Assembly: GCF_000213055.1 (NCBI RefSeq)
Contig: NZ_CM001165.1
Location: 186,001-250,000 of the forward strand
Direction of reading: 5' to 3'
Length of the DNA stretch: 64,000 bases
Source of the DNA: Streptomyces sp. Tu6071
GTDB taxonomy: Bacteria > Actinomycetota > Actinomycetes > Streptomycetales > Streptomycetaceae
Both the position numbers and the translations under genes were made by a program. Position 1 is the first letter of the stretch. Each line of letters opens with the position of its first letter. The notes beneath the pieces are model-generated. The model did no database searches and was not told where the DNA came from. It saw only the letters and a program-made list of their open reading frames with translations. Shown here piece by piece: positions 1-64,000 of this stretch.

Positions 1-128
1 AAGCCTGCTTCCCCGGCCTCCCCGTCGACGGCGTCCGCTCCCCCGCCCCGGCGGCCGGGGACCAGGCCCCCACCGGCCTCCCCCCTGCCTTCCCGCACGG
101 CCGCCCCCGGATGCCCGGAGCCCTCTGA
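1..128 (+). CDS. C-terminal end of a gene running in from the left edge (unknown)
   Basis: The reading frame beginning at base 3 stays open from the edge to a TGA at 126-128. It gives about 41 residues rich in Pro, Ala and Gly, with nearly every third codon position G or C, the local signature of a real gene. No domain is visible, so the product is unknown. A 24-base near-repeat (CCCGGATGC.., around 107-130 and 137-160) straddles the stop, which looks like local duplication. It could be a chance open frame in GC-rich DNA. Confidence 0.4.
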   Translation, partial: ACFPGLPVDGVRSPAPAAGDQAPTGLPPAFPHGRPRMPGAL

Positions 129-383
129 GGCGGCACCCGGATGCCGGGAGCCCTGTGAGACCGCGCTCCCTGCGACGCGGCACCCGGACACGGGCGGCCC
201 CGCGAGGCCGAACCCGTAGGACAGTCCGCCCGAACAGCACGGGCCGCGTGCACCCGCCCGCGCCTCCGCGCCCCCGCACTCCCCCGCGTACCCCTGTGCG
301 ACCCCTTGGGCGCCGCCTGCCGTGGGCAGGTCCTCTCCGTCACGACTCTCGGCCCTTCGAGGCCCTCGACGGGGAGGACCGCC

Positions 384-944
384 GTGCACGCTCCGGGACC
401 GGCCGCCTGGCTGCTCGTCGCGCTGTGCGCGGCCACGTCGGCGTACTGCCTGCTGCGGATGCGCGATCCCGGTCGGGGCGTGCGGAGCACGGCGGGCGGG
501 GAAGCGCTGATGGGGCTGGCGATGGCGGTCATGGCGGTGCCCGCCGCCGTGCTCCGTCCTCCGGCGTGGGCCTGGGTCTGCTACACCGTCGTCTTCGGGG
601 CCGCCGCGCTGCGGGCCCTGTGGGCGGCGCGCGCGGGCTCGGCGCACCACGCGCACCACCTCGTCGGCACCCTCGCCATGGTCTACATGGCCTGGGCGAT
701 GGCGAGCACGCCCGGCGGGCACGCCGGCCACGGCGGCGGCCACATGTCCGGCGGGGTGCCGCTGGTCACGGGGCTGCTCCTCGTCTACTACGCGGGCTAC
801 GTGCTCTACACCGGTACGCGTCTCGTTCCCGCAGGCGGCACGGAGGGGCCCGCGCCGTCGCACTGGACGGGCCGCACCGAGGTCGTACGGGCCTGTCGGC
901 TCGCGATGGCGACGGGCATGCTCGCGATGCTGCTCACGGTGTGA
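384..944 (+). CDS. DUF5134 family His-rich membrane protein
   Basis: An integral membrane protein of about 186 residues with several hydrophobic segments. A conserved HHAHH run follows the third segment, and a GGHAGHGGGHMSGG loop precedes the next one. These His and Met residues and the overall layout match the actinobacterial DUF5134 family, whose function is not established; metal handling is a guess from the histidines. I start it at GTG 384 because GGGGAGGA lies six bases upstream and the earlier in-frame ATG (306) would add an arginine/proline-rich, non-hydrophobic extension. It is followed on the same strand by an M56 peptidase. Confidence 0.75.
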   Translation: MHAPGPAAWLLVALCAATSAYCLLRMRDPGRGVRSTAGGEALMGLAMAVMAVPAAVLRPPAWAWVCYTVVFGAAALRALWAARAGSAHHAHHLVGTLAMVYMAWAMASTPGGHAGHGGGHMSGGVPLVTGLLLVYYAGYVLYTGTRLVPAGGTEGPAPSHWTGRTEVVRACRLAMATGMLAMLLTV

Positions 945-1093
945 ACCCGGCCCCTGACTCTCGCCCGACGACACGGGCGCCTCGCGAGCACGGGGCGTGC
1001 GCGCCCTGTGGCGGGGCGCGATTCCTCGTGGCGTGCGTCACTTGCCATGAAAGCCTGTATCTTCCGAACCGGCCGCCCCCATAGGCTGGACGC

Positions 1094-2029
1094 ATGATGG
1101 TCCCGGTGGCCCTGCTCCTGCTCGGCGCGCTCACCGCTGTGCTCGCTCCTCGCGTGATCGCCCGTGTCCCCTGGACGGACCGCGAGCCGATCGTGGCGCT
1201 GTGGCTGTGGCAGTGCGCCGTGGGGGGCGTGCTCATGTGCTGCGCGCTCGCGATGGCGCTGAGCGCGGCGGCGGCCTGGAAGGCGGTGCGCGGGCAGCTC
1301 TTCGCCTCCGCGCCGCACGGGGTGATCGACGCGTACGCGCTCGGCACCGCGGGCCCCTGGGCGGGGGCGACCGCGCTCGTCCTCGCGGCGGGCGGGGCCT
1401 GGACGGCGGCGATGCTGACCCGCGAGATCCGCGAGAGCAGGCGGCGCAGGCGCGCCGAGCGCGCGGCGCTCAGGACGCGCGCGCCGCGGCTCCCGGGCGA
1501 GGGACCCGCGAAGGAGCGCCTGCGGGTGCTGGAGGGCGAGAAGCCCGAGGCGTGGTGGCTGCCCGGCACTCCCCCGCAGCTCGTGATCACCACGGCGGCG
1601 CTGCGCCGCCTGGAGGGCCGCAAGCTCGACGCGGTCCTCGCCCACGAACTCGGCCACGCGCACGCGCGCCACGACTGGCTCCTGTACTGCTCGGGCGCGC
1701 TCGCCCGGGGGTTTCCGCAGGTCCCGGTCTTCGCGGCGTTCCGCGACGAGATGCACCGGCTCGTCGAGCTGGCGGCCGACGACGTCGCCTCGCGCCGCTT
1801 CGGACGGCTGACCACGGCCCTCGCGCTCGTCGAGCTGAACGAGGACCGGGGTGTCTTCGGCCCGGCACCCACGCCCCACGCCGACGTGCCGCGCCGCGTG
1901 GACCGGCTCCTGGAGGCCCACCCGCGACTGACGGCGGGCCGCAGGCTCCAGTGGACGGCGGCGGGGGCGCTCGTCCCGCTCGTCCCCGTGCTCGTCGCGC
2001 TCGTCCCGGCCCTGCGCGCGCTCGGCTGA
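1094..2029 (+). CDS. M56 (BlaR1/MecR1-like) membrane metallopeptidase
   Basis: A zinc metallopeptidase of 311 residues. Three hydrophobic segments (about residues 2-22, 35-60 and 88-108) precede a cytoplasmic catalytic domain with HELGH at 184-188 and a downstream ELAADD segment near 225 that should give the third zinc ligand. A last hydrophobic segment closes the protein. Relatives of BlaR1 and MecR1 cleave a partner BlaI-type repressor, but this one lacks the extracellular sensor domain, as is usual for the short actinobacterial members. No BlaI gene lies next to it here. The ATG at 1094 is followed directly by a second ATG. Confidence 0.85.
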   Translation: MMVPVALLLLGALTAVLAPRVIARVPWTDREPIVALWLWQCAVGGVLMCCALAMALSAAAAWKAVRGQLFASAPHGVIDAYALGTAGPWAGATALVLAAGGAWTAAMLTREIRESRRRRRAERAALRTRAPRLPGEGPAKERLRVLEGEKPEAWWLPGTPPQLVITTAALRRLEGRKLDAVLAHELGHAHARHDWLLYCSGALARGFPQVPVFAAFRDEMHRLVELAADDVASRRFGRLTTALALVELNEDRGVFGPAPTPHADVPRRVDRLLEAHPRLTAGRRLQWTAAGALVPLVPVLVALVPALRALG

Positions 2030-2140
2030 GACGGCGGCCGGGGGCCGTAGGCTCTGCGGACGCACGCGTCGCACGCTCCCCGCCCGCCGGGCATCCGGCG
2101 TGCGTGCTCGTTCCGCCCCCGGCCCCACCGAGGAACCCGT

Positions 2141-2833
2141 ATGGCTCCAGCGACCACCGGCACCCCCCACACCCCGCGGGGGCACGACAAGCCCGCGGGC
2201 GAGCACGGGCAGGGGGACGCGGCGGCTCTCGTCCTCGGCGCGCTCTCGGCGCTCCTCCTCGCGCTCGTGGCCGCCTCGTGGCAGCCGCTGCTCTCGCTCG
2301 ACTCCTCGCTGGCCCGCTCCGCGCACCGGCAGGCCGTGCGGCACGAGGGCCTGACGCACACGTGCCGGGTGCTGAGCGACTGGGTGTGGGACCCGTGGAC
2401 GTTCCGGCTGCTCGCCGCGCTGCTCGTCGTATGGCTGTTCCTGCGCGGGGCACGGGACCTCGCCGTGCGGATCGCGGTGGTGTGTGTCGCGGGCACGCTG
2501 CTCCAGCAACTCGTCAAGGCGGCGTTGGGCCGGGAGCGGCCCGTGTGGCCCGACCCGGTGGACTCCGCGCACTTCGCCGCGTACCCCTCGGGCCACGCGC
2601 TGACCGCGACGGTGGTGAGCGGGCTGCTGTGGTGGGTGCTGCGGCTGTACGGGGCGCCGCGCCCCCTGCTGGGGGCGGTGGGCGCGGTGCTCGTCGCGAG
2701 CGTCGTAGGGGTGGGGCTGACGCGGGTGTGGCTGGGGGTGCACTGGCCGAGCGACGTGGTGGGCGGCTGGCTGCTCGGTGCACTCCTCGTCGTGCTCGGG
2801 ACACGGGTGCGGCGGGAGCGGGGGGCGTCTTGA
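2141..2833 (+). CDS. PAP2-family membrane phosphatase
   Basis: An integral membrane phosphatase of 230 residues carrying the three-part PAP2 signature. K126 with RP at 132-133 forms the first motif, PSGH at 149-152 the second, and R195 with H201 and D205 in the RVWLGVHWPSD stretch the third. Family members remove phosphate from lipid phosphates such as phosphatidate or polyprenyl diphosphate on the outer face of the membrane; the substrate cannot be read from sequence. Hydrophobic segments alternate with the motifs as expected. The N-terminal 25 residues are polar and probably cytoplasmic. Confidence 0.9.
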   Translation: MAPATTGTPHTPRGHDKPAGEHGQGDAAALVLGALSALLLALVAASWQPLLSLDSSLARSAHRQAVRHEGLTHTCRVLSDWVWDPWTFRLLAALLVVWLFLRGARDLAVRIAVVCVAGTLLQQLVKAALGRERPVWPDPVDSAHFAAYPSGHALTATVVSGLLWWVLRLYGAPRPLLGAVGAVLVASVVGVGLTRVWLGVHWPSDVVGGWLLGALLVVLGTRVRRERGAS

Positions 2834-2864
2834 CCGGGCCGGAGACCGCCCCGAGGATCTTCGT

Positions 2865-3578
2865 ATGACGATCAAGACGGTCCTTTTCGACTTCTCCGGC
2901 ACGCTGCTGCGCATCGAGTCGGCCGAGGAGTGGCTGCGCGGGGCGCTCGCCGCGACGGGGCACGTCCTGCCGGAGGCGCGGCTCGTCGAACTCGCCGCCG
3001 CGCTGGAACGGGTGGGGGCGCAGCCGGGCGGCGCTCCGGGGGCGCCGGCACGGTTCCCCGACGCGCGGACGGCGGAGCTGTGGCCCGTACGGGACGAGAG
3101 CGCGGCGGCGCACCGGGCCGCGTACACGGGGCTGTCCCGGCACGTACCGCTGCCGCACGACGCGCTGCACGAGGAGCTGTACGCGCGGCACATGCGGCCG
3201 GAGGGCTGGCGGCCCTACCCGGACGCGCACGACGTCCTCGCGGGGCTGCGGGCGCGGGGGATCAGGGTCGGCGTGGTGAGCAACGTCGGCTGGGACATCC
3301 GCCCGGTCTTCCGGGCGCACGGCCTGGACGCCTTCGTGGACGCGTACACGCTCTCGTTCGAGCACGGGGTGCAGAAGCCGGACGCGCGGCTCTTCGCGAC
3401 GGCGTGCGGGGTGCTGGGCGCGAGCGGCCCGGAGACGCTGATGGTGGGCGACAGCCGCGAGGCGGACGGCGGCGCGAGCGCTCTCGGCTGCGCGGTCCAC
3501 TTCGTGGAACACCTCCCCGTGACCGCCCGCCCGGCGGGGCTGCGGCCGGTGCTGGGGCTGGTGGACGCGGGGGGCTGA
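2865..3578 (+). CDS. HAD-family hydrolase with altered motif I
   Basis: A 237-residue haloacid-dehalogenase superfamily protein. Motif I reads DFSGT (residues 9-13): the nucleophile Asp is kept, but the second Asp of the usual DxDGT, the general acid/base in phosphatases, is Ser. SNVGW supplies motif II, QKPDARLF the motif III lysine, and VGDSREADGG the magnesium-binding acidic motif IV. A helical cap lies between motifs I and II. It begins 31 bases after the PAP2 gene on the same strand, so the two may share a transcript. Substrate unknown. Confidence 0.85.
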   Translation: MTIKTVLFDFSGTLLRIESAEEWLRGALAATGHVLPEARLVELAAALERVGAQPGGAPGAPARFPDARTAELWPVRDESAAAHRAAYTGLSRHVPLPHDALHEELYARHMRPEGWRPYPDAHDVLAGLRARGIRVGVVSNVGWDIRPVFRAHGLDAFVDAYTLSFEHGVQKPDARLFATACGVLGASGPETLMVGDSREADGGASALGCAVHFVEHLPVTARPAGLRPVLGLVDAGG

Positions 3579-3585
3579 GAGGGGC

Positions 3586-3870
3586 TCAGCGGGTGGGCGG
3601 GGGCGCGGTCGCGTCCTCGACGCCAGTCTCGATCCAGTCGCCGAGGGCGGCGTCGGCACGGGCGAGCGCCTCGGTCAGCAGCCGCGCGGCGGCGGGCGAA
3701 CCCATACGTGCCAGCGCCTCGGCCGTGCGGCGGCTCACGGCGCTGTCCGACGCGTCGAGGAGCAGCGCGAGCAGGACCGCGTCGGCGGCCGGCTCTCCCG
3801 CGCGGGGGGCGAGGCGCCGCCCTTCGTCGGCGCGCGCGGCCCAGTCGGCCCCCTCCAACGGCTCCGTCAT
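3586..3870 (-). CDS. Small helical (HEAT-like) protein
   Basis: A 94-residue protein made almost wholly of predicted helices. The middle part (DAVLLALLLDASDSAVSRR then TAEALARMGSPAAARLL) looks like one HEAT/PBS-lyase-type repeat pair. The ATG at 3870 is preceded by a strong purine-rich site (GGGAAGGGGGAG); longer upstream starts would run through a hairpin at 3919-3950. It converges on the HAD gene, whose stop lies only 7 bases away. No catalytic residues are visible; a protein-binding role is a guess. Confidence 0.6.
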   Translation of the reverse strand: MTEPLEGADWAARADEGRRLAPRAGEPAADAVLLALLLDASDSAVSRRTAEALARMGSPAAARLLTEALARADAALGDWIETGVEDATAPPPTR

Positions 3871-3918
3871 CGCACTCCCCCTTCCCTGCTGCCTCCCGCG
3901 AGCCTCCCATGGCGCGCG

Positions 3919-3950
3919 GACGGGCCGCCTCCGTGGGGAGGCGGCCCGTC
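3919..3950 (-). terminator. Hairpin terminator after the LVIVD-repeat gene
   Basis: A perfect 14-base inverted repeat (GACGGGCCGCCTCC and its complement) around a GTGG loop. It lies 75 bases past the stop of the leftward LVIVD gene and before the next leftward gene. There is no T-run, as is common for streptomycete terminators. Confidence 0.65.
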
Positions 3951-4025
3951 GCGGTGGTGCGCGGTCCGGGACACGTGCGGAAGACTTCGCACGCGCCAGG
4001 ACCTCGTGGGCTCGCGCCCGGGGGC

Positions 4026-5513
4026 TCAGTCGAAGTAGTCCGGCTGGGTCTGGACGTTCAGTTCGCCGACCTTGACCCGCTTGGCGGGATCGGTCCTGCG
4101 GTCGTCGATCTTGAGGACGTCGAAGCCCTTCTCGATGTCGTTCGAGTAGATGTAGCCGTTGTAGTAGTACGCGGACCAGGAGCCGCCCAGCGCGAGCTGG
4201 TCCGTGCTGATCGGGCCGCGCTCGAAGTAGGCGATCTCCTGGGGCTTGGCCGAGTCGGTGAAGTCCCAGACGGAGACACCGCCCTGGTACCACGCCTGGA
4301 CCATGAGGTCCTTGCCCTTGACCGGGATGAGCGAGCCGTTGTGGGCGACGCAGTTCTCGGTGTCGGCCTGGTGGCGCGGGATCTTGTAGTAGGAGCGGAA
4401 GACGAGCTTGCGCTTGTCGCCCTTGCCGACGATGTCGTAGATGCCGTCGGCACCCTTGTCCGGCCCGACCTGTGCGTTGCAGGTGGCCGCGCCGCCGCCG
4501 CCGAGTTCGTCGGTGAAGACGACCTTGTCGGCCTTCTGGTTGAAGGTGGCGGAGTGCCAGAACGCGAAGTTCTTGTTGTCCTGGACGCGGTCGATCACGC
4601 GCGGCTTCGCCGGGTTCTTGATGTCGAGCAGGATGCCGTCACCCATGCAGGCCCCGGCCGCGAGGTCCTTCGAGGGCAGCGTGGTGATGTCGTGGCAGCC
4701 GGTCGTGGCCGAGACGCCCGGGTTGACGGAGCCGCCCGGGTTGCCGCCGTCCGGGAAGAGGACGGGGAAGTCGATGACCTTCGCCCGCTGCGGCGACTTG
4801 CGCGGCACCTTGATGACGGAGATCCCGTCGTGCGGCGGCTGGCAGTCCGGGAACGTGGCGCTCGGCGAGTACGAGGACACGTACACGTACACGTCCTTGC
4901 GCTCGGGGACGAGCGTGTGGGTGTGCGAGCCGCAGGAGGTCTCGACGGAGGCGACGTACTCGGGGTGCCGCACGTCGCTGATGTCGAAGACCTTGATGCC
5001 CTCCCACGAGGACTTCTCGGTCGCGGGCTGCGTCGTGCTGTTGCAGGAGTCGTCGCTGCGCGAGGAGTCCGTGGACAGGAAGAGCAGGTCGCCCGAGACG
5101 GAGATGTCGTTCTGCGAGCCGGGGCACAGGACCTGCGTGACGGTGCGCGGCTTCTTCGGGTTGCTCAGGTCGAAGACGCGGAAGCCGTCGTAGTTGCCCG
5201 CGAAGGCGTACTTGCCCCGGAAGGCGAGGTCGGAGTTGGTGCCGGCCAGCGCGTCCTTGGGGGTGTTGCTGAGGTGCTCGATGTTGCGGGAGTGGACTAT
5301 CTCGTCCTGGCCCGGTATCTCGCCCGCGGCCACGTCCTTCTTGGCCGACGCGGCGGCCTCGGAACTGACCGCCGTACGGGACGCGCTCTCGTCGCCGGGC
5401 CCCGGCGTCGCCGCCGCGGGGCTCACGGCGAGCAGCGCGGCGAGCAGTCCCGCCGCAGCGGCACCGACGCCGAGGCGTCTGCGCCGGGTGTGGGGGTGGT
5501 TGGACAGGGTCAC
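4026..5513 (-). CDS. Exported LVIVD-repeat beta-propeller protein
   Basis: An exported protein of about 495 residues. The N-terminus has an arginine cluster (TRRRRLG) followed by a hydrophobic stretch ending in Ala-rich residues, a signal peptide that could use the Tat route. The mature part contains repeated blades of the type FDLSNPKKPR, FDISDVRHPEY and DIKNPAKPRVID, matching LVIVD repeats that fold as a propeller. Several Cys residues suggest extracellular disulfides. I chose GTG 5513 because GAGGAAG lies just upstream and the longer start (5621) would put an acidic stretch before the signal. It is divergent from a DUF305 lipoprotein gene, with a 135-base shared promoter region. Function unknown. 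Confidence 0.8.
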   Translation of the reverse strand: MTLSNHPHTRRRRLGVGAAAAGLLAALLAVSPAAATPGPGDESASRTAVSSEAAASAKKDVAAGEIPGQDEIVHSRNIEHLSNTPKDALAGTNSDLAFRGKYAFAGNYDGFRVFDLSNPKKPRTVTQVLCPGSQNDISVSGDLLFLSTDSSRSDDSCNSTTQPATEKSSWEGIKVFDISDVRHPEYVASVETSCGSHTHTLVPERKDVYVYVSSYSPSATFPDCQPPHDGISVIKVPRKSPQRAKVIDFPVLFPDGGNPGGSVNPGVSATTGCHDITTLPSKDLAAGACMGDGILLDIKNPAKPRVIDRVQDNKNFAFWHSATFNQKADKVVFTDELGGGGAATCNAQVGPDKGADGIYDIVGKGDKRKLVFRSYYKIPRHQADTENCVAHNGSLIPVKGKDLMVQAWYQGGVSVWDFTDSAKPQEIAYFERGPISTDQLALGGSWSAYYYNGYIYSNDIEKGFDVLKIDDRRTDPAKRVKVGELNVQTQPDYFD

Positions 5514-5648
5514 TGCTTCCTCTTCTCCCTCTTCTCCGTCCGTCTTCGCCCTGTTCTCGGCGGCGAGTGAACGGAGTTGAATGGTTCGGGGACTGATCGA
5601 AGTATCGTGCTCCTCATGCACATATCAAGAGCGGGTAACAGGATCGTC

Positions 5649-6329
5649 ATGGAATCTTCTGGTTCCCCTGGTGTCCGGTGGGGCGTGCGGGGCGTACTCT
5701 CGCTCGCCCTGTGCCTGGGACTCGCGGCGTGCGGAGGGGGAGGTCAGGAGCCGGACGGCGGGGTCAAGAAGCCCAAGACCTCGGCGAGTTCGGTGATCGC
5801 GCCGGCGAAGCCCGGCGAGCCCGCGAAAACGCTCTCTCCCGAGGACGCGGAATCGGCCAAGAAGGAGGACGACCGGCCCAACACGGCCGATTTCCGCTAC
5901 GTGGCGATGATGATGACGCATCACGCGCAGGCGATCGAGTTGAGCAGGCTCGCTCCGGCCCGGGCGTCCTCGGCCGGGGTGAAGGCGCTGGCCGAGCGGA
6001 TCGCGGACACGCAGGGCCCGGAGATCGACGCGATGAAGGGCTGGCAGGCCGAGTACGACCCGAAGGGGACCCGCACCCCGAAGCACGAGCACGGCGCGAT
6101 GCCGGGCATGGCGACGCAGGCGCAGCTCGCCCGCTTGAAGGCGGCGCGCGGCAAGGACTTCGACCGGCTCTTCCTGCGCCTCATGACGAAGCATCACGAA
6201 GGCGCCATCGACATGGCGGGCGACGTCCTCGGGGGCGGCAACAACATGCGGGTCGAGGAGATGGCGAACGACGTGGTGGCGCAGCAGAGCAGCGAGATCC
6301 ACCGCATGGAGGCGCTGGCGAAGGGCTGA
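5649..6329 (+). CDS. DUF305 family lipoprotein
   Basis: A secreted lipoprotein of about 226 residues. A short hydrophobic signal ends in LAAC followed by a Gly-rich spacer, the pattern for lipid attachment. The mature domain contains two copies of the DUF305 hallmark, MMMTHHAQAIELSRLA and later MTKHHEGAIDMAGDVL, plus an intervening HEHGAMPGM stretch. The His and Met residues recall the copper-binding CopM of Synechocystis, a member of this family, so periplasmic-side metal binding is plausible but unproven. Start at ATG 5649 gives a normal lipoprotein signal; an in-frame ATG at 5616 is possible. It is divergent from the LVIVD-repeat gene. Confidence 0.85.
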   Translation: MESSGSPGVRWGVRGVLSLALCLGLAACGGGGQEPDGGVKKPKTSASSVIAPAKPGEPAKTLSPEDAESAKKEDDRPNTADFRYVAMMMTHHAQAIELSRLAPARASSAGVKALAERIADTQGPEIDAMKGWQAEYDPKGTRTPKHEHGAMPGMATQAQLARLKAARGKDFDRLFLRLMTKHHEGAIDMAGDVLGGGNNMRVEEMANDVVAQQSSEIHRMEALAKG

Positions 6330-6712
6330 GCGGGGCGTCGGCGCGGATCGAGCGGGCTTTCGGCGAGGGCTGACTGCCTGTCAGCACGCCGATCGAGCGG
6401 CGGCGTCGGCGCGGGCCGAGCGAGCTCGCGGCGAGGACGGAGCGGCTGTCGGCGCACGGGTGAGCGGGGCGGGCCGAGCATGGCGGCGGCGCGGATCGAG
6501 CATGGCGGCGGGGCGGGCCGAGCGGGATGTCCGCGCGGGGGTTGTCGGCGGGTGGCTCGGGGCCGGGGGCGGGGAAACGGCACGGAAACCCCGCGGACAT
6601 CAACAGAATGTTTAACTTCCCTACGGTTCCAGCCAGTTGCACCGTCCCCCACACTCTGCCCTGTCCCCGTCCGCCGCGGGCCCGTGCGGTCCGCCGTTCC
6701 CCAGGAGTGCCC
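6330..6712 (+). other. Intergenic stretch with degenerate GC-rich repeats and a permease leader
   Basis: No gene is supported here. The first half is made of degenerate short repeats built on GGGCCGAGC and GCGGATCGAGC, including a near-perfect 22-base tandem duplication (6476-6497 and 6498-6519). The second half is less GC-rich and holds ATCAACAGAATGTTTAAC (6599-6616), the probable promoter area of the purine permease. Nothing recognisable as a riboswitch was seen. Confidence 0.5.
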
Positions 6713-8275
6713 ATGCCGAGCGCACCTCCGGCCGCCGCGCGGCCCGCGAAGGCCGTTCACCCCGTGGACGAAGTGCCGCCACCCCTCCAGCTCTTCGCCT
6801 TCGGGCTCCAGCACGTGCTCGCGATGTACGCGGGCGCGGTCGCCGTCCCGCTGATCGTGGGCGGGGCGATGAAGCTGCCGCCCGCCGACCTCGCGTACCT
6901 CATCACCGCCGACCTGCTGATATCCGGGATCGCGACGCTCATCCAGTGCGTGGGCGTGTGGCGCTTCGGGGTACGGCTTCCGCTCATGCAGGGCTGTACG
7001 TTCGCTGCCGTCGCCCCGATGGTGCTCATCGGCACGGGCTCGGGCGGGCTGCCCGCGATCTACGGTGCCGTGATCGTCGCGGGGCTCGCGATGGTCCTGC
7101 TCGCTCCGGTCTTCGGGCGGCTGTTGCGTTTCTTCCCGCCGCTCGTGACAGGCACGGTCATCCTCGTGATCGGTCTCTCGCTCATGCCCGTCGCGGGGGC
7201 GTGGGTCGCGGGTGGTGAGGGGGCGAAGGACTTCGGCGCGCCGAAGAACCTCGCGCTCTCCCTCTTCGTGCTGCTCGTGGTGATCGGCGTGCAGCGCTTC
7301 GCGCCGCCGTTCCTGAGCCGGATCGCGGTGCTCGTCGGCATCGTCGTGGGTGTCCTCGTCGCGATCCCGTTCGGCTTCACGGACTTCGGCGGTGTCGGTG
7401 ACGCGGACTGGGCGGGGATCAGCACCCCGTTCCACTTCGGCGCTCCCACCTTCGAGGCGGGCGCGATCGTGTCGCTGCTCATCGTCTCGCTGGTCTCGAT
7501 GACGGAGACCTCGGGCGACATCATCGCGGTCGGCGAGATGACGGGCCGCAGGGCGGAACCGGGCACGCTCGCGGACGGGCTGCGCGCCGACGGGGTCTCG
7601 ACGGTGCTCGGCGGCGTCTTCAACACCTTCCCCTACACGGCCTTCGCGCAGAACGTGGGGCTCGTCGGGATGACGCGGGTGCGCAGCCGCTGGGTCGTCG
7701 CGGCGGCGGGCGGGATGCTCCTCCTGCTCGGGCTGCTGCCGAAGCTCGGCGCGGTGGTCGCCGCGGTGCCCGCGCCCGTGCTGGGCGGGGCGGGGCTGGT
7801 CATGTTCGGGACGGTCGCGGCGAGCGGACTGCGCACGCTCTCGGAGGTCGACTTCAAGGGCAACCACAACCTGACCGTGGTCGCGGTCGCCCTCGCGGTG
7901 GGGCTGCTCCCGGTGGGCGTCCCGACCGTCTACGACCGTTTCCCGGACTGGTTCCAGACGGTCATGCACAGCGGGATCAGCGCGGGGTGCCTCACCGCGC
8001 TCGTCCTGAACCTGCTCTTCAACCACCTGCCGGGCGGCAAGGGGTCACCGGAAGCCGACGGGAAACCGGCCGACGAGGCCGCCGTCTCCCCCGTGTCCCC
8101 GGAATCCCCCGACTCCCCGGATTCCTCCGCCTCTCCCGACCCCTCGACGCCCCCTGTGCCCTCGGCGCCCCCCGCGCCCTCGGCCTCCTCAGCGGACGGG
8201 CTCGCCGAGCCGGTCGGCCTCGCGGGCGGCGGCGTCGAGGACGTGGTCGAGAAGCCCGGGGAAGAGCGCGTCTAG
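6713..8275 (+). CDS. NCS2/NAT purine (xanthine/uracil/urate) permease
   Basis: A nucleobase:cation symporter-2 of 520 residues with about 12-14 membrane segments. The family signature QNVGLVGMTR and the TSGDIIAVGEMTG segment are both present, as is the early LPLMQGCTFAAVAPM motif. Members import xanthine, urate or uracil with a proton or sodium ion; the QN-G form of the signature favours purines. ATG 6713 has AGGAG at the right distance, whereas the earlier in-frame ATG (6527) lies in repeat DNA. After the last membrane segment comes a tail of about 80 residues, rich in Ser, Pro and Ala, whose final 87 bases run antiparallel over the end of the ArsR gene. Confidence 0.9.
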   Translation: MPSAPPAAARPAKAVHPVDEVPPPLQLFAFGLQHVLAMYAGAVAVPLIVGGAMKLPPADLAYLITADLLISGIATLIQCVGVWRFGVRLPLMQGCTFAAVAPMVLIGTGSGGLPAIYGAVIVAGLAMVLLAPVFGRLLRFFPPLVTGTVILVIGLSLMPVAGAWVAGGEGAKDFGAPKNLALSLFVLLVVIGVQRFAPPFLSRIAVLVGIVVGVLVAIPFGFTDFGGVGDADWAGISTPFHFGAPTFEAGAIVSLLIVSLVSMTETSGDIIAVGEMTGRRAEPGTLADGLRADGVSTVLGGVFNTFPYTAFAQNVGLVGMTRVRSRWVVAAAGGMLLLLGLLPKLGAVVAAVPAPVLGGAGLVMFGTVAASGLRTLSEVDFKGNHNLTVVAVALAVGLLPVGVPTVYDRFPDWFQTVMHSGISAGCLTALVLNLLFNHLPGGKGSPEADGKPADEAAVSPVSPESPDSPDSSASPDPSTPPVPSAPPAPSASSADGLAEPVGLAGGGVEDVVEKPGEERV

Positions 8276-8548
8276 GTCGTCCCTGCGCAGCCCGTTGAGC
8301 TTCGCCGTGCCCCGGTAGACCTGGCGCACCACTCCGCTCTCGCGCAGGACACGGAAGTGGTGCGTCGAGGTCGACTTGGTGACCGGGAGGGGGAACTCCG
8401 AGCAGTTCAGCTCCCGTTGCCGCGCCGCGAGTTCGCGCACGATGCGCAGCCGCAGCGGGTCGGCGAGCGCGTGGAGCACCGCTTCGAGCCGGATGTCGGC
8501 GCGCTCGGGGTGCGGCAGGGCGCGGCTGCCTGCGGCGGGGGTCGTCAC
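8189..8548 (-). CDS. ArsR-family winged-helix regulator
   Basis: A 119-residue DNA-binding protein. Residues around LHALADPLRLRIVRELA, the TKSTSTHHFRVLRESGVV recognition helix and the following RGTAKLNGLR wing give a clear ArsR fold. No paired Cys metal site is obvious apart from a single Cys before the recognition helix, so the inducer may be organic. GTG 8548 with GGAG seven bases upstream is preferred over an ATG at 8599 without a ribosome site. It lies downstream of the old-yellow-enzyme gene on the same strand, a pairing that suggests it controls that gene. Confidence 0.85.
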   Translation of the reverse strand: MTTPAAGSRALPHPERADIRLEAVLHALADPLRLRIVRELAARQRELNCSEFPLPVTKSTSTHHFRVLRESGVVRQVYRGTAKLNGLRRDDLDALFPGLLDHVLDAAAREADRLGEPVR

Positions 8549-8675
8549 GGCGGGCTCCAGGCGGGGCGGACGGGGTACGGGCGGTCGGTGCGCGGCCATC
8601 GTACGACGCGTGCCGGTACCGCTCCCCGGACGACGGGGGCGGCACCGGCACACGGCGGATGGTGCGCGGGTGGGC

Positions 8676-9779
8676 TCAGTACGCGCGGTGGTAGGGCTGT
8701 GCCACGTACGGCTGCTCGCCGAGTTCCGTGGCGGCGTGCGCGGCGAAGTACGGGTCGCGCAGGAGTTCGCGGCCGAGGAGGATCGCGTCGGCCTGGCCGT
8801 CCGCGAGGATCTTCTCGGCCTGCCGCGCCTCGGTGATGAGCCCGACGGCCGCCGCGGCGAGGTCGGTCTCGTTCTTGACGCGCTCGGCGAAACGCACCTG
8901 GTAGCCGGGGCCCGCCGCGATCGGCGCGGTGGGCGAGATGCCGCCCGTGGAGACGTCGAGCAGGTCGACGCCGTGCTCCTTGAGGGTGCGGGCGAAGGCG
9001 ACGGTCTCGTCGGCGGTCCAGCCCGTGCGCGGGTCCTCGGGGTCCTCCTCGAACCAGTCGGTGGCCGAGATGCGGAAGAGCAGCGGCAGCCCCTCGGGCC
9101 ACACGGCGCGTACGGCGTCGACGACCTCGCGCGCGAAGCGGGTGCGGTTCTCGTAGGAGCCGCCGTAGGCGTCGGTGCGGTGGTTGCTGTACGGGGAGAG
9201 GAACTGGTGGATGAGGTAGCCGTGCGCGCCGTGGATCTCGGCGGTACGGAACCCGGCGTCGAGGGCGCGGCGCGCCGCGTCGGCGAACTGGCCGACGATC
9301 TCGCGGATGCCGTCCTCGGTCAGCTCCTCGGGCACGGTGTGCGCCTCCGTGAAGGCGAGCGCGCTCGGGGCGACGGGCGTCCAGCCGTGCTCCGCGCCGG
9401 CGGGGATCGGGGCGCCCCGGTCGACCCACGTGCGCTCCGTCGATGCCTTGCGCCCCGCGTGAGCGAGCTGGACGCCGGAGAGGGCGCCCTGCTCGTCGAG
9501 GAAGCGCGTGATGCGGCGGAAGCCCTCGACCTGCGCGTCGTTCCACAGCCCCAGGTCGTACGGGCTGATGCGGGCCTCGGGGCTGACGCCGGTCGCCTCG
9601 GTGAGGATGAGCCCGGTGCCGCCGGTGGCGCGCGCGGCGAGGTGCTGGAAGTGCCAGTCGTTCGGCACGCCCTGCTCGGGCCCGTCCGGGACGGCGCTGT
9701 ACTGGCACATGGACGCCATCCAGAGCCGGTTGCGGGCGGTCAGCGACCGGAGGGCGTAGGGCTCGAAGAGCGCGCTCAC
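8676..9779 (-). CDS. Old yellow enzyme family NADH:flavin oxidoreductase (YqjM-like)
   Basis: An FMN-dependent ene-reductase of 367 residues with a TIM-barrel fold. The N-terminal MCQYSA motif places a Cys at position 25, as in Bacillus YqjM where it tunes the flavin. VQLAHAGRKA and a HGAHGYL motif near residue 170 supply substrate-binding His residues. C-terminal DVSTGG and LGRELLRDP stretches bind the FMN phosphate. Such enzymes reduce activated alkenes using NAD(P)H and often respond to electrophile or oxidative stress. It starts with GTG after AAAGGGGAA. Its promoter holds two tandem palindromes (9824-9856), probably the operator for the ArsR regulator just downstream. Confidence 0.93.
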   Translation of the reverse strand: MSALFEPYALRSLTARNRLWMASMCQYSAVPDGPEQGVPNDWHFQHLAARATGGTGLILTEATGVSPEARISPYDLGLWNDAQVEGFRRITRFLDEQGALSGVQLAHAGRKASTERTWVDRGAPIPAGAEHGWTPVAPSALAFTEAHTVPEELTEDGIREIVGQFADAARRALDAGFRTAEIHGAHGYLIHQFLSPYSNHRTDAYGGSYENRTRFAREVVDAVRAVWPEGLPLLFRISATDWFEEDPEDPRTGWTADETVAFARTLKEHGVDLLDVSTGGISPTAPIAAGPGYQVRFAERVKNETDLAAAAVGLITEARQAEKILADGQADAILLGRELLRDPYFAAHAATELGEQPYVAQPYHRAY

Positions 9780-9807
9780 GCGATTCCCCTTTCATGGTGA
9801 AGTGGCG

Positions 9808-9856
9808 AGGCGGCCGAGCATAGTACGAATTCCCTCGTAATACGAAACCTCTCGTA
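9808..9856 (-). promoter_or_regulatory. Promoter and paired palindromic operators of the oxidoreductase gene
   Basis: Two copies of the same 16-base palindrome, TACGA-6-TCGTA, lie at 9824-9839 and 9841-9856, one helical turn and a half apart. On the minus strand a possible -35 TTTCGT and -10 TACTAT with 16-base spacing overlap them, so a bound repressor would block polymerase. The nearby ArsR protein is the obvious candidate ligand; this is inferred from position. Confidence 0.6.
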
Positions 9857-9949
9857 CGAAGCGACCGGTGACCGTCCCGCCGCCCGGTCGGATGGCGGTC
9901 CCGGCGCCCGACCGGTGGCGGTCCCGGCGCCGCGCCCTAGCCTGGGGGC

Positions 9950-10864
9950 ATGGACGGTACGGATGCGCGCGGGACCGGCTCCGCCGGGTTCGTCCGGGCG
10001 CTGGGCGAGCGGGCCGTCGTCCTCGACGGCGGGCTGTCGAACGAGCTGGAGGCGGCGGGGCACGGCCTCGCGGACGCGCTGTGGTCGGCGCGGCTGCTGC
10101 GCGACGAGCCCGCCGCGCTCACCGAGGCGCACCGCGCCTACGCCGAGGCCGGCGCCGAGGTCGCGACGACGGCGAGCTACCAGGCGAGCTTCGAGGGCTT
10201 CGCGCGGCACGGCATCGACGCGGCCCGCACCCGCGAGCTGCTCGCCCTGTCGGTCACGGCGGCCCGCGCCGCGGGGAGCCGGTGGGTCGCGGCCTCCGTG
10301 GGCCCGTACGGCGCGATGCTCGCGGACGGCTCGGAGTACCGGGGGCGGTACGGGGTGGGCCGCGCCGCTCTCGAACGCTTCCACGGCCCCCGGGTCGAGG
10401 CCCTGCTCGCGGCCGGGCCCGACGTCCTCGCGCTGGAGACCGTCCCGGACGCCGAGGAGGCGCGGGCGCTGCTCGCCGTCGTGCGCGGCTGCGGCGTGCC
10501 CGTGTGGCTCTCGTACAGCGTGGCGGACGGGCGGACGCGGGCGGGGCAGCCGCTGGACGCGGCCTTCGGGCTCGCGGCGGAGGCGGAGGAGGTCGTGGCG
10601 GTGGGGGTCAACTGCTGCGAGCCGCTGGAGGTGGCGGACGCCGTGCGGCGCGCCGTCGCCGCGAGCGGGAAGCCGGGCGTCGCGTATCCGAACAGCGGCG
10701 AGCGGTGGGACGCGCACGCGCGCGGCTGGCGCAGCGACCCGAGCTTCGCGCCGGAACTCGCGGCCGAGTGGTACGCGGCCGGGGCGCGGCTCGTCGGCGG
10801 GTGCTGCCGGGTGGGGCCGGACGGGATCAGGGGTGTCGCGGACGTGCTGCGCGCAGGAGCGTGA
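9950..10864 (+). CDS. mmuM: Homocysteine S-methyltransferase
   Basis: A cytosolic zinc enzyme of 304 residues that transfers a methyl group from S-methylmethionine or a similar donor to homocysteine, giving methionine. The N-terminal LDGGLSNELE motif starts the barrel, NCCEP near residue 221 gives the first zinc Cys, and GGCCR near 283 gives the paired Cys residues. Length and motif order match MmuM. Its last 38 bases overlap the end of the convergent MFS gene. The spacer upstream (about 9870-9940) carries an imperfect direct repeat of GGCGGTCCCGGCGCC. Confidence 0.9.
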   Translation: MDGTDARGTGSAGFVRALGERAVVLDGGLSNELEAAGHGLADALWSARLLRDEPAALTEAHRAYAEAGAEVATTASYQASFEGFARHGIDAARTRELLALSVTAARAAGSRWVAASVGPYGAMLADGSEYRGRYGVGRAALERFHGPRVEALLAAGPDVLALETVPDAEEARALLAVVRGCGVPVWLSYSVADGRTRAGQPLDAAFGLAAEAEEVVAVGVNCCEPLEVADAVRRAVAASGKPGVAYPNSGERWDAHARGWRSDPSFAPELAAEWYAAGARLVGGCCRVGPDGIRGVADVLRAGA

Positions 10865-11990
10865 GCCCGGCGGCGAGGCTCACGAGGCCGCCCGTCAGGA
10901 ACGTGCCGCGTACTCCGGCTCCGGCGAGGACGAGCCCGCCGAGCGCGGCCCCCGCGGCGATGCCCGCGTTGTAGGCGCCCGAGTTGGCGGCGAGCGCGAG
11001 GTCGGTGCGGCGGGGGGCGTAGCGAAGCATGGCGTTCTGGGCGGCGAGGAAGACCGGGCCGAGCGCGAGGCCGAGCACGGCGAGGCCGCACACCGCGAGG
11101 ATTTGGTGGCGGGCCCCGGCGGCGAGGCCGAGGAGCGCTACGGCCTGCACCACGACGGCGGTGGTGAGGGCGGCCCAGGGACAGCGGTCGAGGAAGGGGC
11201 CCGTGGCGGCCACACCGGCGAGGCAGCCGAGGCCCAGGCACAGGAGCAGGAGGCTCACCGTTCCCGGGGCGAATCCGCTCTCGCTGCCGAGGAGTTCGAC
11301 GACGTACGTGAATCCGGCGAAGCCACCGGTCGCGGAGAGCGCGACGGCGACGAGGACCGTGCGGAAGCGGCGTGCGTCCGGCTCGCTCGCGTACGAGGCC
11401 GGGGCGCTCTCCGGCGGCGTGATGGGCAGCAGGGCGGCGACCGGCAGGAGCGCGAGGAGGCCGAGGACGGCGAGCAGGGCGAAGGGGAGCCGCCAGTCGC
11501 CGTGCCGCCCGATCCAGGTCCCGGCCGGTACGCCGAGGACGAGCGCGAGGGAACCGGCGACCGACACGACCCCGAGCACCCGGCCCCGGCGTTCCGGCGC
11601 GAACAGGCCCACGGCGACCTGTCCGAGCACGGCCCAGAAGAGCGCCTGCGCGAGCGCGGTGACGAAGCGCGCGGCGAGGAGCGGGAGGTACGCGGGCGCG
11701 AGGGCGGCGCCGAGGCCGGAGACGGCGAGGGCCGCGAGGACGCCGGTGAGGAGGTGGCGGCGGGGCACGGCGCGGGTGAGGTGGGCGAGCGGGACCGAGA
11801 CGACCGCGACGGTGAGCCCGTAGCACGAGACCAGCAGGCCGACCGCCCACAGCGGCACGTCGAGACCGGCGGCGATCCGGCCGAGCAGACCGACCGGCAG
11901 GTTCTCGGCGGTGTTGAAGGTGAAGGCCGCGAGCATGAGCCCGAGGAGTACGGCGGGGGCGCGCCACCGGCTTTCCGCTAAGGCGTTCAC
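10827..11990 (-). CDS. MFS (DHA1-type) exporter with a TTA codon
   Basis: A 12-segment major-facilitator protein of about 387 residues. The loop after the second segment reads LTRAVPRRHLLTG, close to the family motif A, and the fifth segment region GVVSVAGSLALVLGVPAGTW resembles antiporter motif C, typical of drug or sugar exporters. Substrate unknown. The start is uncertain: GTG 11990 or GTG 12005. Either way the fourth or ninth codon is TTA (11979-11981), the rare leucine codon read by the bldA tRNA in streptomycetes, so full translation may be limited to developing or stationary cells. It converges on and overlaps mmuM by 38 bases. Confidence 0.85.
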   Translation of the reverse strand: MNALAESRWRAPAVLLGLMLAAFTFNTAENLPVGLLGRIAAGLDVPLWAVGLLVSCYGLTVAVVSVPLAHLTRAVPRRHLLTGVLAALAVSGLGAALAPAYLPLLAARFVTALAQALFWAVLGQVAVGLFAPERRGRVLGVVSVAGSLALVLGVPAGTWIGRHGDWRLPFALLAVLGLLALLPVAALLPITPPESAPASYASEPDARRFRTVLVAVALSATGGFAGFTYVVELLGSESGFAPGTVSLLLLCLGLGCLAGVAATGPFLDRCPWAALTTAVVVQAVALLGLAAGARHQILAVCGLAVLGLALGPVFLAAQNAMLRYAPRRTDLALAANSGAYNAGIAAGAALGGLVLAGAGVRGTFLTGGLVSLAAGLTLLRAARPRHP

Positions 11991-12069
11991 GCGCCCACAC
12001 CACACGCCGCGCGGGACGCGCGCAAGTGGATTCCGCCTCCCCCGGCGCCGCGTCCTGTGGCTCCCGGCG

Positions 12070-12747
12070 CTACGGAAGGCGCCAGTCCACGGGCTGGGCG
12101 CCCTGCTTGAGGAGCAGGTCGTTGGCGCGGCTGAAGGGGCGGGAGCCGAAGAAGCCGCGGTCGGCGGACATCGGGGAGGGGTGGGCCGACTCGATGGCGG
12201 GGTAGTCCCCGAGGTGCGGGCGCAGGTTGCGGGCGTCGCGGCCCCACAGGATCGAGACGAGGGGCTTGCCGCGCGCGACGAGGGCGCGGATCGCCTGCTC
12301 GGTGACCTCTTCCCAGCCCTTGCCCCGGTGTGCGGCCGGGCTGCCCGGGGCGGTCGTGAGTGCCCTGTTGAGGAGGAGGACGCCCTGCCTGGTCCAGGGA
12401 GTGAGGTCGCCGTTGGAGGGCTGCGGGACGCCGAGGTCGGCCTGGAGTTCGCGGTAGATGTTGACCAGCGAGCCCGGCAGGCGCCGCACCTCGGGGGCGA
12501 CGGCGAAGCTGAGGCCGATCGCCATGCCGGGGGTCGGGTACGGGTCCTGGCCCACGATCAGCACCTTCACCTCGTCCAGCGGCTGCTGGAAGGCGCGCAG
12601 GATGTTCTTCCCGGCCGGGAGGTACGTGCGACCGGCGGCGATCTCGCCGCGCAGGAACTCCCCCATGGCGGCGATCCGCCCGGCGACAGGGGCGAGGGCC
12701 TCGGCCCAGCCCGCTTCGACGACTTCGTTCAAGGGTTGTGCTGGCAC
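12070..12747 (-). CDS. ung: Uracil-DNA glycosylase (family 1)
   Basis: A DNA-repair enzyme of 225 residues that removes uracil from DNA. GQDPY at 66-70 provides the water-activating Asp68, and HPSPMS near residue 187 forms the minor-groove loop with the catalytic His. The GLSFAV and LNRALTT segments and the [13 protein letters not shown] tail complete the family 1 pattern. Starts with GTG. It sits between the MFS gene and the divergent kinase gene and has no obvious operon partner. Confidence 0.97.
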
Positions 12748-12878
12748 GGCGTCACTCTATCGGCGCAGTGACGTACGTCCCAATCCGGGCTCGCGCGCGG
12801 CTCCCCGGCGTGAGGGGCCCGCGCGCGGAGGGCTAGGCTGCCGCCCGCCCCGTCCCGTGAGCCCGAGGAGACCCGCTC

Positions 12879-13865
12879 ATGCCGCCGTACGACACCCCAG
12901 GCCGTGAGCCCGTCGTGGTGGGCGTCGACTCGGGCGGTTCCGGGGTGCGCTTCGCGGTGGCGGGCGGCCCGTACCGGGAGCCGAGGGTGCTCGTCTCGCG
13001 CGTGCCCGTACGGACGGGCCCCGAGGGGATCTCGGCGGCGCACCTGCTCGAACAGCTCCTGCCCGCCGTGCGCGGCGCGCTGCCGGAGGGGGTGCGGCCC
13101 GCCGCGCTCCTGGTGGGCGCGGCGGGGATGGCGACGCTCGGCTCCGACCTGCGGGCCGTGCTCCCGGGCGCGCTCGCCGACGCGCTCGGGCTGCCGGTCC
13201 TCGGTCTCGCCTCCGACGCCGCGACGGCCTACGCGGGCGCGCTCGGGCAGCGGGCCGGTGCGGTCGTCGCCGCGGGTACGGGGATGATCGCGCTCGGCAC
13301 CGACCTGCGGGCCTGGCACCGCGCCGACGGCTGGGGCCACCTGCTCGGGGACGCGGGGAGCGGGGCGTGGATCGGGCGGGCCGGCCTCGACGCGGCCCTC
13401 CGGGCGCTCGACGGGCGGCCCGGGGGCTCGGCGGCGCTGAGGCGCCGGGCGGAGGCGGAGTTCGGGGCGCTGCCCGGACTGCCCGCGCTGCTGTACCCGC
13501 GTACCGACCGGGCGGCGGTCCTCGCCTCCTTCGCCCCGCAGGTCGCCGCCGCGGCGGGCGAGGACGGGGACGCAGTCGCCGCCGGGCTGCTGCGGGACGC
13601 GGCGGGCCACATCGCGGCGTCGGCGGCGGCCGTCTGCCCACCGGACGGTGTCGTCGCGCTCACCGGGGGGCTGTTCCGGATGGGTGCGCCGCTGCTCGCG
13701 CCGCTCGGCACGGAACTGGCGCGCGTCCTGCCGGACGCGACACGGGTGGCGGCGGCGGGCGATCCGCTGGACGGCGCCCTCCTGCTCGCGCGGGCGCTCG
13801 CCACCGACGGGCTGCGACTGCCCGCCGACGAGGCGCACCTGACGGTGCATCGGGTGGCCGCCTGA
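12879..13865 (+). CDS. BadF/NagK-type N-acetylglucosamine kinase-like protein
   Basis: A 328-residue member of the ASKHA (actin/hexokinase) superfamily, BadF/BadG/BcrA/BcrD subgroup. The N-terminal VDSGGSGVRFAV is the phosphate 1 motif, AGTGMIALG the phosphate 2 motif, and WGHLLGDAGSGAWIG follows as in N-acetylglucosamine kinases. LTGGLFRMG near the C-terminus is the adenosine motif. Streptomycete relatives phosphorylate amino sugars recycled from chitin or peptidoglycan; the exact sugar is inferred from family only. Divergent from ung. Confidence 0.85.
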   Translation: MPPYDTPGREPVVVGVDSGGSGVRFAVAGGPYREPRVLVSRVPVRTGPEGISAAHLLEQLLPAVRGALPEGVRPAALLVGAAGMATLGSDLRAVLPGALADALGLPVLGLASDAATAYAGALGQRAGAVVAAGTGMIALGTDLRAWHRADGWGHLLGDAGSGAWIGRAGLDAALRALDGRPGGSAALRRRAEAEFGALPGLPALLYPRTDRAAVLASFAPQVAAAAGEDGDAVAAGLLRDAAGHIAASAAAVCPPDGVVALTGGLFRMGAPLLAPLGTELARVLPDATRVAAAGDPLDGALLLARALATDGLRLPADEAHLTVHRVAA

Positions 13866-13928
13866 GGCGTGGCGGGCGGTGCTCGCGGGGGCTTCGCGAC
13901 GTCAGGGGCGGGGGGAGAAAGCGCGGGA

Positions 13929-14008
13929 CACCGGCTCGTTCCCGTACCGACCGGAAAAATACGGACGGATACCGCGCACGCTCCCCCTGCCCGAACGACG
14001 AGCCGGTG
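13929..14008 (+). repeat. Widely spaced inverted repeat upstream of the CbiX-like gene
   Basis: An 11-base perfect inverted repeat, CACCGGCTCGT at 13929-13939 and ACGAGCCGGTG at 13998-14008, flanks a comparatively A-rich segment containing GGAAAAATACGG. The second arm ends 22 bases before the start codon. It could form a long stem in the mRNA leader or be a pair of half-sites; no known riboswitch matches by eye. Confidence 0.4.
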
Positions 14009-14030
14009 GAAACCAGTACCATGCGGCGCC

Positions 14031-14969
14031 ATGAGCACCCCCTCTGGGCCCGCATCCGGCCTGCCCGTACGCATGCCCCGTCCGCGCCAGTCGGGACGGC
14101 ACCGCCGACCCGAACCGGTGGTGGCGCCCGACAACGCCCCCGCCCTCGTCCTGGCCGTGCCAGGGACCCCGGGCAAGGAGGTCCGGCAGCTCGCGGACGA
14201 GGTCACCAGCATCGCCCGTTCCGAGCTGCCCGGCCTCGACGCGCACGTCGGCTACCTCGACAGCGAGGAGACCGACCCGATCCAGGCCGAGTACCCGCAG
14301 CTGAAGGCGGTGCTCGCGCACGTCTCCGCGCAGCGCGCCGAGCGCCGCGCGCGGGCCGCCGAGGCCGGCGCGGACGTGCCCGTGGACGACGGTCCCGCCG
14401 CCGTCGTGGTGCCGCTGCTCGCCGGGCCCGACAGCGCGCTGCTGCGCCGCGTGCGCCAGGCGGTGAACGACAGCCGCGCGGTCGCCGAGCTGACCGCCGT
14501 GCTCGGCCCGCACCCGCTGCTCGCCGAGGCCCTGCACGTGCGTCTGTCGGAGGCCGGGCTCGCGCGGGCCGACCGCGCGCGGCTGTTCACCGTGGCGACC
14601 GCGGCGGACGGCATCATCCTCGCCACGGTGGGCGGCGAGGAGGCCGTGCAGGCGGCCGGGATCACGGGCATGCTGCTCGCCGCGCGGCTCGCCGTGCCGG
14701 TCATGGCGGCGGCGCTCGACCAGGAGGGCGCGATCGCGGCGAAGGCCGCCGAGCTGCGCGAGGCCGGGGCGACCCAGCTCGCGCTGGCCCCGTACCTGGT
14801 CGGCCCCGAGCTGGACGAAGGGCTGTTGCGGGGTGCCGCCGAGGAGGCCGAGTGCCCGGCGGCCGAGCCGCTCGGCGCCTACCCGGCGATCGGCAAGCTC
14901 GTTGTCGACAAGTACACGGACGCGCTGGGTATCGCCCAGGCCCGCCCCCAGGGCTTCCCGCAGCGCTGA
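14031..14969 (+). CDS. CbiX/sirohydrochlorin-chelatase-like protein lacking the metal-binding histidines
   Basis: A 312-residue protein with two repeats of the CbiX chelatase fold. The usual HGS-type start of each half is altered: the first half reads LVLAVPGTPG and the second LATVGGEE. The PLxLxxGxH stretch is PLLAGPDS and its counterpart is APYLVGPEL. The His residues that bind metal and substrate in CbiX/CbiK enzymes are therefore not at their expected places, so cobalt or iron insertion by the standard mechanism is doubtful. A basic, Pro-rich N-terminal tail of about 30 residues precedes the fold. ATG 14031 is chosen because frames upstream are not coding-like. A long inverted repeat lies in its leader. 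Confidence 0.75.
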   Translation: MSTPSGPASGLPVRMPRPRQSGRHRRPEPVVAPDNAPALVLAVPGTPGKEVRQLADEVTSIARSELPGLDAHVGYLDSEETDPIQAEYPQLKAVLAHVSAQRAERRARAAEAGADVPVDDGPAAVVVPLLAGPDSALLRRVRQAVNDSRAVAELTAVLGPHPLLAEALHVRLSEAGLARADRARLFTVATAADGIILATVGGEEAVQAAGITGMLLAARLAVPVMAAALDQEGAIAAKAAELREAGATQLALAPYLVGPELDEGLLRGAAEEAECPAAEPLGAYPAIGKLVVDKYTDALGIAQARPQGFPQR

Positions 14970-15034
14970 AGCGCCGCGCGGCCACCTGTCCGCCGTCCGC
15001 CCCGTTGCCGCCCGCGCGGCACGTGCTCATCCAT

Positions 15035-15076
15035 CAGGGCCCGCTCCCGGCGTCGTAAGCGCCGGAGCGGGCCCTG
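15035..15076. terminator. Bidirectional hairpin terminator
   Basis: CAGGGCCCGCTCCCGGCG pairs with CGCCGGAGCGGGCCCTG around a short TCGTAAG-type loop, with one bulged C. It lies between the convergent CbiX-like and lactonase genes and can serve both. Confidence 0.7.
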
Positions 15077-15127
15077 CGGTGTGTGCGGGTCCGGCCCTGT
15101 ACACGGGCCGTGCGGAGGGGGCCCGGC

Positions 15128-16159
15128 TCAGGCGAAGACGACGCAGGAGGCGGCGGGTACGGCGACCGAGCCCGTCTCGCGCGGCACCCCCGTGCCGGGG
15201 TCGACGGCGAAGCACGTGACGTTGCCGCTGTGCTCGTTGGCCGTGTAGAGGAAGCGGCCACTGGGGTGCACCGCGAGGTCGCGCGGCCAGGTGCCGCCGC
15301 ACGGCACGGTGGTCACGAGACGGGCCTCGTCGCCCGCGAGCGCGAAGACCGAGACGACGTCCTCGCCGCGCACGGCGGCCCACAGCCAGCGCCCGTCCGG
15401 CGAGACCCGCACCCCGGAGCCGTAGGCGTCGCCCTGCGGCGCGAGCGGCAGCAGCGCGCTCTCCATGACCGCCTTGAGCGTGCCCGCCCCGGCGTCCCAG
15501 CGGCACACCGTGAGGGTGGGTGACAGCTCGTTCAGGATGTACAGGTGTCCCCCGTCCGGGTGGAAGACGAGGTGCCGGGGGCCCGAGCCCGGCCGCAGCG
15601 CGAACTCGCGGTGCACGACGGGCACGCCGTCCACGACTTCGAGGACGCGTACCGAGTCGGTGCCGAGGTCGACGGTGAGGGCCCAGCGACCCGAGGGGTC
15701 GGGGAGCACCTGGTGGGCGTGCGGCTCCTGCTGACGCTGCGGGTGGGGCCCCGAGCCCTTGTGCGTGAGGACGCCGGAGACGGGTCCGAGGCCCCCGTCC
15801 GCGCGGACGGGGAGCGCCGAGACGCTTCCGGAGTTGTAGTTCGCGGTCAGGAGGTGCCCGTCGTACAGGCACAGGTGCGTGGGGCCCGCACCGCGCACGG
15901 GGACGGGCGGGCCGAGCGGCGCGGGCGCGCCCGCCGTGAGGGCGAGCGCGACGGCGACTCCCTCGGTCGTCTCGCTGACCGCGTAGAGCCGCTGCCCCGC
16001 CGCGTCGAGCGCGAGGAAGGAGGGATCGGGCGCCGTCGCGGTGACGCCCGACGGCGTGAGCGCCCCGGTGTCCGCGTCCACCTCGGCGCTCGTGATGCCC
16101 TCACCGCCCCCGGCCGTGAAAGACCCGATGTACGCCCGACCGGCCCACGTACCGTCCAC
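15128..16159 (-). CDS. Lactonase family (6-phosphogluconolactonase-like) beta-propeller
   Basis: A seven-bladed propeller protein of about 343 residues. It begins AYIGSFT and ends with GRFLYTANEHSGNVTCF, both typical of the YbhE/Pgl lactonase family. Repeated LYxxxE/N-type blades (LYAVSET, LYILNE, LYTANE) and the conserved HAHQVLPDPSGRW segment are visible. Relatives hydrolyse 6-phosphogluconolactone or other lactones, but many remain uncharacterised. GTG 16159 with a GGAGGGGTGGAG site is preferred to GTG 16177. No signal peptide is seen. It has no clear operon partner. Confidence 0.85.
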   Translation of the reverse strand: MDGTWAGRAYIGSFTAGGGEGITSAEVDADTGALTPSGVTATAPDPSFLALDAAGQRLYAVSETTEGVAVALALTAGAPAPLGPPVPVRGAGPTHLCLYDGHLLTANYNSGSVSALPVRADGGLGPVSGVLTHKGSGPHPQRQQEPHAHQVLPDPSGRWALTVDLGTDSVRVLEVVDGVPVVHREFALRPGSGPRHLVFHPDGGHLYILNELSPTLTVCRWDAGAGTLKAVMESALLPLAPQGDAYGSGVRVSPDGRWLWAAVRGEDVVSVFALAGDEARLVTTVPCGGTWPRDLAVHPSGRFLYTANEHSGNVTCFAVDPGTGVPRETGSVAVPAASCVVFA

Positions 16160-16332
16160 TGCTCCACCCCTCCGCACCCGGCGAACGCCCCCCTCCGGGG
16201 CGCCCGGGGCGACGGTAGCAGCAGGGCGGGCGGGGGTCGGCGCTGGTGGGGGGGCCGCGGCAACCCCGGGACGGGGACCGGCGCGGCGCTTTGTCGGCGC
16301 GAGGGCGGACGCGGGCGGCGGCGCGGGTCCGC

Positions 16333-17217
16333 TCAGGCCGTCGTGAAGTAGTGGCCCGCGTCGAGGTCGCCCAGGACCCCCGGGTGGCTCGGGGTCCAGC
16401 CGAGGAGGGTGCGGGTGGAGTCGTTCGGCATCGTGAGGTCGAGGCCGATGAAGGGGAAGCCGCGGAAGTGGGCGGCGGCCCGCTCGGCGGGAACGCCGCG
16501 CGCGGGGATGCCGAGGTGGAGGGCGATGCGCTCGGCGATCTCACGGACGGGGACGCCGGGCTCGGTCGCGGCGTGGAGCTGTGCGCCCGCCGGGGCCTTC
16601 TCCACGGCGAGGCGGTAGAGGCGGGCGACGTCCTGGACGTGCGCGGCCGGCCAGCGGTTGGCGCCCTCGCCGAGGTAGCCGGAGACGCCGCGGGCGCGGG
16701 CGATCCCGATGAGGGTCGGGAGGAAGCCCGTGGTGTCGCGCGCGCTGTGGGTGACGGGCGGGATGGCGACGTGCACGACGCGTACGTCGCGCTCCGTGTA
16801 CGCGGCGAGGGCGCGGGAGACCGCCGAGCGCGGGTTCGCGGCGATGACGGCGTCCGTCGCCGGGTCCCCGGTGGGGGTCATGCCGACGCCGAGCAGCGCC
16901 TTCCCCGTGCCCGCGAGGGCGTCGCCGATCGTGCGCACGACGCCGAGGTCGGTGGCCGCCGCTCCCGCGAAGTCCCCGGCGGTCATGGTGGCGTGGTCGA
17001 AGGCGAGATGGACGACCGCGTCCGCTTCGCGCGCCGCGTCCCGCAGCGCGGCCGTGTCGGCGAAGTCGCCGCGCCGCACCTCGCCGCCGAGGGCGGAGAC
17101 GACCGCCGCCGACGCGTCGGAGCGCGCGAGGCCGAGCACTTCGTGCCCCGCCCCGGTCAGCTCCTCCACGACGGCGGAACCGATGTGGCCGCTCGCACCC
17201 GTGACGAATACCCGCAT
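16333..17217 (-). CDS. NAD(P)-dependent epimerase/atypical SDR
   Basis: A 294-residue Rossmann-fold protein. FVTGASGHIGSAVVEEL at the N-terminus is the nucleotide-binding motif of extended or atypical short-chain dehydrogenases; RGDFAD and AVVHLAFDH follow as in nucleoside-sugar epimerase relatives. The classical YxxxK pair is not obvious, so it belongs with the atypical group. Substrate unknown. AGGAGCTGTCC precedes the ATG. It is divergent from a TetR-family gene, and the 109-base gap holds a 14-base inverted repeat, so it is probably the regulated target. Confidence 0.88.
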   Translation of the reverse strand: MRVFVTGASGHIGSAVVEELTGAGHEVLGLARSDASAAVVSALGGEVRRGDFADTAALRDAAREADAVVHLAFDHATMTAGDFAGAAATDLGVVRTIGDALAGTGKALLGVGMTPTGDPATDAVIAANPRSAVSRALAAYTERDVRVVHVAIPPVTHSARDTTGFLPTLIGIARARGVSGYLGEGANRWPAAHVQDVARLYRLAVEKAPAGAQLHAATEPGVPVREIAERIALHLGIPARGVPAERAAAHFRGFPFIGLDLTMPNDSTRTLLGWTPSHPGVLGDLDAGHYFTTA

Positions 17218-17264
17218 GGACAGCTCCTCGTGCCGGTCCGCCCGGCACCGGGCGGAGTGATGTG

Positions 17265-17304
17265 ACTCAGTACCGTCAACGGTACCCGAGTGACGGTACC
17301 GAGT
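17265..17304. promoter_or_regulatory. TetR-type operator between the epimerase and its regulator
   Basis: ACTCAGTACCGTCA (17265-17278) and TGACGGTACCGAGT (17291-17304) are inverted copies matching at 13 of 14 positions with a 12-base spacer. The perfect palindrome GTACCGT-CA-ACGGTAC (17270-17285) is nested inside. The arrangement fits two TetR dimers sitting on a divergent promoter. Confidence 0.65.
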
Positions 17305-17326
17305 CCCCTCACCTATCCTGTGAGGC

Positions 17327-17899
17327 ATGGCTCGATGGGAACCGAACGCGCGGGAGCGCCTGGTCGTCGCCGCGCTGGACCTCTTCGCCGAACAGGGGTA
17401 CGACGCGACCACGGTGCGCCAGATCGCCGACCGGGCGGGCCTCACCAGGACCACCTTCTTCCGGCACTTCCCCGACAAGCGGGAGGTGCTTTTCGCGGGC
17501 CAGGACACGCACGCGCGGCTGCTCTCGGAGGCGATCGGCACGGCTCCGGGCGCGGCGGGCCCGCTCGAAGCCGTCGGTGCCGGGCTCGACGCGCTCGCGG
17601 CGTCCTTCCCGGCGGGGCGCCGGGACTTCGGCGCCCGGCTCCTCGCCGTCGTCGCCCACCACCCGGAGCTTTGTGAGCGCGCGGCCTTCAAGCACGCGGG
17701 CCTCGCGGGGGCGATGGCCGAGGCGCTGCGCACCCGGGGCGTTCCCGAGCCGTCCGCGAGCCTCGCCGCCGAACTCGGCGCCCGCGCCTTCGACACGGCC
17801 TACGCGCGCTGGACCGCTCCGGACAACGCCGAATCCCTCGGTCTCCTGGCCGGGGAAGCGCTGACCGAACTGCGTGACGCGGCGGCGGCACTGGCGTGA
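17327..17899 (+). CDS. TetR-family regulator
   Basis: A 190-residue repressor. The N-terminal helix-turn-helix is clear: ALDLFAEQGYDATTVRQIA, then LTRTTFFRHFPDKREVLF. The C-terminal ligand domain has no recognisable specificity. It is divergent from the epimerase gene at 17217 and probably controls both genes through the inverted repeat between them. The stop overlaps a GTG that opens a 44-codon frame, not called here. Confidence 0.92.
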   Translation: MARWEPNARERLVVAALDLFAEQGYDATTVRQIADRAGLTRTTFFRHFPDKREVLFAGQDTHARLLSEAIGTAPGAAGPLEAVGAGLDALAASFPAGRRDFGARLLAVVAHHPELCERAAFKHAGLAGAMAEALRTRGVPEPSASLAAELGARAFDTAYARWTAPDNAESLGLLAGEALTELRDAAAALA

Positions 17900-18140
17900 G
17901 CGGGCACCACTCCGACGCCGGGGCGGGCACGGCCCCGGCGGTACGCGGCGGGCGGGCCGCCCCCACCCTGCGCGACGACACCGCGCGGCGGCCCGCACAC
18001 AATCCCTCCCCAAACCGGCTCTCCGCCTGAGCCGCTGTCAAGGGCATACTGTTTCCCGTACAGCACAGGTGTACGACTACCCTCAGCGGTCACACGACGG
18101 GTACGGATGCCGTTCGGGCCTCTACGACGGAAAGGCGGCG

Positions 18141-18365
18141 ATGGCCGTGACTCTTCTCGGCGTGATTCTCGTCGTCCTCGGGGCATGGCTCCTCGCCTCG
18201 CTGGCACTCGGCCTCGTCCTCGCCCGCCACACCCACCGCGGCCTGCGCCGCAGGCTCGGCGCCGCCCGCAGGCTCGTGATGGTCAAGGTCCCCGACTCGG
18301 CGGACGAGAACCCCGCGCTCTCCACCCCCCAGCCCCCCGCGACAACGGGCCGGGGCACCCGCTGA
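18141..18365 (+). CDS. Small single-pass membrane protein
   Basis: A 74-residue protein with one long hydrophobic segment (about residues 3-28) followed by a basic stretch RGLRRRLGAARR and a polar, Pro/Thr-rich tail, giving an N-out, C-in or signal-anchor topology. ATG 18141 follows GGAAAGGCGG. No family recognised. It stands alone between the TetR gene and a long gene-poor stretch. Confidence 0.6.
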   Translation: MAVTLLGVILVVLGAWLLASLALGLVLARHTHRGLRRRLGAARRLVMVKVPDSADENPALSTPQPPATTGRGTR

Positions 18366-19311
18366 GCGGCCGTTCGCCGCGTGCGAGCGGTCCAGGGTCG
18401 ACCGGCCGTAGCGGCGCGAACTCGCCCCCAGTGACCGAGCGCGTGGCAACGCAGCGGGGCAGGTGCAGACGCTGATTGCCGCCACCCTCACCGAAGCACG
18501 ACGGCGGCCCCAGGAACACGATCACGACGGACCGGAGGCCGACGCGATCGGCTGATGGCGCGAGGTGACGTACGGCAGTCCCGTACTTCTTCCTGATCGG
18601 TCCCGGTCGGCGCACGCGGCATCCGCGCGAACCGCGGGGTGCCGCTCCGGAGCGACGAAAACCGGGGCAGGGCGCCGACACTCAGCACCCCTCCCGGCCC
18701 AGCACGCGGTGCGGCGATGCCCACGACGTTGCACTTGGCGATGGCGAACCAGTACGCAAGCCACGGGCCCGGCGCGCACCTCGCGACGTGGGGCCGACCA
18801 CCTTCCGGCCGTCCACGGGAGCGACACCGCCGCGCCGGGCTTCCCGCGCGCGCACCTCGCACGGCTCTACCAAGACCTGCAAAACGGCGAGTTGCACAGA
18901 GGCGTCCGGCCCGATGCGAACCGAGACCCCCCACAACTGTGCGCCGCGTTCACTGCGGCAAACCCCGACCGGCTTTCCTCACGCCGACCAGAGACAGCGA
19001 AGCCCCCCGCGACCGCCCACTTCGCAAACCCCCTCGTCCGGCGCACGCGCGAACCCCACGCCCCCGAACGGCCACACTCCCCCACCTCCCTGACCCCGCC
19101 TCACCCCCTCCCCCGCCCAGGTCACCGTTCCCAACCGTCAGGTCCTGAACGTGGCCTCTTCGTGACCCCACGGCTACCAAAGCGAGGCCATCGGGCGCAA
19201 CGGACCGCCTGAGCTGCGTCTTTCGGGCTTCGCGGAGCCCCGTTCCGCCCCCGCGAGGCCCGTATCCGCCTCCCGTACGACATGCGCCAGCAACAGAACC
19301 GACTTCATCTC
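18366..19311 (+). other. Gene-poor, lower-GC stretch upstream of cebE
   Basis: About 950 bases without a convincing gene. Base composition is visibly less GC-rich than around it, with AAA, TTG and GAA runs. Fragments such as an open frame ending at 18555 and another from about 18790 to 19212 look like decayed coding sequence but match no family I recognise. GTACGG-CAGTC-CCGTAC (18570-18586) followed by TTCTTCC could be a weak terminator. In other streptomycetes the CebR regulator gene lies beside cebE; no CebR-like sequence is visible here. Confidence 0.45.
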
Positions 19312-19389
19312 TTGACAGGCCGCCAGCCAGGCAGCAACCTTCCGGCATCACGTGGGAACGCTCCCACGTCGGGCGTGGGAGCGCTCCAC
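19312..19389 (+). promoter_or_regulatory. cebE promoter with two CebR boxes
   Basis: TTGACA at 19312-19317 is a good -35 element; a poor -10 (CAACCT) follows at 17 bases. Downstream, TGGGAACGCTCCCA (19353-19366) matches the published CebR box TGGGAGCGCTCCCA at 13 of 14 positions, and TGGGAGCGCTCCAC (19376-19389) at 12 of 14. CebR bound here would block the operon; cello-oligosaccharides release it in studied species. Confidence 0.8.
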
Positions 19390-19501
19390 AGGCAAGCCGC
19401 ACGCATGCGCGGCCCGGCCCGCCTGGCGGCCCGCTTCACCACCCGCTCCCACACGCCGCTTTCTCGACCCGGCACCGTTGCCGGAACCTAGGAGTAGTGG
19501 A

Positions 19502-20821
19502 ATGCGCATCACCCGCACGGCCCCGGGCCGCGCCAGGAAGAGCGTGGTCCTCGCGACCACGGCCCTGACGGCCTGCGCCCTCGTACTGACCGGTTGCAGT
19601 GACGACTCCGGTTCCTCGGACAAGGCGTCCGACGGCTCGATCACCCTGACCGTCGCCGACTACGGCCAGTTCGGGTACAAGGAGGCGAAGCTCTTCGCCG
19701 AGTACCACAAGCTCCACCCGAACATCACGGTCAAGGAGGACACCACCGCGAACGAGGCGGACTACTACCCGAAGCTGCTCCAGCAGCTCAACAGCAACAG
19801 TGGTCTCGGCGACGTCGTCGGTGTCGAGGTCGGGCGCGTCAAGGAGGTCACGGACACCCAGGCGGACAAGTTCGTCGACCTCAGCAAGTCGCTCAACGTG
19901 GACGACTGGGTCTCCTGGAAGGAGAAGCAGGCCACCACGAAGGACGGCGCGGTCATCGGCGCCGGTACCGACATCGGCCCGATGTCCCTGTGCTACCGCC
20001 GCGACCTCTTCGAGCAGGCGGGGCTGCCGGACGACCGCGAGACCGTGGCCAGGGCCGTCGCGGGCGGCTGGGAGGACTACATCAAGCTCGGCCAGGAGTA
20101 CAAGAAGAAGGCGCCCAAGGGCACGTACTTCATGGACTCCGCGAGCGCGATGTTCAACGCCGTCGTCTCCTCGAACGCCGAGCAGTACTACGACAAGAGC
20201 GGCAAGGCGATCTACAAGGACAGCGCCAGCGTCAAGCAGGGCTGGAACCTGGCCGCCGAGGTCGCCGACAAGAAGCTGAGCCAGGGACTCGCGCAGTTCC
20301 AGGACCCGTGGACGAACGCGCTGCGCAAGGGCACGATCGCCACCGTGGCCTGCCCCGCCTGGATGGCCGCGCAGATCTCGACGAACTCCGGTGACGCCTT
20401 CAAGGGCAAGTGGGACATCGCCAAGGCCCCCGGTGACACCGCCGCCAACTGGGGCGGCTCCTTCCTGAGCGTTCCCAAGGGCGGAAAGCACGTCAAGGAG
20501 GCCACGGCGCTCGTCAAGTGGCTGACCGCTCCCGAGCAGCAGGCGAAGACCTTCAAGGCGGTCGGCATCTTCCCGTCGAACAAGAAGGCGTACGACCTCG
20601 CGGACGTGAAGAGCGCGACGCTCCCGTACTTCAACAACGCCCCGATCGGTGAGATCTACGCGGCCGAGGCGCAGGCGATCCCCGAGGCCGTCCTCGGCGC
20701 GAAGGACGCCTCGATCAAGGACGAGATCTCGAAGCAGATCAACAACATGGAGCAGCGCGGCACCAAGCCCGACGACGCTTGGAAGGCGGCCACCCAGACC
20801 ATCGACAAGTCGATCGGCTGA
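19502..20821 (+). CDS. cebE: Cello-oligosaccharide ABC transporter substrate-binding lipoprotein CebE
   Basis: A family 1 sugar-binding lipoprotein of 439 residues. The signal peptide ends LVLTGC with Cys32 as the lipid anchor, followed by a Ser/Asp-rich linker. The mature part begins ITLTVADYGQFGYKEA and has the two-lobed sugar-binding layout, including the FLSVPKGGKHVKEATALVKW segment of this class. It captures cellobiose/cellotriose outside the membrane and delivers it to CebF/CebG. It heads the operon behind two CebR boxes; AGGAG precedes the ATG. Function is assigned from operon order, boxes and sequence; the ATPase (MsiK in other species) is not in this window. Confidence 0.9.
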   Translation: MRITRTAPGRARKSVVLATTALTACALVLTGCSDDSGSSDKASDGSITLTVADYGQFGYKEAKLFAEYHKLHPNITVKEDTTANEADYYPKLLQQLNSNSGLGDVVGVEVGRVKEVTDTQADKFVDLSKSLNVDDWVSWKEKQATTKDGAVIGAGTDIGPMSLCYRRDLFEQAGLPDDRETVARAVAGGWEDYIKLGQEYKKKAPKGTYFMDSASAMFNAVVSSNAEQYYDKSGKAIYKDSASVKQGWNLAAEVADKKLSQGLAQFQDPWTNALRKGTIATVACPAWMAAQISTNSGDAFKGKWDIAKAPGDTAANWGGSFLSVPKGGKHVKEATALVKWLTAPEQQAKTFKAVGIFPSNKKAYDLADVKSATLPYFNNAPIGEIYAAEAQAIPEAVLGAKDASIKDEISKQINNMEQRGTKPDDAWKAATQTIDKSIG

Positions 20822-20827
20822 CGGCCC

Positions 20828-20865
20828 GCCCGGGGTGGTCCGCGCGCGAGCGGGCCGCCCCGGGC
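20828..20865 (+). terminator. Stem-loop between cebE and cebF
   Basis: GCCCGGGG (20828-20835) pairs with CCCCGGGC (20858-20865), extended by GG/CC past a bulge. A stem here, right after a binding-protein gene, would protect cebE mRNA and reduce readthrough, giving more binding protein than permease. This role is inferred from position. Confidence 0.45.
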
Positions 20866-20908
20866 GCCCCCTTTCCCCGTCCGTCCGTCCTTGAAGGAAA
20901 GGACAACC

Positions 20909-21904
20909 GTGGCCACCTCAACCCCCACCAGGCCGTCCGCCACTCCCCCGCCCCCGGCGGCGGACGCGGCGCGCGCCGAGGCCCGCCGCCGGCTGCGCAG
21001 CCGGCTGTGGCGCCTGGACGACAAGGCGTCCCCGTACGCCTACATCGCCCCGTTCTTCCTCGTCTTCGCCGCCTTCGGGCTCTACCCGCTGCTCTACACC
21101 GGCTGGATCGCGCTGCACCGCGTCGAGCTGACCGGGCTCGACCAGTCCACCTGGATCGGTCTCGACAACTTCCAGCGCGTCCTCGGCGACGGCGAGTTCT
21201 GGGACGCGGTCGCGAACACCTTCGTCATCGGTGTCATCTCGACCGTGCCGCAGCTCCTCGTGGCGCTCGGCCTCGCGCACCTGCTCAACTACCGGCTGCG
21301 CGCCTCGACGTTCTGGCGGACGGTGATCCTCACCCCGTACGCGACCTCGGTCGCCACCGCCGCGCTCGTCTTCGCGCTCGTCTTCCGTCCCGACGGCGGC
21401 CTGCTCAACTACCTGCTGCACTTCGTCGGCCTGGGCGACACCAACTGGGCCAACGGCCACTGGACCTCGAAGATCGCCATCTCGGTCATCGTCATCTGGC
21501 GCTGGACCGGCTACAACGCGCTCATCTACCTCGCCGCGATGCAGGCCGTACCGGCCGACCTCTACGAGGCGGCCTCGATCGACGGGGCCTCGCGCTGGCA
21601 GCAGTTCCGCAAGGTGACGATCCCCTCGCTGCGGCCGACGATCCTCTTCACCATCGTCATCTCGACGATCGGCTCGATGCAGCTCTTCGGGGAGCCGCTG
21701 CTCCTGGAGGGCGGCACGCTCGGCGCCACCGGGGGCAGCGAGCACCAGTACGAGACGCTGAGCATCTATCTCTACAACTACGGCTGGAAGCTCGGCCACC
21801 TCGGCCCGGCCGCCGCCGTGGCCTGGTCGATGCTCGCCCTGCTGCTGCTGATCGCGCTGATCCAGTGGCTGATCGGCCGCTTCCTGCGCAAGAGCGCGGG
21901 CTGA
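20909..21904 (+). CDS. cebF: Cello-oligosaccharide ABC permease CebF
   Basis: A 331-residue inner membrane permease with six membrane segments after a polar, Pro-rich N-terminus. YAYIAPFFLVFAAFGLYPLLYTGW is split between the first segment and its lead-in, and the cytoplasmic EAA loop (DLYEAASIDGASRWQQFRKV) that docks the ATPase lies near residue 220. GTG 20909 follows GGAAAGGA; an in-frame TTG at 20891 is less likely. Partner of CebG, 14 bases downstream. Confidence 0.92.
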   Translation: MATSTPTRPSATPPPPAADAARAEARRRLRSRLWRLDDKASPYAYIAPFFLVFAAFGLYPLLYTGWIALHRVELTGLDQSTWIGLDNFQRVLGDGEFWDAVANTFVIGVISTVPQLLVALGLAHLLNYRLRASTFWRTVILTPYATSVATAALVFALVFRPDGGLLNYLLHFVGLGDTNWANGHWTSKIAISVIVIWRWTGYNALIYLAAMQAVPADLYEAASIDGASRWQQFRKVTIPSLRPTILFTIVISTIGSMQLFGEPLLLEGGTLGATGGSEHQYETLSIYLYNYGWKLGHLGPAAAVAWSMLALLLLIALIQWLIGRFLRKSAG

Positions 21905-21918
21905 GAGGGAGCGAATCC

Positions 21919-22839
<921 letters not shown>

Positions 22840-22866
22840 GCTTCTTCTTCCTTCCCCTCCACATCA

Positions 22867-22880
22867 TGGGAGCGCTCTCA
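22867..22880 (+). promoter_or_regulatory. CebR box directly upstream of bglC
   Basis: TGGGAGCGCTCTCA matches the CebR consensus at 13 of 14 positions. It ends one base before the bglC start codon, so repressor here would block elongation into bglC or an internal promoter. Confidence 0.8.
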
Positions 22881-22881
22881 T

Positions 22882-24360
22882 ATGACCGCTGTACGACCCG
22901 AGTCCGGCTCTCGGCCGGGTGCCGCACCCGGCGCCTCGCCCTCCGTCTCGCCCTCCGAGTCCGCCACCGGCTTCCCCACCGGCTTCCTGTGGGGTGCCGC
23001 CACCGCCTCGTACCAGGTGGAGGGGGCGGCGACGGAGCACGGCCGGACCCCTTCGATCTGGGACACCTTCAGCCACACCCCCGGCAAGGTGCGCAACGGC
23101 GACACCGGTGACATCGCGGCGGACCACTACCACAGGTACCGCGAGGACGTCGCGCTGATGAAGGAGCTGGGGCTCGGCGCCTACCGCTTCTCCGTCTCCT
23201 GGTCGCGCGTGCAGCCCACGGGGCGCGGCCCGGCCGTCGAGCGGGGGCTCGACTTCTACCGGCGCCTGGTGGACTCGCTCCTGGAGGCCGGGATCACGCC
23301 GGTGGCGACGCTGTACCACTGGGACCTTCCGCAGGAGCTGGAGGACGCGGGCGGGTGGCCGCTGCGCGACACGGCCGAGCGGTTCGCGGACTACGCGGCG
23401 CTCGTGGCGGGCGCGCTCGGCGACCGCGTGCCGATGTGGACGACGCTCAACGAGCCGTGGTGTTCGGCGTTCCTCGGCTACGGATCCGGCGTGCACGCTC
23501 CGGGACGTACGGACGCCGCGGCGACGCTGCGCGCGGCGCACCACCTCAACCTGGCGCACGGCAAGGGCGTCCAGGTGCTGCGCGGGCTGCTCCCCGCCGA
23601 TGCGCAGACCTCGATCACGCTCAATCTGCACCAGGTGCGTCCGCTCACCACGAGCGCCGGGGACGCGGACGCGGCGCGGCGGATCGACGAGGTGGGCAAC
23701 CGGGTCTTCACCGGGCCGCTGCTCGACGGCGGCTACCCGGAGGACCTGGTCCGGCGCACCACGCCGCTCGTGGACTGGGAGGAGCTGGTCAGGCCGGGTG
23801 ACCTGGAGACCATCGCGACGCCGTTCGACGTGCTCGGCGTCAACTACTACACGCCGACGATCGTCTCCGCCTCGGACGGGGCGGGCGACTCGCGCGACGA
23901 CGGGCACGGTGCGAGCGACCACTCGCCGTGGACCGGTTCCGAGGACGTCGCCTTCCACCTGGCCCCCGGCGAGCGCACGGCGATGAACTGGGCGGTCGAC
24001 GCCTCGGGGCTGCACACCCTGCTCACCGAACTGCACGCGGCGCACCCCGAGCTGCCGCTCATGGTGACCGAGAACGGCGCGGCGTTCGACGACTACGTCT
24101 CGCCGGAGGGCCGCGTCGAGGACCCCGAGCGCATCGCGTACCTGCACTCCCACCTGGAGGCGGTGCGGCAGGCGGTCGCGGACGGCGCGGACGTGCGCGG
24201 GTACTTCCTGTGGTCGCTGCTCGACAACTTCGAGTGGTCCTACGGGTACGCGAAGCGCTTCGGCGCGGTGTACGTGGACTACGCCTCGCAGCGGCGCATC
24301 CCGAAGGCGAGCGCCCACTGGTACGCGGAGGTGATCCGGCGCGGCGGGCTGCCGGGCTGA
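22882..24360 (+). CDS. bglC: Beta-glucosidase BglC (GH1)
   Basis: A cytosolic GH1 beta-glucosidase of 492 residues that splits imported cello-oligosaccharides to glucose. TLNEPW (188-193) holds the acid/base Glu191, and VTENG (395-399) the nucleophile Glu397. The N-terminal [16 protein letters not shown] and the YRFSVSWSR strand are standard, as is the [18 protein letters not shown] end. No signal peptide. Last gene of the ceb operon; a strong hairpin follows. Confidence 0.95.
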
Positions 24361-24469
24361 GCCACCGGGCCGGGGGGCCGGGACGGAGCGGGCGGGCGCC
24401 GTGGGGGTCGACCGCCCGCTCCCGGTGGGGGGCGGGGGCCGCGTGGGGGCGCCCCGCCCTTCGCCGTGC

Positions 24470-24509
24470 GCGCCGGGCCCGTACGGGGTGTCCCGTACGG
24501 GCCCGGCGC
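24470..24509. terminator. Perfect-arm bidirectional terminator
   Basis: An 18-base perfect inverted repeat (beginning GCGCCGGGCCCGTACGGG) around a GTGT loop, between the convergent bglC and GH2 genes and five bases from the GH2 stop. It can terminate both transcripts. Confidence 0.85.
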
Positions 24510-24514
24510 CGTGG

Positions 24515-27220
24515 TCAGCTCGTCGGGCACCCCCGTACCGTGTCCCGCGAGGCGTCGGCGATCAGGGCGCGCTGGGCGGCGCGGACCTTGCCGACGTCGG
24601 CCTTCATGACGGAGCGGTCGTAGGTCATGATGCCGTTGAGTTCGCCCTCGACATCGGCGATCTGCGTGTAGACCGAGCCGTTGCCGCCCTCGCAGGCGAG
24701 GGCGTGGACCTCGTCGACCTTCTTGAGGTACTCGTCGGTGTACGCCTCCTTCTCGACGCCGATGTAGCTCTGCTGGACCGGCCAGGCGTGGCCCGGTACG
24801 GCGAGGCCGAGGCCGCCGAACTCGCCGCTGACGAGGGCGCGTTTGCCGTCGGGTGCCGGGAGGGCCGGGCTCGGGTAGCCGTGCGCGTCGGCGATGTCGC
24901 CGTTGCCTCCGTCGACGGCGCCGCAGCAGTTGAGTCCGCTCATGTTGTTGACGAGGCGGCTGGGGTCCCACTTCTTCGCCTGGTCGGCGATGCGGGCCTG
25001 GTCGTACTGGCCCCAGCCCTCGTTGAAGGTGACCCACATGATGACCGAGGGGCTGCTCGCGTGCTGGTCGATCATCTGCTTCATCTCGTGCTCGTACTCG
25101 GCCTTCTCGCTCGCGCTGTCGGGGACGGAGGACATGGCGGGCATGTCCTGCCACACGAGGAGGCCGAGCTTGTCGGCCCAGTAGAACCAGCGGTCGGGCT
25201 CGACCTTGATGTGCTTGCGCACGGAGTTGAAGCCGAGGTTCTTGTGCTGGACGAGGTCGTACTTCAGGGCCTCGTCGGTGGGCGCGGTGTGCAGGCCGTC
25301 CGGCCAGAAGCCCTGGTCGAGGGTGGCCATCATGAAGACGGGTTTGCCGTTGAGCACGGTGCGCGGGGTGCCGTCGACGTTCTCAACGGCGATGTCGCGC
25401 ATCCCGAAGTAGCTGCCGACGCGGTCGTTCCCGGTGGTGACCTCCAGGCGGTAGAGGTGGGGGTCGTCGGGTGACCAGAGGTGCGGGTTCCTGACGGGGA
25501 GCCGGAGGGTCGTGCCGGTGCGGCCGTGGACGGTGGCGACCTTGCGCTTGCCGTCGAAGGCGGTCGCGGTCACGGGGAGCCCGGCGCGGGTGGCGTTGAC
25601 GTCGACGGCCAGACGCTGGTTCTTGACGTCGGGCGTGAGCTTGAGCGTGTCGGTGTGCTCGGCCGCGACGGGTTCCATCCAGACGGTCTGCCAGATGCCG
25701 GAGCTGGGCGTGTACCAGATGCCGCTGGGGTCGAGGCGCTGCTTGCCGACGGGCGGGTTCTCGCCGTTCTTCGCGTCGGTCGGGTCGTAGACGCCGACGA
25801 CGAGTTCCTGGGTGCGGCCGGGCTTGAGCGCGTCGGTGACGTCCGCGGAGAAGCGGTCGTAGCCGCCCTTGTGGCTGGTGACCTTGTGCCCGTTGACCCA
25901 GATGTCGGCCTGCCAGTCGACGGCGTCGAAGTTGAGCTGAAGCCGCTCCCCGTGGCCGACCTTCCAGTTCGCCGGCACGGTGAAGGTGCGCCGGTACCAC
26001 ATGCGGTCCTCGTGGCGCTCGATGCCGGAGAGCTGCGACTCGATCGGGTAGGGGACGAGGACGCGCTCGGCGAGGTTCTTGCCGAGCGGCGGGGCCTCGC
26101 CCTGCTTGGCCGCGGCGAACTGCCAGGTGCCGTTGAGGTTCTGCCAGCGGTCGCGGGTGAGCTGGGGGCGGGGGTATTCGGGGTGCGCGTTCTTCGGGCC
26201 GACGTCCTTGGCCCAGCGGGTGCTGAGCTGGTACGTGGACTCGTTGGCGCCGCCCGCCCAGAAGGCGCCGATCGCGGTGTCCCCGGCGTCGGCCTTCGTG
26301 CGCAGGCCGCCCTCGCCGTCGTAGCGCACGTCGACGGAGCCGCCCGCCCCGACGACGGGTTCCTTGAGCGACACGAGGAGTTTCGCCGGGTCGGCGGGGT
26401 CCTTGCGGACGGTGCCGAGGGGCCAGTCGGCGCCGCCGATGTTGGCGCTGAGGTGCTGGGCGACGGTGCTCGGCGGGGTGGCGAGGGAGTGCGGGAAGCC
26501 GAGTTCGAGGGTGCGGCCTGTGCTGGTGACGGTCGCGGAGGTGGCGCCGTCGTAGGCCCAGTTCTCGGGGGTGAGGAAGGCGGATTGCGGGACGGGGGCC
26601 TGGGTGCCGCCGGGCGGGGTCCAGGAGAAGTGGAGGTTCGAGCCGCCCTCGTGCTCGAAGTACTCCAGCTTGATGTCGTACGCCTTGCCCGCTTCCAGGG
26701 TGACGGGCCGGGAGACCTGTTCCTTGTCCCAGTCGTCGACCCAGTGGTCGATGACGAGTTCGTCGCCGATCCAGAGCCGGAAGCCGTTGTCGCCCTTGAT
26801 CTGGAAGGTGTGCTCGCCGCTCTTGCCGGGGACGAGGCGGCCCGTCCAGCGGACGTTGACGTCGTCGGCCTGCCCGGTGGCCTGTTGCAGGCGGGACTCC
26901 AGGCTGTCGAAGTCGAGCGAGGGGTCGAAGGCGGTGGCCTTGAGCTGGTCGAAGTCGAAGGCGCCGGGGGCGGACTGGGTGTAGTAGTCGCCCCGGAGGC
27001 CGTGCAGCTCCGCGGCGTCCGCGGTGCCGGTCCGGTGGGAGGTGGAGGTGGAGGTGGGGTGGGGGGTGAGGGTGCCTGCCGCGGGGCGAGTGCTCCCGGG
27101 GTCCGCCGCGCTCGCGGTGGACGTCGCGGTGAGTCCCGCGAGGCCCAGCAGCGCGGCGGCGCACAGGGCGAGGGGGCGTCCCACGCCCCCTGCCGGGGAG
27201 AATCTGCTGCGGTTGCGCAC
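24515..27220 (-). CDS. Secreted GH2 glycosidase with PA14 domain (candidate beta-galactofuranosidase)
   Basis: A secreted enzyme of about 901 residues. Residues 1-38 form a signal peptide ending in ATSTASA, then a Pro/Thr/Ser-rich linker. A PA14 carbohydrate-binding domain follows (GLRGDYYTQSAPGAF through FRLWIGDELVIDHW, about residues 60-210). The GH2 jelly-roll, immunoglobulin-like and barrel domains fill the rest. FNEGWG carries the acid/base Glu near 734, and VSGEFGG the nucleophile Glu near 800. GTG 27220 has a perfect AAGGAGGAGC site; longer starts are not needed. GH2 covers beta-galactosidase, mannosidase, glucuronidase and also reported streptomycete beta-galactofuranosidases; the neighbouring galactofuranose-type importer favours the last. 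Confidence 0.88.
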   Translation of the reverse strand: MRNRSRFSPAGGVGRPLALCAAALLGLAGLTATSTASAADPGSTRPAAGTLTPHPTSTSTSHRTGTADAAELHGLRGDYYTQSAPGAFDFDQLKATAFDPSLDFDSLESRLQQATGQADDVNVRWTGRLVPGKSGEHTFQIKGDNGFRLWIGDELVIDHWVDDWDKEQVSRPVTLEAGKAYDIKLEYFEHEGGSNLHFSWTPPGGTQAPVPQSAFLTPENWAYDGATSATVTSTGRTLELGFPHSLATPPSTVAQHLSANIGGADWPLGTVRKDPADPAKLLVSLKEPVVGAGGSVDVRYDGEGGLRTKADAGDTAIGAFWAGGANESTYQLSTRWAKDVGPKNAHPEYPRPQLTRDRWQNLNGTWQFAAAKQGEAPPLGKNLAERVLVPYPIESQLSGIERHEDRMWYRRTFTVPANWKVGHGERLQLNFDAVDWQADIWVNGHKVTSHKGGYDRFSADVTDALKPGRTQELVVGVYDPTDAKNGENPPVGKQRLDPSGIWYTPSSGIWQTVWMEPVAAEHTDTLKLTPDVKNQRLAVDVNATRAGLPVTATAFDGKRKVATVHGRTGTTLRLPVRNPHLWSPDDPHLYRLEVTTGNDRVGSYFGMRDIAVENVDGTPRTVLNGKPVFMMATLDQGFWPDGLHTAPTDEALKYDLVQHKNLGFNSVRKHIKVEPDRWFYWADKLGLLVWQDMPAMSSVPDSASEKAEYEHEMKQMIDQHASSPSVIMWVTFNEGWGQYDQARIADQAKKWDPSRLVNNMSGLNCCGAVDGGNGDIADAHGYPSPALPAPDGKRALVSGEFGGLGLAVPGHAWPVQQSYIGVEKEAYTDEYLKKVDEVHALACEGGNGSVYTQIADVEGELNGIMTYDRSVMKADVGKVRAAQRALIADASRDTVRGCPTS

Positions 27221-27320
27221 GTGCTCCTCCTTCTTGCCGTGGGGCATTGCCACGGGGGCCTTTGCGCAAGGTCCCCCGATGTCATGTCGAGGAAGGGTGG
27301 CGGCTCGCCGCTCCAGTCTG

Positions 27321-27332
27321 TACAACGTTGCA
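27321..27332. promoter_or_regulatory. LacI-type operator between the GH2 and LacI genes
   Basis: TACAACGTTGCA contains the perfect palindrome CAACGTTG. The same pattern (T-x-CAACG-x-TG-x-A) recurs at 28542-28553 before the importer operon. It sits in the 214-base divergent spacer and is a probable operator for the adjacent LacI protein. Confidence 0.6.
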
Positions 27333-27434
27333 AGGAACGGCAGTTGGCATGAGAGCACGCCCTCTCGCCTACTGTCCAGGGTCATGACGGACGCGCCCGG
27401 ACGCCGGGACGCGGAGTGAAGCGGAGGGGTTTTC

Positions 27435-28481
27435 GTGCGGGTGAGCCTCAAGGACGTCGCGCAACTGGCGGGCGTGTCGATCAAGACCGTCTCGAACGTG
27501 GTCAATCACTACGAGCACGTCACGCCGGCCATGCGGGAGCGGGTCCAGCGGGCCATCGACGAACTGGGGTACCGCCCCAATCTGACCGCCCGCAACCTGC
27601 GCAAGGGCCGGACGGGGATCATCGCGCTCGCGGTGCCCGAGCTGGGCAATCCCTACTTCGCCGAGCTGGCGGGGGAGGTGATCGACGCGGCGGCGGAGCA
27701 CGAGCTGACGGTGCTGCTCGACCACACGCGCGGCGAGCGGGAGCGCGAGGTCCTGGTCAGCCAGGGCTTCCGGGCGCGGGTCATCGACGGGCTGATCCTC
27801 TCGCCGCTCGAACTGGAACCGGAGGACCTGTCGGCCCGGACGGACGACGTGCCGCTCGTGCTGCTCGGGGAGCGGGAGTACGCGCTGCCGTACCCGCACA
27901 TCGCGATCGACAACGTCGCGGCGGCCCGCAGCGCGGTGCGGCACCTGATCCGGCTCGGCCGGACGCGGATCGCCTTCCTCGGGGCGCGTACGGATTCCCC
28001 GAACAGGCCCGCCCAGCTGCGGCTTCAGGGCTGGCGGGAGGAACTGAAGGCGGCGGGCCTGGAGGGCGGGGAGCGGCTCGCGGCGCCGACGGGGGGCTGG
28101 GACCGGGGGGACGGCGCCGAGGGCATGGCGCGGCTGCTGGACTCCGGGGTGCGTCCCGACGCGGTGTTCGCTTACAACGATCTGGTAGCGGTGGGCGCGA
28201 TGCGGGTGCTGCACGAGCGGGGTTTGCGGGTCCCGTGGGACGTGGCGGTCGTCGGATTCGACGACGTGCCCGAGTCGCGGTACGGGGCCGTGACGCTCAC
28301 GACGATCTCGCCGGACAAGAAGGCGATCGCGCGGCTCGCGGTGTCCTCGCTGGTCAGCTCGCTGGAGCGGGCCGCGGCGCAGCGCGTGAACGGGAACGGG
28401 GACGCGCCGCCCGAGCAGCAGCCCTCCGTGCTCGCCCCCTTCCGGCTCCTGGAGCGCGAGAGCACACTCGGACGGCGCTGA
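27435..28481 (+). CDS. LacI-family regulator of the GH2/importer locus
   Basis: A 348-residue LacI-type repressor. VSLKDVAQLAGVSIKTVSNVVN is broken across the helix-turn-helix, followed by the hinge helix YRPNLTARNLRKGRTG. The sugar-binding core contains DGLILSP, VPLVLLGERE, the HIAIDNVAAARSAVRHL hinge and FAYNDLVAVGAMRVL. It lies between a divergent GH2 glycosidase and a co-directional sugar importer, so it probably represses both until the imported sugar is present. GTG 27435 follows GGAGGGG. It is not CebR, whose recognition helix differs. Confidence 0.93.
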   Translation: MRVSLKDVAQLAGVSIKTVSNVVNHYEHVTPAMRERVQRAIDELGYRPNLTARNLRKGRTGIIALAVPELGNPYFAELAGEVIDAAAEHELTVLLDHTRGEREREVLVSQGFRARVIDGLILSPLELEPEDLSARTDDVPLVLLGEREYALPYPHIAIDNVAAARSAVRHLIRLGRTRIAFLGARTDSPNRPAQLRLQGWREELKAAGLEGGERLAAPTGGWDRGDGAEGMARLLDSGVRPDAVFAYNDLVAVGAMRVLHERGLRVPWDVAVVGFDDVPESRYGAVTLTTISPDKKAIARLAVSSLVSSLERAAAQRVNGNGDAPPEQQPSVLAPFRLLERESTLGRR

Positions 28482-28541
28482 GACCGGCGCCCGGGGGCAC
28501 CCCGTCCGGCCGCCTTGGCCGGGAGGGGTTTACAGCCACCT

Positions 28542-28553
28542 TCCAACGATGTA
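28542..28553 (+). promoter_or_regulatory. LacI-type operator before the importer operon
   Basis: TCCAACGATGTA shares the T-x-CAACG-x-TG-x-A pattern with the site at 27321. It is embedded in a TTTACA...TGTAAA inverted repeat (28529-28555 region). Position 120 bases before the binding-protein gene fits an operator for the LacI protein just upstream. Confidence 0.55.
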
Positions 28554-28671
28554 AAAACCAGACGCACAAGCGGAGTTGGCGCCGCGTCACGGGGCCGACC
28601 GCAGTACGACCACGTTCCTTTCCCTCGTGCCCGTGTGCTCGCACGGGTCCGTGCCGCTACGGGAGAACTCC

Positions 28672-29775
28672 ATGAAGTCGTCCGCGTACCACCGCACCAC
28701 CCTCAAGGCCCTCGTGGCCGTCTCCCTGACCGCGAGTCTCGCCCTCGCCACCGGCTGTGCCAAGTCGGAGGACGACGACAGCGGGTCGAAGGACAAGAAC
28801 GCGACCGCGACGGAGAGCAAGGACGCGGGGCAGGTCGTCGAGACCCCGGCGGCCGGCGGCAAGGGCTGCACGCTCGACGCCTACGGGGCGAAGAAGATCG
28901 ACCTCTCCTCGGCGACGGTGGGCTTCTCGCAGTCCGAGAAGGAGGCCAACCCCTTCCGCATCGCGGAGACGGCCTCGCTCAAGGACGAGGCGAAGAAGCG
29001 CGGGGTCAAGCTCCTGGCCGTCAACGCGCAGTCGCAGTTCTCGAAGCAGATCAGCGATGTGCAGGACCTCATCGCGAAGGGCGCGGACCTGCTCGTCATC
29101 GCCCCGCTCAACTCCGACGGCTGGGAGCCGGTGCTCCGGGCCGCGAGCGCCAAGAAGATTCCCATCGTGACGATCGACCGCAAGATCAACGCCGATCCGT
29201 GCAAGGACTACGTGAGCTTCATCGGCTCGGACTTCGTCGAGCAGGGCAAGCGCGCGGCGGACAAGATGATCGAGGCGACGGGCGGCAAGGGCGAGGTCGC
29301 GATCCTGCTCGGCGCGGCGGGGAACAACGTCACGACCGAGCGCACCAAGGGCTTCAAGGACCGTATCGCCGAGAAGGCCCCCGACCTCAAGGTGGTCTTC
29401 GAGCAGACGGGGGACTTCGCTCGCGAGAAGGGCCAGTCGGTCACCGAGCAGCTCATCCAGTCCAAGCCGGGGATCAAGGGCATCTACGCCGAGAACGACG
29501 AGATGGGGCTCGGCGCCGTCAACGCCCTCAAGAGCGCGGGCAAGAAGCCCGGGGCCGTCAAGATCGTGACGGTCGACGGGACGCGCAACGCGGTCAAGCA
29601 GATCGTGGACGGCTGGATCTCCGGGGTCATCGAGTCCAACCCGCGCTTCGGCCCGCTCGCCTTCCAGACCCTCGACACCTTCACGAAGGGCGAGGAGGTC
29701 CAGCAGGACATCGTCATCAAGGACAGCGCCTACGACAAGACCAACGCCGAGGCCGACCTGGGCAAGGCGTTCTGA
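28672..29775 (+). CDS. Sugar ABC transporter substrate-binding lipoprotein (YtfQ-like)
   Basis: A family 2 periplasmic-binding-protein-like lipoprotein of 367 residues. The signal ends ALATGC with Cys29 lipidated, then an Asp/Ser/Lys-rich linker. The mature domain reads VGFSQSEKEANPFRIAET, then GWEPVLRAA, QTGDFAREKG and IYAENDEMGLGA. These segments align with E. coli YtfQ (VGFSQ, GWEPVL, SGDFTRSKG, AHNDDM), the galactofuranose-binding protein. First gene of a four-gene importer; its stop overlaps the ATPase start (TGATG). Confidence 0.88.
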   Translation: MKSSAYHRTTLKALVAVSLTASLALATGCAKSEDDDSGSKDKNATATESKDAGQVVETPAAGGKGCTLDAYGAKKIDLSSATVGFSQSEKEANPFRIAETASLKDEAKKRGVKLLAVNAQSQFSKQISDVQDLIAKGADLLVIAPLNSDGWEPVLRAASAKKIPIVTIDRKINADPCKDYVSFIGSDFVEQGKRAADKMIEATGGKGEVAILLGAAGNNVTTERTKGFKDRIAEKAPDLKVVFEQTGDFAREKGQSVTEQLIQSKPGIKGIYAENDEMGLGAVNALKSAGKKPGAVKIVTVDGTRNAVKQIVDGWISGVIESNPRFGPLAFQTLDTFTKGEEVQQDIVIKDSAYDKTNAEADLGKAF

Positions 29776-31391
29776 TGCTCTCCGTCACGGGGCTGACCAA
29801 GGTCTTTCCCGGGACGCGTGCCCTCGACGGCGTGGACTTCACCGCCCGCGCCGGCGAGGTGCACGCGCTCATCGGGGAGAACGGGGCCGGGAAGTCCACG
29901 CTCATCAAGGTGCTCACGGGGGTCTACCGGGCCGACGGGGGCAGCGTCACGTACCAGGGCGAGCAGGTGCGGTTCGCGACGCCGCTCCAGGCGCAGGAGG
30001 CGGGGATCTCCACGATCTACCAGGAGGTGAACCTCGTCCCGCTCATGAGCGTGGCGCGCAATCTCTTCCTGGGCCGCGAGCCGCGCCGCGCCCTCGGCCT
30101 CGTGGACTTCGGCCGGATGCACCGCGAGGCCGCGCAGGCGCTCGCGGCGCTCGGCGTGCGGGTGGACGTGCGCCGTCCGCTCGGCGAACTGAGCGTCGGT
30201 ACCCAGCAGATGGTGGCGCTCGCCCGCGCGGTCTCGGTGAACTCGAAGGTCGTCATCATGGACGAGCCGACGTCCTCGCTCGAACCGCGCGAGGTGGAGA
30301 CGCTCTTCGGCGTCATCCGGATGCTGCGCGAGCGGGGCATCGCGGTGGTGTACGTCAGCCACCGGCTCGACGAGCTGTACGAGGTGTGCGACCAGGTGAC
30401 GGTGCTGCGCGACGGCAAGGTGGTGCACACCGGGCCTCTCGCGGAGCTGGAGCGGCTGCGGCTCGTCTCGCTCATGCTGGGCAGGCAGCTCGGCGAGGTG
30501 CGCGCCGAGGGCGTCACGAAGTTCACCGGCAATCACGCGCGCGAGGGGCGGCCGGTGCTCGCCGTGGACGGCCTGTCGGTGCGGCACCAGCTGGAGAAGG
30601 TGTCGTTCGCGGTCGGCCCCGGGGAGGTCGTCGGGCTCGGCGGGCTGCTCGGTTCGGGCCGCAGCGAGACCGTACGGGCCGTGGCCGGCGCGCTGCCGCC
30701 CGACGCGGGCACGGTCGCGGTGGACGGCGCCCCGGTGCGTACCGGCTCGACGCCCGCCGCCATCCGCGCCGGGATCAGCCTGCTGCCCGAGGACCGCAAG
30801 GCCGAGGGCATCGTGCCGGGTCTCTCGGTGCGCGAGAACATCGCGCTCGCCGCGCTCCCGGGGCTCTCCCGCTTCGGTCTCGTCGACGAGAAGCGCGTCG
30901 ACGAGATCGTGGACACCTTCGTGAAGCGGCTGCGCATCAAGACCTCGGGCGTCGGCCAGAAGGTCGGCGAGCTGTCCGGCGGCAACCAGCAGAAGGTGCT
31001 GCTCGCGCGCTGGCTCGCGATGCACCCGAAGGTGCTGCTCCTCGACGAGCCGACCCGGGGCATCGACGTCGGCGCGAAGGCGGAGGTGCAGCGGCTCGTG
31101 GACGAACTGGCCGGGGAGGGCCTCGGCGTCGTGCTCATCTCCTCCGATCCGGAGGAACTCGTGGAGGGCTCGGACCGCGTGGTGGTGCTGAAGGACGGCG
31201 CGGTGGTCGCCGAACTGTCGGGGGACGGGGTGAGCGAGGACCACCTCATGGCGGCGATCGCCACCGCCCCCTCGGCGGACGAGCAGTCGGGCAAGGCGGA
31301 GATCGCCTCGGTGGTGCCGCCCGAGGACGCGCTCCTCGGCGGGAGCGGCGGCGGGACCGGCGCGGCCGGGAAGGAGGAGGGGGATGACTGA
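29775..31391 (+). CDS. Sugar ABC transporter ATP-binding protein (two ABC domains, YtfR-like)
   Basis: A 538-residue cytoplasmic ATPase with tandem ABC domains, as in RbsA, MglA and YtfR. Domain 1 has Walker A GENGAGKST, a degenerate LSVGTQQM signature and Walker B VVIMDEPTSSL. Domain 2 has a degenerate Walker A (GLLGSGRSE), a canonical LSGGNQQKV signature and LLLDEPTRGID. That division, one competent and one altered site, is normal for this class. A Gly/Ser-rich tail of about 50 residues is extra. The start overlaps the previous stop by one base, and its end overlaps the next gene by eight. Confidence 0.93.
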   Translation: MLSVTGLTKVFPGTRALDGVDFTARAGEVHALIGENGAGKSTLIKVLTGVYRADGGSVTYQGEQVRFATPLQAQEAGISTIYQEVNLVPLMSVARNLFLGREPRRALGLVDFGRMHREAAQALAALGVRVDVRRPLGELSVGTQQMVALARAVSVNSKVVIMDEPTSSLEPREVETLFGVIRMLRERGIAVVYVSHRLDELYEVCDQVTVLRDGKVVHTGPLAELERLRLVSLMLGRQLGEVRAEGVTKFTGNHAREGRPVLAVDGLSVRHQLEKVSFAVGPGEVVGLGGLLGSGRSETVRAVAGALPPDAGTVAVDGAPVRTGSTPAAIRAGISLLPEDRKAEGIVPGLSVRENIALAALPGLSRFGLVDEKRVDEIVDTFVKRLRIKTSGVGQKVGELSGGNQQKVLLARWLAMHPKVLLLDEPTRGIDVGAKAEVQRLVDELAGEGLGVVLISSDPEELVEGSDRVVVLKDGAVVAELSGDGVSEDHLMAAIATAPSADEQSGKAEIASVVPPEDALLGGSGGGTGAAGKEEGDD

Positions 31392-32346
31392 GCTGACGCT
31401 GCGCGCCACGCTCGCCGACCGGCAGCGGCTGCGCCACCTGCTCCAGGAGTACGGGGTCTACGCGGGCGTCGTCGTCCTCCTCCTCGTCAACATCGCCTTC
31501 ACACCGCACTTCCTGTCGACCGAGAACTTCCGTACCCAGGCCGTGCAGGTCGCGCCGATCGTCATCGTCGCGCTCGGCATGGCGCTCGCGATCGGCACCG
31601 AGGGCGTGGACCTGTCGGTGGGCGCGGTGATGGCGCTCGCGACGTCTTTGCTCTCGTTGTATCTCGGGTACGGGCTCGTGGTCGCGCTGCTCATGGCGGC
31701 GCTGGGCGGGGTGCTCGCGGGGCTCGCGAGCGGTGCGCTCGTCGCCTTCGTCGGGGTGCAGCCGATCGTGGCGACGCTCGCGCTGATGGTGGGCGGTCGC
31801 GGCCTCGCGCTCGTACTGCTCCCCCAGCTCAAGGACGTGCGCAACAGCGGGATGAACACACTCGGCACGGGCTCCGTGCTCGGCATCCCGTATCTGGTGA
31901 TCATCGCGGCGGTGCTCGCGGTCGTGGTGGCCTTCGTGGTGCGGCGCACCACCTTCGGGCGGCAGTTGCTCGCGATCGGCGACAGCCGGGCGGCGGCGAA
32001 GCTCGCCGGGCTCCCGGTGCGGCGGGTGCTCGTCATCGTGTACGTGGTGTCGGGGCTGCTCGCGGCCGTCGCGGGAATCCTCGCGACGGCGCGGCTCCAG
32101 GCGAGCGACCCGACCTCGCTGGGCACCCTCATGGAACTCTCCGCGATCACCGCCGTCGTGGTGGGCGGCACCCCGCTGTCGGGGGGCCGGGTACGGATCG
32201 GCGGCACGGTCGCCGGCGCGGTGCTCATCCAGTTGCTGACGGCCACGCTCATCAAGCACGACCTGCCGCCCTCGTGGACGCAGATCGCGCAGGCGGTCGT
32301 CATCGTCCTCGCGGTCTACGCGGCGCGGGAGAGGGGGAAGCGGTGA
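31384..32346 (+). CDS. Sugar ABC transporter permease (YtfT-like)
   Basis: A 320-residue RbsC-type permease with 8-10 membrane segments. The conserved loop ALGMALAIGTEGVDLSVGAVMAL and the region FGRQLLAIGDSRAAAKLAG are hallmarks of the family. Overlaps the ATPase gene by eight bases and the next permease by four (GTGA), so translation is coupled. With the second permease it forms a heterodimeric channel, as in YtfT/YjfF. Confidence 0.92.
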   Translation: MTELTLRATLADRQRLRHLLQEYGVYAGVVVLLLVNIAFTPHFLSTENFRTQAVQVAPIVIVALGMALAIGTEGVDLSVGAVMALATSLLSLYLGYGLVVALLMAALGGVLAGLASGALVAFVGVQPIVATLALMVGGRGLALVLLPQLKDVRNSGMNTLGTGSVLGIPYLVIIAAVLAVVVAFVVRRTTFGRQLLAIGDSRAAAKLAGLPVRRVLVIVYVVSGLLAAVAGILATARLQASDPTSLGTLMELSAITAVVVGGTPLSGGRVRIGGTVAGAVLIQLLTATLIKHDLPPSWTQIAQAVVIVLAVYAARERGKR

Positions 32347-33368
32347 ACGGCACGATCGCCGAGGTCCCGGCCGGGGAGAAGCAGGTGTTCCCCGAGGAGC
32401 GGGGGCCCGGCCGCGGGGAGCGGCTGAGCGCGCTCGCGCAGCAGCACGGGGCGCTGCTCACGCTCGTCGTGGCCGTCGTCGTCGCGAGCCTGTGCTTCGA
32501 CACCTTCCTGACCGGGGACAACCTGGAGGGCATGGCGCTGTCCTCGTCGTTCCTCGCCGTGGTGGCGCTCGGCATGACCTTCGTCATCGTCACGGGCGGC
32601 ATCGACCTCTCGGTGGGCTCGCTCTTCGCGCTCGGCGGGGTGCTCGCGGCGTGGGGCTCGCGGTACGGGACGGCGGTGGCGCTGCTGCTGCCGCTCGCGG
32701 TGTGCGGGCTCATCGGCCTGGTGAACGGGCTGCTCATCGCGCGGGCGCGGCTCGCCCCGTTCATCGTGACGCTGGCGTCGATGCTGGGCGCGCGCGGGCT
32801 GCTGCTCGCGGTGACGGACGAGGGCGCGAACACGTATCTCGTGGACAAGTCGACGTGGTTCACGCACCTCGGGCAGAGCAAGCTGCTCGGCGTCGGGGTG
32901 CCGGTGTGGATCACGGTGGCGCTGTTCCTGCTCGGCGGGGTCGCGCTGCGCCGCAGCCGCTTCGGGCAGTACGTGTACGCGGTGGGCGGGAACGAGGACG
33001 CGGCGGCGCTCATGGGGGTGCCCGTGGCCCGTACGAAGTCGTACGTCTACACGCTCTCGGGGCTGTGCGCGGGTCTCGCGGGCGCCCTGAACGCGGCGTG
33101 GCTGGCCTCGGGCGTGACGATCCTCGGCAACGGCATGGAGCTGGACGCGATCTCGGCCGTGGTGATCGGCGGGACGCTCCTGAGCGGCGGCGCCGGATTC
33201 CTGAGCGGTTCGCTCGTCGGTGTGCTGCTCCTGAAGGTGATCCAGAACATCATCAACCAGATCGGCTCGCTGGACTCCTCGTACCAGCAGGTGGTGTCCG
33301 GGGCGTTCCTGGCGGTCGTGGTGATCGCGCAGACGTGGCTGGCAAGGCGGAGGCGGCGCATGAGGTGA
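32343..33368 (+). CDS. yjfF: Sugar ABC transporter permease (YjfF-like)
   Basis: The second RbsC-type permease, 341 residues. VALGMTFVIVTGGIDLSVGSL and RFGQYVYAVGGNEDAAALMG are the diagnostic segments. An acidic N-terminal tail of about 30 residues precedes the first membrane helix. Two different permeases, one double ATPase and a YtfQ-like binding protein reproduce the ytfQ-ytfR-ytfT-yjfF order of the E. coli galactofuranose importer. Last gene of the operon; a convergent TetR gene ends 67 bases further. Confidence 0.88.
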   Translation: MNGTIAEVPAGEKQVFPEERGPGRGERLSALAQQHGALLTLVVAVVVASLCFDTFLTGDNLEGMALSSSFLAVVALGMTFVIVTGGIDLSVGSLFALGGVLAAWGSRYGTAVALLLPLAVCGLIGLVNGLLIARARLAPFIVTLASMLGARGLLLAVTDEGANTYLVDKSTWFTHLGQSKLLGVGVPVWITVALFLLGGVALRRSRFGQYVYAVGGNEDAAALMGVPVARTKSYVYTLSGLCAGLAGALNAAWLASGVTILGNGMELDAISAVVIGGTLLSGGAGFLSGSLVGVLLLKVIQNIINQIGSLDSSYQQVVSGAFLAVVVIAQTWLARRRRRMR

Positions 33369-33435
33369 GGGCGGAAGCCCGCGCGCGGGTTCCTGGTGCG
33401 GTGCCGTCACGGGGCTCCGCGCCGGACCCCGTTCC

Positions 33436-34068
33436 TCAGCCGCCGGAAGCGCCGGACCGGGTCTCCCCCAGGGCCGCCTCGACAAGGGTCGCCCACTGCC
33501 GTACGACGCGTTCGCGGCGGGGGCCGTCGTCCGTGAGGAGGTCGGCGAGGCCGAGGCCGCGGCACATGTCGAGGAGGCCCTGCACCGTTTCGCGGGCGCC
33601 CGGGCGTGCTTCGTCGGCGTCGAGGAGGGCGACGGCGATGCGGTGGGTCTCGCGGCCCACGCGGGCTTCGAGCGCGACGACGTCCTCGCGCAGCGTCTCC
33701 TCCTGCGAGGCGACGACCCAGAGCTGGAGCGCGGCGCGGAAGAGGGGCCCCGTGTAGAGGTCGGCGAGGGCGGCGACCACGGCGTGGCGGCCGGGCGGGG
33801 GCCCGGGGAAGAGGGCGCGCAGAGCCGCTGAGCGCTCTTCCGCCATGTAGGCGACGGCGGCGGTGAACAGGTCCTCGCGGGTCGGGAAGTGGTGCTGGGC
33901 CGCGCCGCGCGAGACGCCCGCGCGTTCCGCGACGACGGCCACGGTGGAGCGGGTCCAGCCGTGTTCGGCGACGCACGTGACGGCCGCTTCGAGGAGGCGT
34001 TCGCGCGTGGCGCGGCTGCGGTCCTGGCGGGGCGGTCCGCCGCGTGCCGTGCGTGTCACCGTGCCCAT
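33436..34068 (-). CDS. TetR-family regulator of the Atu-like operon
   Basis: A 210-residue TetR-type repressor with helix-turn-helix AVTCVAEHGWTRSTVAVVA then VSRGAAQHHFPTREDLF. It is the last gene of the leftward catabolic operon and overlaps the enoyl-CoA hydratase gene by 13 bases. The Pseudomonas citronellol/geraniol cluster is also controlled by a TetR protein (AtuR). Its likely operator is the palindrome at 41548-41561 in front of the first gene. Confidence 0.9.
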   Translation of the reverse strand: MGTVTRTARGGPPRQDRSRATRERLLEAAVTCVAEHGWTRSTVAVVAERAGVSRGAAQHHFPTREDLFTAAVAYMAEERSAALRALFPGPPPGRHAVVAALADLYTGPLFRAALQLWVVASQEETLREDVVALEARVGRETHRIAVALLDADEARPGARETVQGLLDMCRGLGLADLLTDDGPRRERVVRQWATLVEAALGETRSGASGG

Positions 34069-34790
34069 GGAGGGTCCCGTCGTTCGAGGAAGGCCGTCAT
34101 CCCCTCGCGCGCTTCGGCCGAGGCGAAGAGCCCGGCCGAGAGGGCGAGCATGTCCTCGCCGCGCGCGGCGAAGTCCGCGAGCACTGTAGCGGTGGCGAGT
34201 CGTTTGCTCTCGGCGAGGCCCTGCGGGGAGCAGGCGCGCAGGGCGTCGAGCACGGGGGCGAGTGCGGCGTCCACGTCCGCCACGGCCTCGGTGACGAGCC
34301 CGATGCGGGCGGCCTCTGCGGCGTCGAAGCGTTCCCCGGTGAGGTAGTAGCGGCGGGCGGCGGTGTGGTCGAGGCGGGCGGCGAGGGGGAGGGAGATGAC
34401 GGCGGGCGCGAGGCCGAGGCGGGCCTCGGTGAAGGCGAAGTCGGCGCGGGGCCCGGCGAGGCCGAGGTCGCAGGCGCCGAGGAGGCCGAGGCCCCCGGCC
34501 CGTACGTGCCCGGTGACGGCGGCGACGACGGGCTTGGGGAGGGCGACGACGGTACGGAGCAGGGTGAGGATCGCGGCGGGTTCGGGTGGTTCCTTGAGGT
34601 CGGCACCGGCGCTGAACGTCGTCCCGGTGTGGCCGAGGACGACGGCGCGGACGCCGGGGTCGGTCCCGGCGTCGGTGAGAGCCGTCGTGAGGGCGGCGAC
34701 GAGCGGGGCGGAGAGCGCGTTGCGGCGCTCGGGGGCGTCGAGCAGGAGGGTGCGCACGCCCCGCTCGTCGGGGCCGGTGCGGAGGGTCAC
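34056..34790 (-). CDS. Enoyl-CoA hydratase family protein
   Basis: A crotonase-fold protein of 244 residues. The N-terminal RTLLLDAPERRNALSAPL and the ATTFSAGADLKE-like segment (TTFSAGADLKEPPEP) form the CoA pocket and first oxyanion strand; the second oxyanion loop is HVRAGGLGLLGACDLGLA, where crotonases usually show one catalytic Glu and here Asp/Ala are seen. It may hydrate an unsaturated acyl-CoA (AtuE or LiuC role). GTG 34790 follows GGGAG. It lies 16 bases after the acyl-CoA dehydrogenase gene. Confidence 0.88.
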   Translation of the reverse strand: MTLRTGPDERGVRTLLLDAPERRNALSAPLVAALTTALTDAGTDPGVRAVVLGHTGTTFSAGADLKEPPEPAAILTLLRTVVALPKPVVAAVTGHVRAGGLGLLGACDLGLAGPRADFAFTEARLGLAPAVISLPLAARLDHTAARRYYLTGERFDAAEAARIGLVTEAVADVDAALAPVLDALRACSPQGLAESKRLATATVLADFAARGEDMLALSAGLFASAEAREGMTAFLERRDPPWAR

Positions 34791-34806
34791 GACAACTCCC
34801 GTTCTT

Positions 34807-35973
34807 CTAGTAGGACTTGGGCAGGCCGAGGGTCTGGTGGGAGACGTAGTTGAGGATCATCTCGCGGCTCACGGGCGCGATGCGGGCGACGCGGCTCGCG
34901 GTGAGGAGCGAGGCGAGCTGGAACTCCGCGGTGAGGCCGTTGCCGCCGAGGGTGTGCACGGACTGGTCGACGGCGTGCGCGCAGGCTTCGGCGGCGGCGT
35001 ACTTGGCCATGTTGGCGGCCTCGCCGGCGCCGATGTCGTCGCCCGCGTCGTAGAGCGCGGCGGCGCGGCGGGTCATGAGGCGGGCGAGTTCGAGTTCGAT
35101 GTGGGCCTGGGCGAGGGGGTGGGCGATGGCCTGGTGGGCGCCGATGGGCGTCTTCCAGACGGTGCGTTCCCTGGCGTACGCGACGGCGCGGCCGAGCGCG
35201 TAGCGGCCCATGCCGATCGCGAAGGCGGCGGTCATGACGCGTTCGGGGTTGAGCCCGGCGAAGAGCTGGAGGAGTCCCGCGTCCTCGTCGCCGACGAGCG
35301 CGTCGGCGGGGAGCCTGACGTCGTCCAGGGTCAGCTCGAACTGCTTCTCGGCGGCCTTGAGTTCCATCGCGATGGGTGTCCGCGTGAAGCCGGGCGCGTC
35401 CGTCGGGACGAGGAAGAGGCAGGGCTTGAGGCGACCGCTGCGGGCGTCGGCGGTGCGCCCGACGACGAGGACGGCGTCGGCGAGGTCGACGCCCGAGATG
35501 AAGACCTTGCGCCCGGTGAGCACCCAGTCCCCGCCGTCGCGGTGCGCGGTGGTGGTGATGCGGTGGGAGTTGGAGCCCGCGTCCGGTTCGGTGATGCCGA
35601 AGGCCATCACGCGGCTGCCGTCGGCGAGGCCGGGCAGCCAGGCGCGTTTCTGCGCCTCGGTGCCGAAGCGGGCGATGACGGTGGCGCAGATCGCCGGGGA
35701 CACGACCATCATGAGCAGCGGCGACCCGGCGGCGCCGAGTTCTTCGAGGACGAGGGCGAGTTCGCTGATCCCGCCGCCCCCTCCCCCGTACTCCTCGGGG
35801 ATGCTCACGCCCAGGTAGCCGAGCTTGCCCGCCTCGCGCCACAGCTCGCTGGGGGGTTCCCCGGCGCCGAGCGCGCGGGTGAGGTAGTCGCGGCCGTAGG
35901 AGCGGGCGAAGGCGGCGACGGCGGCGCGCAGGTCCTGGTGCTCCTGGCTCTCCACGATGTCGGAAGCGCTCAT
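34807..35973 (-). CDS. Acyl-CoA dehydrogenase (AtuD-like position)
   Basis: An FAD enzyme of 388 residues that introduces an alpha,beta double bond into an acyl-CoA. GITEPDAGSN, then WVLTGRKVFISG, are the flavin and substrate strands; NPERVMTAAFAIGMGRYAL and the HTLGGNGLTAEF helix near the end are typical. The ATG at 35973 overlaps the carboxylase stop by four bases (ATGA) with AAGGAGGA upstream; the same frame stays open far upstream but that part is antisense to nothing and lies inside the carboxylase genes. In an Atu pathway it would act on citronellyl-CoA; in leucine degradation on isovaleryl-CoA. Confidence 0.9.
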   Translation of the reverse strand: MSASDIVESQEHQDLRAAVAAFARSYGRDYLTRALGAGEPPSELWREAGKLGYLGVSIPEEYGGGGGGISELALVLEELGAAGSPLLMMVVSPAICATVIARFGTEAQKRAWLPGLADGSRVMAFGITEPDAGSNSHRITTTAHRDGGDWVLTGRKVFISGVDLADAVLVVGRTADARSGRLKPCLFLVPTDAPGFTRTPIAMELKAAEKQFELTLDDVRLPADALVGDEDAGLLQLFAGLNPERVMTAAFAIGMGRYALGRAVAYARERTVWKTPIGAHQAIAHPLAQAHIELELARLMTRRAAALYDAGDDIGAGEAANMAKYAAAEACAHAVDQSVHTLGGNGLTAEFQLASLLTASRVARIAPVSREMILNYVSHQTLGLPKSY

Positions 35974-37967
35974 GGTGCGGGGTCCTCCTTCGGGGGACGG
36001 GCGGTGTCGTGCGTCTCGGGGGCGGTTTCCGCGTCCTCGATGACCGCGAGGAGCGTGCCGACCTCGACCTGCCGGCCGGCCTCGACGGGCAGGCGGGTGA
36101 GGACCCCGGCGCGCGGGGCGCTCACGCGGTGCTCCATCTTCATCGCCTCCAGCCACAACAGGGGCGCGCCCTCGGCGACTTCGACGCCCTCGGCGAGTCC
36201 TTCCGCGAGGCGGACGACGGTGCCGGGGAGCGGGGCGAGGAGGGAGCCGGGCGCGGTGGTGGCGGCGGGTGCGGGGAAGCGGGGCAGGGCGGTGAGTGCG
36301 TGCGAGGTGCCGCCGGGGGTGTCGACGTACACCTCGTGGCCGTACACGGTGACGTGGTACGTGCGGCGGACGCCTTCGCTCGTGAGGTGGACGGTGCCGG
36401 GCCGGGTCTCCGGCTCGACGGTGACGGTGGGATGGTCCTCCGGGCGGATGCCGTCGCGCGTCGTGTGGTAGCGGACCTCGTGGACGGTACCGGCGGGTTC
36501 GGCGCGGTAGGCGCGCAGTGCGGGGGCCGAGGGAAGGTTGCGCCAGCCGCCGCCGAGGCCGCCGCGTTCTCGCGCGGCGGTACGGGCCTGGGCGACGGCG
36601 GCGGCGAGCGCGGCCAGTTCCTCCGCACGGGCGTCGCCGGGTGCGGTGAGTGCGGCGAGGCGGCGGTCGTAGAAGGAGGTGTCGGCGCCGCCCGCGACGA
36701 CTTCGGGGTGGCGCAGGGTGCGCACGAGGAGGTCGCGGTTGGTGACGGGGCCGTGCAGGGTGGTGCGGGCGAGGCCGTCGGCGAGGGCGCGCAGCGCCGC
36801 CGTGCGGGTGGGGGCGTGGGCGACGAGTTTGGCGAGGAGCGGGTCGTAGTGGACGCCGATGGTGTCGCCGTCGGTGACCCCGGAGTCCGTGCGCAGGTGG
36901 CCGGGGGCGCGGAAGCGGTGCAGGCGGCCGGTGCGGGGGCGCCAGTCGTCGGCGGGGTCCTCGGCGTAGAGGCGGGCCTCGACGGCGTGCCCGCTCGGGG
37001 CGGGCGGGCCCGGGGGCAGGGGCTCGCCCTCCGCGACGGCGATCTGGAGGGCGACGAGGTCCACGCCGTGCACGGCCTCGGTGACGGGGTGTTCGACCTG
37101 GAGGCGCGTGTTCATCTCCAGGAAGTGCGCGCGGTCCTCGTCGACGAGGAATTCGACGGTTCCGGCACCGGTGTAGGCGACGGCACGCGCGGCGGCCTCG
37201 GCGGCCCGGTGCAGGCTCTCGCGCAGGGCGGGCGGCAGGTGGGGGGCGGGTGCTTCCTCGATCACCTTCTGGTGACGGCGCTGGAGGGAGCAGTCGCGGG
37301 TGCCGAGGACCCACACGGTGCCGTGCAGGTCCGCGAGGATCTGCACCTCGACGTGCCGGCCCCGGTCGAGGTACGGCTCGGCGAACACCTCGTCGTCGCC
37401 GAAGGCGGCGCGGGCCTCGGCGCGCGCGGCGGTGAGCTGGGCGGGCAGGTCCGCGAGGTGCCGTACGAGCCGCATGCCGCGCCCGCCGCCGCCCGCCGCG
37501 GCCTTGAGGAGCAGCGGGAGGTCCTTCTCCGTGGCCTCGGCGGGGTCGACGGCGGCGAGGAGGGGGACGCCCGCGCGGGCCATGAGGTCCTTGGCGCGGG
37601 TCTTGGACGCCATCGCCGCGATCGCCCCGGGCGGCGGCCCGATCCAGGTGAGCCCGGCGTCGGTGACGGCGCGCGCGAAGGCGGCGTTCTCGGAGAGGAA
37701 GCCGTAGCCGGGGTGGACGGCGTCGGCCCCGGAGGTCCTGGCCGCGTCGAGGAGCAGGTCGGCGCGCAGGTAGGTGTCGGCGGGCGCGGCGCCGGGGAGG
37801 CGGACGGCGAGGTCGGCCTCGGTGGTGTGCGGGGCGTGCGTGTCGGGGTCGGAGTGGACGGCGACGGTGGTGATGCCGAGTGCGCGGCAGGTGCGCTGGA
37901 CGCGGCGGGCGATCTCGCCGCGGTTGGCGACGAGGAGACGGGTGACGGGGCGGGGTCCCGCGGTCAT
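35970..37967 (-). CDS. Acyl-CoA carboxylase alpha subunit (biotin carboxylase + biotin carrier)
   Basis: A 665-residue biotin-dependent subunit. LLVANRGEIARRVQR starts the carboxylase domain; KAAAGGGGRGMR is the ATP-binding glycine loop; EMNTRLQVEHPVTE is the active-site segment. A linker domain then leads to the C-terminal biotinyl domain with LEAMKMEH, where the Lys between the Mets is biotinylated. Length and layout match methylcrotonyl-, geranyl- or acyl-CoA carboxylase alpha subunits; substrate choice lies in the beta subunit. ATG 37967 follows AGGAGCC. Confidence 0.95.
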   Translation of the reverse strand: MTAGPRPVTRLLVANRGEIARRVQRTCRALGITTVAVHSDPDTHAPHTTEADLAVRLPGAAPADTYLRADLLLDAARTSGADAVHPGYGFLSENAAFARAVTDAGLTWIGPPPGAIAAMASKTRAKDLMARAGVPLLAAVDPAEATEKDLPLLLKAAAGGGGRGMRLVRHLADLPAQLTAARAEARAAFGDDEVFAEPYLDRGRHVEVQILADLHGTVWVLGTRDCSLQRRHQKVIEEAPAPHLPPALRESLHRAAEAAARAVAYTGAGTVEFLVDEDRAHFLEMNTRLQVEHPVTEAVHGVDLVALQIAVAEGEPLPPGPPAPSGHAVEARLYAEDPADDWRPRTGRLHRFRAPGHLRTDSGVTDGDTIGVHYDPLLAKLVAHAPTRTAALRALADGLARTTLHGPVTNRDLLVRTLRHPEVVAGGADTSFYDRRLAALTAPGDARAEELAALAAAVAQARTAARERGGLGGGWRNLPSAPALRAYRAEPAGTVHEVRYHTTRDGIRPEDHPTVTVEPETRPGTVHLTSEGVRRTYHVTVYGHEVYVDTPGGTSHALTALPRFPAPAATTAPGSLLAPLPGTVVRLAEGLAEGVEVAEGAPLLWLEAMKMEHRVSAPRAGVLTRLPVEAGRQVEVGTLLAVIEDAETAPETHDTARPPKEDPAP

Positions 37968-38033
37968 GGGGTGGCTCCTCTCGCGGAGTCGTCGTCGGGG
38001 CGCGCGGGCGGCTGTGGTGCCGCGTCCCGTACG

Positions 38034-39632
38034 TCACATGCGGAAGACACCGAAGCCCCCTCGGTTGCCGCGGACTTCGGCGGTGTGGACGGCCGAGAGG
38101 CACAGGCCGAGGACGGTGCGCGTGTCGCGCGGGTCGATGATGCCGTCGTCGTAGAGGCGGCCCGAGAGGAAGACGGGCAGGGACTCGGCCTCGACCTGCT
38201 GCTCGACCATCGCGCGCAGCGAGGCGTCCGCATCCTCGTCGTACGGGCGGCCCTTCGCGGCGGCGGAGGCGCGGGCGACGAGCGAGAGGACCCCGGCGAG
38301 CTGCTGGGGGCCCATGACGGCGGACTTGGCGCTGGGCCAGGCGAAGAGGAAGCGCGGGTCGAAGGCGCGTCCGCACATGCCGTAGTGCCCGGCCCCGTAG
38401 GAGGCGCCGATGAGGACGGACAGGTGCGGGACGCGGGAGTTGGCGACGGCGTTGATCATCATGCTGCCGTGCTTGACGATGCCGCCCTGCTCGTACTCCT
38501 TGCCGACCATGAAGCCGGTCGTGTGGTGGAGGAAGAGGAGGGGGATGTCGCGCTGGTTGGCGAGCTGGATGAACTGGGCGGCCTTCTGGGACTCCTCGCT
38601 GAACAGGACGCCGCGCGCGTTGGCGAGGATGCCGATCGGGTAGCCGTGCAGGCGTGCCCAGCCGGTCGTGAGGCTGGTGCCGTAGAGCGGCTTGAACTCG
38701 TCGTAGTCGGAGTCGTCGACGAGCCGCGCGACGACCTCGCGCGGGTCGAAGGGCTCGCGCAGGTCCTCGGGGACGAGTCCGAGGAGTTCCCCGGGGTCGT
38801 GACGGGGTGGCGCGGCGGGTTCCGGGGCCGGGTGGGTCTTGCGGTGGTTGAGGCGGGCGACGACGCGGCGGGCGAGGCGGAGGGCGTCGGGCTCGTCGAG
38901 GGCGAGGTGGTCGGCGAGTCCCGAGGTGCGTGCGTGCATGTCCGCGCCGCCCAGTGATTCGTCGTCGCTCTCCTCGCCCGTGGCCATCTTGACGAGCGGC
39001 GGCCCGCCGAGGAAGACCTTCGCGTGGTCCTTGACCATGATCACGTGGTCGGACATGCCGGGGATGTACGCGCCGCCCGCCGTCGAGTTGCCGAAGACGA
39101 CGGCGACGGTCGGGATGCCCTCGGCGGACAGGCGTGTGAGGTCGCGGAAGAGCGCGCCGCCGGGGATGAAGATCTCCTTCTGCGAGGGCAGGTCGGCGCC
39201 GCCGGACTCGACGAGGCTGATGACGGGCAGCCGGTTGGCGCGGGCGATCTCGTTGGCGCGCAGCGCCTTCCTGAGCGTCCACGGGTTGCTCGCGCCGCCG
39301 CGCACGGTCGGGTCGTTGGCGGTGACGACGCACTCGACGCCGCTGACGGTGCCGATCCCGGTGACGAGCGAGGCGCCCACGGTCCAGTCGCTGCCCCAGC
39401 CCGCGAGCGGGGACAGTTCGAGGAACGGGGTGTCGCGGTCGAGGAGGAGTTCGACGCGCTCGCGGGCCAGGAGTTTCCCGCGTCCGTGGTGCCGCGTCAC
39501 GTACTTCTCGCCGCCGCCCGCGAGGGCCTTGGCGTGCTCCGCGTCGAGCGCGGCGAGCTTGTCGAGGAGCGCGGCGCGGCGCGCGAGGTGGGCGGGTGCG
39601 GCGGGGTCCACGAGGGTGGGCAGGACGGTCAC
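38034..39632 (-). CDS. Acyl-CoA carboxylase beta subunit (carboxyltransferase)
   Basis: A 532-residue crotonase-fold carboxyltransferase that moves the carboxyl group from biotin to an acyl-CoA. VECVVTANDPTVRGGASNP and VESGGADLPSQKE lie in the N-domain; HTTGFMVGKEYEQGG and IGASYGAGHYGMCGRAF in the C-domain, the last two forming the oxyanion pockets. It resembles methylcrotonyl-CoA and geranyl-CoA carboxylase beta chains more than propionyl-CoA ones. GTG 39632 follows GAGGAGAG and overlaps the AtuA gene stop by four bases. The gap to the alpha subunit gene is 66 bases. Confidence 0.93.
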   Translation of the reverse strand: MTVLPTLVDPAAPAHLARRAALLDKLAALDAEHAKALAGGGEKYVTRHHGRGKLLARERVELLLDRDTPFLELSPLAGWGSDWTVGASLVTGIGTVSGVECVVTANDPTVRGGASNPWTLRKALRANEIARANRLPVISLVESGGADLPSQKEIFIPGGALFRDLTRLSAEGIPTVAVVFGNSTAGGAYIPGMSDHVIMVKDHAKVFLGGPPLVKMATGEESDDESLGGADMHARTSGLADHLALDEPDALRLARRVVARLNHRKTHPAPEPAAPPRHDPGELLGLVPEDLREPFDPREVVARLVDDSDYDEFKPLYGTSLTTGWARLHGYPIGILANARGVLFSEESQKAAQFIQLANQRDIPLLFLHHTTGFMVGKEYEQGGIVKHGSMMINAVANSRVPHLSVLIGASYGAGHYGMCGRAFDPRFLFAWPSAKSAVMGPQQLAGVLSLVARASAAAKGRPYDEDADASLRAMVEQQVEAESLPVFLSGRLYDDGIIDPRDTRTVLGLCLSAVHTAEVRGNRGGFGVFRM

Positions 39633-41482
39633 GCGCGGCTCTCCTCAGGGGCGTCGGGGGACTCGGGAGGCCCGGGGGCGGGGGCGGGCGGAACGGGGCC
39701 GGGGGAAGTCCGCGGCGGGGGCGCGGGATCGGTGTCGGGCGGTGTTGGCGGCACGGGGCCGAGCAGCCCGGCCGGTACGTCGACGTGGCGGGCCCGCAGC
39801 CACTCCCCCAGCGCCTTGGCCTGCGGGTCGAAGCGGTGGCGGGCGGCGGCGCCCTCGCCGAGCAGGCCCTCGACGACGAAGTTGACGGCGCGCAGGTGCG
39901 GCAGGACGTGCCGGGTCACGGGGAGGCGCGCCGTCTCGGGGAGGAGGGTGCGCAGGCGCTCGGTGGTGAGGTGGTGGACGAGCCAGGGCCACGCGGCGGG
40001 CTCGCGCGCCCACACGCCGAGGTTGGCGTCCCCGCCCTTGTCGCCGCTGCGCGCCCCGGCGACGTACCCGAGCGGGACGCGCCGTACGGGTCCCACCGGG
40101 GGCGGCGCGGGGAGTTCCGCGGCGGGCGGGGTCAGCGGGGGTACGGCGGTGTGCGGGGGCGGCGGGATGTCGAGCGTGGTGCCGTCCGCGAGGTGGGCGG
40201 TGTGGCGCACGGCGGTCTGCGGGACGGTCGTCGCGGTGAACACGCCGTACGGTGACGGCTTTCCCGGGGGCGCGGTGAGGTGGAAGCCGGGGTAGCCCGC
40301 GAGACCGAGTTCGACGGCGGCGGCGCCGATCCTGCGGCCGACGGCCTCGGGGTCGGCGTCGCGCACGACGAGGCGGAGCAGGGCGCTCGCGGTCTCCTCG
40401 GTGGCCGCGTCGGGGTGGTCGGTGCGGACGAGTTCCCAGTCGGCGCGGGCCGGGGGCCGCTCCGCGAGGGCTTCGGTGAGCTGGGCACGGACGAGTGCGG
40501 CCTTGGCGGGGATGTCGAGGCCGGTGAGGACGAAGACGACCTCGCCGCGGTGGCCGCCCAGGCGGCTGAGGCCGGCCTTGAGCGTGGGCGGCGGCGCCTC
40601 GCCGCGCACCCCGTGCACGCGGACCCGGTCGGGGCCCACCTGCTCGATCCGTACGGTGTCGAGGCGGGCCACGACGTCGGGGCCGAGGTAGCGGGCCGGT
40701 CCTGTCTCGTAGAGGAGCTGGGCGGTGACGGTGCCGGTCGTGACGGCGCCGCCCGTGCCGGGGTGCTTGGTGAGGACCGCGCCGCCGTCGGCGGAGAGTT
40801 CGGCGAGCGGGAAGCCGGGGCGGCGGACGTCGTGGGCGGTGAAGTCGCTGTAGTTGCCGCCCGTGACCTGGGCGCCGCACTCCAGGAGGTGGCCCGCGAC
40901 GACGGCGCCCGCGAGGCGGTCGTGGTCGCCCGGGTCCCAGCCGAAGTGCGCGGCGGCGGCTCCGCTCACGAGCGCGGCGTCCGTGACGCGCCCGGTCACG
41001 ACGAGCTGGGCGCCCGACCGCAGGCACGCGGTGATGCCGTGGCCGCCGAGGTAGGCGTTGGCGGTGAGGACCCCCTCGCCCCAGCTCTCGCGGCCCGCCG
41101 CCTCGGGGTGCGCGAGGAGGTCGTCCCCGCTCACGTACGCGACGGGGAGGTCGAGCCCTTCGCGGCGCACGAGCCGCCGCAGTTCCTCGGCGAGTCCCGC
41201 CGGGTTGAGGCCACCCGCGTTGGTGACGACGCGGACGCCGCGCTCGGCGACGAGGTGCAGGCACTCGGCGAGCTGGCGCGGGAAGGTGCGGGCGTACCCG
41301 GCGGCCGGGTCCCTCAGCCGGTCGCGGCCGAGGATGAGCATCGTCAGCTCGGCGAGGTAGTCCCCCGTCAGCACGTCGAGCGGCCCGTCCGACAGCATCT
41401 CGCGCACGGCCGAGAAGCGGTCCCCGTAGAAGCCGGAGGCGTTGCCGACACGGAGCGGGGCGGGTACGGCGGAGGGGGTCAA
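39629..41482 (-). CDS. AtuA family protein (acyclic terpene utilisation, DUF1446)
   Basis: A 617-residue protein of the AtuA family. It begins VGNASGFYGDRFSAV and contains DVLTGDYLAELTM, RVVTNAGGLNP and VTGRVTDAALV, all family hallmarks, and ends with the small AtuA-associated C-terminal domain (ARSGDKGGDANLGVW). AtuA is required for growth of Pseudomonas on citronellol and geraniol, but its reaction is not settled. The start appears to be TTG 41482, preceded by GAGGAG at eight bases; no ATG or GTG fits. First gene of the leftward operon. Confidence 0.88.
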   Translation of the reverse strand: MTPSAVPAPLRVGNASGFYGDRFSAVREMLSDGPLDVLTGDYLAELTMLILGRDRLRDPAAGYARTFPRQLAECLHLVAERGVRVVTNAGGLNPAGLAEELRRLVRREGLDLPVAYVSGDDLLAHPEAAGRESWGEGVLTANAYLGGHGITACLRSGAQLVVTGRVTDAALVSGAAAAHFGWDPGDHDRLAGAVVAGHLLECGAQVTGGNYSDFTAHDVRRPGFPLAELSADGGAVLTKHPGTGGAVTTGTVTAQLLYETGPARYLGPDVVARLDTVRIEQVGPDRVRVHGVRGEAPPPTLKAGLSRLGGHRGEVVFVLTGLDIPAKAALVRAQLTEALAERPPARADWELVRTDHPDAATEETASALLRLVVRDADPEAVGRRIGAAAVELGLAGYPGFHLTAPPGKPSPYGVFTATTVPQTAVRHTAHLADGTTLDIPPPPHTAVPPLTPPAAELPAPPPVGPVRRVPLGYVAGARSGDKGGDANLGVWAREPAAWPWLVHHLTTERLRTLLPETARLPVTRHVLPHLRAVNFVVEGLLGEGAAARHRFDPQAKALGEWLRARHVDVPAGLLGPVPPTPPDTDPAPPPRTSPGPVPPAPAPGPPESPDAPEESRA

Positions 41483-41544
41483 CGTGGTTGCTCCTCACGG
41501 ACGTTGGGGCGACGCACAGTGCAGCATCACAGCGCGGACGAAAA

Positions 41545-41563
41545 CAAGCAAGCGTGCTTGCAT
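41545..41563. promoter_or_regulatory. Palindromic operator upstream of the Atu-like operon
   Basis: GCAAGC-GT-GCTTGC (41548-41561) is a perfect inverted repeat within an A/T-rich pocket. On the minus strand TTGCTT with GATGCT at 17 bases gives a possible promoter. It lies 66 bases before the TTG start and is a likely site for the TetR regulator at the end of the operon. Confidence 0.6.
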
Positions 41564-41665
41564 GATTTTCCCCGGGCCCGGCGGAGCGGAATCCCGCTTG
41601 CTCCCGGCGGGCCCGCGGGCGAAGGATCGGCGGGGCCGTCCGTTCCCGACCCCGGAGCCGCCCCC

Positions 41666-42226
41666 GTGGATCTCCTCGCCGCCCTCCCCCTGCGCGCCCC
41701 GCGCCTGACGCTGCGTCCCTTCACACCGGAGGACACCGACGCGATGCACGCCTACCAGCGCCTCCCCGAGGTCGCCCGCTACCTGTACCGCCCGCCCCGC
41801 ACGCGCGCCGAGTGCGCGGCGACGATCGCCGTCGCGCCCGCCTGGGAGCGGGACGGCGACCGCTTGCTCCTGGCGGTGTGCCCGGCGCGGCCCGCGCCCG
41901 GGGTGCCCGCGCTCGCGGGCGAGGTGAGCGTGAATCTGCGGGACACGCGCGCCCGTCAGGCGGAGATCGGGTGGTCCCTGCACCCGGGAGCGGCGGGCCA
42001 CGGCTACGCGACGGAGGCGGCCCGCGCCCTCGCGGCCTTCGCCTTCACCACCCTGGACGCCCACCGTCTCCACGCCCGCGTCGACACCGAGAACACCCCG
42101 TCCGTCCGCGTCTGCGAACGCCTCGGCATGCGCCGCGAGGCCCACTTGGTGGAGAACGACCTGCGGGAGGGGGAATGGGGCAGCGAGTTCGTCTACGGGC
42201 TGCTGGCGCGGGAGTTCGGGGGATGA
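41666..42226 (+). CDS. GNAT-family N-acetyltransferase
   Basis: An acetyltransferase of about 186 residues of the RimJ/RimL-like group. LRAPRLTLRPFTPEDTDAM is the start strand, EIGWSLHPGAAGHGYATEAA carries the acetyl-CoA pyrophosphate loop, and NTPSVRVCERLGMRREAH is the terminal helix-strand. Substrate could be a protein N-terminus or small amine. The open frame extends upstream over the promoter of the AtuA gene; GTG 41666 with GGAG at nine bases is the best start. Divergent from the AtuA operon. Confidence 0.85.
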   Translation: MDLLAALPLRAPRLTLRPFTPEDTDAMHAYQRLPEVARYLYRPPRTRAECAATIAVAPAWERDGDRLLLAVCPARPAPGVPALAGEVSVNLRDTRARQAEIGWSLHPGAAGHGYATEAARALAAFAFTTLDAHRLHARVDTENTPSVRVCERLGMRREAHLVENDLREGEWGSEFVYGLLAREFGG

Positions 42227-42503
42227 GGCGAGGGCGTGAGTTCGGGTGAGGCGAGGGCGGAGCGTCCGTTCGACAGCCAGGAGTCGTGTCCTCCGGCGCC
42301 GGGGTGGTCCGGTCAGCCACCGTCCGATCTCAGCGGCGCCGCGAGCCGCGCGACGGGCGCGGCGAGGCGGACCATGGGCGACGGACGTGCCGCACCGGAC
42401 ACCCTCACCGGACGTCGCCGCGTCGCCGCCCCCGCACCGGGGCGAGCCGCCGCGTGGACACCGTCTTGACGGTCCGTCGTGGCGCCGTGACACTGAGGGG
42501 GAC
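42227..42503 (+). other. Spacer before the SAM-IV riboswitch
   Basis: About 280 bases with no supported gene. Short open frames on both strands have poor codon patterns and no ribosome sites. The promoter of the riboswitch transcript must lie at its right end, but no clear -35/-10 pair was found. Confidence 0.4.
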
Positions 42504-42645
42504 GGTCACGATCGTCAGCGCCCGCGCGGCTCGTCCCGCGCGTGGTTCATCGGCCCCGGCCCGCTGACAGGCAACCCTTCGACCGCGATGGGGTGCCCCG
42601 GGTGACGACCTGGTCCCGCCACGGCGGCGGGACAAGCGCGGCCCC
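42504..42645 (+). ncRNA. SAM-IV riboswitch aptamer
   Basis: This stretch follows the SAM-IV aptamer, well known from Mycobacterium tuberculosis and streptomycetes. P2 is formed by GTCAGCG (42514-42520) and CGCTGAC (42562-42568). Then come the core GGCAACCC, GACCGCGATGGGGTGCC, CCCGGGTGACGACCTGG and, after a GTCCCGCC/GGCGGGAC hairpin, ACAAGCGCGGCCC. CCGCG and CGCGG can form the conserved pseudoknot. The P2 loop carries an extra GC-rich insert compared with the mycobacterial RNA, and P1 pairing (GGTC with GACC) is short. The RNA senses S-adenosylmethionine and normally lowers expression of sulfur-related genes; here it precedes a leader peptide and a GST-like gene. Recognition is by remembered consensus, not by a model search. 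Confidence 0.85.
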
Positions 42646-42673
42646 CGTGGGCGGCCGGGGAGGGGTGGGTGTC

Positions 42674-42808
42674 ATGTCCGCAGTCGTTGTCGTGCGCCTC
42701 GCCGACCGCGCCCCCGCGCCCGTACGCCCCCGGCGCCGCACTCTCACCCGCAGGCTCCACATCGACCTGCTGCGCGTGTGCGGGGCGACGGGCCGTCCCG
42801 TCCGCTGA
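42674..42808 (+). CDS. Cys-containing leader peptide
   Basis: A 44-codon frame starting at ATG 42674 behind GGGGAGGGG. The C-terminal part reads TRRLHIDLLRVCGATGR, the pattern of the many actinobacterial 'putative leader peptides' (basic residues, H-[IV]-D-L-x-R-V, then Cys near the end) found before thiol and sulfur genes. It sits 28 bases after the SAM-IV aptamer, and a C-rich, G-poor stretch follows its stop. Ribosome stalling or release at the late Cys codon could control the downstream gene. Confidence 0.75.
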   Translation: MSAVVVVRLADRAPAPVRPRRRTLTRRLHIDLLRVCGATGRPVR

Positions 42809-42811
42809 CGG

Positions 42812-42895
42812 GCCCCCGCGCCCCTGTCCGCACACCACCTCCCGGCGCCCCCGTGCGTCCCCTGTGCCGTGCCTTCCTCCCCCTCTCTTCGTCTG
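42812..42895 (+). promoter_or_regulatory. C-rich, G-poor stretch (possible Rho-loading region)
   Basis: Between the leader-peptide stop and the next start lies a strongly pyrimidine-rich run (for example CACACCACCTCCC and CCTTCCTCCCCCTCTCTTC) with few G residues on the sense strand. This is the composition Rho prefers, so premature termination controlled by leader translation is plausible. Inference from composition only. Confidence 0.35.
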
Positions 42896-42903
42896 GGAGA
42901 ACC

Positions 42904-43695
42904 ATGTCCGGAACCCTTGCCCCCTCCTCGCCCGCCCTCCCCCTCTGTACCCCCGCGACCGCCCGGCGCGGCAGTGGCCTGCCGCGTGTGCGCGAGGCGG
43001 TCGAGCCCGTCGTGCGGGAGCGCATCGGCGTCGCGGGCGGCCACGGCTTCTACCCGGCCCCGCACCGGTACGCGCTGTACCTGACGCCCCGGCGCGCCGA
43101 CGCGCTGCGCGTCGCGGTGACCGTGCGGCTGCTCGGTCTCGCCGAAACCCTCGCCCTCGTCCCGCTCGACGGGCCCGGCTCACCCGCGTACGAGAGCCTG
43201 CGCCGCTCCTACGAGGCGACGCGGCGGCACTACGCGGGACCGCTCGCCGTGCCCGCCCTGTGCGACCGCTGGACCGGGCGCGTCGTCAGCAACCACACGC
43301 CCGACATCCTGCGTGACCTGCACGGCCGCTTCGGCCCCGGTGAGTCGGCGGAGTGCGGGGCGTGCGCGCTGCGTCCCGCCGCGCTCGGCGCCCAGACCGA
43401 CCGGCTCGAAGCGGCGTGGGACTTCGCGGGCGCCGTCCCGGGCACGGGGCCGCTCGACGCCCTCGCGGCGCGGCTGCGGCACGCGCCGTACGTCCTCGGC
43501 GAGCGGCTGACGGCGGCGGACGTCGACGCGTGGTCGGCCCTCGTGGCGCTCGGCGCGCTGCCGGAGACGGGCGGCGCGCCGCACCGGGCGCTCGCGGCGC
43601 ACCCCGGTCGCGGGGTGCTCACCGCGTGGACGCGCGGCCTCGCCGACCGCCCGGCGTTCAAGGAGGCCCTGGCGGAGGGGTACGGGGTGGGCTGA
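42904..43695 (+). CDS. Glutathionyl-hydroquinone-reductase/GST-like protein without the active-site Cys
   Basis: A 263-residue protein related to the Xi-class GST family (YqjG/ECM4). The segment VPALCDRWTGRVVSNHTPDI is broken by family-typical residues matching VPVLWDKKTGTIVNNES-DI, and the C-terminal helical domain includes RLRHAPYVLGERLTAADVD. The N-terminal CPWAHR motif is absent: the matching place reads LTPRRADALR, so the catalytic Cys is missing. A CGAC pair occurs later, near residue 155. Streptomycetes use mycothiol rather than glutathione, so the ligand is open. It is preceded by a SAM-IV riboswitch and leader peptide, suggesting sulfur-linked control. Confidence 0.75.
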   Translation: MSGTLAPSSPALPLCTPATARRGSGLPRVREAVEPVVRERIGVAGGHGFYPAPHRYALYLTPRRADALRVAVTVRLLGLAETLALVPLDGPGSPAYESLRRSYEATRRHYAGPLAVPALCDRWTGRVVSNHTPDILRDLHGRFGPGESAECGACALRPAALGAQTDRLEAAWDFAGAVPGTGPLDALAARLRHAPYVLGERLTAADVDAWSALVALGALPETGGAPHRALAAHPGRGVLTAWTRGLADRPAFKEALAEGYGVG

Positions 43696-43741
43696 GCGCG
43701 ACGGGCGAGCGACGCCGTGCGTGCCGCTCGCCCCGCCCCGC

Positions 43742-44509
43742 TCACGCCACCGCCGCACCCCTCCGCTCCGCCACCAGCGCGGCGAAGCGGTGAGCGACGG
43801 TGCGCCAGGCGGCCTCCGCCTCGGGGGCCTCGCGCAGGGCGTGGGCGTGGAGGCTCGCGGGATCGGGGGCGCCGTGGCGGGCGAGGCGCCCGGCGTTCCA
43901 CGCCGGGATGCGCGCGGCGCGGGCCTCGGGGTGGAACTGGACGCCCCAGGCCGCCGCGCCGACGCGGAAGCCCTGGTACGGGCAGTCGGCGCTGCTCAGG
44001 AGCCAGTGCGCGCCCGCGGGGAGCGCCGTGACGGCGTCGATGTGGTTCTCGATCGCGGGCGGGTGCGCGGGCAGCCCGTGGAAGAGCGGGTCGTCGGCCG
44101 CCTCGGGGCGCAGCGTGAGCCGGACGCTGCCGAACTCGGGTGTCCCGTGCTCGCCGCGCACCTCTCCCCCGGCGACGTGGGCGAGGAGTTGCCCGCCGAG
44201 GCAGATGCCGAAGTAGGGGACGCCCGTGCCGAGCGCCTGCCGGGCGAGTGCGCGGGTCCCCGGGAGCCAGGGGGCGCGGGCGTCGTCGTCGGGGAGATAG
44301 GCGCCGCCGAGGACGAGCAGCCCGTCGTGCGTGAGCCGTTCGGGCAGCGGCTCGCCCTCCCAGGCCCGTACGGCATCGAGCCGCACCCCGCCTTCCGCGA
44401 GCCACTGCTCCCAGTTCCCCGCCCCGTCCCCCTCGTGGTGGCGCACCACGAGCAGGCGGGGCTCGCGCGCCTCGCCGTCGCCGTTGTCCTGCCGCGTCTC
44501 GGTCGCCAC
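43742..44509 (-). CDS. Class I glutamine-amidotransferase-like protein
   Basis: A 255-residue GATase1 domain protein. GICLGGQLLAH (residues 101-111) contains the nucleophile Cys103, and WGVQFHPEA supplies the catalytic His and Glu. It stands alone, like the GMP-synthase-homology-domain proteins whose relatives include gamma-glutamyl peptidases, so it may hydrolyse gamma-glutamyl bonds rather than feed a synthase. GTG 44509 follows GGAGACC; longer frames lack a ribosome site. It converges on the GST-like gene. Confidence 0.88.
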   Translation of the reverse strand: MATETRQDNGDGEAREPRLLVVRHHEGDGAGNWEQWLAEGGVRLDAVRAWEGEPLPERLTHDGLLVLGGAYLPDDDARAPWLPGTRALARQALGTGVPYFGICLGGQLLAHVAGGEVRGEHGTPEFGSVRLTLRPEAADDPLFHGLPAHPPAIENHIDAVTALPAGAHWLLSSADCPYQGFRVGAAAWGVQFHPEARAARIPAWNAGRLARHGAPDPASLHAHALREAPEAEAAWRTVAHRFAALVAERRGAAVA

Positions 44510-44970
44510 GTGCGGTCTCCGTCCCTGTCGGCTGTCCCGGTCGGGCCCGAGCCTAGGCGCGGGCGGGGGTACGGGGCACGCGGGGCGAGGGGGGGGCGGG
44601 ACGGGGCGGAGCGTGCCGGGCAGGGCCTGTGGGCCGGGGCAGGGCCTGTGGGCCGGAGCGGAATCTGCGAGCCGGGGCGGAGTCTGCGAGCCCGCGCGGA
44701 ATGCCGTGTCCCTCTCGTCGGCCCCCGGGGTATCGTGCGCGTCATGTCGAGTCCCGAGTCGGACAGGTCGGGGGCTTCCGGTCACGCCGTCAGCCCCCTG
44801 AACCACTGAGCTGCCACACCACCGGGCCGGTGAGCCGCTGAGCCACCGCGCCCCTCGCGTCGCGCGTCCCGCCGTTCCCGTACGGCGGGCAGGCGTGCGT
44901 ACGCGCTCCGGGGACCGACGGCGATGACGAGAAGACCTCTCGTACCTCGCCCCTCCCCCGGAGTCGTTCG
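44510..44970 (+). other. Repeat-bearing spacer before the Cmx-type exporter
   Basis: No gene is firmly supported. It holds the 19-base tandem repeats at 44618-44693 and, further right, a 21-codon frame (ATG 44743) and an out-of-frame ATG (44924) that could encode leader peptides; neither has a good ribosome site. A TATCGT sequence at 44731-44736 may be a -10 element. Confidence 0.4.
44618..44693. repeat. Tandem 19-base repeats
   Basis: Two exact copies of GGGCAGGGCCTGTGGGCCG (44618-44636, 44637-44655) are followed by two diverged copies, GAGCGGAATCTGCGAGCCG and GGGCGGAGTCTGCGAGCCC (to 44693), and a trace of a fifth. They lie between divergent genes. Confidence 0.75.
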
Positions 44971-46149
44971 ATGCCTCTCGCCCTGTACCCGCTCGCCCTG
45001 GCCGTCTTCGCCATGGGCACTTCGGAGTTCATGCTCGCCGGGCTGCTGCCCGGACTCGCGCCGGATCTCGGCGTCACGGTCGCCACGGCCGGTCTGCTCA
45101 CCCCCGCTTTCGCCGTCGGCATGGTCGTCGGCGCCCCGCTCGTCGCCGTACTCGCCCGCGCGTGGCCGCGACGCGCCTGCCTTGTCGCGTCCGTCCTCCT
45201 CTTCGGCGCCGCCCACGCCGCGGGCGCCCTCACGACGAGCTTCGCCGTCCTGTGCGGCGCGCGGGTCGTCGCCGCCCTCGCGAACGCGGGCTTCCTCGCC
45301 CTCGCGCTGCCCGCCGCCGCGGCGCTCGTCCCGCCGGACCGTACCGGGCGCGCGCTCGCCGTGCTGCTCGCGGGCACGACGGTGGCGACGGTCGCGGGGG
45401 TTCCCGGCGGCGCGGCGCTCGGCGCGCTGTACGGGTGGCGGGCGGTGTTCTGGGGGCTCGCGGCGCTGTGCGTGCCGGTGGCCCTCGGCGTGCTCAAGGG
45501 AGTGCCCGCCGGACGCGGCCACGCCGGGGGGCCGGCGCCGCGCGCGGAGGCGGCGGTGCTGCGCAGGCCGCCGCTGCTCCTCGCGATGCTGCTCGGCGCG
45601 CTGGTCAACGCGGCGACCTTCGCGAGCTTCACGTACCTCGCGCCGGTCGTGACGGGGCCTGCCGGTCTCGGGGAGCGCTGGGTCGCCGTGGTCCTGATGC
45701 TCTTCGGCGCGGGGTCCTTCGCGGGCGTCACGCTCGCGGGCCGCTTCTCGGACCGCCGCCCGGGTCTCCTGCTCGCGGTCACGGGTCCGGCGCTGCTCGC
45801 GGGCTGGCCCGCGCTGGCGCTCGCGGCGGGCGAACCGGCCGTGCTGCTGCCGCTCGTCTGCGTCCTCGGCGCGCTGTCGTTCGCGCTCGGCGGCACGCTC
45901 GTCACGCGTGTCCTGTACGAGGCGGGCGGGGCGCCGACGCTGGCGGGCGCCTGCGCGACGACGGCGCTCAACGTCGGCGCGGCGGCGGGCCCGCTCCTCG
46001 CCGCCCCGTCCCTCACGACGACGGCCGGGCCGCGCGGCCCCCTGTGGACGAGCACGCTCCTGGTCGCGCTGGCGCTGCTCGTGGCCTGCGGCTCCCGGGC
46101 GGTGCCGTCGGGTGACGACGCCGCACGGGAGACCTCTCCGGCACGGTAG
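44971..46149 (+). CDS. Cmx/CmrA-type MFS exporter (chloramphenicol-like)
   Basis: A 12-segment drug exporter of 392 residues. The N-terminus YPLALAVFAMGTSEFMLAGLLP and the following AFAVGMVVGAPLVAVLARAWPRR are close to Cmx/CmrA chloramphenicol exporters of actinobacteria, including motif A. VAGVPGGAALGALYGWRAVFW is the motif C helix of antiporters. Substrate specificity in this subfamily ranges from chloramphenicol to arabinose-type sugars, so resistance is inferred. ATG 44971 follows GGAG at nine bases. Its end is followed by a terminator shared with the NCS1 gene. Confidence 0.85.
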   Translation: MPLALYPLALAVFAMGTSEFMLAGLLPGLAPDLGVTVATAGLLTPAFAVGMVVGAPLVAVLARAWPRRACLVASVLLFGAAHAAGALTTSFAVLCGARVVAALANAGFLALALPAAAALVPPDRTGRALAVLLAGTTVATVAGVPGGAALGALYGWRAVFWGLAALCVPVALGVLKGVPAGRGHAGGPAPRAEAAVLRRPPLLLAMLLGALVNAATFASFTYLAPVVTGPAGLGERWVAVVLMLFGAGSFAGVTLAGRFSDRRPGLLLAVTGPALLAGWPALALAAGEPAVLLPLVCVLGALSFALGGTLVTRVLYEAGGAPTLAGACATTALNVGAAAGPLLAAPSLTTTAGPRGPLWTSTLLVALALLVACGSRAVPSGDDAARETSPAR

Positions 46150-46195
46150 GGCCTCGCGGGCCCCCTCGCGGGCCCTCCTCACGGGTGGCCGCCCC

Positions 46196-46226
46196 GGGGT
46201 GCGGCCGGATCAGCCGGCCGCACCCC
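46196..46226. terminator. Hairpin terminator overlapping the NCS1 stop
   Basis: GGGGTGCGGCCGG (46196-46208) pairs perfectly with CCGGCCGCACCCC (46214-46226) around ATCAG, which holds the NCS1 stop codon. It can terminate both convergent transcripts. Confidence 0.75.
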
Positions 46227-47727
46227 CCGCCAGCGCCGCCTTGTCCTCCGCCGTGGCGGGCGGGAGGGCGTCCTCCGGGCTCTCCACCCCGCCCCAGATC
46301 ATCTCCTCCGGGACGCGGGCCGCCCGGTCGCCGCGGGCCAGGAGCGCGTAGAGGGCGGCCGGGACGACCAGGCCGACGATCCAGGAGATGTCGGCGCCGC
46401 CGAGCGGGTCCACGAGCGGGCCCGTGTAGAACTCGGTCGAGATGAAGGGGAGCTGGAGGAGGATGCCGAGGACGTACGTGATGATCGCGCGCCAACGCCA
46501 GCCGCCGTAGCGGCCGTTCGGGTCGGAGAGCGCCGGGAGGTCGTACCGCTCCTTGGCGATGACGTAGTAGTCGACCAGGTTGATCGCGCTCCACGGCGTG
46601 AAGAAGATCAGCAGGAAGAGCAGGAACGTCGAGAACGAGTCCAGGAAGTTGCCACGCCCGAGCAGCGCGACGACCGTCCCCGCGAGCATGATCGCGAGCA
46701 CGTACCCGGCACGCCCCCGCTGGCTCAGGGTGCGCTGGGCGCGGAAGCCGGTCACCCCGGTGAGGACCGACATGAAGCCGCCGTAGGTGTTGAGCACGTT
46801 GATCGTGAGCTTGCCGAGGGCGATCACGAAGTAGAGGACGGAGGCGATGATCCCCGTGCCGCCGAGCCCGACCACGTAGCCGACCTCGTCGCCCGCGATG
46901 GCACCCGCCGAGGCCGCCGCGGCGAGCGCGCCGAAGGCCATCGACCACTGCGAGCCGAGCACCGTGCCGCCGAGCGTGCACCAGAAGGTGGCGCGCGGCG
47001 AGGTGTCGCGCGGCAGGTAGCGGGAGTAGTCGGCGACGTAGGGGCCGAAGGCGAGCTGCCAGGAGGCGGAGAGCGAGATCGCGAGGAGGAAGGCGGGGAG
47101 GTGGAAGGAGTGGTCGGCGAGGAGGTCGCCGAGCGAGGCGCGCTGGAGCAGGCGGACGCCGAGGTAGAGGAAGGCGAGGGCGCCGACGATGCTCGCGACG
47201 CGGCCGAGGCGGTGGATGACGCGGTAGCCGACGACGGCGGTGAGCGCGGTGGCGAGCGCGAAGACGACGATGCCGGTGACGTCGCCGAGGTGGGTGAGGT
47301 GGCCCACGGCCTGCCCCGCGAGGACGGTGCCGCTGGCGAAGAAGCCGACGTACATCACGACGACGCACACGAGCGGGACGATCGCCCCGTAGACGCCGAA
47401 CTGCGCACGGCTGGAGATCATCTGCGGCAGTCCGAGGCGGGGTCCCTGCGCGGAGTGCAGAGCCATGACGGCGCCGCCGAGGAGGTTGCCGAGCAGCAGG
47501 GCGATGAGCGACCAGAAGGCGTCGGCGCCGAGGACGACGGCGAGGGCGCCCGTCACGACGGCGGTGATCTGGAGGTTGGCGCCGAACCACAGCGTGAACT
47601 GGCTGAAGGGGCGGCCGTGCCGCTCGGCGTCGGGGACGGCCTCGATGGAACGGCGTTCGACGAGGCCGCCGGAGGCGGCGGCCCCGGCGGAGGGCGGGGT
47701 GGTGCCGGTGGAACGGGGAGCTGACAT
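46210..47727 (-). CDS. NCS1 family purine-cytosine/allantoin permease
   Basis: A 505-residue nucleobase:cation symporter-1 with 12 membrane segments. FSQFTLWFGANLQITAVV is the first-segment hallmark, LGLPQMISSRAQFGVYGA the substrate loop, and FTPWSAINLVDYY the tenth-segment motif of cytosine/purine/allantoin/thiamine carriers. The divergent PucR regulator points to purine or allantoin-like nitrogen sources, or another amine. ATG 47727 follows AGGAGCC. Confidence 0.92.
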   Translation of the reverse strand: MSAPRSTGTTPPSAGAAASGGLVERRSIEAVPDAERHGRPFSQFTLWFGANLQITAVVTGALAVVLGADAFWSLIALLLGNLLGGAVMALHSAQGPRLGLPQMISSRAQFGVYGAIVPLVCVVVMYVGFFASGTVLAGQAVGHLTHLGDVTGIVVFALATALTAVVGYRVIHRLGRVASIVGALAFLYLGVRLLQRASLGDLLADHSFHLPAFLLAISLSASWQLAFGPYVADYSRYLPRDTSPRATFWCTLGGTVLGSQWSMAFGALAAAASAGAIAGDEVGYVVGLGGTGIIASVLYFVIALGKLTINVLNTYGGFMSVLTGVTGFRAQRTLSQRGRAGYVLAIMLAGTVVALLGRGNFLDSFSTFLLFLLIFFTPWSAINLVDYYVIAKERYDLPALSDPNGRYGGWRWRAIITYVLGILLQLPFISTEFYTGPLVDPLGGADISWIVGLVVPAALYALLARGDRAARVPEEMIWGGVESPEDALPPATAEDKAALAGGAAG

Positions 47728-47853
47728 GAGCGGGCTCCTGGTGACGGTCGGCGAAGGGGAACGGTGGTGAAGGAGGGCAGTCGGCGAAAGGGGACGGTCG
47801 GCGGGAGGCGTACGCGGAAGCGGAAAGGGGCCCCTGGAGAGCCCCGCACGGGA

Positions 47854-47926
47854 TAAATATTTTCATTCAGGCTAGGACTTGTTGAATGGATGTCAATACT
47901 CCGGCCTCTTTCCGTCACTATGAATG
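47854..47926. promoter_or_regulatory. Divergent promoter with TGAATG repeats
   Basis: An unusually AT-rich patch (TAAATATTTTCATTC) between the NCS1 and PucR genes. CATTCA (47864-47869) and TGAATG (47883-47888) form an inverted repeat, and TGAATG recurs at 47921-47926 over the PucR start. Likely PucR-binding area. Confidence 0.5.
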
Positions 47927-49389
47927 ACGTGTCCGTCCAGCTCACCGACCTCCTCGCGGACCCCGCCCTGCGCCTGCGCCCGCTCACCTCGCACTGTCAC
48001 GAGGGCCCGCGCCCGATCCGCTGGGTCGCCTCCACGGAGCTGCCCGATCCGCTGCCGTTCCTGCGGGCCGGGGAGCTGATGCTCACCACCGCGATGCTGG
48101 AGCGCTCGCGGAGCGAGTGGGACGACCTGCTGCACCGCCTCGCCGCGCTCCCCGTCGCCGGTCTCGGCTTCGGCACCGGGCTCGTGCACCGGGAGGTGCC
48201 CGGGTACGTGGTCGAGCGGGCCGAGCACGCCGGTCTGGCGCTCTTCGGCTCCCCCGTCGAGGTGCCGTTCGTGCAGATCAGCCGCTGGGTCGCGGACCGC
48301 GTCTTCGCCGAGCGGTACGCGCAGGTGCGCCGTACCGCCGACGTGCAGGACGCCCTCCTGCGCGAGCTGCTCTCCGGGCGCGGGCTTCCGGGCCTGCTGC
48401 GGCGGCTGCACGGCCACCTCGACGCGGGCGCCGTGTCGGTCACCGCCCCGGACGGCAGGCTCCTCGCACGGCACCCGGCCGCGCCCGAGGCCCCCGCCCC
48501 CGGTACGCCGGGGACGCCCATCACCGTCGACGGCGTCCCCGTGGCGCGGCTCGCGACCGAGCGGGCCACCGCGAGGCAGGACCTGCTCTCCTTCGCCGCC
48601 TCCGTCCTCGGTCTCGAAGTGGCCAGGCAGCAGGCCGTGCTCACCGGGCGCCGCGAGCTGCTCGGCCAGGTCGTCGAGGACGTCGTGCACCGCACGGTGC
48701 CCGACGCCGAGGCCCGGCGGCGTCTCGCCGCGCACGGCATCGACCCCGCCGTCCCGCACGCCGTCGTGCTCGCGCGCGTCCCGGCCGGGCCCGCGCGGCT
48801 GCGCGCGCTGCCGTGGACGCTCGGCCCGCTCCTGGACCGGGGCGGCGACGTGCTGCCCACCGCGCTCGTCGAGGACAGCGTCGCGGTGTTCGTGCCCGAG
48901 GGCGTCGACGCCGACGCCACCGCGCACACCGTCCTGGAACGGCTGCGCGCGGCCGGGCCCGGGGTACGGGTCGGGGTCGGCGCCCGGCGGCCGGGTGTCG
49001 CGGGGCTCAGGCTCGGCTGGTTCGAGGCCCGGCAGGCGGGGAGCACCGGGGCCGGGGTGCGCACGGCGGCGCCGCTGAGCCTGACGGGGCTGCTCCTCGG
49101 CAACCTGGACCTGCCGCTGCGCGAGCTGGGCGACACGGTGCTCGCGCCGCTGCTCCGGTACGACGCCGAGCACGGCGGCGAACTGCTGCGCACCCTGCGC
49201 ACGTACCTCGCCCACGACGCCCGCCCCGCGCCCGCGGCCGAGGCGCTGACCCTGCACCGCAACAGCCTGCGCCACCGCCTGCGGCGCATCGAGGAGCTGA
49301 CCGGGCGCTCGCTCGACCGCCTCGACGACCGCATGGAGCTGTGGCTCGCGCTGCACGCGCGCGAGGCGGGCGGCGACGCCACCGGCTGA
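47920..49389 (+). CDS. PucR-family transcriptional regulator
   Basis: A 489-residue regulator. The N-terminal PucR domain (VSVQLTDLLADPALRLRPL through RAGELMLTTAM) is followed by a GGDEF-like central region and a C-terminal helix-turn-helix, ALTLHRNSLRHRLRRIEEL, the classic PucR/CdaR DNA-binding end. In Bacillus PucR switches purine catabolism genes. The start is uncertain: ATG 47920 gives a normal N-terminus without a clear ribosome site and may be leaderless; ATG 47890 is in frame. Divergent from the NCS1 permease, its likely target. Confidence 0.88.
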   Translation: MNDVSVQLTDLLADPALRLRPLTSHCHEGPRPIRWVASTELPDPLPFLRAGELMLTTAMLERSRSEWDDLLHRLAALPVAGLGFGTGLVHREVPGYVVERAEHAGLALFGSPVEVPFVQISRWVADRVFAERYAQVRRTADVQDALLRELLSGRGLPGLLRRLHGHLDAGAVSVTAPDGRLLARHPAAPEAPAPGTPGTPITVDGVPVARLATERATARQDLLSFAASVLGLEVARQQAVLTGRRELLGQVVEDVVHRTVPDAEARRRLAAHGIDPAVPHAVVLARVPAGPARLRALPWTLGPLLDRGGDVLPTALVEDSVAVFVPEGVDADATAHTVLERLRAAGPGVRVGVGARRPGVAGLRLGWFEARQAGSTGAGVRTAAPLSLTGLLLGNLDLPLRELGDTVLAPLLRYDAEHGGELLRTLRTYLAHDARPAPAAEALTLHRNSLRHRLRRIEELTGRSLDRLDDRMELWLALHAREAGGDATG

Positions 49390-49436
49390 ACGCCGAGGCC
49401 GGCCTCGTACGGCGGCCAGGACCGTTGCCACCGGGT

Positions 49437-50618
49437 CTACGTGCCGAGCAGTTGCCGTGCGATGACGACCCGCTGGATCTGGTTCGTGCCCTCGTAGATC
49501 TGGGTGATCTTCGCGTCCCGCATCATGCGCTCGGCGGGGAAGTCGCGCGTGTAGCCGTAGCCGCCGAGCAGTTGGACGGCGTCGGTCGTCACGGCCATGG
49601 CCGTGTCGGACGCGAGGCACTTGGCCGCCGCGCCGAAGTAGGTGAGGTCGGGGGCCCGGCTCGCGGAGCGGGCCGCCGCCGCGTAGACCAGCTGGCGGGC
49701 GGACTCGACCCGCACGGCCATGTCCGCGAGCATGAAGCGCACGCCCTGGAAGTCGGCGACCGGCTGCCCGAACTGACGCCGTTCCTTGACGTAGTCGACG
49801 GCGCAGTCGAGCGCGCCCTGCGCGATGCCGAGGGCCTGGGCGCCGATCGAGACGCGCGTGTGGTCGAGCGTGCCGAGCGCGACCCGCATGCCCCGGCCGC
49901 GCTCGCCGAGCAACCGTCCGGCGGGAAGGCGCGTGCGGTCGAAGTAGACCTCGCGCGTCACCGAACCCTTGAGACCCATCTTGCGCTCGGGCTCGCCGTA
50001 GGTGATGCCGGGGTCGTCGGCGTGCACGACGAAGGCCGAGATCGCGCGCGAACCGGCGCCCGGGTCGGTGACGGCGAAGACGACGAGGTAGCGCGCGACA
50101 CCCGCCGAGGTGATCCAGGTCTTCACACCGTCGAGGACCCACCCGTCGCCGTCCTCGGTGGCGCGGCAGCGCATCGCGCCCACGTCGCTGCCCGCCTCGC
50201 GCTCGCTGATCGCGTACGCCATGAGCGCCTCGCCCGCGGCGACCTCGGGCAGGTAGCGGCGCTTCTGCTCCTCGGTGCCGTGCAGGAGCAGCGGCGTGAC
50301 GCCGAGTTTGTTGGAGGTGAGGACCGTCGACGAGGAGGCGCACGCGCGGGCCACCTCCTCGACGGCGAGGGCGGCGGCGAGCGCGTCCACGCCGTCGCCG
50401 CCGTACTCCTCGGGGATGCCGGGGGCGTGCAGTCCCGCGGCGGTCAGGATCGCGTACGTGTCGTGCGGGAAGCCTCCGCGCTCGTCCACCTCGGCGGAGC
50501 GGGGGGCCAGCTCCTTGCGCGCGAGGTCGCGCGCCGCAGCCCGGAACTCCTGGTGCAGCGCGGAGAGTTCGTAGGTCGGCGCCTCGGCGGCGGGATCGGG
50601 GGCTGCGGTGTGCGCCAT
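49437..50618 (-). CDS. Acyl-CoA dehydrogenase (short-chain type)
   Basis: A 393-residue flavoenzyme. AYAISEREAGSDVGAM is the first FAD-binding strand, WVLDGVKTWITSAG the second; EPERKMGLKGSVTREV and LDHTRVSIGAQALGIAQGAL follow, and QLLGGYGYTRDFPAERMMRDAKI holds the terminal catalytic region with the usual YTR/ER pattern. It resembles butyryl/short-branched acyl-CoA dehydrogenases. ATG 50618 follows GAGGAGC. Divergent from a CoA-transferase gene, with paired palindromes between them. Confidence 0.93.
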   Translation of the reverse strand: MAHTAAPDPAAEAPTYELSALHQEFRAAARDLARKELAPRSAEVDERGGFPHDTYAILTAAGLHAPGIPEEYGGDGVDALAAALAVEEVARACASSSTVLTSNKLGVTPLLLHGTEEQKRRYLPEVAAGEALMAYAISEREAGSDVGAMRCRATEDGDGWVLDGVKTWITSAGVARYLVVFAVTDPGAGSRAISAFVVHADDPGITYGEPERKMGLKGSVTREVYFDRTRLPAGRLLGERGRGMRVALGTLDHTRVSIGAQALGIAQGALDCAVDYVKERRQFGQPVADFQGVRFMLADMAVRVESARQLVYAAAARSASRAPDLTYFGAAAKCLASDTAMAVTTDAVQLLGGYGYTRDFPAERMMRDAKITQIYEGTNQIQRVVIARQLLGT

Positions 50619-50709
50619 GGTGCGGTGCTCCTCGGTGGTACGGGCGGTACGTGCCGGGCCCGGGGTCCCGACCGCTCCATTGGGCGCCGCCGCGTACCCG
50701 GCGGCCAAG

Positions 50710-50752
50710 GTGCGTACGCACAACATCCGGCGGCATCCTTGTGCACGCGCAC
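50710..50752. promoter_or_regulatory. Paired GTGC palindromes in a divergent promoter
   Basis: GTGCGTACGCAC (50710-50721) is a perfect 12-base palindrome and GTGCACGCGCAC (50741-50752) shares its outer half-sites. Centres are 31 bases apart, about three helical turns. No regulator gene is adjacent. Confidence 0.45.
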
Positions 50753-50821
50753 CTCGCGGGGGCCCCGGTACCGGGCCTAGCGTCCCGACGGAACCGCAGT
50801 ACCCCGTACGAAAGGCCCCCG

Positions 50822-51979
50822 ATGACGCCGCCCCGTGACGACCTCCCCTACCAGGGCCTGCGTGTCCTCGACCTGAGCCGGGTGCTCGCGGGCCCGTACT
50901 GCACGGCGCTCCTCGCCGACCTCGGCGCCGACGTCGTGAAGATCGAGCCGCCGCACGGCGACGACGCCCGGCACCTCGGGCCCTTCAAGGAGGGCGAGAG
51001 CGTGTACTTCGCGCAGCTCAACCGGGGCAAGCGCAGTCTCGCCCTCGATCTCAAGGACCCCGCGGACCACGCGCTCCTGCTGCGGCTCGCCGAGCGCGCC
51101 GACGTGGTCGTGGAGAACTTCCGGCCCGGGGTCGCGGCGCGGCTCGGCGTGGACCAGGAGACGCTGCGGGCCCGCGATCCGCGGCTCGTCTACGCGAGCA
51201 TCTCCGGCTTCGGGCAGAGCGGGCCGCTGCGCGAGGCGCCCGCGTACGACCTCGTCGTGCAGGCGATGTCGGGGCTCATGGCGGGGACGGGCACGAGGGA
51301 GGGCGGTCCGACGCGCGTCGGCGAGTCGCTCGGCGACCTCGTGGCGGGCGTCTTCGCCTCGTGGGCGATCGGCGCGGCGCTCTTCGCGCGCGAACGCACG
51401 GGGCGGGGGCGGTACGTGGACGTCGCGATGCTCGACGCGCTCGTCGCCCTCCAGGTCACCTCGCTGAGCCTGCTCACCGCCACCGGCGCGCTTCCCGGGC
51501 GGATCGGGAACCGGCACCCGGTCTCCTCGCCGTTCGACACGTACCCCACGGCGGACGGCAGCATCGCCCTCGCGGTCGCGAGCGACGGGGTCTTCGCCCG
51601 CTTCGCCGCGCTCGTCGGCCGGCCCGATCTCCCCACCGACCCGCGGTTCGGGGACGACACGTCCCGTACGGACCACCTCGTCGCGCTCCAGGAGATCACC
51701 GAGAAGTGGTCGCGCGCGCGGACGACGGAGACGGCGCTCGCCGAGGCCCGCGCCGCGGGTGTCCCCTGCGCGCCGCTGTGGGACCTGGAGGAGGCCCTGG
51801 GGAGCGAGCAGCTCCGCGAGCGCGGCGTCCTCGGCACCTTCACCCACCCGGTCATCGGCCCCACCCCGTACCTGCGCCAGCCGGTCCGCTTCGGCACGGC
51901 ACCCCCGCGCACGGACGCGGCCCCCTCACCGGACCTCGGGGCGGACCGCGAGGGCGTCCTGGCGGAGTGGCTGGCGTAG
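50822..51979 (+). CDS. CaiB/BaiF family (type III) CoA-transferase
   Basis: A 385-residue enzyme that moves CoA between carboxylic acids. GLRVLDLSRVLAGPYCT and LADLGADVVKIEPPHGDDAR are the N-terminal hallmarks, VVVENFRPG and LVYASISGFGQSGP follow, and GDLVAGVFASWAIGAAL contains the Asp expected to carry the acyl group. Substrate unknown. With the divergent acyl-CoA dehydrogenase it could activate and oxidise a carboxylic acid. ATG 50822. Confidence 0.92.
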   Translation: MTPPRDDLPYQGLRVLDLSRVLAGPYCTALLADLGADVVKIEPPHGDDARHLGPFKEGESVYFAQLNRGKRSLALDLKDPADHALLLRLAERADVVVENFRPGVAARLGVDQETLRARDPRLVYASISGFGQSGPLREAPAYDLVVQAMSGLMAGTGTREGGPTRVGESLGDLVAGVFASWAIGAALFARERTGRGRYVDVAMLDALVALQVTSLSLLTATGALPGRIGNRHPVSSPFDTYPTADGSIALAVASDGVFARFAALVGRPDLPTDPRFGDDTSRTDHLVALQEITEKWSRARTTETALAEARAAGVPCAPLWDLEEALGSEQLRERGVLGTFTHPVIGPTPYLRQPVRFGTAPPRTDAAPSPDLGADREGVLAEWLA

Positions 51980-52105
51980 GAGTCAGCGGCGCGCTCGTCC
52001 CGGCGAGGTGGCGAGCCGCGGCGTCCTCGCCCTCACCGCACGCGGCCGGGAGCCCGGCACAAGCGGGCGTGCCCGCCCGCGCCGTGTTCCCGGCCGTTCG
52101 GAGGT

Positions 52106-52123
52106 GTCCCGTCGTGGCGGGAC
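52106..52123. terminator. Weak hairpin between convergent genes
   Basis: GTCCCG (52106-52111) and CGGGAC (52118-52123) form a short stem just past the end of the DJ-1/PfpI gene and downstream of the CoA-transferase gene. Confidence 0.35.
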
Positions 52124-52135
52124 GTGCCTTCGGTG

Positions 52136-52708
52136 TCAGGCCGCTGCCAGCACCGCGTCGATCTCGCGCAGGAAGGCGTCGAGGTCGCCCGGGTTGCGCG
52201 AGGTGATCAGCGTGAAGCCCTCCGCGTCGCAGCGGACGGCCTCCTTGTCGACCCACCCGGCCGCGCCCGCGTTCGTGATGTCGGTCCTCAGCGAGGGGTA
52301 CGAGGTGAGGGTCTTGCCCTTCACCGCGCCGGTCTCGACGAGGAGCCACGGACCGTGGCAGATCGCGGCGACGGGACGGCCGCCGGAGGTGAAGTCGCGG
52401 GCGATGCGCAGGGCGTCGTCGTCCAGGCGGAGACTGTCCGCGTTGAGGGTGCCGCCGGGGACGAGGAGCAGTTCGTACTGCCCCGGGTCGACGTCGGCGA
52501 GCTTCGCCGAGGGCCGGACGGTCTTTCCCGGGTCCTTGTCCCCGACGAGGGTCTGGACCGGCTCCTCCCTCGTCGCCGCGATGGTCACCTCCGCCCCCGC
52601 GTCCCGCAGGCGGTCGACGGGCACGACGAGTTCGTCCTGCTCGACGCCGTAGTTCGTGACGATCGCGAGCACCTTGTGCCCGCTGAGGTCGGGCGTGTTC
52701 TCCGCCAT
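52136..52708 (-). CDS. DJ-1/PfpI family stress protein
   Basis: A 190-residue cytosolic protein of the type 1 glutamine-amidotransferase fold. VPGGTLNADSLR and AAICHGPWLL give the nucleophile elbow with Cys117 followed by His118. Relatives (YhbO, YraA, PfpI) act as proteases, deglycases or glyoxalases in stress defence; which applies here is not visible. GAAAGGAG precedes the ATG. It sits just after a small basic protein gene that may share its transcript. Confidence 0.9.
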   Translation of the reverse strand: MAENTPDLSGHKVLAIVTNYGVEQDELVVPVDRLRDAGAEVTIAATREEPVQTLVGDKDPGKTVRPSAKLADVDPGQYELLLVPGGTLNADSLRLDDDALRIARDFTSGGRPVAAICHGPWLLVETGAVKGKTLTSYPSLRTDITNAGAAGWVDKEAVRCDAEGFTLITSRNPGDLDAFLREIDAVLAAA

Positions 52709-52731
52709 GACGCTCCTTTCCCCGGGCCGGC

Positions 52732-53058
52732 TCAGCGGCCGACGGCCTTGCGCAGTTGCTGCTTGTTCATCGAGGAACGGCCCTGGACGTTCTTCTTCCT
52801 CGCCTCTTCGTAGAGCTGGTCGCGCGTGGGGCCCTCGGCGCCGGTGTGCGAGCGCTCGCCGCCCCGCTCGTAGCTCGACTTCGGGTCCCGCGTGGAGACC
52901 TTGCTCGCGGTGCGGGACTCGCCCGAGCGCGCCCGTTCCTTGTTCACGGTCCGCGCGGCGATCTCCTCGGCCCGGCCCTCGGACGTGCCCCGCTGCTCCT
53001 CGCTGTCCTTGATGTGCTCGTACTGGCGCTCGCGCTTGCGGTTGGAACCTGCCGGCAC
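52732..53058 (-). CDS. Small basic Rho-N-like/plasmid-stabilisation protein
   Basis: A 108-residue very hydrophilic protein. PAGSNRKRERQYEHIKDSE opens it, EEIAARTVNKERARSGESR follows, and the C-terminus GPTRDQLYEEARKKNVQGRS leads into MNKQQLRKAVG, a Rho-N/SAP-like helix pair. Streptomycete homologues start with M/V-PAGS, which supports GTG 53058 with GAGAGG eight bases upstream rather than GTG 53067. Often annotated as plasmid stabilisation protein; a nucleic-acid-binding stress role is inferred. Confidence 0.8.
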   Translation of the reverse strand: MPAGSNRKRERQYEHIKDSEEQRGTSEGRAEEIAARTVNKERARSGESRTASKVSTRDPKSSYERGGERSHTGAEGPTRDQLYEEARKKNVQGRSSMNKQQLRKAVGR

Positions 53059-53101
53059 GGTGCTCACCTCTCTCTCGGCTCGTGCGTCTCCGGTACCCCG
53101 T

Positions 53102-54232
53102 TCAGGGCTTCAGGATCACCTTCGTCCAGCCCGGCTCGCGGTCGTCGAAGTTGCGGTACGCCTCCGGCGCCTCGGCGAGGGGGAGTTCGTGCGAGACGAG
53201 GAAGGAGGGGTGGGCGCGGTCGTGGTGGATGAGCTGGGCGAGCTGCCTGTTGTACGCCTTGACGTTGGCCTGGCCCGTACGGATGCTCTGGCCCTTGAAC
53301 CAGAACTGGCCGAAGTCGAAGGGCAGTTTGCCCTCGCGGGTCAGCTCCGTCGGTGCGCCCTCGTCCTGGGGGAGGAAGACGCCGACGACGCCGATGCCGC
53401 CCGTGGCCCGTACCGAGGCGACGAGGTCGTTCATCGTGGACTCGGGCTTCTCGTGGCCCTGCGGGTCGTGCGCCTGGTAGCCGACGCACTCGCAGCCCCG
53501 GTCGGCGCCGCCGCCCGTGCGCTCCAGGATCTCCTCGATGTGCTCGCCCTTGCTGTCGTCGACCGGGATCGCCCCGGCGGCCTCGGCGAGCCGCAGCCGG
53601 TCGGGGTGCCGGTCGACGACGAGGACCTGGCTCGCGCCGCGCAGGACGGCGGAGTAGGCGGCCATGACGCCGACGGGGCCCGCGCCGTAGACGACGACGG
53701 ACTCGCCCGGCGAGACGCCCGCGAGTTCGGTGGCGTGGTAGCCGGTCGGGAAGATGTCCGCCAGCATCACGTAGTCGTTCTCCTTCTCGGCGGCGTCCTC
53801 GGGCAGGACGAGGCAGTTGAAGTCGCCCCACGGGACCCGCAGGTACTCCGCCTGGCCGCCCGCGTAGCTGCCCATCGCGGCGAAGCCGTAGGCGCCGCCC
53901 GGGGTGTCGGAGTCGACCGAGAGGCAGAAGCCGGTGTAGCCGCGCTCGCAGTTCTCGCAGAAGCCGCAGCCGATGTTGAAGGGCAGGCAGACGCGGTCCC
54001 CGACGTGGACGCCGTAGACCCCCTCGCCGGTCTCGACGACGACGCCGAGGTTCTCGTGGCCGAGGATGCGGCCCTGCTCCATGGGCGTGCGGCCCTCGTA
54101 CATGTGGAGGTCGGAGCCGCAGATGTTGGTGGACGTGACGCGGACGAGCACGTCGGTGGGGCGTTCGATCCGGGCGTCGGGTACGTCTTCGACCGCCACC
54201 TGGCGGGGGCCTTCGTAGACGAGTGCCTTCAT
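53102..54232 (-). CDS. Zinc-dependent alcohol/formaldehyde dehydrogenase
   Basis: A 376-residue medium-chain dehydrogenase of the glutathione-independent formaldehyde dehydrogenase group. Cys38 and His59/Glu60 are catalytic zinc ligands; Cys89, Cys92, Cys95 and Cys103 bind the structural zinc. GAGPVG starts the NAD-binding fold, with DRHPDRL following the second strand, which suggests NAD preference. The CECVGYQAHDP insertion is characteristic of this group. ATG 54232 follows AGGTGATC. Stress context (neighbouring DJ-1 and small basic protein genes) suggests aldehyde detoxification. Confidence 0.92.
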   Translation of the reverse strand: MKALVYEGPRQVAVEDVPDARIERPTDVLVRVTSTNICGSDLHMYEGRTPMEQGRILGHENLGVVVETGEGVYGVHVGDRVCLPFNIGCGFCENCERGYTGFCLSVDSDTPGGAYGFAAMGSYAGGQAEYLRVPWGDFNCLVLPEDAAEKENDYVMLADIFPTGYHATELAGVSPGESVVVYGAGPVGVMAAYSAVLRGASQVLVVDRHPDRLRLAEAAGAIPVDDSKGEHIEEILERTGGGADRGCECVGYQAHDPQGHEKPESTMNDLVASVRATGGIGVVGVFLPQDEGAPTELTREGKLPFDFGQFWFKGQSIRTGQANVKAYNRQLAQLIHHDRAHPSFLVSHELPLAEAPEAYRNFDDREPGWTKVILKP

Positions 54233-54646
54233 CGCGTGATCACCTGATTCCGGCCAACTGCGACGGCGCGGGAAGGGGCGTGCGGGGCGCGTCGCCCCGG
54301 GAGACTCCCTGCGCCCCGTGGTGCGTCGCCGGGGCCGCTCGCGTGCGGTTGTCGTACGGTCCGGTACCCGCTCGGGGGCCGTGCACACGGCGCGCGACTG
54401 TCCTCACGGGACCTCTCCCCAGCGTGCGCCCGCATCCGCCGCCTCGCATCCGCCACGTCGCGCAAGGCTCCTCGCGCAGCTCTCCGCACCGTCGTTTTCA
54501 CGCCAAGCTTCACTTCCGCCCGTCCAGCCTCTTGATTCCTCACCCCCCTCCGGGACCTACTGGTGGGCCGGACCTCGCACAAGGTCCTGACAACGTTGTC
54601 ACAGGAGGGTTCCGGGCCGTGTCCCGGGGCCGGGGAGGACGATCCG
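54233..54646 (+). other. Promoter region of the GH92 gene
   Basis: About 410 bases with no gene. TTGATT at 54532-54537 with a poor -10 near 54556 may be the GH92 promoter. A perfect LacI-type palindrome lies at 54588-54601. The leftward promoter for the dehydrogenase must also be here but is not clear. Confidence 0.45.
54588..54601. promoter_or_regulatory. LacI-type operator before the GH92 gene
   Basis: TGACAACGTTGTCA is a perfect 14-base palindrome sharing the CAACGTTG core with the site at 27321. It lies 45 bases before the GH92 start codon, a classic repressor position. No LacI gene is adjacent. Confidence 0.7.
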
Positions 54647-57600
54647 ATGCCGCACGGGTCCTTGTCCAGGACGTCCCGAGGGGGCAGACCGCCGTCACGC
54701 CGCAGGTCCGGGGGGCTCGTCCTCGGGACGGCCGCTCTGCTGCTGGTGGGGACGGCGCAGGGCGCCGTGGCCGCGCCGCGTGAGGCCGCGCACCGCCCGC
54801 AGACCGCTTTCGCCTCCTCCTTCGAGGACGGCCAGAGCGCGCCGGACTGGCTCAGCACCGCCGACACCGACGCCTCGGGCAAGCCGCGCCGCTCGGGCGT
54901 CGACGGCGGCTACAGCTCCGGCATCCCCGGCAACGTCACGGACCACGTGACGGATGTGCGGGCGAGCGCGGAGAACACGGCGGGCGGGGAGGTCGCGGCG
55001 AATCTCGCGGACGGCCTGCCGGGCACGAAGTGGCTGACCTTCGAGAACAAGGGCTGGGCCGAGTTCGACCTCGACGCCCCGCAGCCCGTCACGCGCTACG
55101 CGCTCGTCTCGGCCAACGACCACGACGAGCGCGATCCCCGCGACTGGACCCTCCAGGGCTCCACGGACGGCAAGGAGTGGAAGACGCTCGACACGCGCGC
55201 GGGCGAGAAGTTCACCGAGCGGGCGCAGTCGAAGACGTACGAGATCGGCGGCGCGCCCGCCGCGTACGCGCACTACCGCCTCGACGTCACCGCGAACAAC
55301 GGCGCCTCGGACGCGACCCAGCTCGCCGAGGTGCAGCTCTCCACGGGCGGCACCGATCCCGCGCCGCCGAAGGACATGAGCACGCTCGTCGACCGGGGGC
55401 CGAGCGGCTCGCCGACCGCGAAGGCGGGCGCGGGCTTCACGGGGACGCACGCGCTGCGCTACTCGGGTACGCACCGGACGAAGGGGCGCGGGTACGCGTA
55501 CAACAAGGTCTTCGACGTGAACGTGAAGGTCCGCAAGGACACGACGCTCTCGTACAAGATCTTCCCCTCGCTCCCGGCGACGGACCTCGACTACCCGGCG
55601 ACGTACGTCGCGGTCGACCTGGCCTTCACGGACGGTACGTACCTGAGCGACCTGAACGCCGTGGACCAGCTCGGCTTCCGGCTCAGCCCGCAGGGGCAGG
55701 GCGCGTCGAAGGCGCTGTACGTCAACCAGTGGAACGACCGCAGCGCGCGGATCGGGAGCGTCGCGGCGGGCAAGACGATCGACCGCGTGCTCCTCGGGTA
55801 CGACGCCGACAAGGGGCCGGACGCCTTCCGGGGCTGGGTCGACGACATCAGCGTCAAGGAGCAGGCCGCGCCGCGACCGAAGCCGTACCTCTCCGACTAC
55901 GCGATGACGACGCGCGGCACCAACTCCAGTGGTGACTTCTCGCGCGGCAACAACATCCCCGCGACCGCCGTCCCGCACGGCTTCAACTTCTGGACCCCGG
56001 TCACGAACGCGGGCTCCACGAGCTGGCTGTACGACTACGCGCGCTCCAACAACTCGGACAACCTGCCGACCATGCAGGCGATCTCGGCGAGCCACGAGCC
56101 GAGCCCGTGGATGGGCGACCGGCAGACCTTCCAGGTCATGCCCTCGCTCGCCGCCGGCACCCCGCCGACCGGGCGCACCGAGCGCGCGCTGCCCTTCCGG
56201 CACGAGAACGAGTCCGCGAAGCCGTACGAGTACTCCGTGACGTACGAGAACGGCCTGCGCGCCCAGGTCGCCCCGACCGACCACGCGGCGGCGCTCCGCT
56301 TCACCTACCCGGGCGACGACGCCTCCGTGATCTTCGACAACGTCTCGGAGCAGGGCGGCCTCACGCTCGACAAGGAGCACGGCACCGTCACCGGCTACTC
56401 CGACGTCAAGAGCGGACTGTCGACGGGGGCCACGCGGCTCTTCGTCTACGGGGTCTTCGACAAGAAGGTCACCGGCGGCGACTCCTCGGGCGTCAAGGGC
56501 TACCTGCGCTTCGACGCCGGGCGGGACCGCACGGTGACGCTGCGGCTGGCGACCTCACTCATCGGCGTCGACCAGGCGAAGGCGAACCTGGAGCAGGAGA
56601 TCCCGGGGCGCAAGAGCTACGACGCGGTGCGTGCCGACGCGCGGGCGCAGTGGGAGAAGCTCATGCGTACCGTGACGGTCGAGGGGGCGAGCGAGGACCA
56701 GCTCACGACCCTCTACTCCAGCCTGTACCGGCTCTACCTGTATCCCAACTCGGGCTTCGAGAACACCGGGAGCGGGCGCAAGCCGACGTACCAGTACGCG
56801 AGCCCGTTCTCCAAGATGCCCGGCCCGGACACGGCGACGCACACCGGGGCCAAGATCGTGGACGGCAAGGTCTACGTCAACAACGGCTTCTGGGACACGT
56901 ACCGCACCACCTGGCCCGCCTACTCGCTCCTGACGCCGAAGAAGGCGGGGGAACTGGTCGACGGCTTCGTGCAGCAGTACAAGGACGGCGGCTGGATCTC
57001 GCGCTGGTCCTCGCCGGGCTACGCGGACCTCATGACGGGGACGTCCTCGGACGTGGCCTTCGCGGACGCGTACACGAAGGGCGTGGACTTCGACGCGAAG
57101 GCGGCGTACGAGGCGGCGCTCAAGAACGCGACCGTCGTGCCGCCGTCCTCGGGCGTGGGCCGCAAGGGCATGAAGACCTCGCCGTTCCTCGGCTACACCT
57201 CGACCGACACGGGCGAGGGCATGTCGTGGGCGATGGAGGGCTACGTCAACGACTACGGCATCGGCCGCATGGGCGAGGCGCTGTACAAGAAGACCGGTGA
57301 GAAGCGGTACAAGGAGGAGTCCGAGTACTTCCTCAACCGGGCGCAGGACTACGTGAAGATGTTCGACAAGGACGCCGGCTTCTTCCAGGGCCGCAAGGCC
57401 GACGGGTCCTGGCGTCTGCCCGCGGACAAGTACGACCCGCGCGTGTGGGGCTACGACTACACCGAGACGAACGGCTGGGGGTACGCGTTCACCGCGCCGC
57501 AGGACTCGCACGGGCTCGCGAACCTCTACGGCGGGCGTGACGGGCTCGCGAAGAAGCTCGACACGTACTTCTCGACCCCCGAGACGGCGACGGCCGAGTT

Positions 57601-58519
57601 CACGGGCTCGTACGGCGGTGTCATCCACGAGATGACCGAGGCCCGCGACGTCCGCATGGGCCAGTACGGGCACAGCAACCAGGTCGCCCACCACGCCGCC
57701 TACATGTACGACGCGGCCGGGCAGCCGTGGAAGACGCAGGAGAAGGTCCGCGAGGTCCTCTCCCGCCTCTACTCGGGCAGCTCGATCGGGCAGGGCTACC
57801 ACGGTGACGAGGACAACGGCGAGCAGTCGGCGTGGTACCTCTTCTCCGCCCTCGGCTTCTACCCGCTCGTGATGGGCGGTCAGGAGTACGCGATCGGTTC
57901 GCCGCTCTTCACGAAGGCGACGCTGCGCCTGGAGAACGGCAAGAAGTTCACGGTCACCGCGCGCGGCAACAGCACGAAGAACATCTACGTGCAGAGCGTG
58001 CGGCTCAACGGCAAGAAGTACGACTCGACCGCGCTCCCGAGCGACGCCGTCGCGAAGGGCGGCACGCTGGAGTTCGTCATGGGCCCGAAGCCCTCGTCGT
58101 GGGGCAGCGGCAAGAACGCGGGACCGCGTTCGCTCACGCAGGGCGACGCGGTCGCGAAGCCCCGCTCCGACGCGCTCCTGGACGGCCAGGGTCCGCTCAC
58201 GGACAACACCTCGGCGACCGAGGGGCCGCTCACGCAGGACGAGCTGCCCGTGGGCAAGGCCGTGAAGGCGGCGCAGTACACGCTCACGTCGGCGGACCGG
58301 GCCAAGGCACCGAGCGGCTGGGTGCTCCAGGGCTCGGCGGACGGGACCTCGTGGCGGGACCTGGACAAGCGCGGTGGTGAATCCTTCGCGTACGACCAGC
58401 AGACGCGCGTCTTCTCGGTCGCGCACCCGGGGACGTACGCGCACTACCGGATCGTGCCGGACGGCGGCGGGACGGACACCTCGGCGCCGCGCGTGGCGGA
58501 GGTGGAGCTGCTGGGCTGA
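54647..58519 (+). CDS. Secreted GH92 alpha-mannosidase with F5/8-type domains
   Basis: A secreted enzyme of about 1290 residues. A basic N-terminus and hydrophobic stretch ending AVAA form the signal. An N-terminal discoidin/CBM32-like region (VTDVRASAENTAGGEVAANL, LVSANDHDERDPRDWTLQGS) precedes the GH92 core, which shows KVYVNNGFWDTYRTTWPAY, the GYTSTDTGEGMSW segment and GYHGDEDNGEQSAW near residue 1050, the calcium and catalytic region. A second partial F5/8-like domain ends the protein. GH92 enzymes are calcium-dependent exo-alpha-mannosidases that trim N-glycans and fungal mannan. GGGGAGGA precedes ATG 54647; a LacI-type palindrome lies upstream. Confidence 0.93.
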   Translation: MPHGSLSRTSRGGRPPSRRRSGGLVLGTAALLLVGTAQGAVAAPREAAHRPQTAFASSFEDGQSAPDWLSTADTDASGKPRRSGVDGGYSSGIPGNVTDHVTDVRASAENTAGGEVAANLADGLPGTKWLTFENKGWAEFDLDAPQPVTRYALVSANDHDERDPRDWTLQGSTDGKEWKTLDTRAGEKFTERAQSKTYEIGGAPAAYAHYRLDVTANNGASDATQLAEVQLSTGGTDPAPPKDMSTLVDRGPSGSPTAKAGAGFTGTHALRYSGTHRTKGRGYAYNKVFDVNVKVRKDTTLSYKIFPSLPATDLDYPATYVAVDLAFTDGTYLSDLNAVDQLGFRLSPQGQGASKALYVNQWNDRSARIGSVAAGKTIDRVLLGYDADKGPDAFRGWVDDISVKEQAAPRPKPYLSDYAMTTRGTNSSGDFSRGNNIPATAVPHGFNFWTPVTNAGSTSWLYDYARSNNSDNLPTMQAISASHEPSPWMGDRQTFQVMPSLAAGTPPTGRTERALPFRHENESAKPYEYSVTYENGLRAQVAPTDHAAALRFTYPGDDASVIFDNVSEQGGLTLDKEHGTVTGYSDVKSGLSTGATRLFVYGVFDKKVTGGDSSGVKGYLRFDAGRDRTVTLRLATSLIGVDQAKANLEQEIPGRKSYDAVRADARAQWEKLMRTVTVEGASEDQLTTLYSSLYRLYLYPNSGFENTGSGRKPTYQYASPFSKMPGPDTATHTGAKIVDGKVYVNNGFWDTYRTTWPAYSLLTPKKAGELVDGFVQQYKDGGWISRWSSPGYADLMTGTSSDVAFADAYTKGVDFDAKAAYEAALKNATVVPPSSGVGRKGMKTSPFLGYTSTDTGEGMSWAMEGYVNDYGIGRMGEALYKKTGEKRYKEESEYFLNRAQDYVKMFDKDAGFFQGRKADGSWRLPADKYDPRVWGYDYTETNGWGYAFTAPQDSHGLANLYGGRDGLAKKLDTYFSTPETATAEFTGSYGGVIHEMTEARDVRMGQYGHSNQVAHHAAYMYDAAGQPWKTQEKVREVLSRLYSGSSIGQGYHGDEDNGEQSAWYLFSALGFYPLVMGGQEYAIGSPLFTKATLRLENGKKFTVTARGNSTKNIYVQSVRLNGKKYDSTALPSDAVAKGGTLEFVMGPKPSSWGSGKNAGPRSLTQGDAVAKPRSDALLDGQGPLTDNTSATEGPLTQDELPVGKAVKAAQYTLTSADRAKAPSGWVLQGSADGTSWRDLDKRGGESFAYDQQTRVFSVAHPGTYAHYRIVPDGGGTDTSAPRVAEVELLG

Positions 58520-58538
58520 GCGGCACCCGTACGTGAGT

Positions 58539-58575
58539 GACCCGGCCCCGGACCCGTACGGTCCGGGGCCGGGTC
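58539..58575. terminator. Perfect hairpin terminator after GH92
   Basis: GACCCGGCCCCGGACC (58539-58554) pairs perfectly with its complement (58560-58575) around CGTAC. Between convergent genes, so probably bidirectional. Confidence 0.8.
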
Positions 58576-58627
58576 GCGTGCGGGGGAAGGGTGCCGGTCC
58601 GCGCGTGTGGTCCGGGACTCCCGCGGG

Positions 58628-59446
58628 TCACGCCTTGCGTGCCACCGCCGCGTACGTCGAGCTGACCCGCCCGTCCTGTCCCGGCACCCGCTCGCCGAGT
58701 TCCGGGTGCCACTCCTCGGCGAGGACGACGCCGGGTCCGACCGTCTCGAAGCCGTCGAGGAAGCGGGTGAACTCTGCGCGGGTGCGCAGCGCCGCGGTGA
58801 GACCCTTCGCGCGGTAGGTGCCGCTCGCCCGTGCGACGTCCCCGGGCGCGTGGAAGTCGGCGGTGAAGTGCGACATCACGAGGTGGCTGCCGGGGGCCAG
58901 AGCGTCCTTGAGCGCGGTGACGAGTGCGTGGGCGCCGTCCTCGTCGCGGATGAAGTGGAGCAGCGCGACGAGCGAGAGGGCGACGGGCCGGGAGAGGTCG
59001 AGGGTCTTGGCGGCGAGCGCGAGGACCGCCTCGGTGTCGTGCGCGTCGACGAGGGCGAAGTCGAGCGCGCCCTCGGGGGTGCCGTGGAGGAGGGCTTCCG
59101 CGTGGGCCATGACGATCGGGTCGCGGTCGCAGTAGACGACGCGCGCCTCGGGCCGCACGCTCTGCGCGACCTGGTGCAGGTTGGGCTCGGTGGGGATGCC
59201 GGAGCCGACGTCGAGGAACTGGTCGATGCCCCGCGTGGCGAGCCAGCGCGTGGCCCGGCGCATGAAGGCGCGGTTCATCCGTGCCATGAGCGGGAGCTGG
59301 GGCTCCAGGGCGACCATCTGGCGCCCGAGCTCCTCGTCCACCGGATAGTTGTCCTTGCCTCCGAGCATCCAGTCGTACATGCGCGCGGGGTGCGGCCTGC
59401 TGGTGTCCACCCTCGCCGCCGCGCCCGCGTCCTGGGGTTCCGGCAT
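58628..59446 (-). CDS. SAM-dependent methyltransferase (DUF574 / Methyltransf_19)
   Basis: A 272-residue methyltransferase of the DUF574 family, expanded in streptomycetes. HPARMYDWMLGGKDNYPVD is the family hallmark, QFLDVGSGIPTEPNLHQ the SAM-binding glycine loop, VVYCDRDPIVMAHAEALL the second strand, and RPVALSLVALLHFI the fourth. Substrate unknown; members often lie by regulators or secondary-metabolite genes. ATG 59446 is preferred to ATG 59461 because AGGGAG is correctly spaced. Confidence 0.9.
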   Translation of the reverse strand: MPEPQDAGAAARVDTSRPHPARMYDWMLGGKDNYPVDEELGRQMVALEPQLPLMARMNRAFMRRATRWLATRGIDQFLDVGSGIPTEPNLHQVAQSVRPEARVVYCDRDPIVMAHAEALLHGTPEGALDFALVDAHDTEAVLALAAKTLDLSRPVALSLVALLHFIRDEDGAHALVTALKDALAPGSHLVMSHFTADFHAPGDVARASGTYRAKGLTAALRTRAEFTRFLDGFETVGPGVVLAEEWHPELGERVPGQDGRVSSTYAAVARKA

Positions 59447-59525
59447 CGTCAACTCCCTCATTGCCCTGCGGTGTTGCTCAAGGGGGCACGATTCTAGGCG
59501 AGTTGCGCGTGGGGCGGGCGGGCGC

Positions 59526-59556
59526 GAGGCGCCGCCCGTACTCGGGGCGGCGCCTC
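59526..59556 (-). terminator. Terminator of the alginate-lyase-family gene
   Basis: GAGGCGCCGCCC (59526-59537) pairs perfectly with GGGCGGCGCCTC (59545-59556), 20 bases past the stop of the leftward gene. Confidence 0.7.
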
Positions 59557-59575
59557 TTGTCTCGTATCCCGTACG

Positions 59576-60793
59576 TCAGTTGGGGTTGTCGCCGTGGGTC
59601 AGGGTCTCCCAGGCGACGAAGAGGTTGTTGCTGCCCGCCGGGCGCTGCTGCTCGGTGAGCCGCTGGGTGTTGGTCATGGCGATGCCGAGGCGGTTGTGCA
59701 GGGCGTTGTAGCCCATCTCGGTGACCGGCCCGAGGCCGCGGTTCACGCTGCCGCCGCACAGCCAGCTCGGCGGGGCCTCGCCCAGCTCGTACTTCGCCTG
59801 GAAGCCGAGCGCCTGCCGCAGCCGCTCGCCGACGTCCGTGCCGTAGAGGTCCGCGCCCTGGATGCGGCTGGTCTCGGCGACGTGCGAGATCGAGGAGATC
59901 CCGTACCCGGTGTGGGTGAAGTCGCGGCAGGTCTCCTGCGTGAGCCCGGTGACGAAAGTCGACTGGCCCTGCCAGTAGTTGATGATCTTCTGGCGGGTGT
60001 CGAGGTTCTGGCTCGGGACGGTCTTCGGCAGCTCGCCGTCCGAGGAGAGGTAGACGTAGGCAGCGGTCCGCGTGCGGAACTTCGCCATGGCGGTGTCGTA
60101 CGAGCTCTTGTCGTCGAGGTAGACGGAGATGCCGATCGCCGCCTCCAGGATCGTCAGCTCCCAGTTCCCGTTGGAGTTGGAGCCCTTGATGACGACGGGG
60201 AGGTAGACCTGCCGGAGCATCGTGTCGAAGCGGGCGCGCTGGGTCCAGGCGCCGGTGTAGGTGTGCTTGATCAGCTCGGCGGCCTTGGGCCAGGAGGAGC
60301 CCGCCCAGCCGGTCTGGAGCGGGGCGTTGCTGTTGGTGTGGTTCTGGATCGTCCCCGACCAGGCGTCCATGAGCTGGATCGCCTTCTGCGCGTAGCGCTC
60401 GTCGCGGGTGAGATACCAGGCGAGCGCGTCGGTGTACGCGGCTATCGCGTCCTCGCGCTCGTCGGTGCAGCCGTAGTTGGGGTTGGAGTACGAGCCGCAC
60501 TCGACCGTCGCGCGCGGCTTGGGCGTGCGGTTGAGGTCGGCGTACTTGCTCGCCATCATCTGGTCGAAGGCGCCCTTCCAGGGCTGCGCCCCGGCCTGCA
60601 CCTTGCCGCGCACGAAGTCGAGCTGGCTCTGCGAGACGGTCACGCCGGGGTGCGTGAAGGCGGCGGGCGCGGCCTCGGCCCTGCCCGCACCCGGCCGGGC
60701 GAGCAGCGCGGCGACGAGGGCGACGAGCGTCGCGGCGACGAGCAGGTGGGGGGAGGACCGGCCGCGGTGGGGGCGCCGGGAGAAAGCTTCCAT
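59576..60793 (-). CDS. Secreted alginate-lyase-family polysaccharide lyase
   Basis: A secreted protein of 405 residues. The N-terminal hydrophobic stretch LLVAATLVALVAALLA ends before GRAEAAPA, a signal peptide. The mature part is an alpha/alpha barrel of the alginate_lyase (PF05426) type: YTDALAWYLTRDERYAQKAI, TIQNHTNSNAPLQTGWAGS and NGNWELTILEAAIGI, the last corresponding to the family's Asn-Trp/His-containing helix. Members cleave uronic-acid polymers by beta-elimination; both alginate and glucuronan lyases are known, so the polymer is unresolved. Strong promoter 60852-60880 upstream; a solitary gene. Confidence 0.82.
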   Translation of the reverse strand: MEAFSRRPHRGRSSPHLLVAATLVALVAALLARPGAGRAEAAPAAFTHPGVTVSQSQLDFVRGKVQAGAQPWKGAFDQMMASKYADLNRTPKPRATVECGSYSNPNYGCTDEREDAIAAYTDALAWYLTRDERYAQKAIQLMDAWSGTIQNHTNSNAPLQTGWAGSSWPKAAELIKHTYTGAWTQRARFDTMLRQVYLPVVIKGSNSNGNWELTILEAAIGISVYLDDKSSYDTAMAKFRTRTAAYVYLSSDGELPKTVPSQNLDTRQKIINYWQGQSTFVTGLTQETCRDFTHTGYGISSISHVAETSRIQGADLYGTDVGERLRQALGFQAKYELGEAPPSWLCGGSVNRGLGPVTEMGYNALHNRLGIAMTNTQRLTEQQRPAGSNNLFVAWETLTHGDNPN

Positions 60794-60799
60794 GAGAAC

Positions 60800-60819
60800 T
60801 CATTCCCGTATGTGAATGA
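60800..60819. promoter_or_regulatory. Inverted repeat in the lyase leader
   Basis: TCATTC (60800-60805) and GAATGA (60814-60819) flank CCGTATGT, immediately upstream of the lyase start codon and overlapping its ribosome site. Either an operator or a small hairpin. Confidence 0.4.
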
Positions 60820-60851
60820 AATTCGCACGCTCGAATGCGTACTGCTGACAG

Positions 60852-60880
60852 ACCATAGGTATGCACCAATGGGGCGTCAA
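60852..60880 (-). promoter_or_regulatory. Promoter of the alginate-lyase-family gene
   Basis: On the minus strand TTGACG (60880-60875) and TATGGT (60857-60852) are separated by exactly 17 bases, a near-consensus vegetative promoter, giving a leader of about 50 bases. Confidence 0.7.
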
Positions 60881-61186
60881 GAAGCGTGCACCTCTTGAAA
60901 ACGGGGCGCTCGACGGAGCGGAAGCGCCGGCCCCTCGCGGCGCGGCCGTCCGGCCCGTCACCGCCCGGCGGTCCGGCCCGTCACCGCCGTCCTTCCCGGC
61001 ATGACGGGGGCCTGACCCCTCCGCGCGCCCGTCGGGCGCCCGTTCTACGGGTGAACGCCGCCCCGGAACCGCCCCTGGGGACCGCCCCGGCTGGCACGCT
61101 GCTTCCGATCATCCGATGAGCCTCCGGATGCCGGTCCAGCCTGCCGGTGCGCCGCGCGGGGCCCTCGGCGGTCCGGAAGGGGGGCC
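60881..61186 (+). other. Spacer before the cis-prenyltransferase gene
   Basis: About 300 GC-rich bases with no supported gene. It contains a direct repeat of CGGTCCGGCCCGTCACCGCC (near 60945-60985), but no clear promoter or operator for the prenyltransferase pair was seen. Confidence 0.4.
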
Positions 61187-61942
61187 ATGACGGTCGGGGA
61201 CGAGGACGCCGCCACGCGGACGGGGCGGGGGCCGCGCCATGTCGCGTGCGTGATGGACGGCAACGGGCGCTGGGCCGAGCGGCGCTCGCTGCCGAGGACC
61301 GCCGGGCACCGGGCCGCCGAGACGACGGTGATCGACATCATCGAGGCGGCCCGCTCGGCCGGGGTCGAGTGGCTGAGCCTGTACGCCTTCTCGACCGAGA
61401 ACTGGAGCCGCCCCAGCGCCGAGGTCGGCTATCTCATGGACCTCGTGCGGCACACCGTGCACAAGCACGCCCCGCTCCTGCACGCGCGCGGCATCCGCTG
61501 CCGTTTCCTCGGCGCCGACGACGCCCGCGTCCCGGAGGGCCTCGCCAGGGACTTCGCCGACCTCACCACCCTGACCGCCGGAAACCGCGGGATGACCCTC
61601 ACGATCGCCTTCGACCACGGCGGGCGCGGCGACATCGTCGCGGCCGCGCGCTCCCTGATCCGCGCCGGCGTGCCCGCCGAGGAGGTCACCGAGCGCAGCT
61701 TCGCCACCCACCTGCCCTTCCCCGACACCCCTGACGTGGACCTCGTGATCCGCACCTCGGGAGAGCAGCGCATCTCCAACTTCATGCTCTGGCAGGTCGC
61801 CTACGCGGAATGGGTCTTCCCCACCGTGCTGTGGCCCGACTTCCGCGCCCCGCACTTCCTGGAGTGCCTGCACCACTACCGGCACCGCGAGCGCCGCTTC
61901 GGCGGCGTACCGGCCCAGCAGAACGGAACCACCGCCCCATGA
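61187..61942 (+). CDS. uppS: cis-Prenyltransferase (isoprenyl transferase, UppS family)
   Basis: A 251-residue cis-prenyl diphosphate synthase. MDGNGRWA (23-30) holds the catalytic Asp24; LSLYAFSTENWSRP and RTSGEQRISNFMLWQ with AYAEW complete the five conserved regions. The enzyme condenses isopentenyl diphosphate onto an allylic primer, making cis-polyprenyl diphosphates. Streptomycetes usually have several copies; this one is coupled (ATGA) to a DUF2236/EF-hand protein and so may serve a specialised product rather than cell-wall undecaprenyl phosphate. AAGGGGGG precedes the ATG. Confidence 0.92.
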   Translation: MTVGDEDAATRTGRGPRHVACVMDGNGRWAERRSLPRTAGHRAAETTVIDIIEAARSAGVEWLSLYAFSTENWSRPSAEVGYLMDLVRHTVHKHAPLLHARGIRCRFLGADDARVPEGLARDFADLTTLTAGNRGMTLTIAFDHGGRGDIVAAARSLIRAGVPAEEVTERSFATHLPFPDTPDVDLVIRTSGEQRISNFMLWQVAYAEWVFPTVLWPDFRAPHFLECLHHYRHRERRFGGVPAQQNGTTAP

Positions 61943-63405
61943 CGACCACCGGTGGATTCCCCCGCTTCCGCAAGCTCTTCGACGACCCGCGCTGGGCTCC
62001 CGCGCTCGTCCGCGCCACCGTCCTGGAGGCCGCGCACCCGCAGGTCGGCGCCGCGCTCGTCGCCAACTCCACCTTCGTGACGCACCCGTGGCGCCGCCTG
62101 CGCAACACCTTCCACAGCATGCGCCGCATGAGCGACGCCGACGAGGCGGTACGGAGCAGGGAGGCCGCCCGGCTCAACCGGCTGCACGACCGCCTGAAGG
62201 GCACGGGCCCCGATCAGCGCCCGTACGACGCGATGGACCCCGCCGCGCGCGCCTGGGTCCTCGCGACCCTCTTCGAGAGCGCCGTCACGATGTACCGGCT
62301 GAGCGGGCAGCCCCTGCGGCACGAGGAGATCGAGGAGCTGTACGAGGAGACGAGGGGCTACCTGCGCGCGCTCGGGGACGAGGCCGCGCGGCTCTCGGCG
62401 ACGACGGTCGAGTTCTGGCCGTACTTCGACGCGGTGGTGGAGCGGGAGCTGGAGGACACGGAGGCGATGCGGATCATCCTCTACAAGCTCTTCGACCACC
62501 TTCCCGCGCCCGGGGTGCTGAGCGGGGTCCCCACGCTGTGGGCCACGGGCCGGGCGTTCGCCGGGCCGCTGATCGGGGCGGTCACGGTGGCGTCGCTGCC
62601 CGAGCCGTTCCGCAGGCGCGCCGGTCTCCCCGAGCTGCCGGGCGTGACGACGCTCCTGCGCGGGACGTACCTCGCCGCCGGTCTGACGCGCTTCCTGCCG
62701 GACGACTGGATCAGCGCCGAACGCGTCGTCGACCTGCTCTCGTCCACCCCCGGCGGCGACGATCCGGCGGCGCGCACCGCGGCGGCGCTGCACGAGAGGC
62801 TGCGGCGGGCCGGGGCGCTCGTCCGCCTCCTGTCGCCCCTGCCGGTGCCCGAGCCCGCCGCCCCTCCCGCGCCCGTGCACAGCGGCGCGGAGGAGTTCTT
62901 CCGCGAGGTGCTCGACCAGACAGGGGACGGATACCTCGACTGGCCGGATCTCGCCGCCATGGCCCGGGAGCTGGCGACGAGGCTGGATCTCGACGAACCG
63001 GAGGAGACCCGGCTGTACGAGGCGTTCGCGAGCTGGTGGCGGGAACTCCAGGCGGCCCTGGACACGGACGGCGACGGGCGGGTGAGCGCGCGGGAGTACG
63101 CGAGCAACGCCGCCGGGCTCGCCGGACCGGCGCTCATCCGTGTCGCGGAGGTCCTCTTCGCGGCGGCGGACGCCGACGGCAACGGGACGATCGACGCCGA
63201 GGAGTACCGCGCGCTCTTCCGCACGGCGTTCCGCCGCGAGACGGTGGGAACGGGTGGGGCGGGGAGGACGGGCGGCACGAGTGGGCCGGGGGACGCGGGC
63301 GGCGCGGACACGTACGACGGCGCCGCGTTCGTCCGCGCCTTCGTGTCGTTCATGTCCGGCCGCCCGCGCTCCTCTCCGTTCGATCCCCTGTTCCGTCAGC
63401 CCTGA
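61939..63405 (+). CDS. DUF2236 (MpaB/Lcp-like) oxygenase fused to three EF-hands
   Basis: A 488-residue two-part protein. The N-terminal 290 residues match DUF2236: TVLEAAHPQVGAALVANS, RLHDRLKG, YDAMDPAARAWVLATLFES and SLPEPFRRRAGLPELPG are the family segments. Known members include the haem latex-clearing protein Lcp and fungal MpaB, which cleave isoprenoid chains. The C-terminal third has three EF-hand loops: DQTGDGYLDWPD (from about 326), DTDGDGRVSARE (375) and DADGNGTIDAEE (411), all with calcium-binding acidic positions. A Gly/Thr-rich linker and a final helix follow. No signal peptide. Start overlaps the prenyltransferase stop (ATGA), so the two are co-translated. Confidence 0.85.
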   Translation: MTTTGGFPRFRKLFDDPRWAPALVRATVLEAAHPQVGAALVANSTFVTHPWRRLRNTFHSMRRMSDADEAVRSREAARLNRLHDRLKGTGPDQRPYDAMDPAARAWVLATLFESAVTMYRLSGQPLRHEEIEELYEETRGYLRALGDEAARLSATTVEFWPYFDAVVERELEDTEAMRIILYKLFDHLPAPGVLSGVPTLWATGRAFAGPLIGAVTVASLPEPFRRRAGLPELPGVTTLLRGTYLAAGLTRFLPDDWISAERVVDLLSSTPGGDDPAARTAAALHERLRRAGALVRLLSPLPVPEPAAPPAPVHSGAEEFFREVLDQTGDGYLDWPDLAAMARELATRLDLDEPEETRLYEAFASWWRELQAALDTDGDGRVSAREYASNAAGLAGPALIRVAEVLFAAADADGNGTIDAEEYRALFRTAFRRETVGTGGAGRTGGTSGPGDAGGADTYDGAAFVRAFVSFMSGRPRSSPFDPLFRQP

Positions 63406-63417
63406 ACGGGCCGGGGG

Positions 63418-64000
63418 TCAGGAGGCGCGGTAGGTGTACGTCGGGGTCGACTCCTGGGCCGTCTTCCCCTGGGGGAGGTAATCGAAGGAGTACGAGAGGC
63501 TGTCGCCGGCGCGGAGGCTCACGGGCAGTTCCCAGCGGCCTGCTCCGGCGTTCCAGGTCAGGAAGTAGTTCTCCTGGGCGGCCCCGTTCTTGCGGTAGTG
63601 GACGGTGACCCAGGTGGCGCCGTCGCTGCCGGGCTTGAACCAGACGGCGGGCTGGCCGCCCGCTGTCACCCCCTGCGTGAAGGCGCCGTTCCCGGGGTTC
63701 GCACCGCCCCCGTTGCCGGGATCGGTCCCGCCCCCGTTGCCCGGGTCCGTTCCGCCGCCGGTGCCCGTGCCGCCGACCCACTGGCTTCCGCGCAGTTCGG
63801 CGAGGAAGCGGTCGAGGATCACCGGGTCCGCCTGGACGCGGGCGTCGCCCCAGTAGCCGTTGCCGCAGCCGGTTCCACCGGCGTTCGCGCCGTCGGCACA
63901 CTGCCACTGGGTCTGGCTGTCCCAGTCGGTGTTGATGTAGGCGGCGGCGCGGACGACGTCGCGGTTCGCGGCGATGAAGGAGAAGTAGGGCTTGTACCAC
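63418..64000 (-). CDS. C-terminus of a secreted beta-mannanase-like enzyme with carbohydrate-binding module (partial)
   Basis: The last 194 residues of a gene entering from the right edge. The first 65 resemble the end of GH26 beta-mannanases: KPYFSFIAANRDVVRAAAYI, then NTDWDSQTQWQC and GYWGDARVQADPVILDRFL. A linker built from repeated DPGNGGG units follows. The last 95 residues form a beta-sandwich (AVWFKPGSDGATWVTVHYRK through LSYSFDYLPQGKTAQ) like glucan-binding modules of the CBM56 type. The start and catalytic Glu residues lie outside the window. Fifteen bases separate it from the convergent EF-hand gene. Confidence 0.75.
   Translation of the reverse strand, partial: WYKPYFSFIAANRDVVRAAAYINTDWDSQTQWQCADGANAGGTGCGNGYWGDARVQADPVILDRFLAELRGSQWVGGTGTGGGTDPGNGGGTDPGNGGGANPGNGAFTQGVTAGGQPAVWFKPGSDGATWVTVHYRKNGAAQENYFLTWNAGAGRWELPVSLRAGDSLSYSFDYLPQGKTAQESTPTYTYRAS

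Follow-up and report, generated by a model that had tools for sequence, protein, structure and literature searches.

Within the window, the 64,000-nucleotide stretch of Streptomyces sp. Tu6071 DNA analysed here, a gene of the cis-prenyltransferase (UppS) family runs directly into a gene for a DUF2236 (MPAB_Lcp) oxygenase fused to EF-hands. The arrangement raises the question of whether the two products act in one pathway and, if so, what that pathway makes. The answer that we favour, at a probability of roughly one half, is a self-contained, apparently mobile two-step isoprenoid unit of the type 'make, then oxidatively cleave', equipped with a calcium-responsive domain.

The overlapping gene pair and its distribution

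The pair and its surroundings comprise the following features:

58628-59461: Methyltransf_19 gene (Pfam), not part of the pair
59576-60793, opposite strand: alginate-lyase-like gene (Pfam), upstream of the pair
61175-61184, + strand: ribosome-binding-like sequence GGAAGGGGGG, ahead of the uppS start ATG at 61187 (sequence reading)
61187..61942, + strand: cis-prenyltransferase (UppS family), 251 aa (PF01255 Prenyltransf, TIGR00055 uppS)
61939..61942, + strand: ATGA, oxygenase start overlapping the uppS stop codon (direct reading of the sequence)
61939..63405, + strand: DUF2236 (MPAB_Lcp) oxygenase–EF-hand fusion, 488 aa (Pfam)
63418-63999, converging from downstream and open at the window end: CBM56-containing gene (Pfam)

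The first-pass annotation had described a cis-prenyl synthase whose stop overlaps the start of the oxygenase. The 4-base ATGA at 61939-61942 bears this out, and both families were confirmed by Pfam. The mechanical open reading frame of the oxygenase begins at 61810; position 61939 was preferred, because 107 of the 114 orthologous pairs left after removal of duplicates from 121 show an in-frame ATGA or GTGA overlap there. TTGA was present in two pairs and another arrangement in five.

The pairing was followed through a genus sample of 101 Streptomyces genomes, own included. Among the matches listed, UppS orthologues (76-100% identity) occurred in 26 genomes, the next full-length match being 56% identical (G090), besides a 66% fragment in G085. 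Oxygenase orthologues (63-100% identity) occurred in 27, and the next long match reached 38%. Both genes were present in the same 26 genomes, and the 27th oxygenase genome, G075, has a partial copy only (query 164-485) without a UppS of the window clade. In all 26 full-length or near-complete loci of this sample UppS lay beside the oxygenase in the same order. It also adjoined the oxygenase in 95 of 96 further loci, the single miss being a member of a sister clade described below. In a class sample of 394 genomes (thresholds E 1e-35 for the oxygenase and E 1e-72 for UppS), each protein matched 17 genomes, of which 16 were common to both: the own genome, ten other Streptomyces and five genomes of a second family. 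In these five the genes lie side by side, with UppS 66-77% and the oxygenase 46-53% identical to those of the window; among the matches listed, one of these oxygenases (L168) is identical to Thermomonospora umbrina protein P0121. The leftovers were G237, with a sister-clade oxygenase, and G465, with a 50% identical UppS. A pattern search yielded 207 relatives, the best 80 of which were titled Streptomyces (79) or Actinacidiphila (one); UppS was directly upstream in all of these 80 named loci, though partial at a contig end in L126 and L143. Oxygenase relatives were also seen in Actinomadura, Nonomuraea and Streptosporangium among the matches listed. Thus, the pairing in the genus sample, the further loci and the class sample rules out an accidental neighbourhood, and the co-occurrence which the first-pass annotation had proposed to look for extends well beyond this strain. 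The distances of UppS and oxygenase correlated over 113 pairs with r = 0.84, a value that common ancestry inflates and on which we place no weight.

Some copies are broken. In G082 the oxygenase is split between two frames with UppS still beside it; this locus (L061) and that of G075 (L062) are decayed copies. G017 contains a 74-residue oxygenase fragment with a stop (53% identity). The UppS fragment of G085 (query 118-243) reads NHGGR, as does the 56% copy of G090, which places it outside the window clade, and no oxygenase match was found among the genes called around it.

The flanks of the pair were compared in 26 loci (12-19 kb each), and no flank gene recurred in four or more of them, which rules out a larger gene cluster; the flank genes were called by a crude G+C-frame method, which may have overlooked a short conserved gene. 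Other recurring queries fall inside the span of the pair, in a different frame or on the other strand. The oxygenase was matched at no less than 60% in seven plasmid records. The three for which the annotation was compared carry uppS beside the oxygenase with the 4-base overlap, transposase genes lie near one copy, and the annotation reads only 'polyprenyl diphosphate synthase' and 'oxygenase MpaB family protein'. The differing flanks and the plasmid copies suggest that the pair is mobile and, since no flank gene recurs in four or more loci, it looks like a self-contained two-gene cassette. For a phage-defence system, neither protein matched a PADLOC family at E 0.01.

Linkage without shared chemistry, e.g., two genes of a mobile element held together by translational coupling, would agree with the lack of another conserved neighbour and with the transposase genes beside one plasmid copy. 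However, a UppS of the window clade without the oxygenase was not found in the 26 and 16 genomes having it (own in both), and the pairing spans two families, down to 46% oxygenase identity. We therefore consider mere linkage very unlikely.

In the window (58628-63999), the pair is flanked by genes for carbohydrate-active proteins (alginate-lyase-like, CBM56), which the other loci do not share. Upstream of uppS, the stretch TGGCACGCTGCTTCCGATCATCCGATGA (61092-61119) is common, or nearly so, to the close relative L074; noticed by eye and not general, it is a possible promoter or operator. A motif search upstream of 108 loci gave nothing clear, with the commonest 8-mer in 31 loci versus 23 in shuffles, and a loose pattern, GAAC-15..18-TC, in 24 loci versus eight.

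A dedicated cis-prenyltransferase

The 251-aa protein belongs to the UppS family, scoring 243 bits with PF01255 (Pfam cut-off 27) and 220.6 bits with TIGR00055 (polyprenyl diphosphate synthase; cut-off 109.55), the sole one above its cut-off among 16 NCBIfam matches. Three of its motifs are placed as follows:

61253..61273, + strand: MDGNGRW, residues 23-29, including Asp24; each residue in 111-112 of 114 aligned sequences
61607..61627, + strand: AFDHGGR, residues 141-147, clade signature; six of seven residues in 114/114, Asp in 113/114
61751..61783, + strand: RTSGEQRISNF; 111-114 of 114 per residue

By comparison with Asp26 of E. coli UppS we take Asp24 to be the catalytic aspartate, and RTSGEQRISNF is presumably the substrate-binding motif. 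Over MDGNGRW, AFSTENW and RTSGEQRISNF, each residue is conserved in 111-114 of the 114 aligned sequences. The catalytic motifs are intact, as they are in the UppS structures 7cpn (E 3.6e-66), 7jli and 1jp3, so the enzyme of the window should be active. It differs from known undecaprenyl and polyprenyl diphosphate synthases in forming a separate clade with the AFDHGGR signature and a shortened loop near residue 158.

Product length was judged from single residues. Short-chain cis-prenyltransferases have a bulky residue at the position which in the AFSTENW motif of the window protein is occupied by Ala67, and this argues for a medium or long product; Phe142 could shorten it. A branched or short-chain enzyme is likewise disfavoured by Ala67 and by the far weaker match to cyclolavandulyl diphosphate synthase (E 4e-16 versus 4e-66), neither of which is proof.

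The genome has three UppS homologues including that of the pair, which is 45% identical to the best-matching paralogue among the matches listed; the paralogues show VNYGGR and VGYGGR in place of AFDHGGR. With two further homologues at hand, the UppS of the pair is probably not needed for housekeeping. This speaks for a reading in which the oxygenase destroys undecaprenyl-type lipid carriers under Ca2+ or stress, while UppS, a member of the cell-wall carrier enzyme family, replenishes them or makes a variant carrier. Against it, the patchy presence of the pair (26/101 Streptomyces) and its carriage on plasmids fit an accessory trait better than carrier homeostasis, and the 26 loci showed no neighbour gene in common. 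Such carrier turnover is in our view quite improbable.

The oxygenase and its EF-hand domain

The second protein contains these features:

61975..62664, + strand: MPAB_Lcp_cat haem-oxygenase domain, residues 13-242 (PF09995; model alignment to 8s1j, 5o1l and 5o1m)
62026..62037, + strand: E30 (113/114) and H33 (114/114)
62095..62109, + strand: R53-L-R-N56-T57, putative counterpart of Lcp R164..K167-T168 near the haem
62185..62187, + strand: H83, proposed proximal haem ligand and counterpart of Lcp H198, from its invariance
62914..62949, + strand: EF-hand loop 1 DQTGDGYLDWPD, residues 326-337, Thr at 3, Asp at 12
63061..63096, + strand: EF-hand loop 2 DTDGDGRVSARE, residues 375-386
63169..63204, + strand: EF-hand loop 3 DADGNGTIDAEE, residues 411-422

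The oxygenase domain scored 150.9 bits with PF09995 (cut-off 23) over residues 13-242. Judged by alignment, it appears to keep the R/T/H haem set of the DUF2236/MPAB_Lcp family, R53, T57 and H83 corresponding to Lcp R164, T168 and H198. In a 108-sequence alignment R53 and H83 are invariant and T57 occurs in at least 90%; both invariant residues also hold in 33 diverse members and in 114/114 orthologues, T57 and N56 each in 113/114. The Lcp profile alignment falls below zero bits in the stretch with R164 and T168, and for the residue mapping we rely on the spacing of the motif and on invariance. The haem histidine, whose lack would have told against the first-pass annotation, is present by alignment, and the domain is a probable b-haem oxygenase. 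A predicted model of low confidence (mean pLDDT 66.9, pTM 0.50) gave t-anethole oxygenase 8s1j and Lcp 5o1l/5o1m as best matches. These best matches are C=C-cleaving oxygenases, in keeping with the kinship suspected at the outset. Compared with PDB sequences, the oxygenase domain by itself returned no match, and searches from two alignments were swamped by calmodulins.

The distal side of the haem may differ from that of Lcp. Asn56 (113/114) occupies the position of the distal ligand Lys167, a residue which itself occurs in only 59% of Lcps (PMC5522427). The near-invariant Gln of the family at column 30 (at least 90% of 33 diverse members) is Glu in the window clade. A sub-threshold alignment would put the Lcp base Glu148 at V36, which is no acid; E30 and H33 are nearby candidates. 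Both the Asn and the change from Gln to Glu at residue 30 would suit an oxygenation without cleavage, in which hydroxylation or epoxidation of the cis-prenyl chain, free or as part of a metabolite, would give an oxidised polyprenol or lipid carrier, and the pairing evidence applies to it equally. Against this stand the relatives, as far as the sources describe them: Lcp cleaves C=C bonds (PMC5522427), and so do the DUF2236 member Nro1, the oxygenases of Purwani et al. 2024, and MpaB, which oxidatively cleaves the terminal double bond of a prenyl side chain (all per PMC12724181). Oxygenation alone is hence a possible but doubtful alternative.

The coupling of the two genes is tight, and eukaryotic cis-prenyltransferases act with a partner subunit. 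The second protein might accordingly be a regulatory partner, whose globin-like haem domain and EF-hands would form an O2- and Ca2+-responsive subunit that binds and controls UppS; Lcp has a globin fold and resembles globin-coupled sensors (PMC5522427). However, besides the His the catalytic Arg and Thr are kept, and a pure sensor would have no obvious need for counterparts of Arg164 and Thr168. We regard a regulatory role as unlikely.

No secretion signal was apparent in a crude test, the N-terminus MTTTGGFPRFRKLFDD lacking a hydrophobic stretch; the top 19-residue hydropathy of the protein is 1.54, at residue 392. A substrate inside the cell is therefore to be expected.

The C-terminal domain is of the EF-hand family by four Pfam profiles above cut-off (EF-hand_5, 45.4 bits; EF-hand_7, 44.2; EF-hand_1, 43; EF-hand_6, 40.5), EF-hand_8 remaining below, and is a putative Ca2+-binding domain. 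In all 114 aligned sequences, each of the three loops has Asp at position 1 and an acidic residue at position 12, namely Asp in loop 1 and Glu in the other two. The claim of three intact loops thus stood as regards the acidic positions 1 and 12, while loop 1, with Thr at 3 and Asp at 12, is not fully canonical. Matches to the plant effector XopAW and to LanM (NCBIfam) were below cut-off and are echoes of the EF-hands; nothing else supported a XopAW identity.

The same domain order occurs in a sister clade 33-38% identical to the window protein (L035-L037; L067, 9419-10816; L169; L218, 5947-7356), in which no UppS neighbour was seen. In L035-L037, Asp replaces H33 and there is a fourth EF-like loop, whereas the window protein has three loops and His33. 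Oxygenases of this clade are found on Streptomyces goshikiensis plasmids, e.g., L218.

Other arrangements were noted in passing. L070 (10742-12649, 8751-9578, 16341-17393) contains a squalene/phytoene-synthase–UppS fusion with a plain DUF2236 gene at a distance of about 1.1 kb and a polyprenyl synthetase gene in the vicinity, possibly another isoprenoid–DUF2236 link. In L069 (7122-8057, 8140-9057) a squalene/phytoene synthase-like gene is divergent from a UppS 56% identical to that of the window, and an oxygenase was not found among the genes called. Adjacent DUF2236 match pairs exist in other Streptomyces (G087:C19:143463-144999, G089:C1:5148420-5149834, G090:C1:1674851-1676256).

A make-then-cleave reading and its relation to known systems

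According to the reading that we favour, the dedicated UppS would extend an allylic diphosphate by IPP units in cis and so form a polyprenyl diphosphate, possibly of medium or greater length; this step is based on the family and the intact motifs, the two later ones on analogy and domain content. The oxygenase, probably co-translated and cytosolic, would then attack a C=C bond of the chain with O2 by means of its b-haem DUF2236 domain, by analogy with Lcp, MpaB and Nro1, and would release a shortened isoprenoid aldehyde or ketone. Binding of Ca2+ to the C-terminal EF-hand domain may switch or position the oxygenase. The cassette has no third gene, so that the host would have to supply a phosphatase if one is needed. 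More tentatively, and at less than even odds, the pair may be a portable calcium-gated make-and-cut pathway which turns a Ca2+ signal into an apo-polyprenoid serving as a signal, pigment precursor or volatile. Points against make-then-cleave are the weak model, the sub-zero stretch of the Lcp profile alignment with V36 at the place of Glu148, Asn56 in place of Lys167 and the sister clade, in which a UppS neighbour was not seen. Furthermore, DUF2236 members also cleave non-isoprenoids such as nitrile rubber (PMC12724181), so that the substrate cannot be read from family membership alone.

The pair is common in the sampled Streptomyces (26/101) and suggests that an MPAB_Lcp oxygenase of bacteria may have a natural substrate which the cell makes itself; the bacterial members Lcp and Nro1 are degradative (PMC5522427, PMC12724181). 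If true, the make-and-cut reading would make the pair a biosynthetic equivalent of rubber degradation within the cell and add a separate class of natural products made by two genes. To our knowledge, a bacterial metabolic enzyme under direct EF-hand control is unusual, and the window oxygenase is a candidate for one. Heterologous expression would take no more than two genes, which makes the question inexpensive to answer.

That no pathway of this layout had been described, as stated in the first-pass annotation, agrees with the open-access papers searched, where neither the UppS and DUF2236-EF-hand pair nor DUF2236 together with EF-hand was found. By title and abstract, DUF2236 with 'prenyl' led only to a comparison of mycobacterial genomes and to the Lcp structure, and MpaB with diphosphate synthase only to plant or fungal studies; the 'MpaB' of PMC11002830 is an unrelated name. 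Each domain is already known, and the one-to-one overlapping pairing is new relative to these papers.

Of the known systems, MpaB of the fungal mycophenolic acid pathway gave the common Pfam family its name. It has a trans-prenyl substrate and no EF-hands, and is ER-bound by the Pfam title, whereas the window oxygenase is probably cytosolic. The t-anethole oxygenase 8s1j of Stenotrophomonas maltophilia acts, by its name, on a phenylpropene, and its chain of 302 residues is too short for an EF-hand domain, compared with 488 aa in the window protein. We infer that 8s1j is a haem protein from the title cited in PMC12724181; a Pseudomonas t-anethole oxygenase is called a flavoprotein in PMC3774712. 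The EF-hand protein of Streptomyces coelicolor (3aka/3akb) is stand-alone with 166 residues, while the EF-hands of the window are fused to the oxygenase. LcpK30 (5o1l/5o1m), in which R164, T168 and H198 surround the haem (PMC5522427), is Tat-secreted and degrades external rubber (PMC6311187), whereas the window protein has no apparent signal and differs from Lcp in its EF-hands, in Asn for Lys167 and in having a cis-prenyltransferase as its partner gene.
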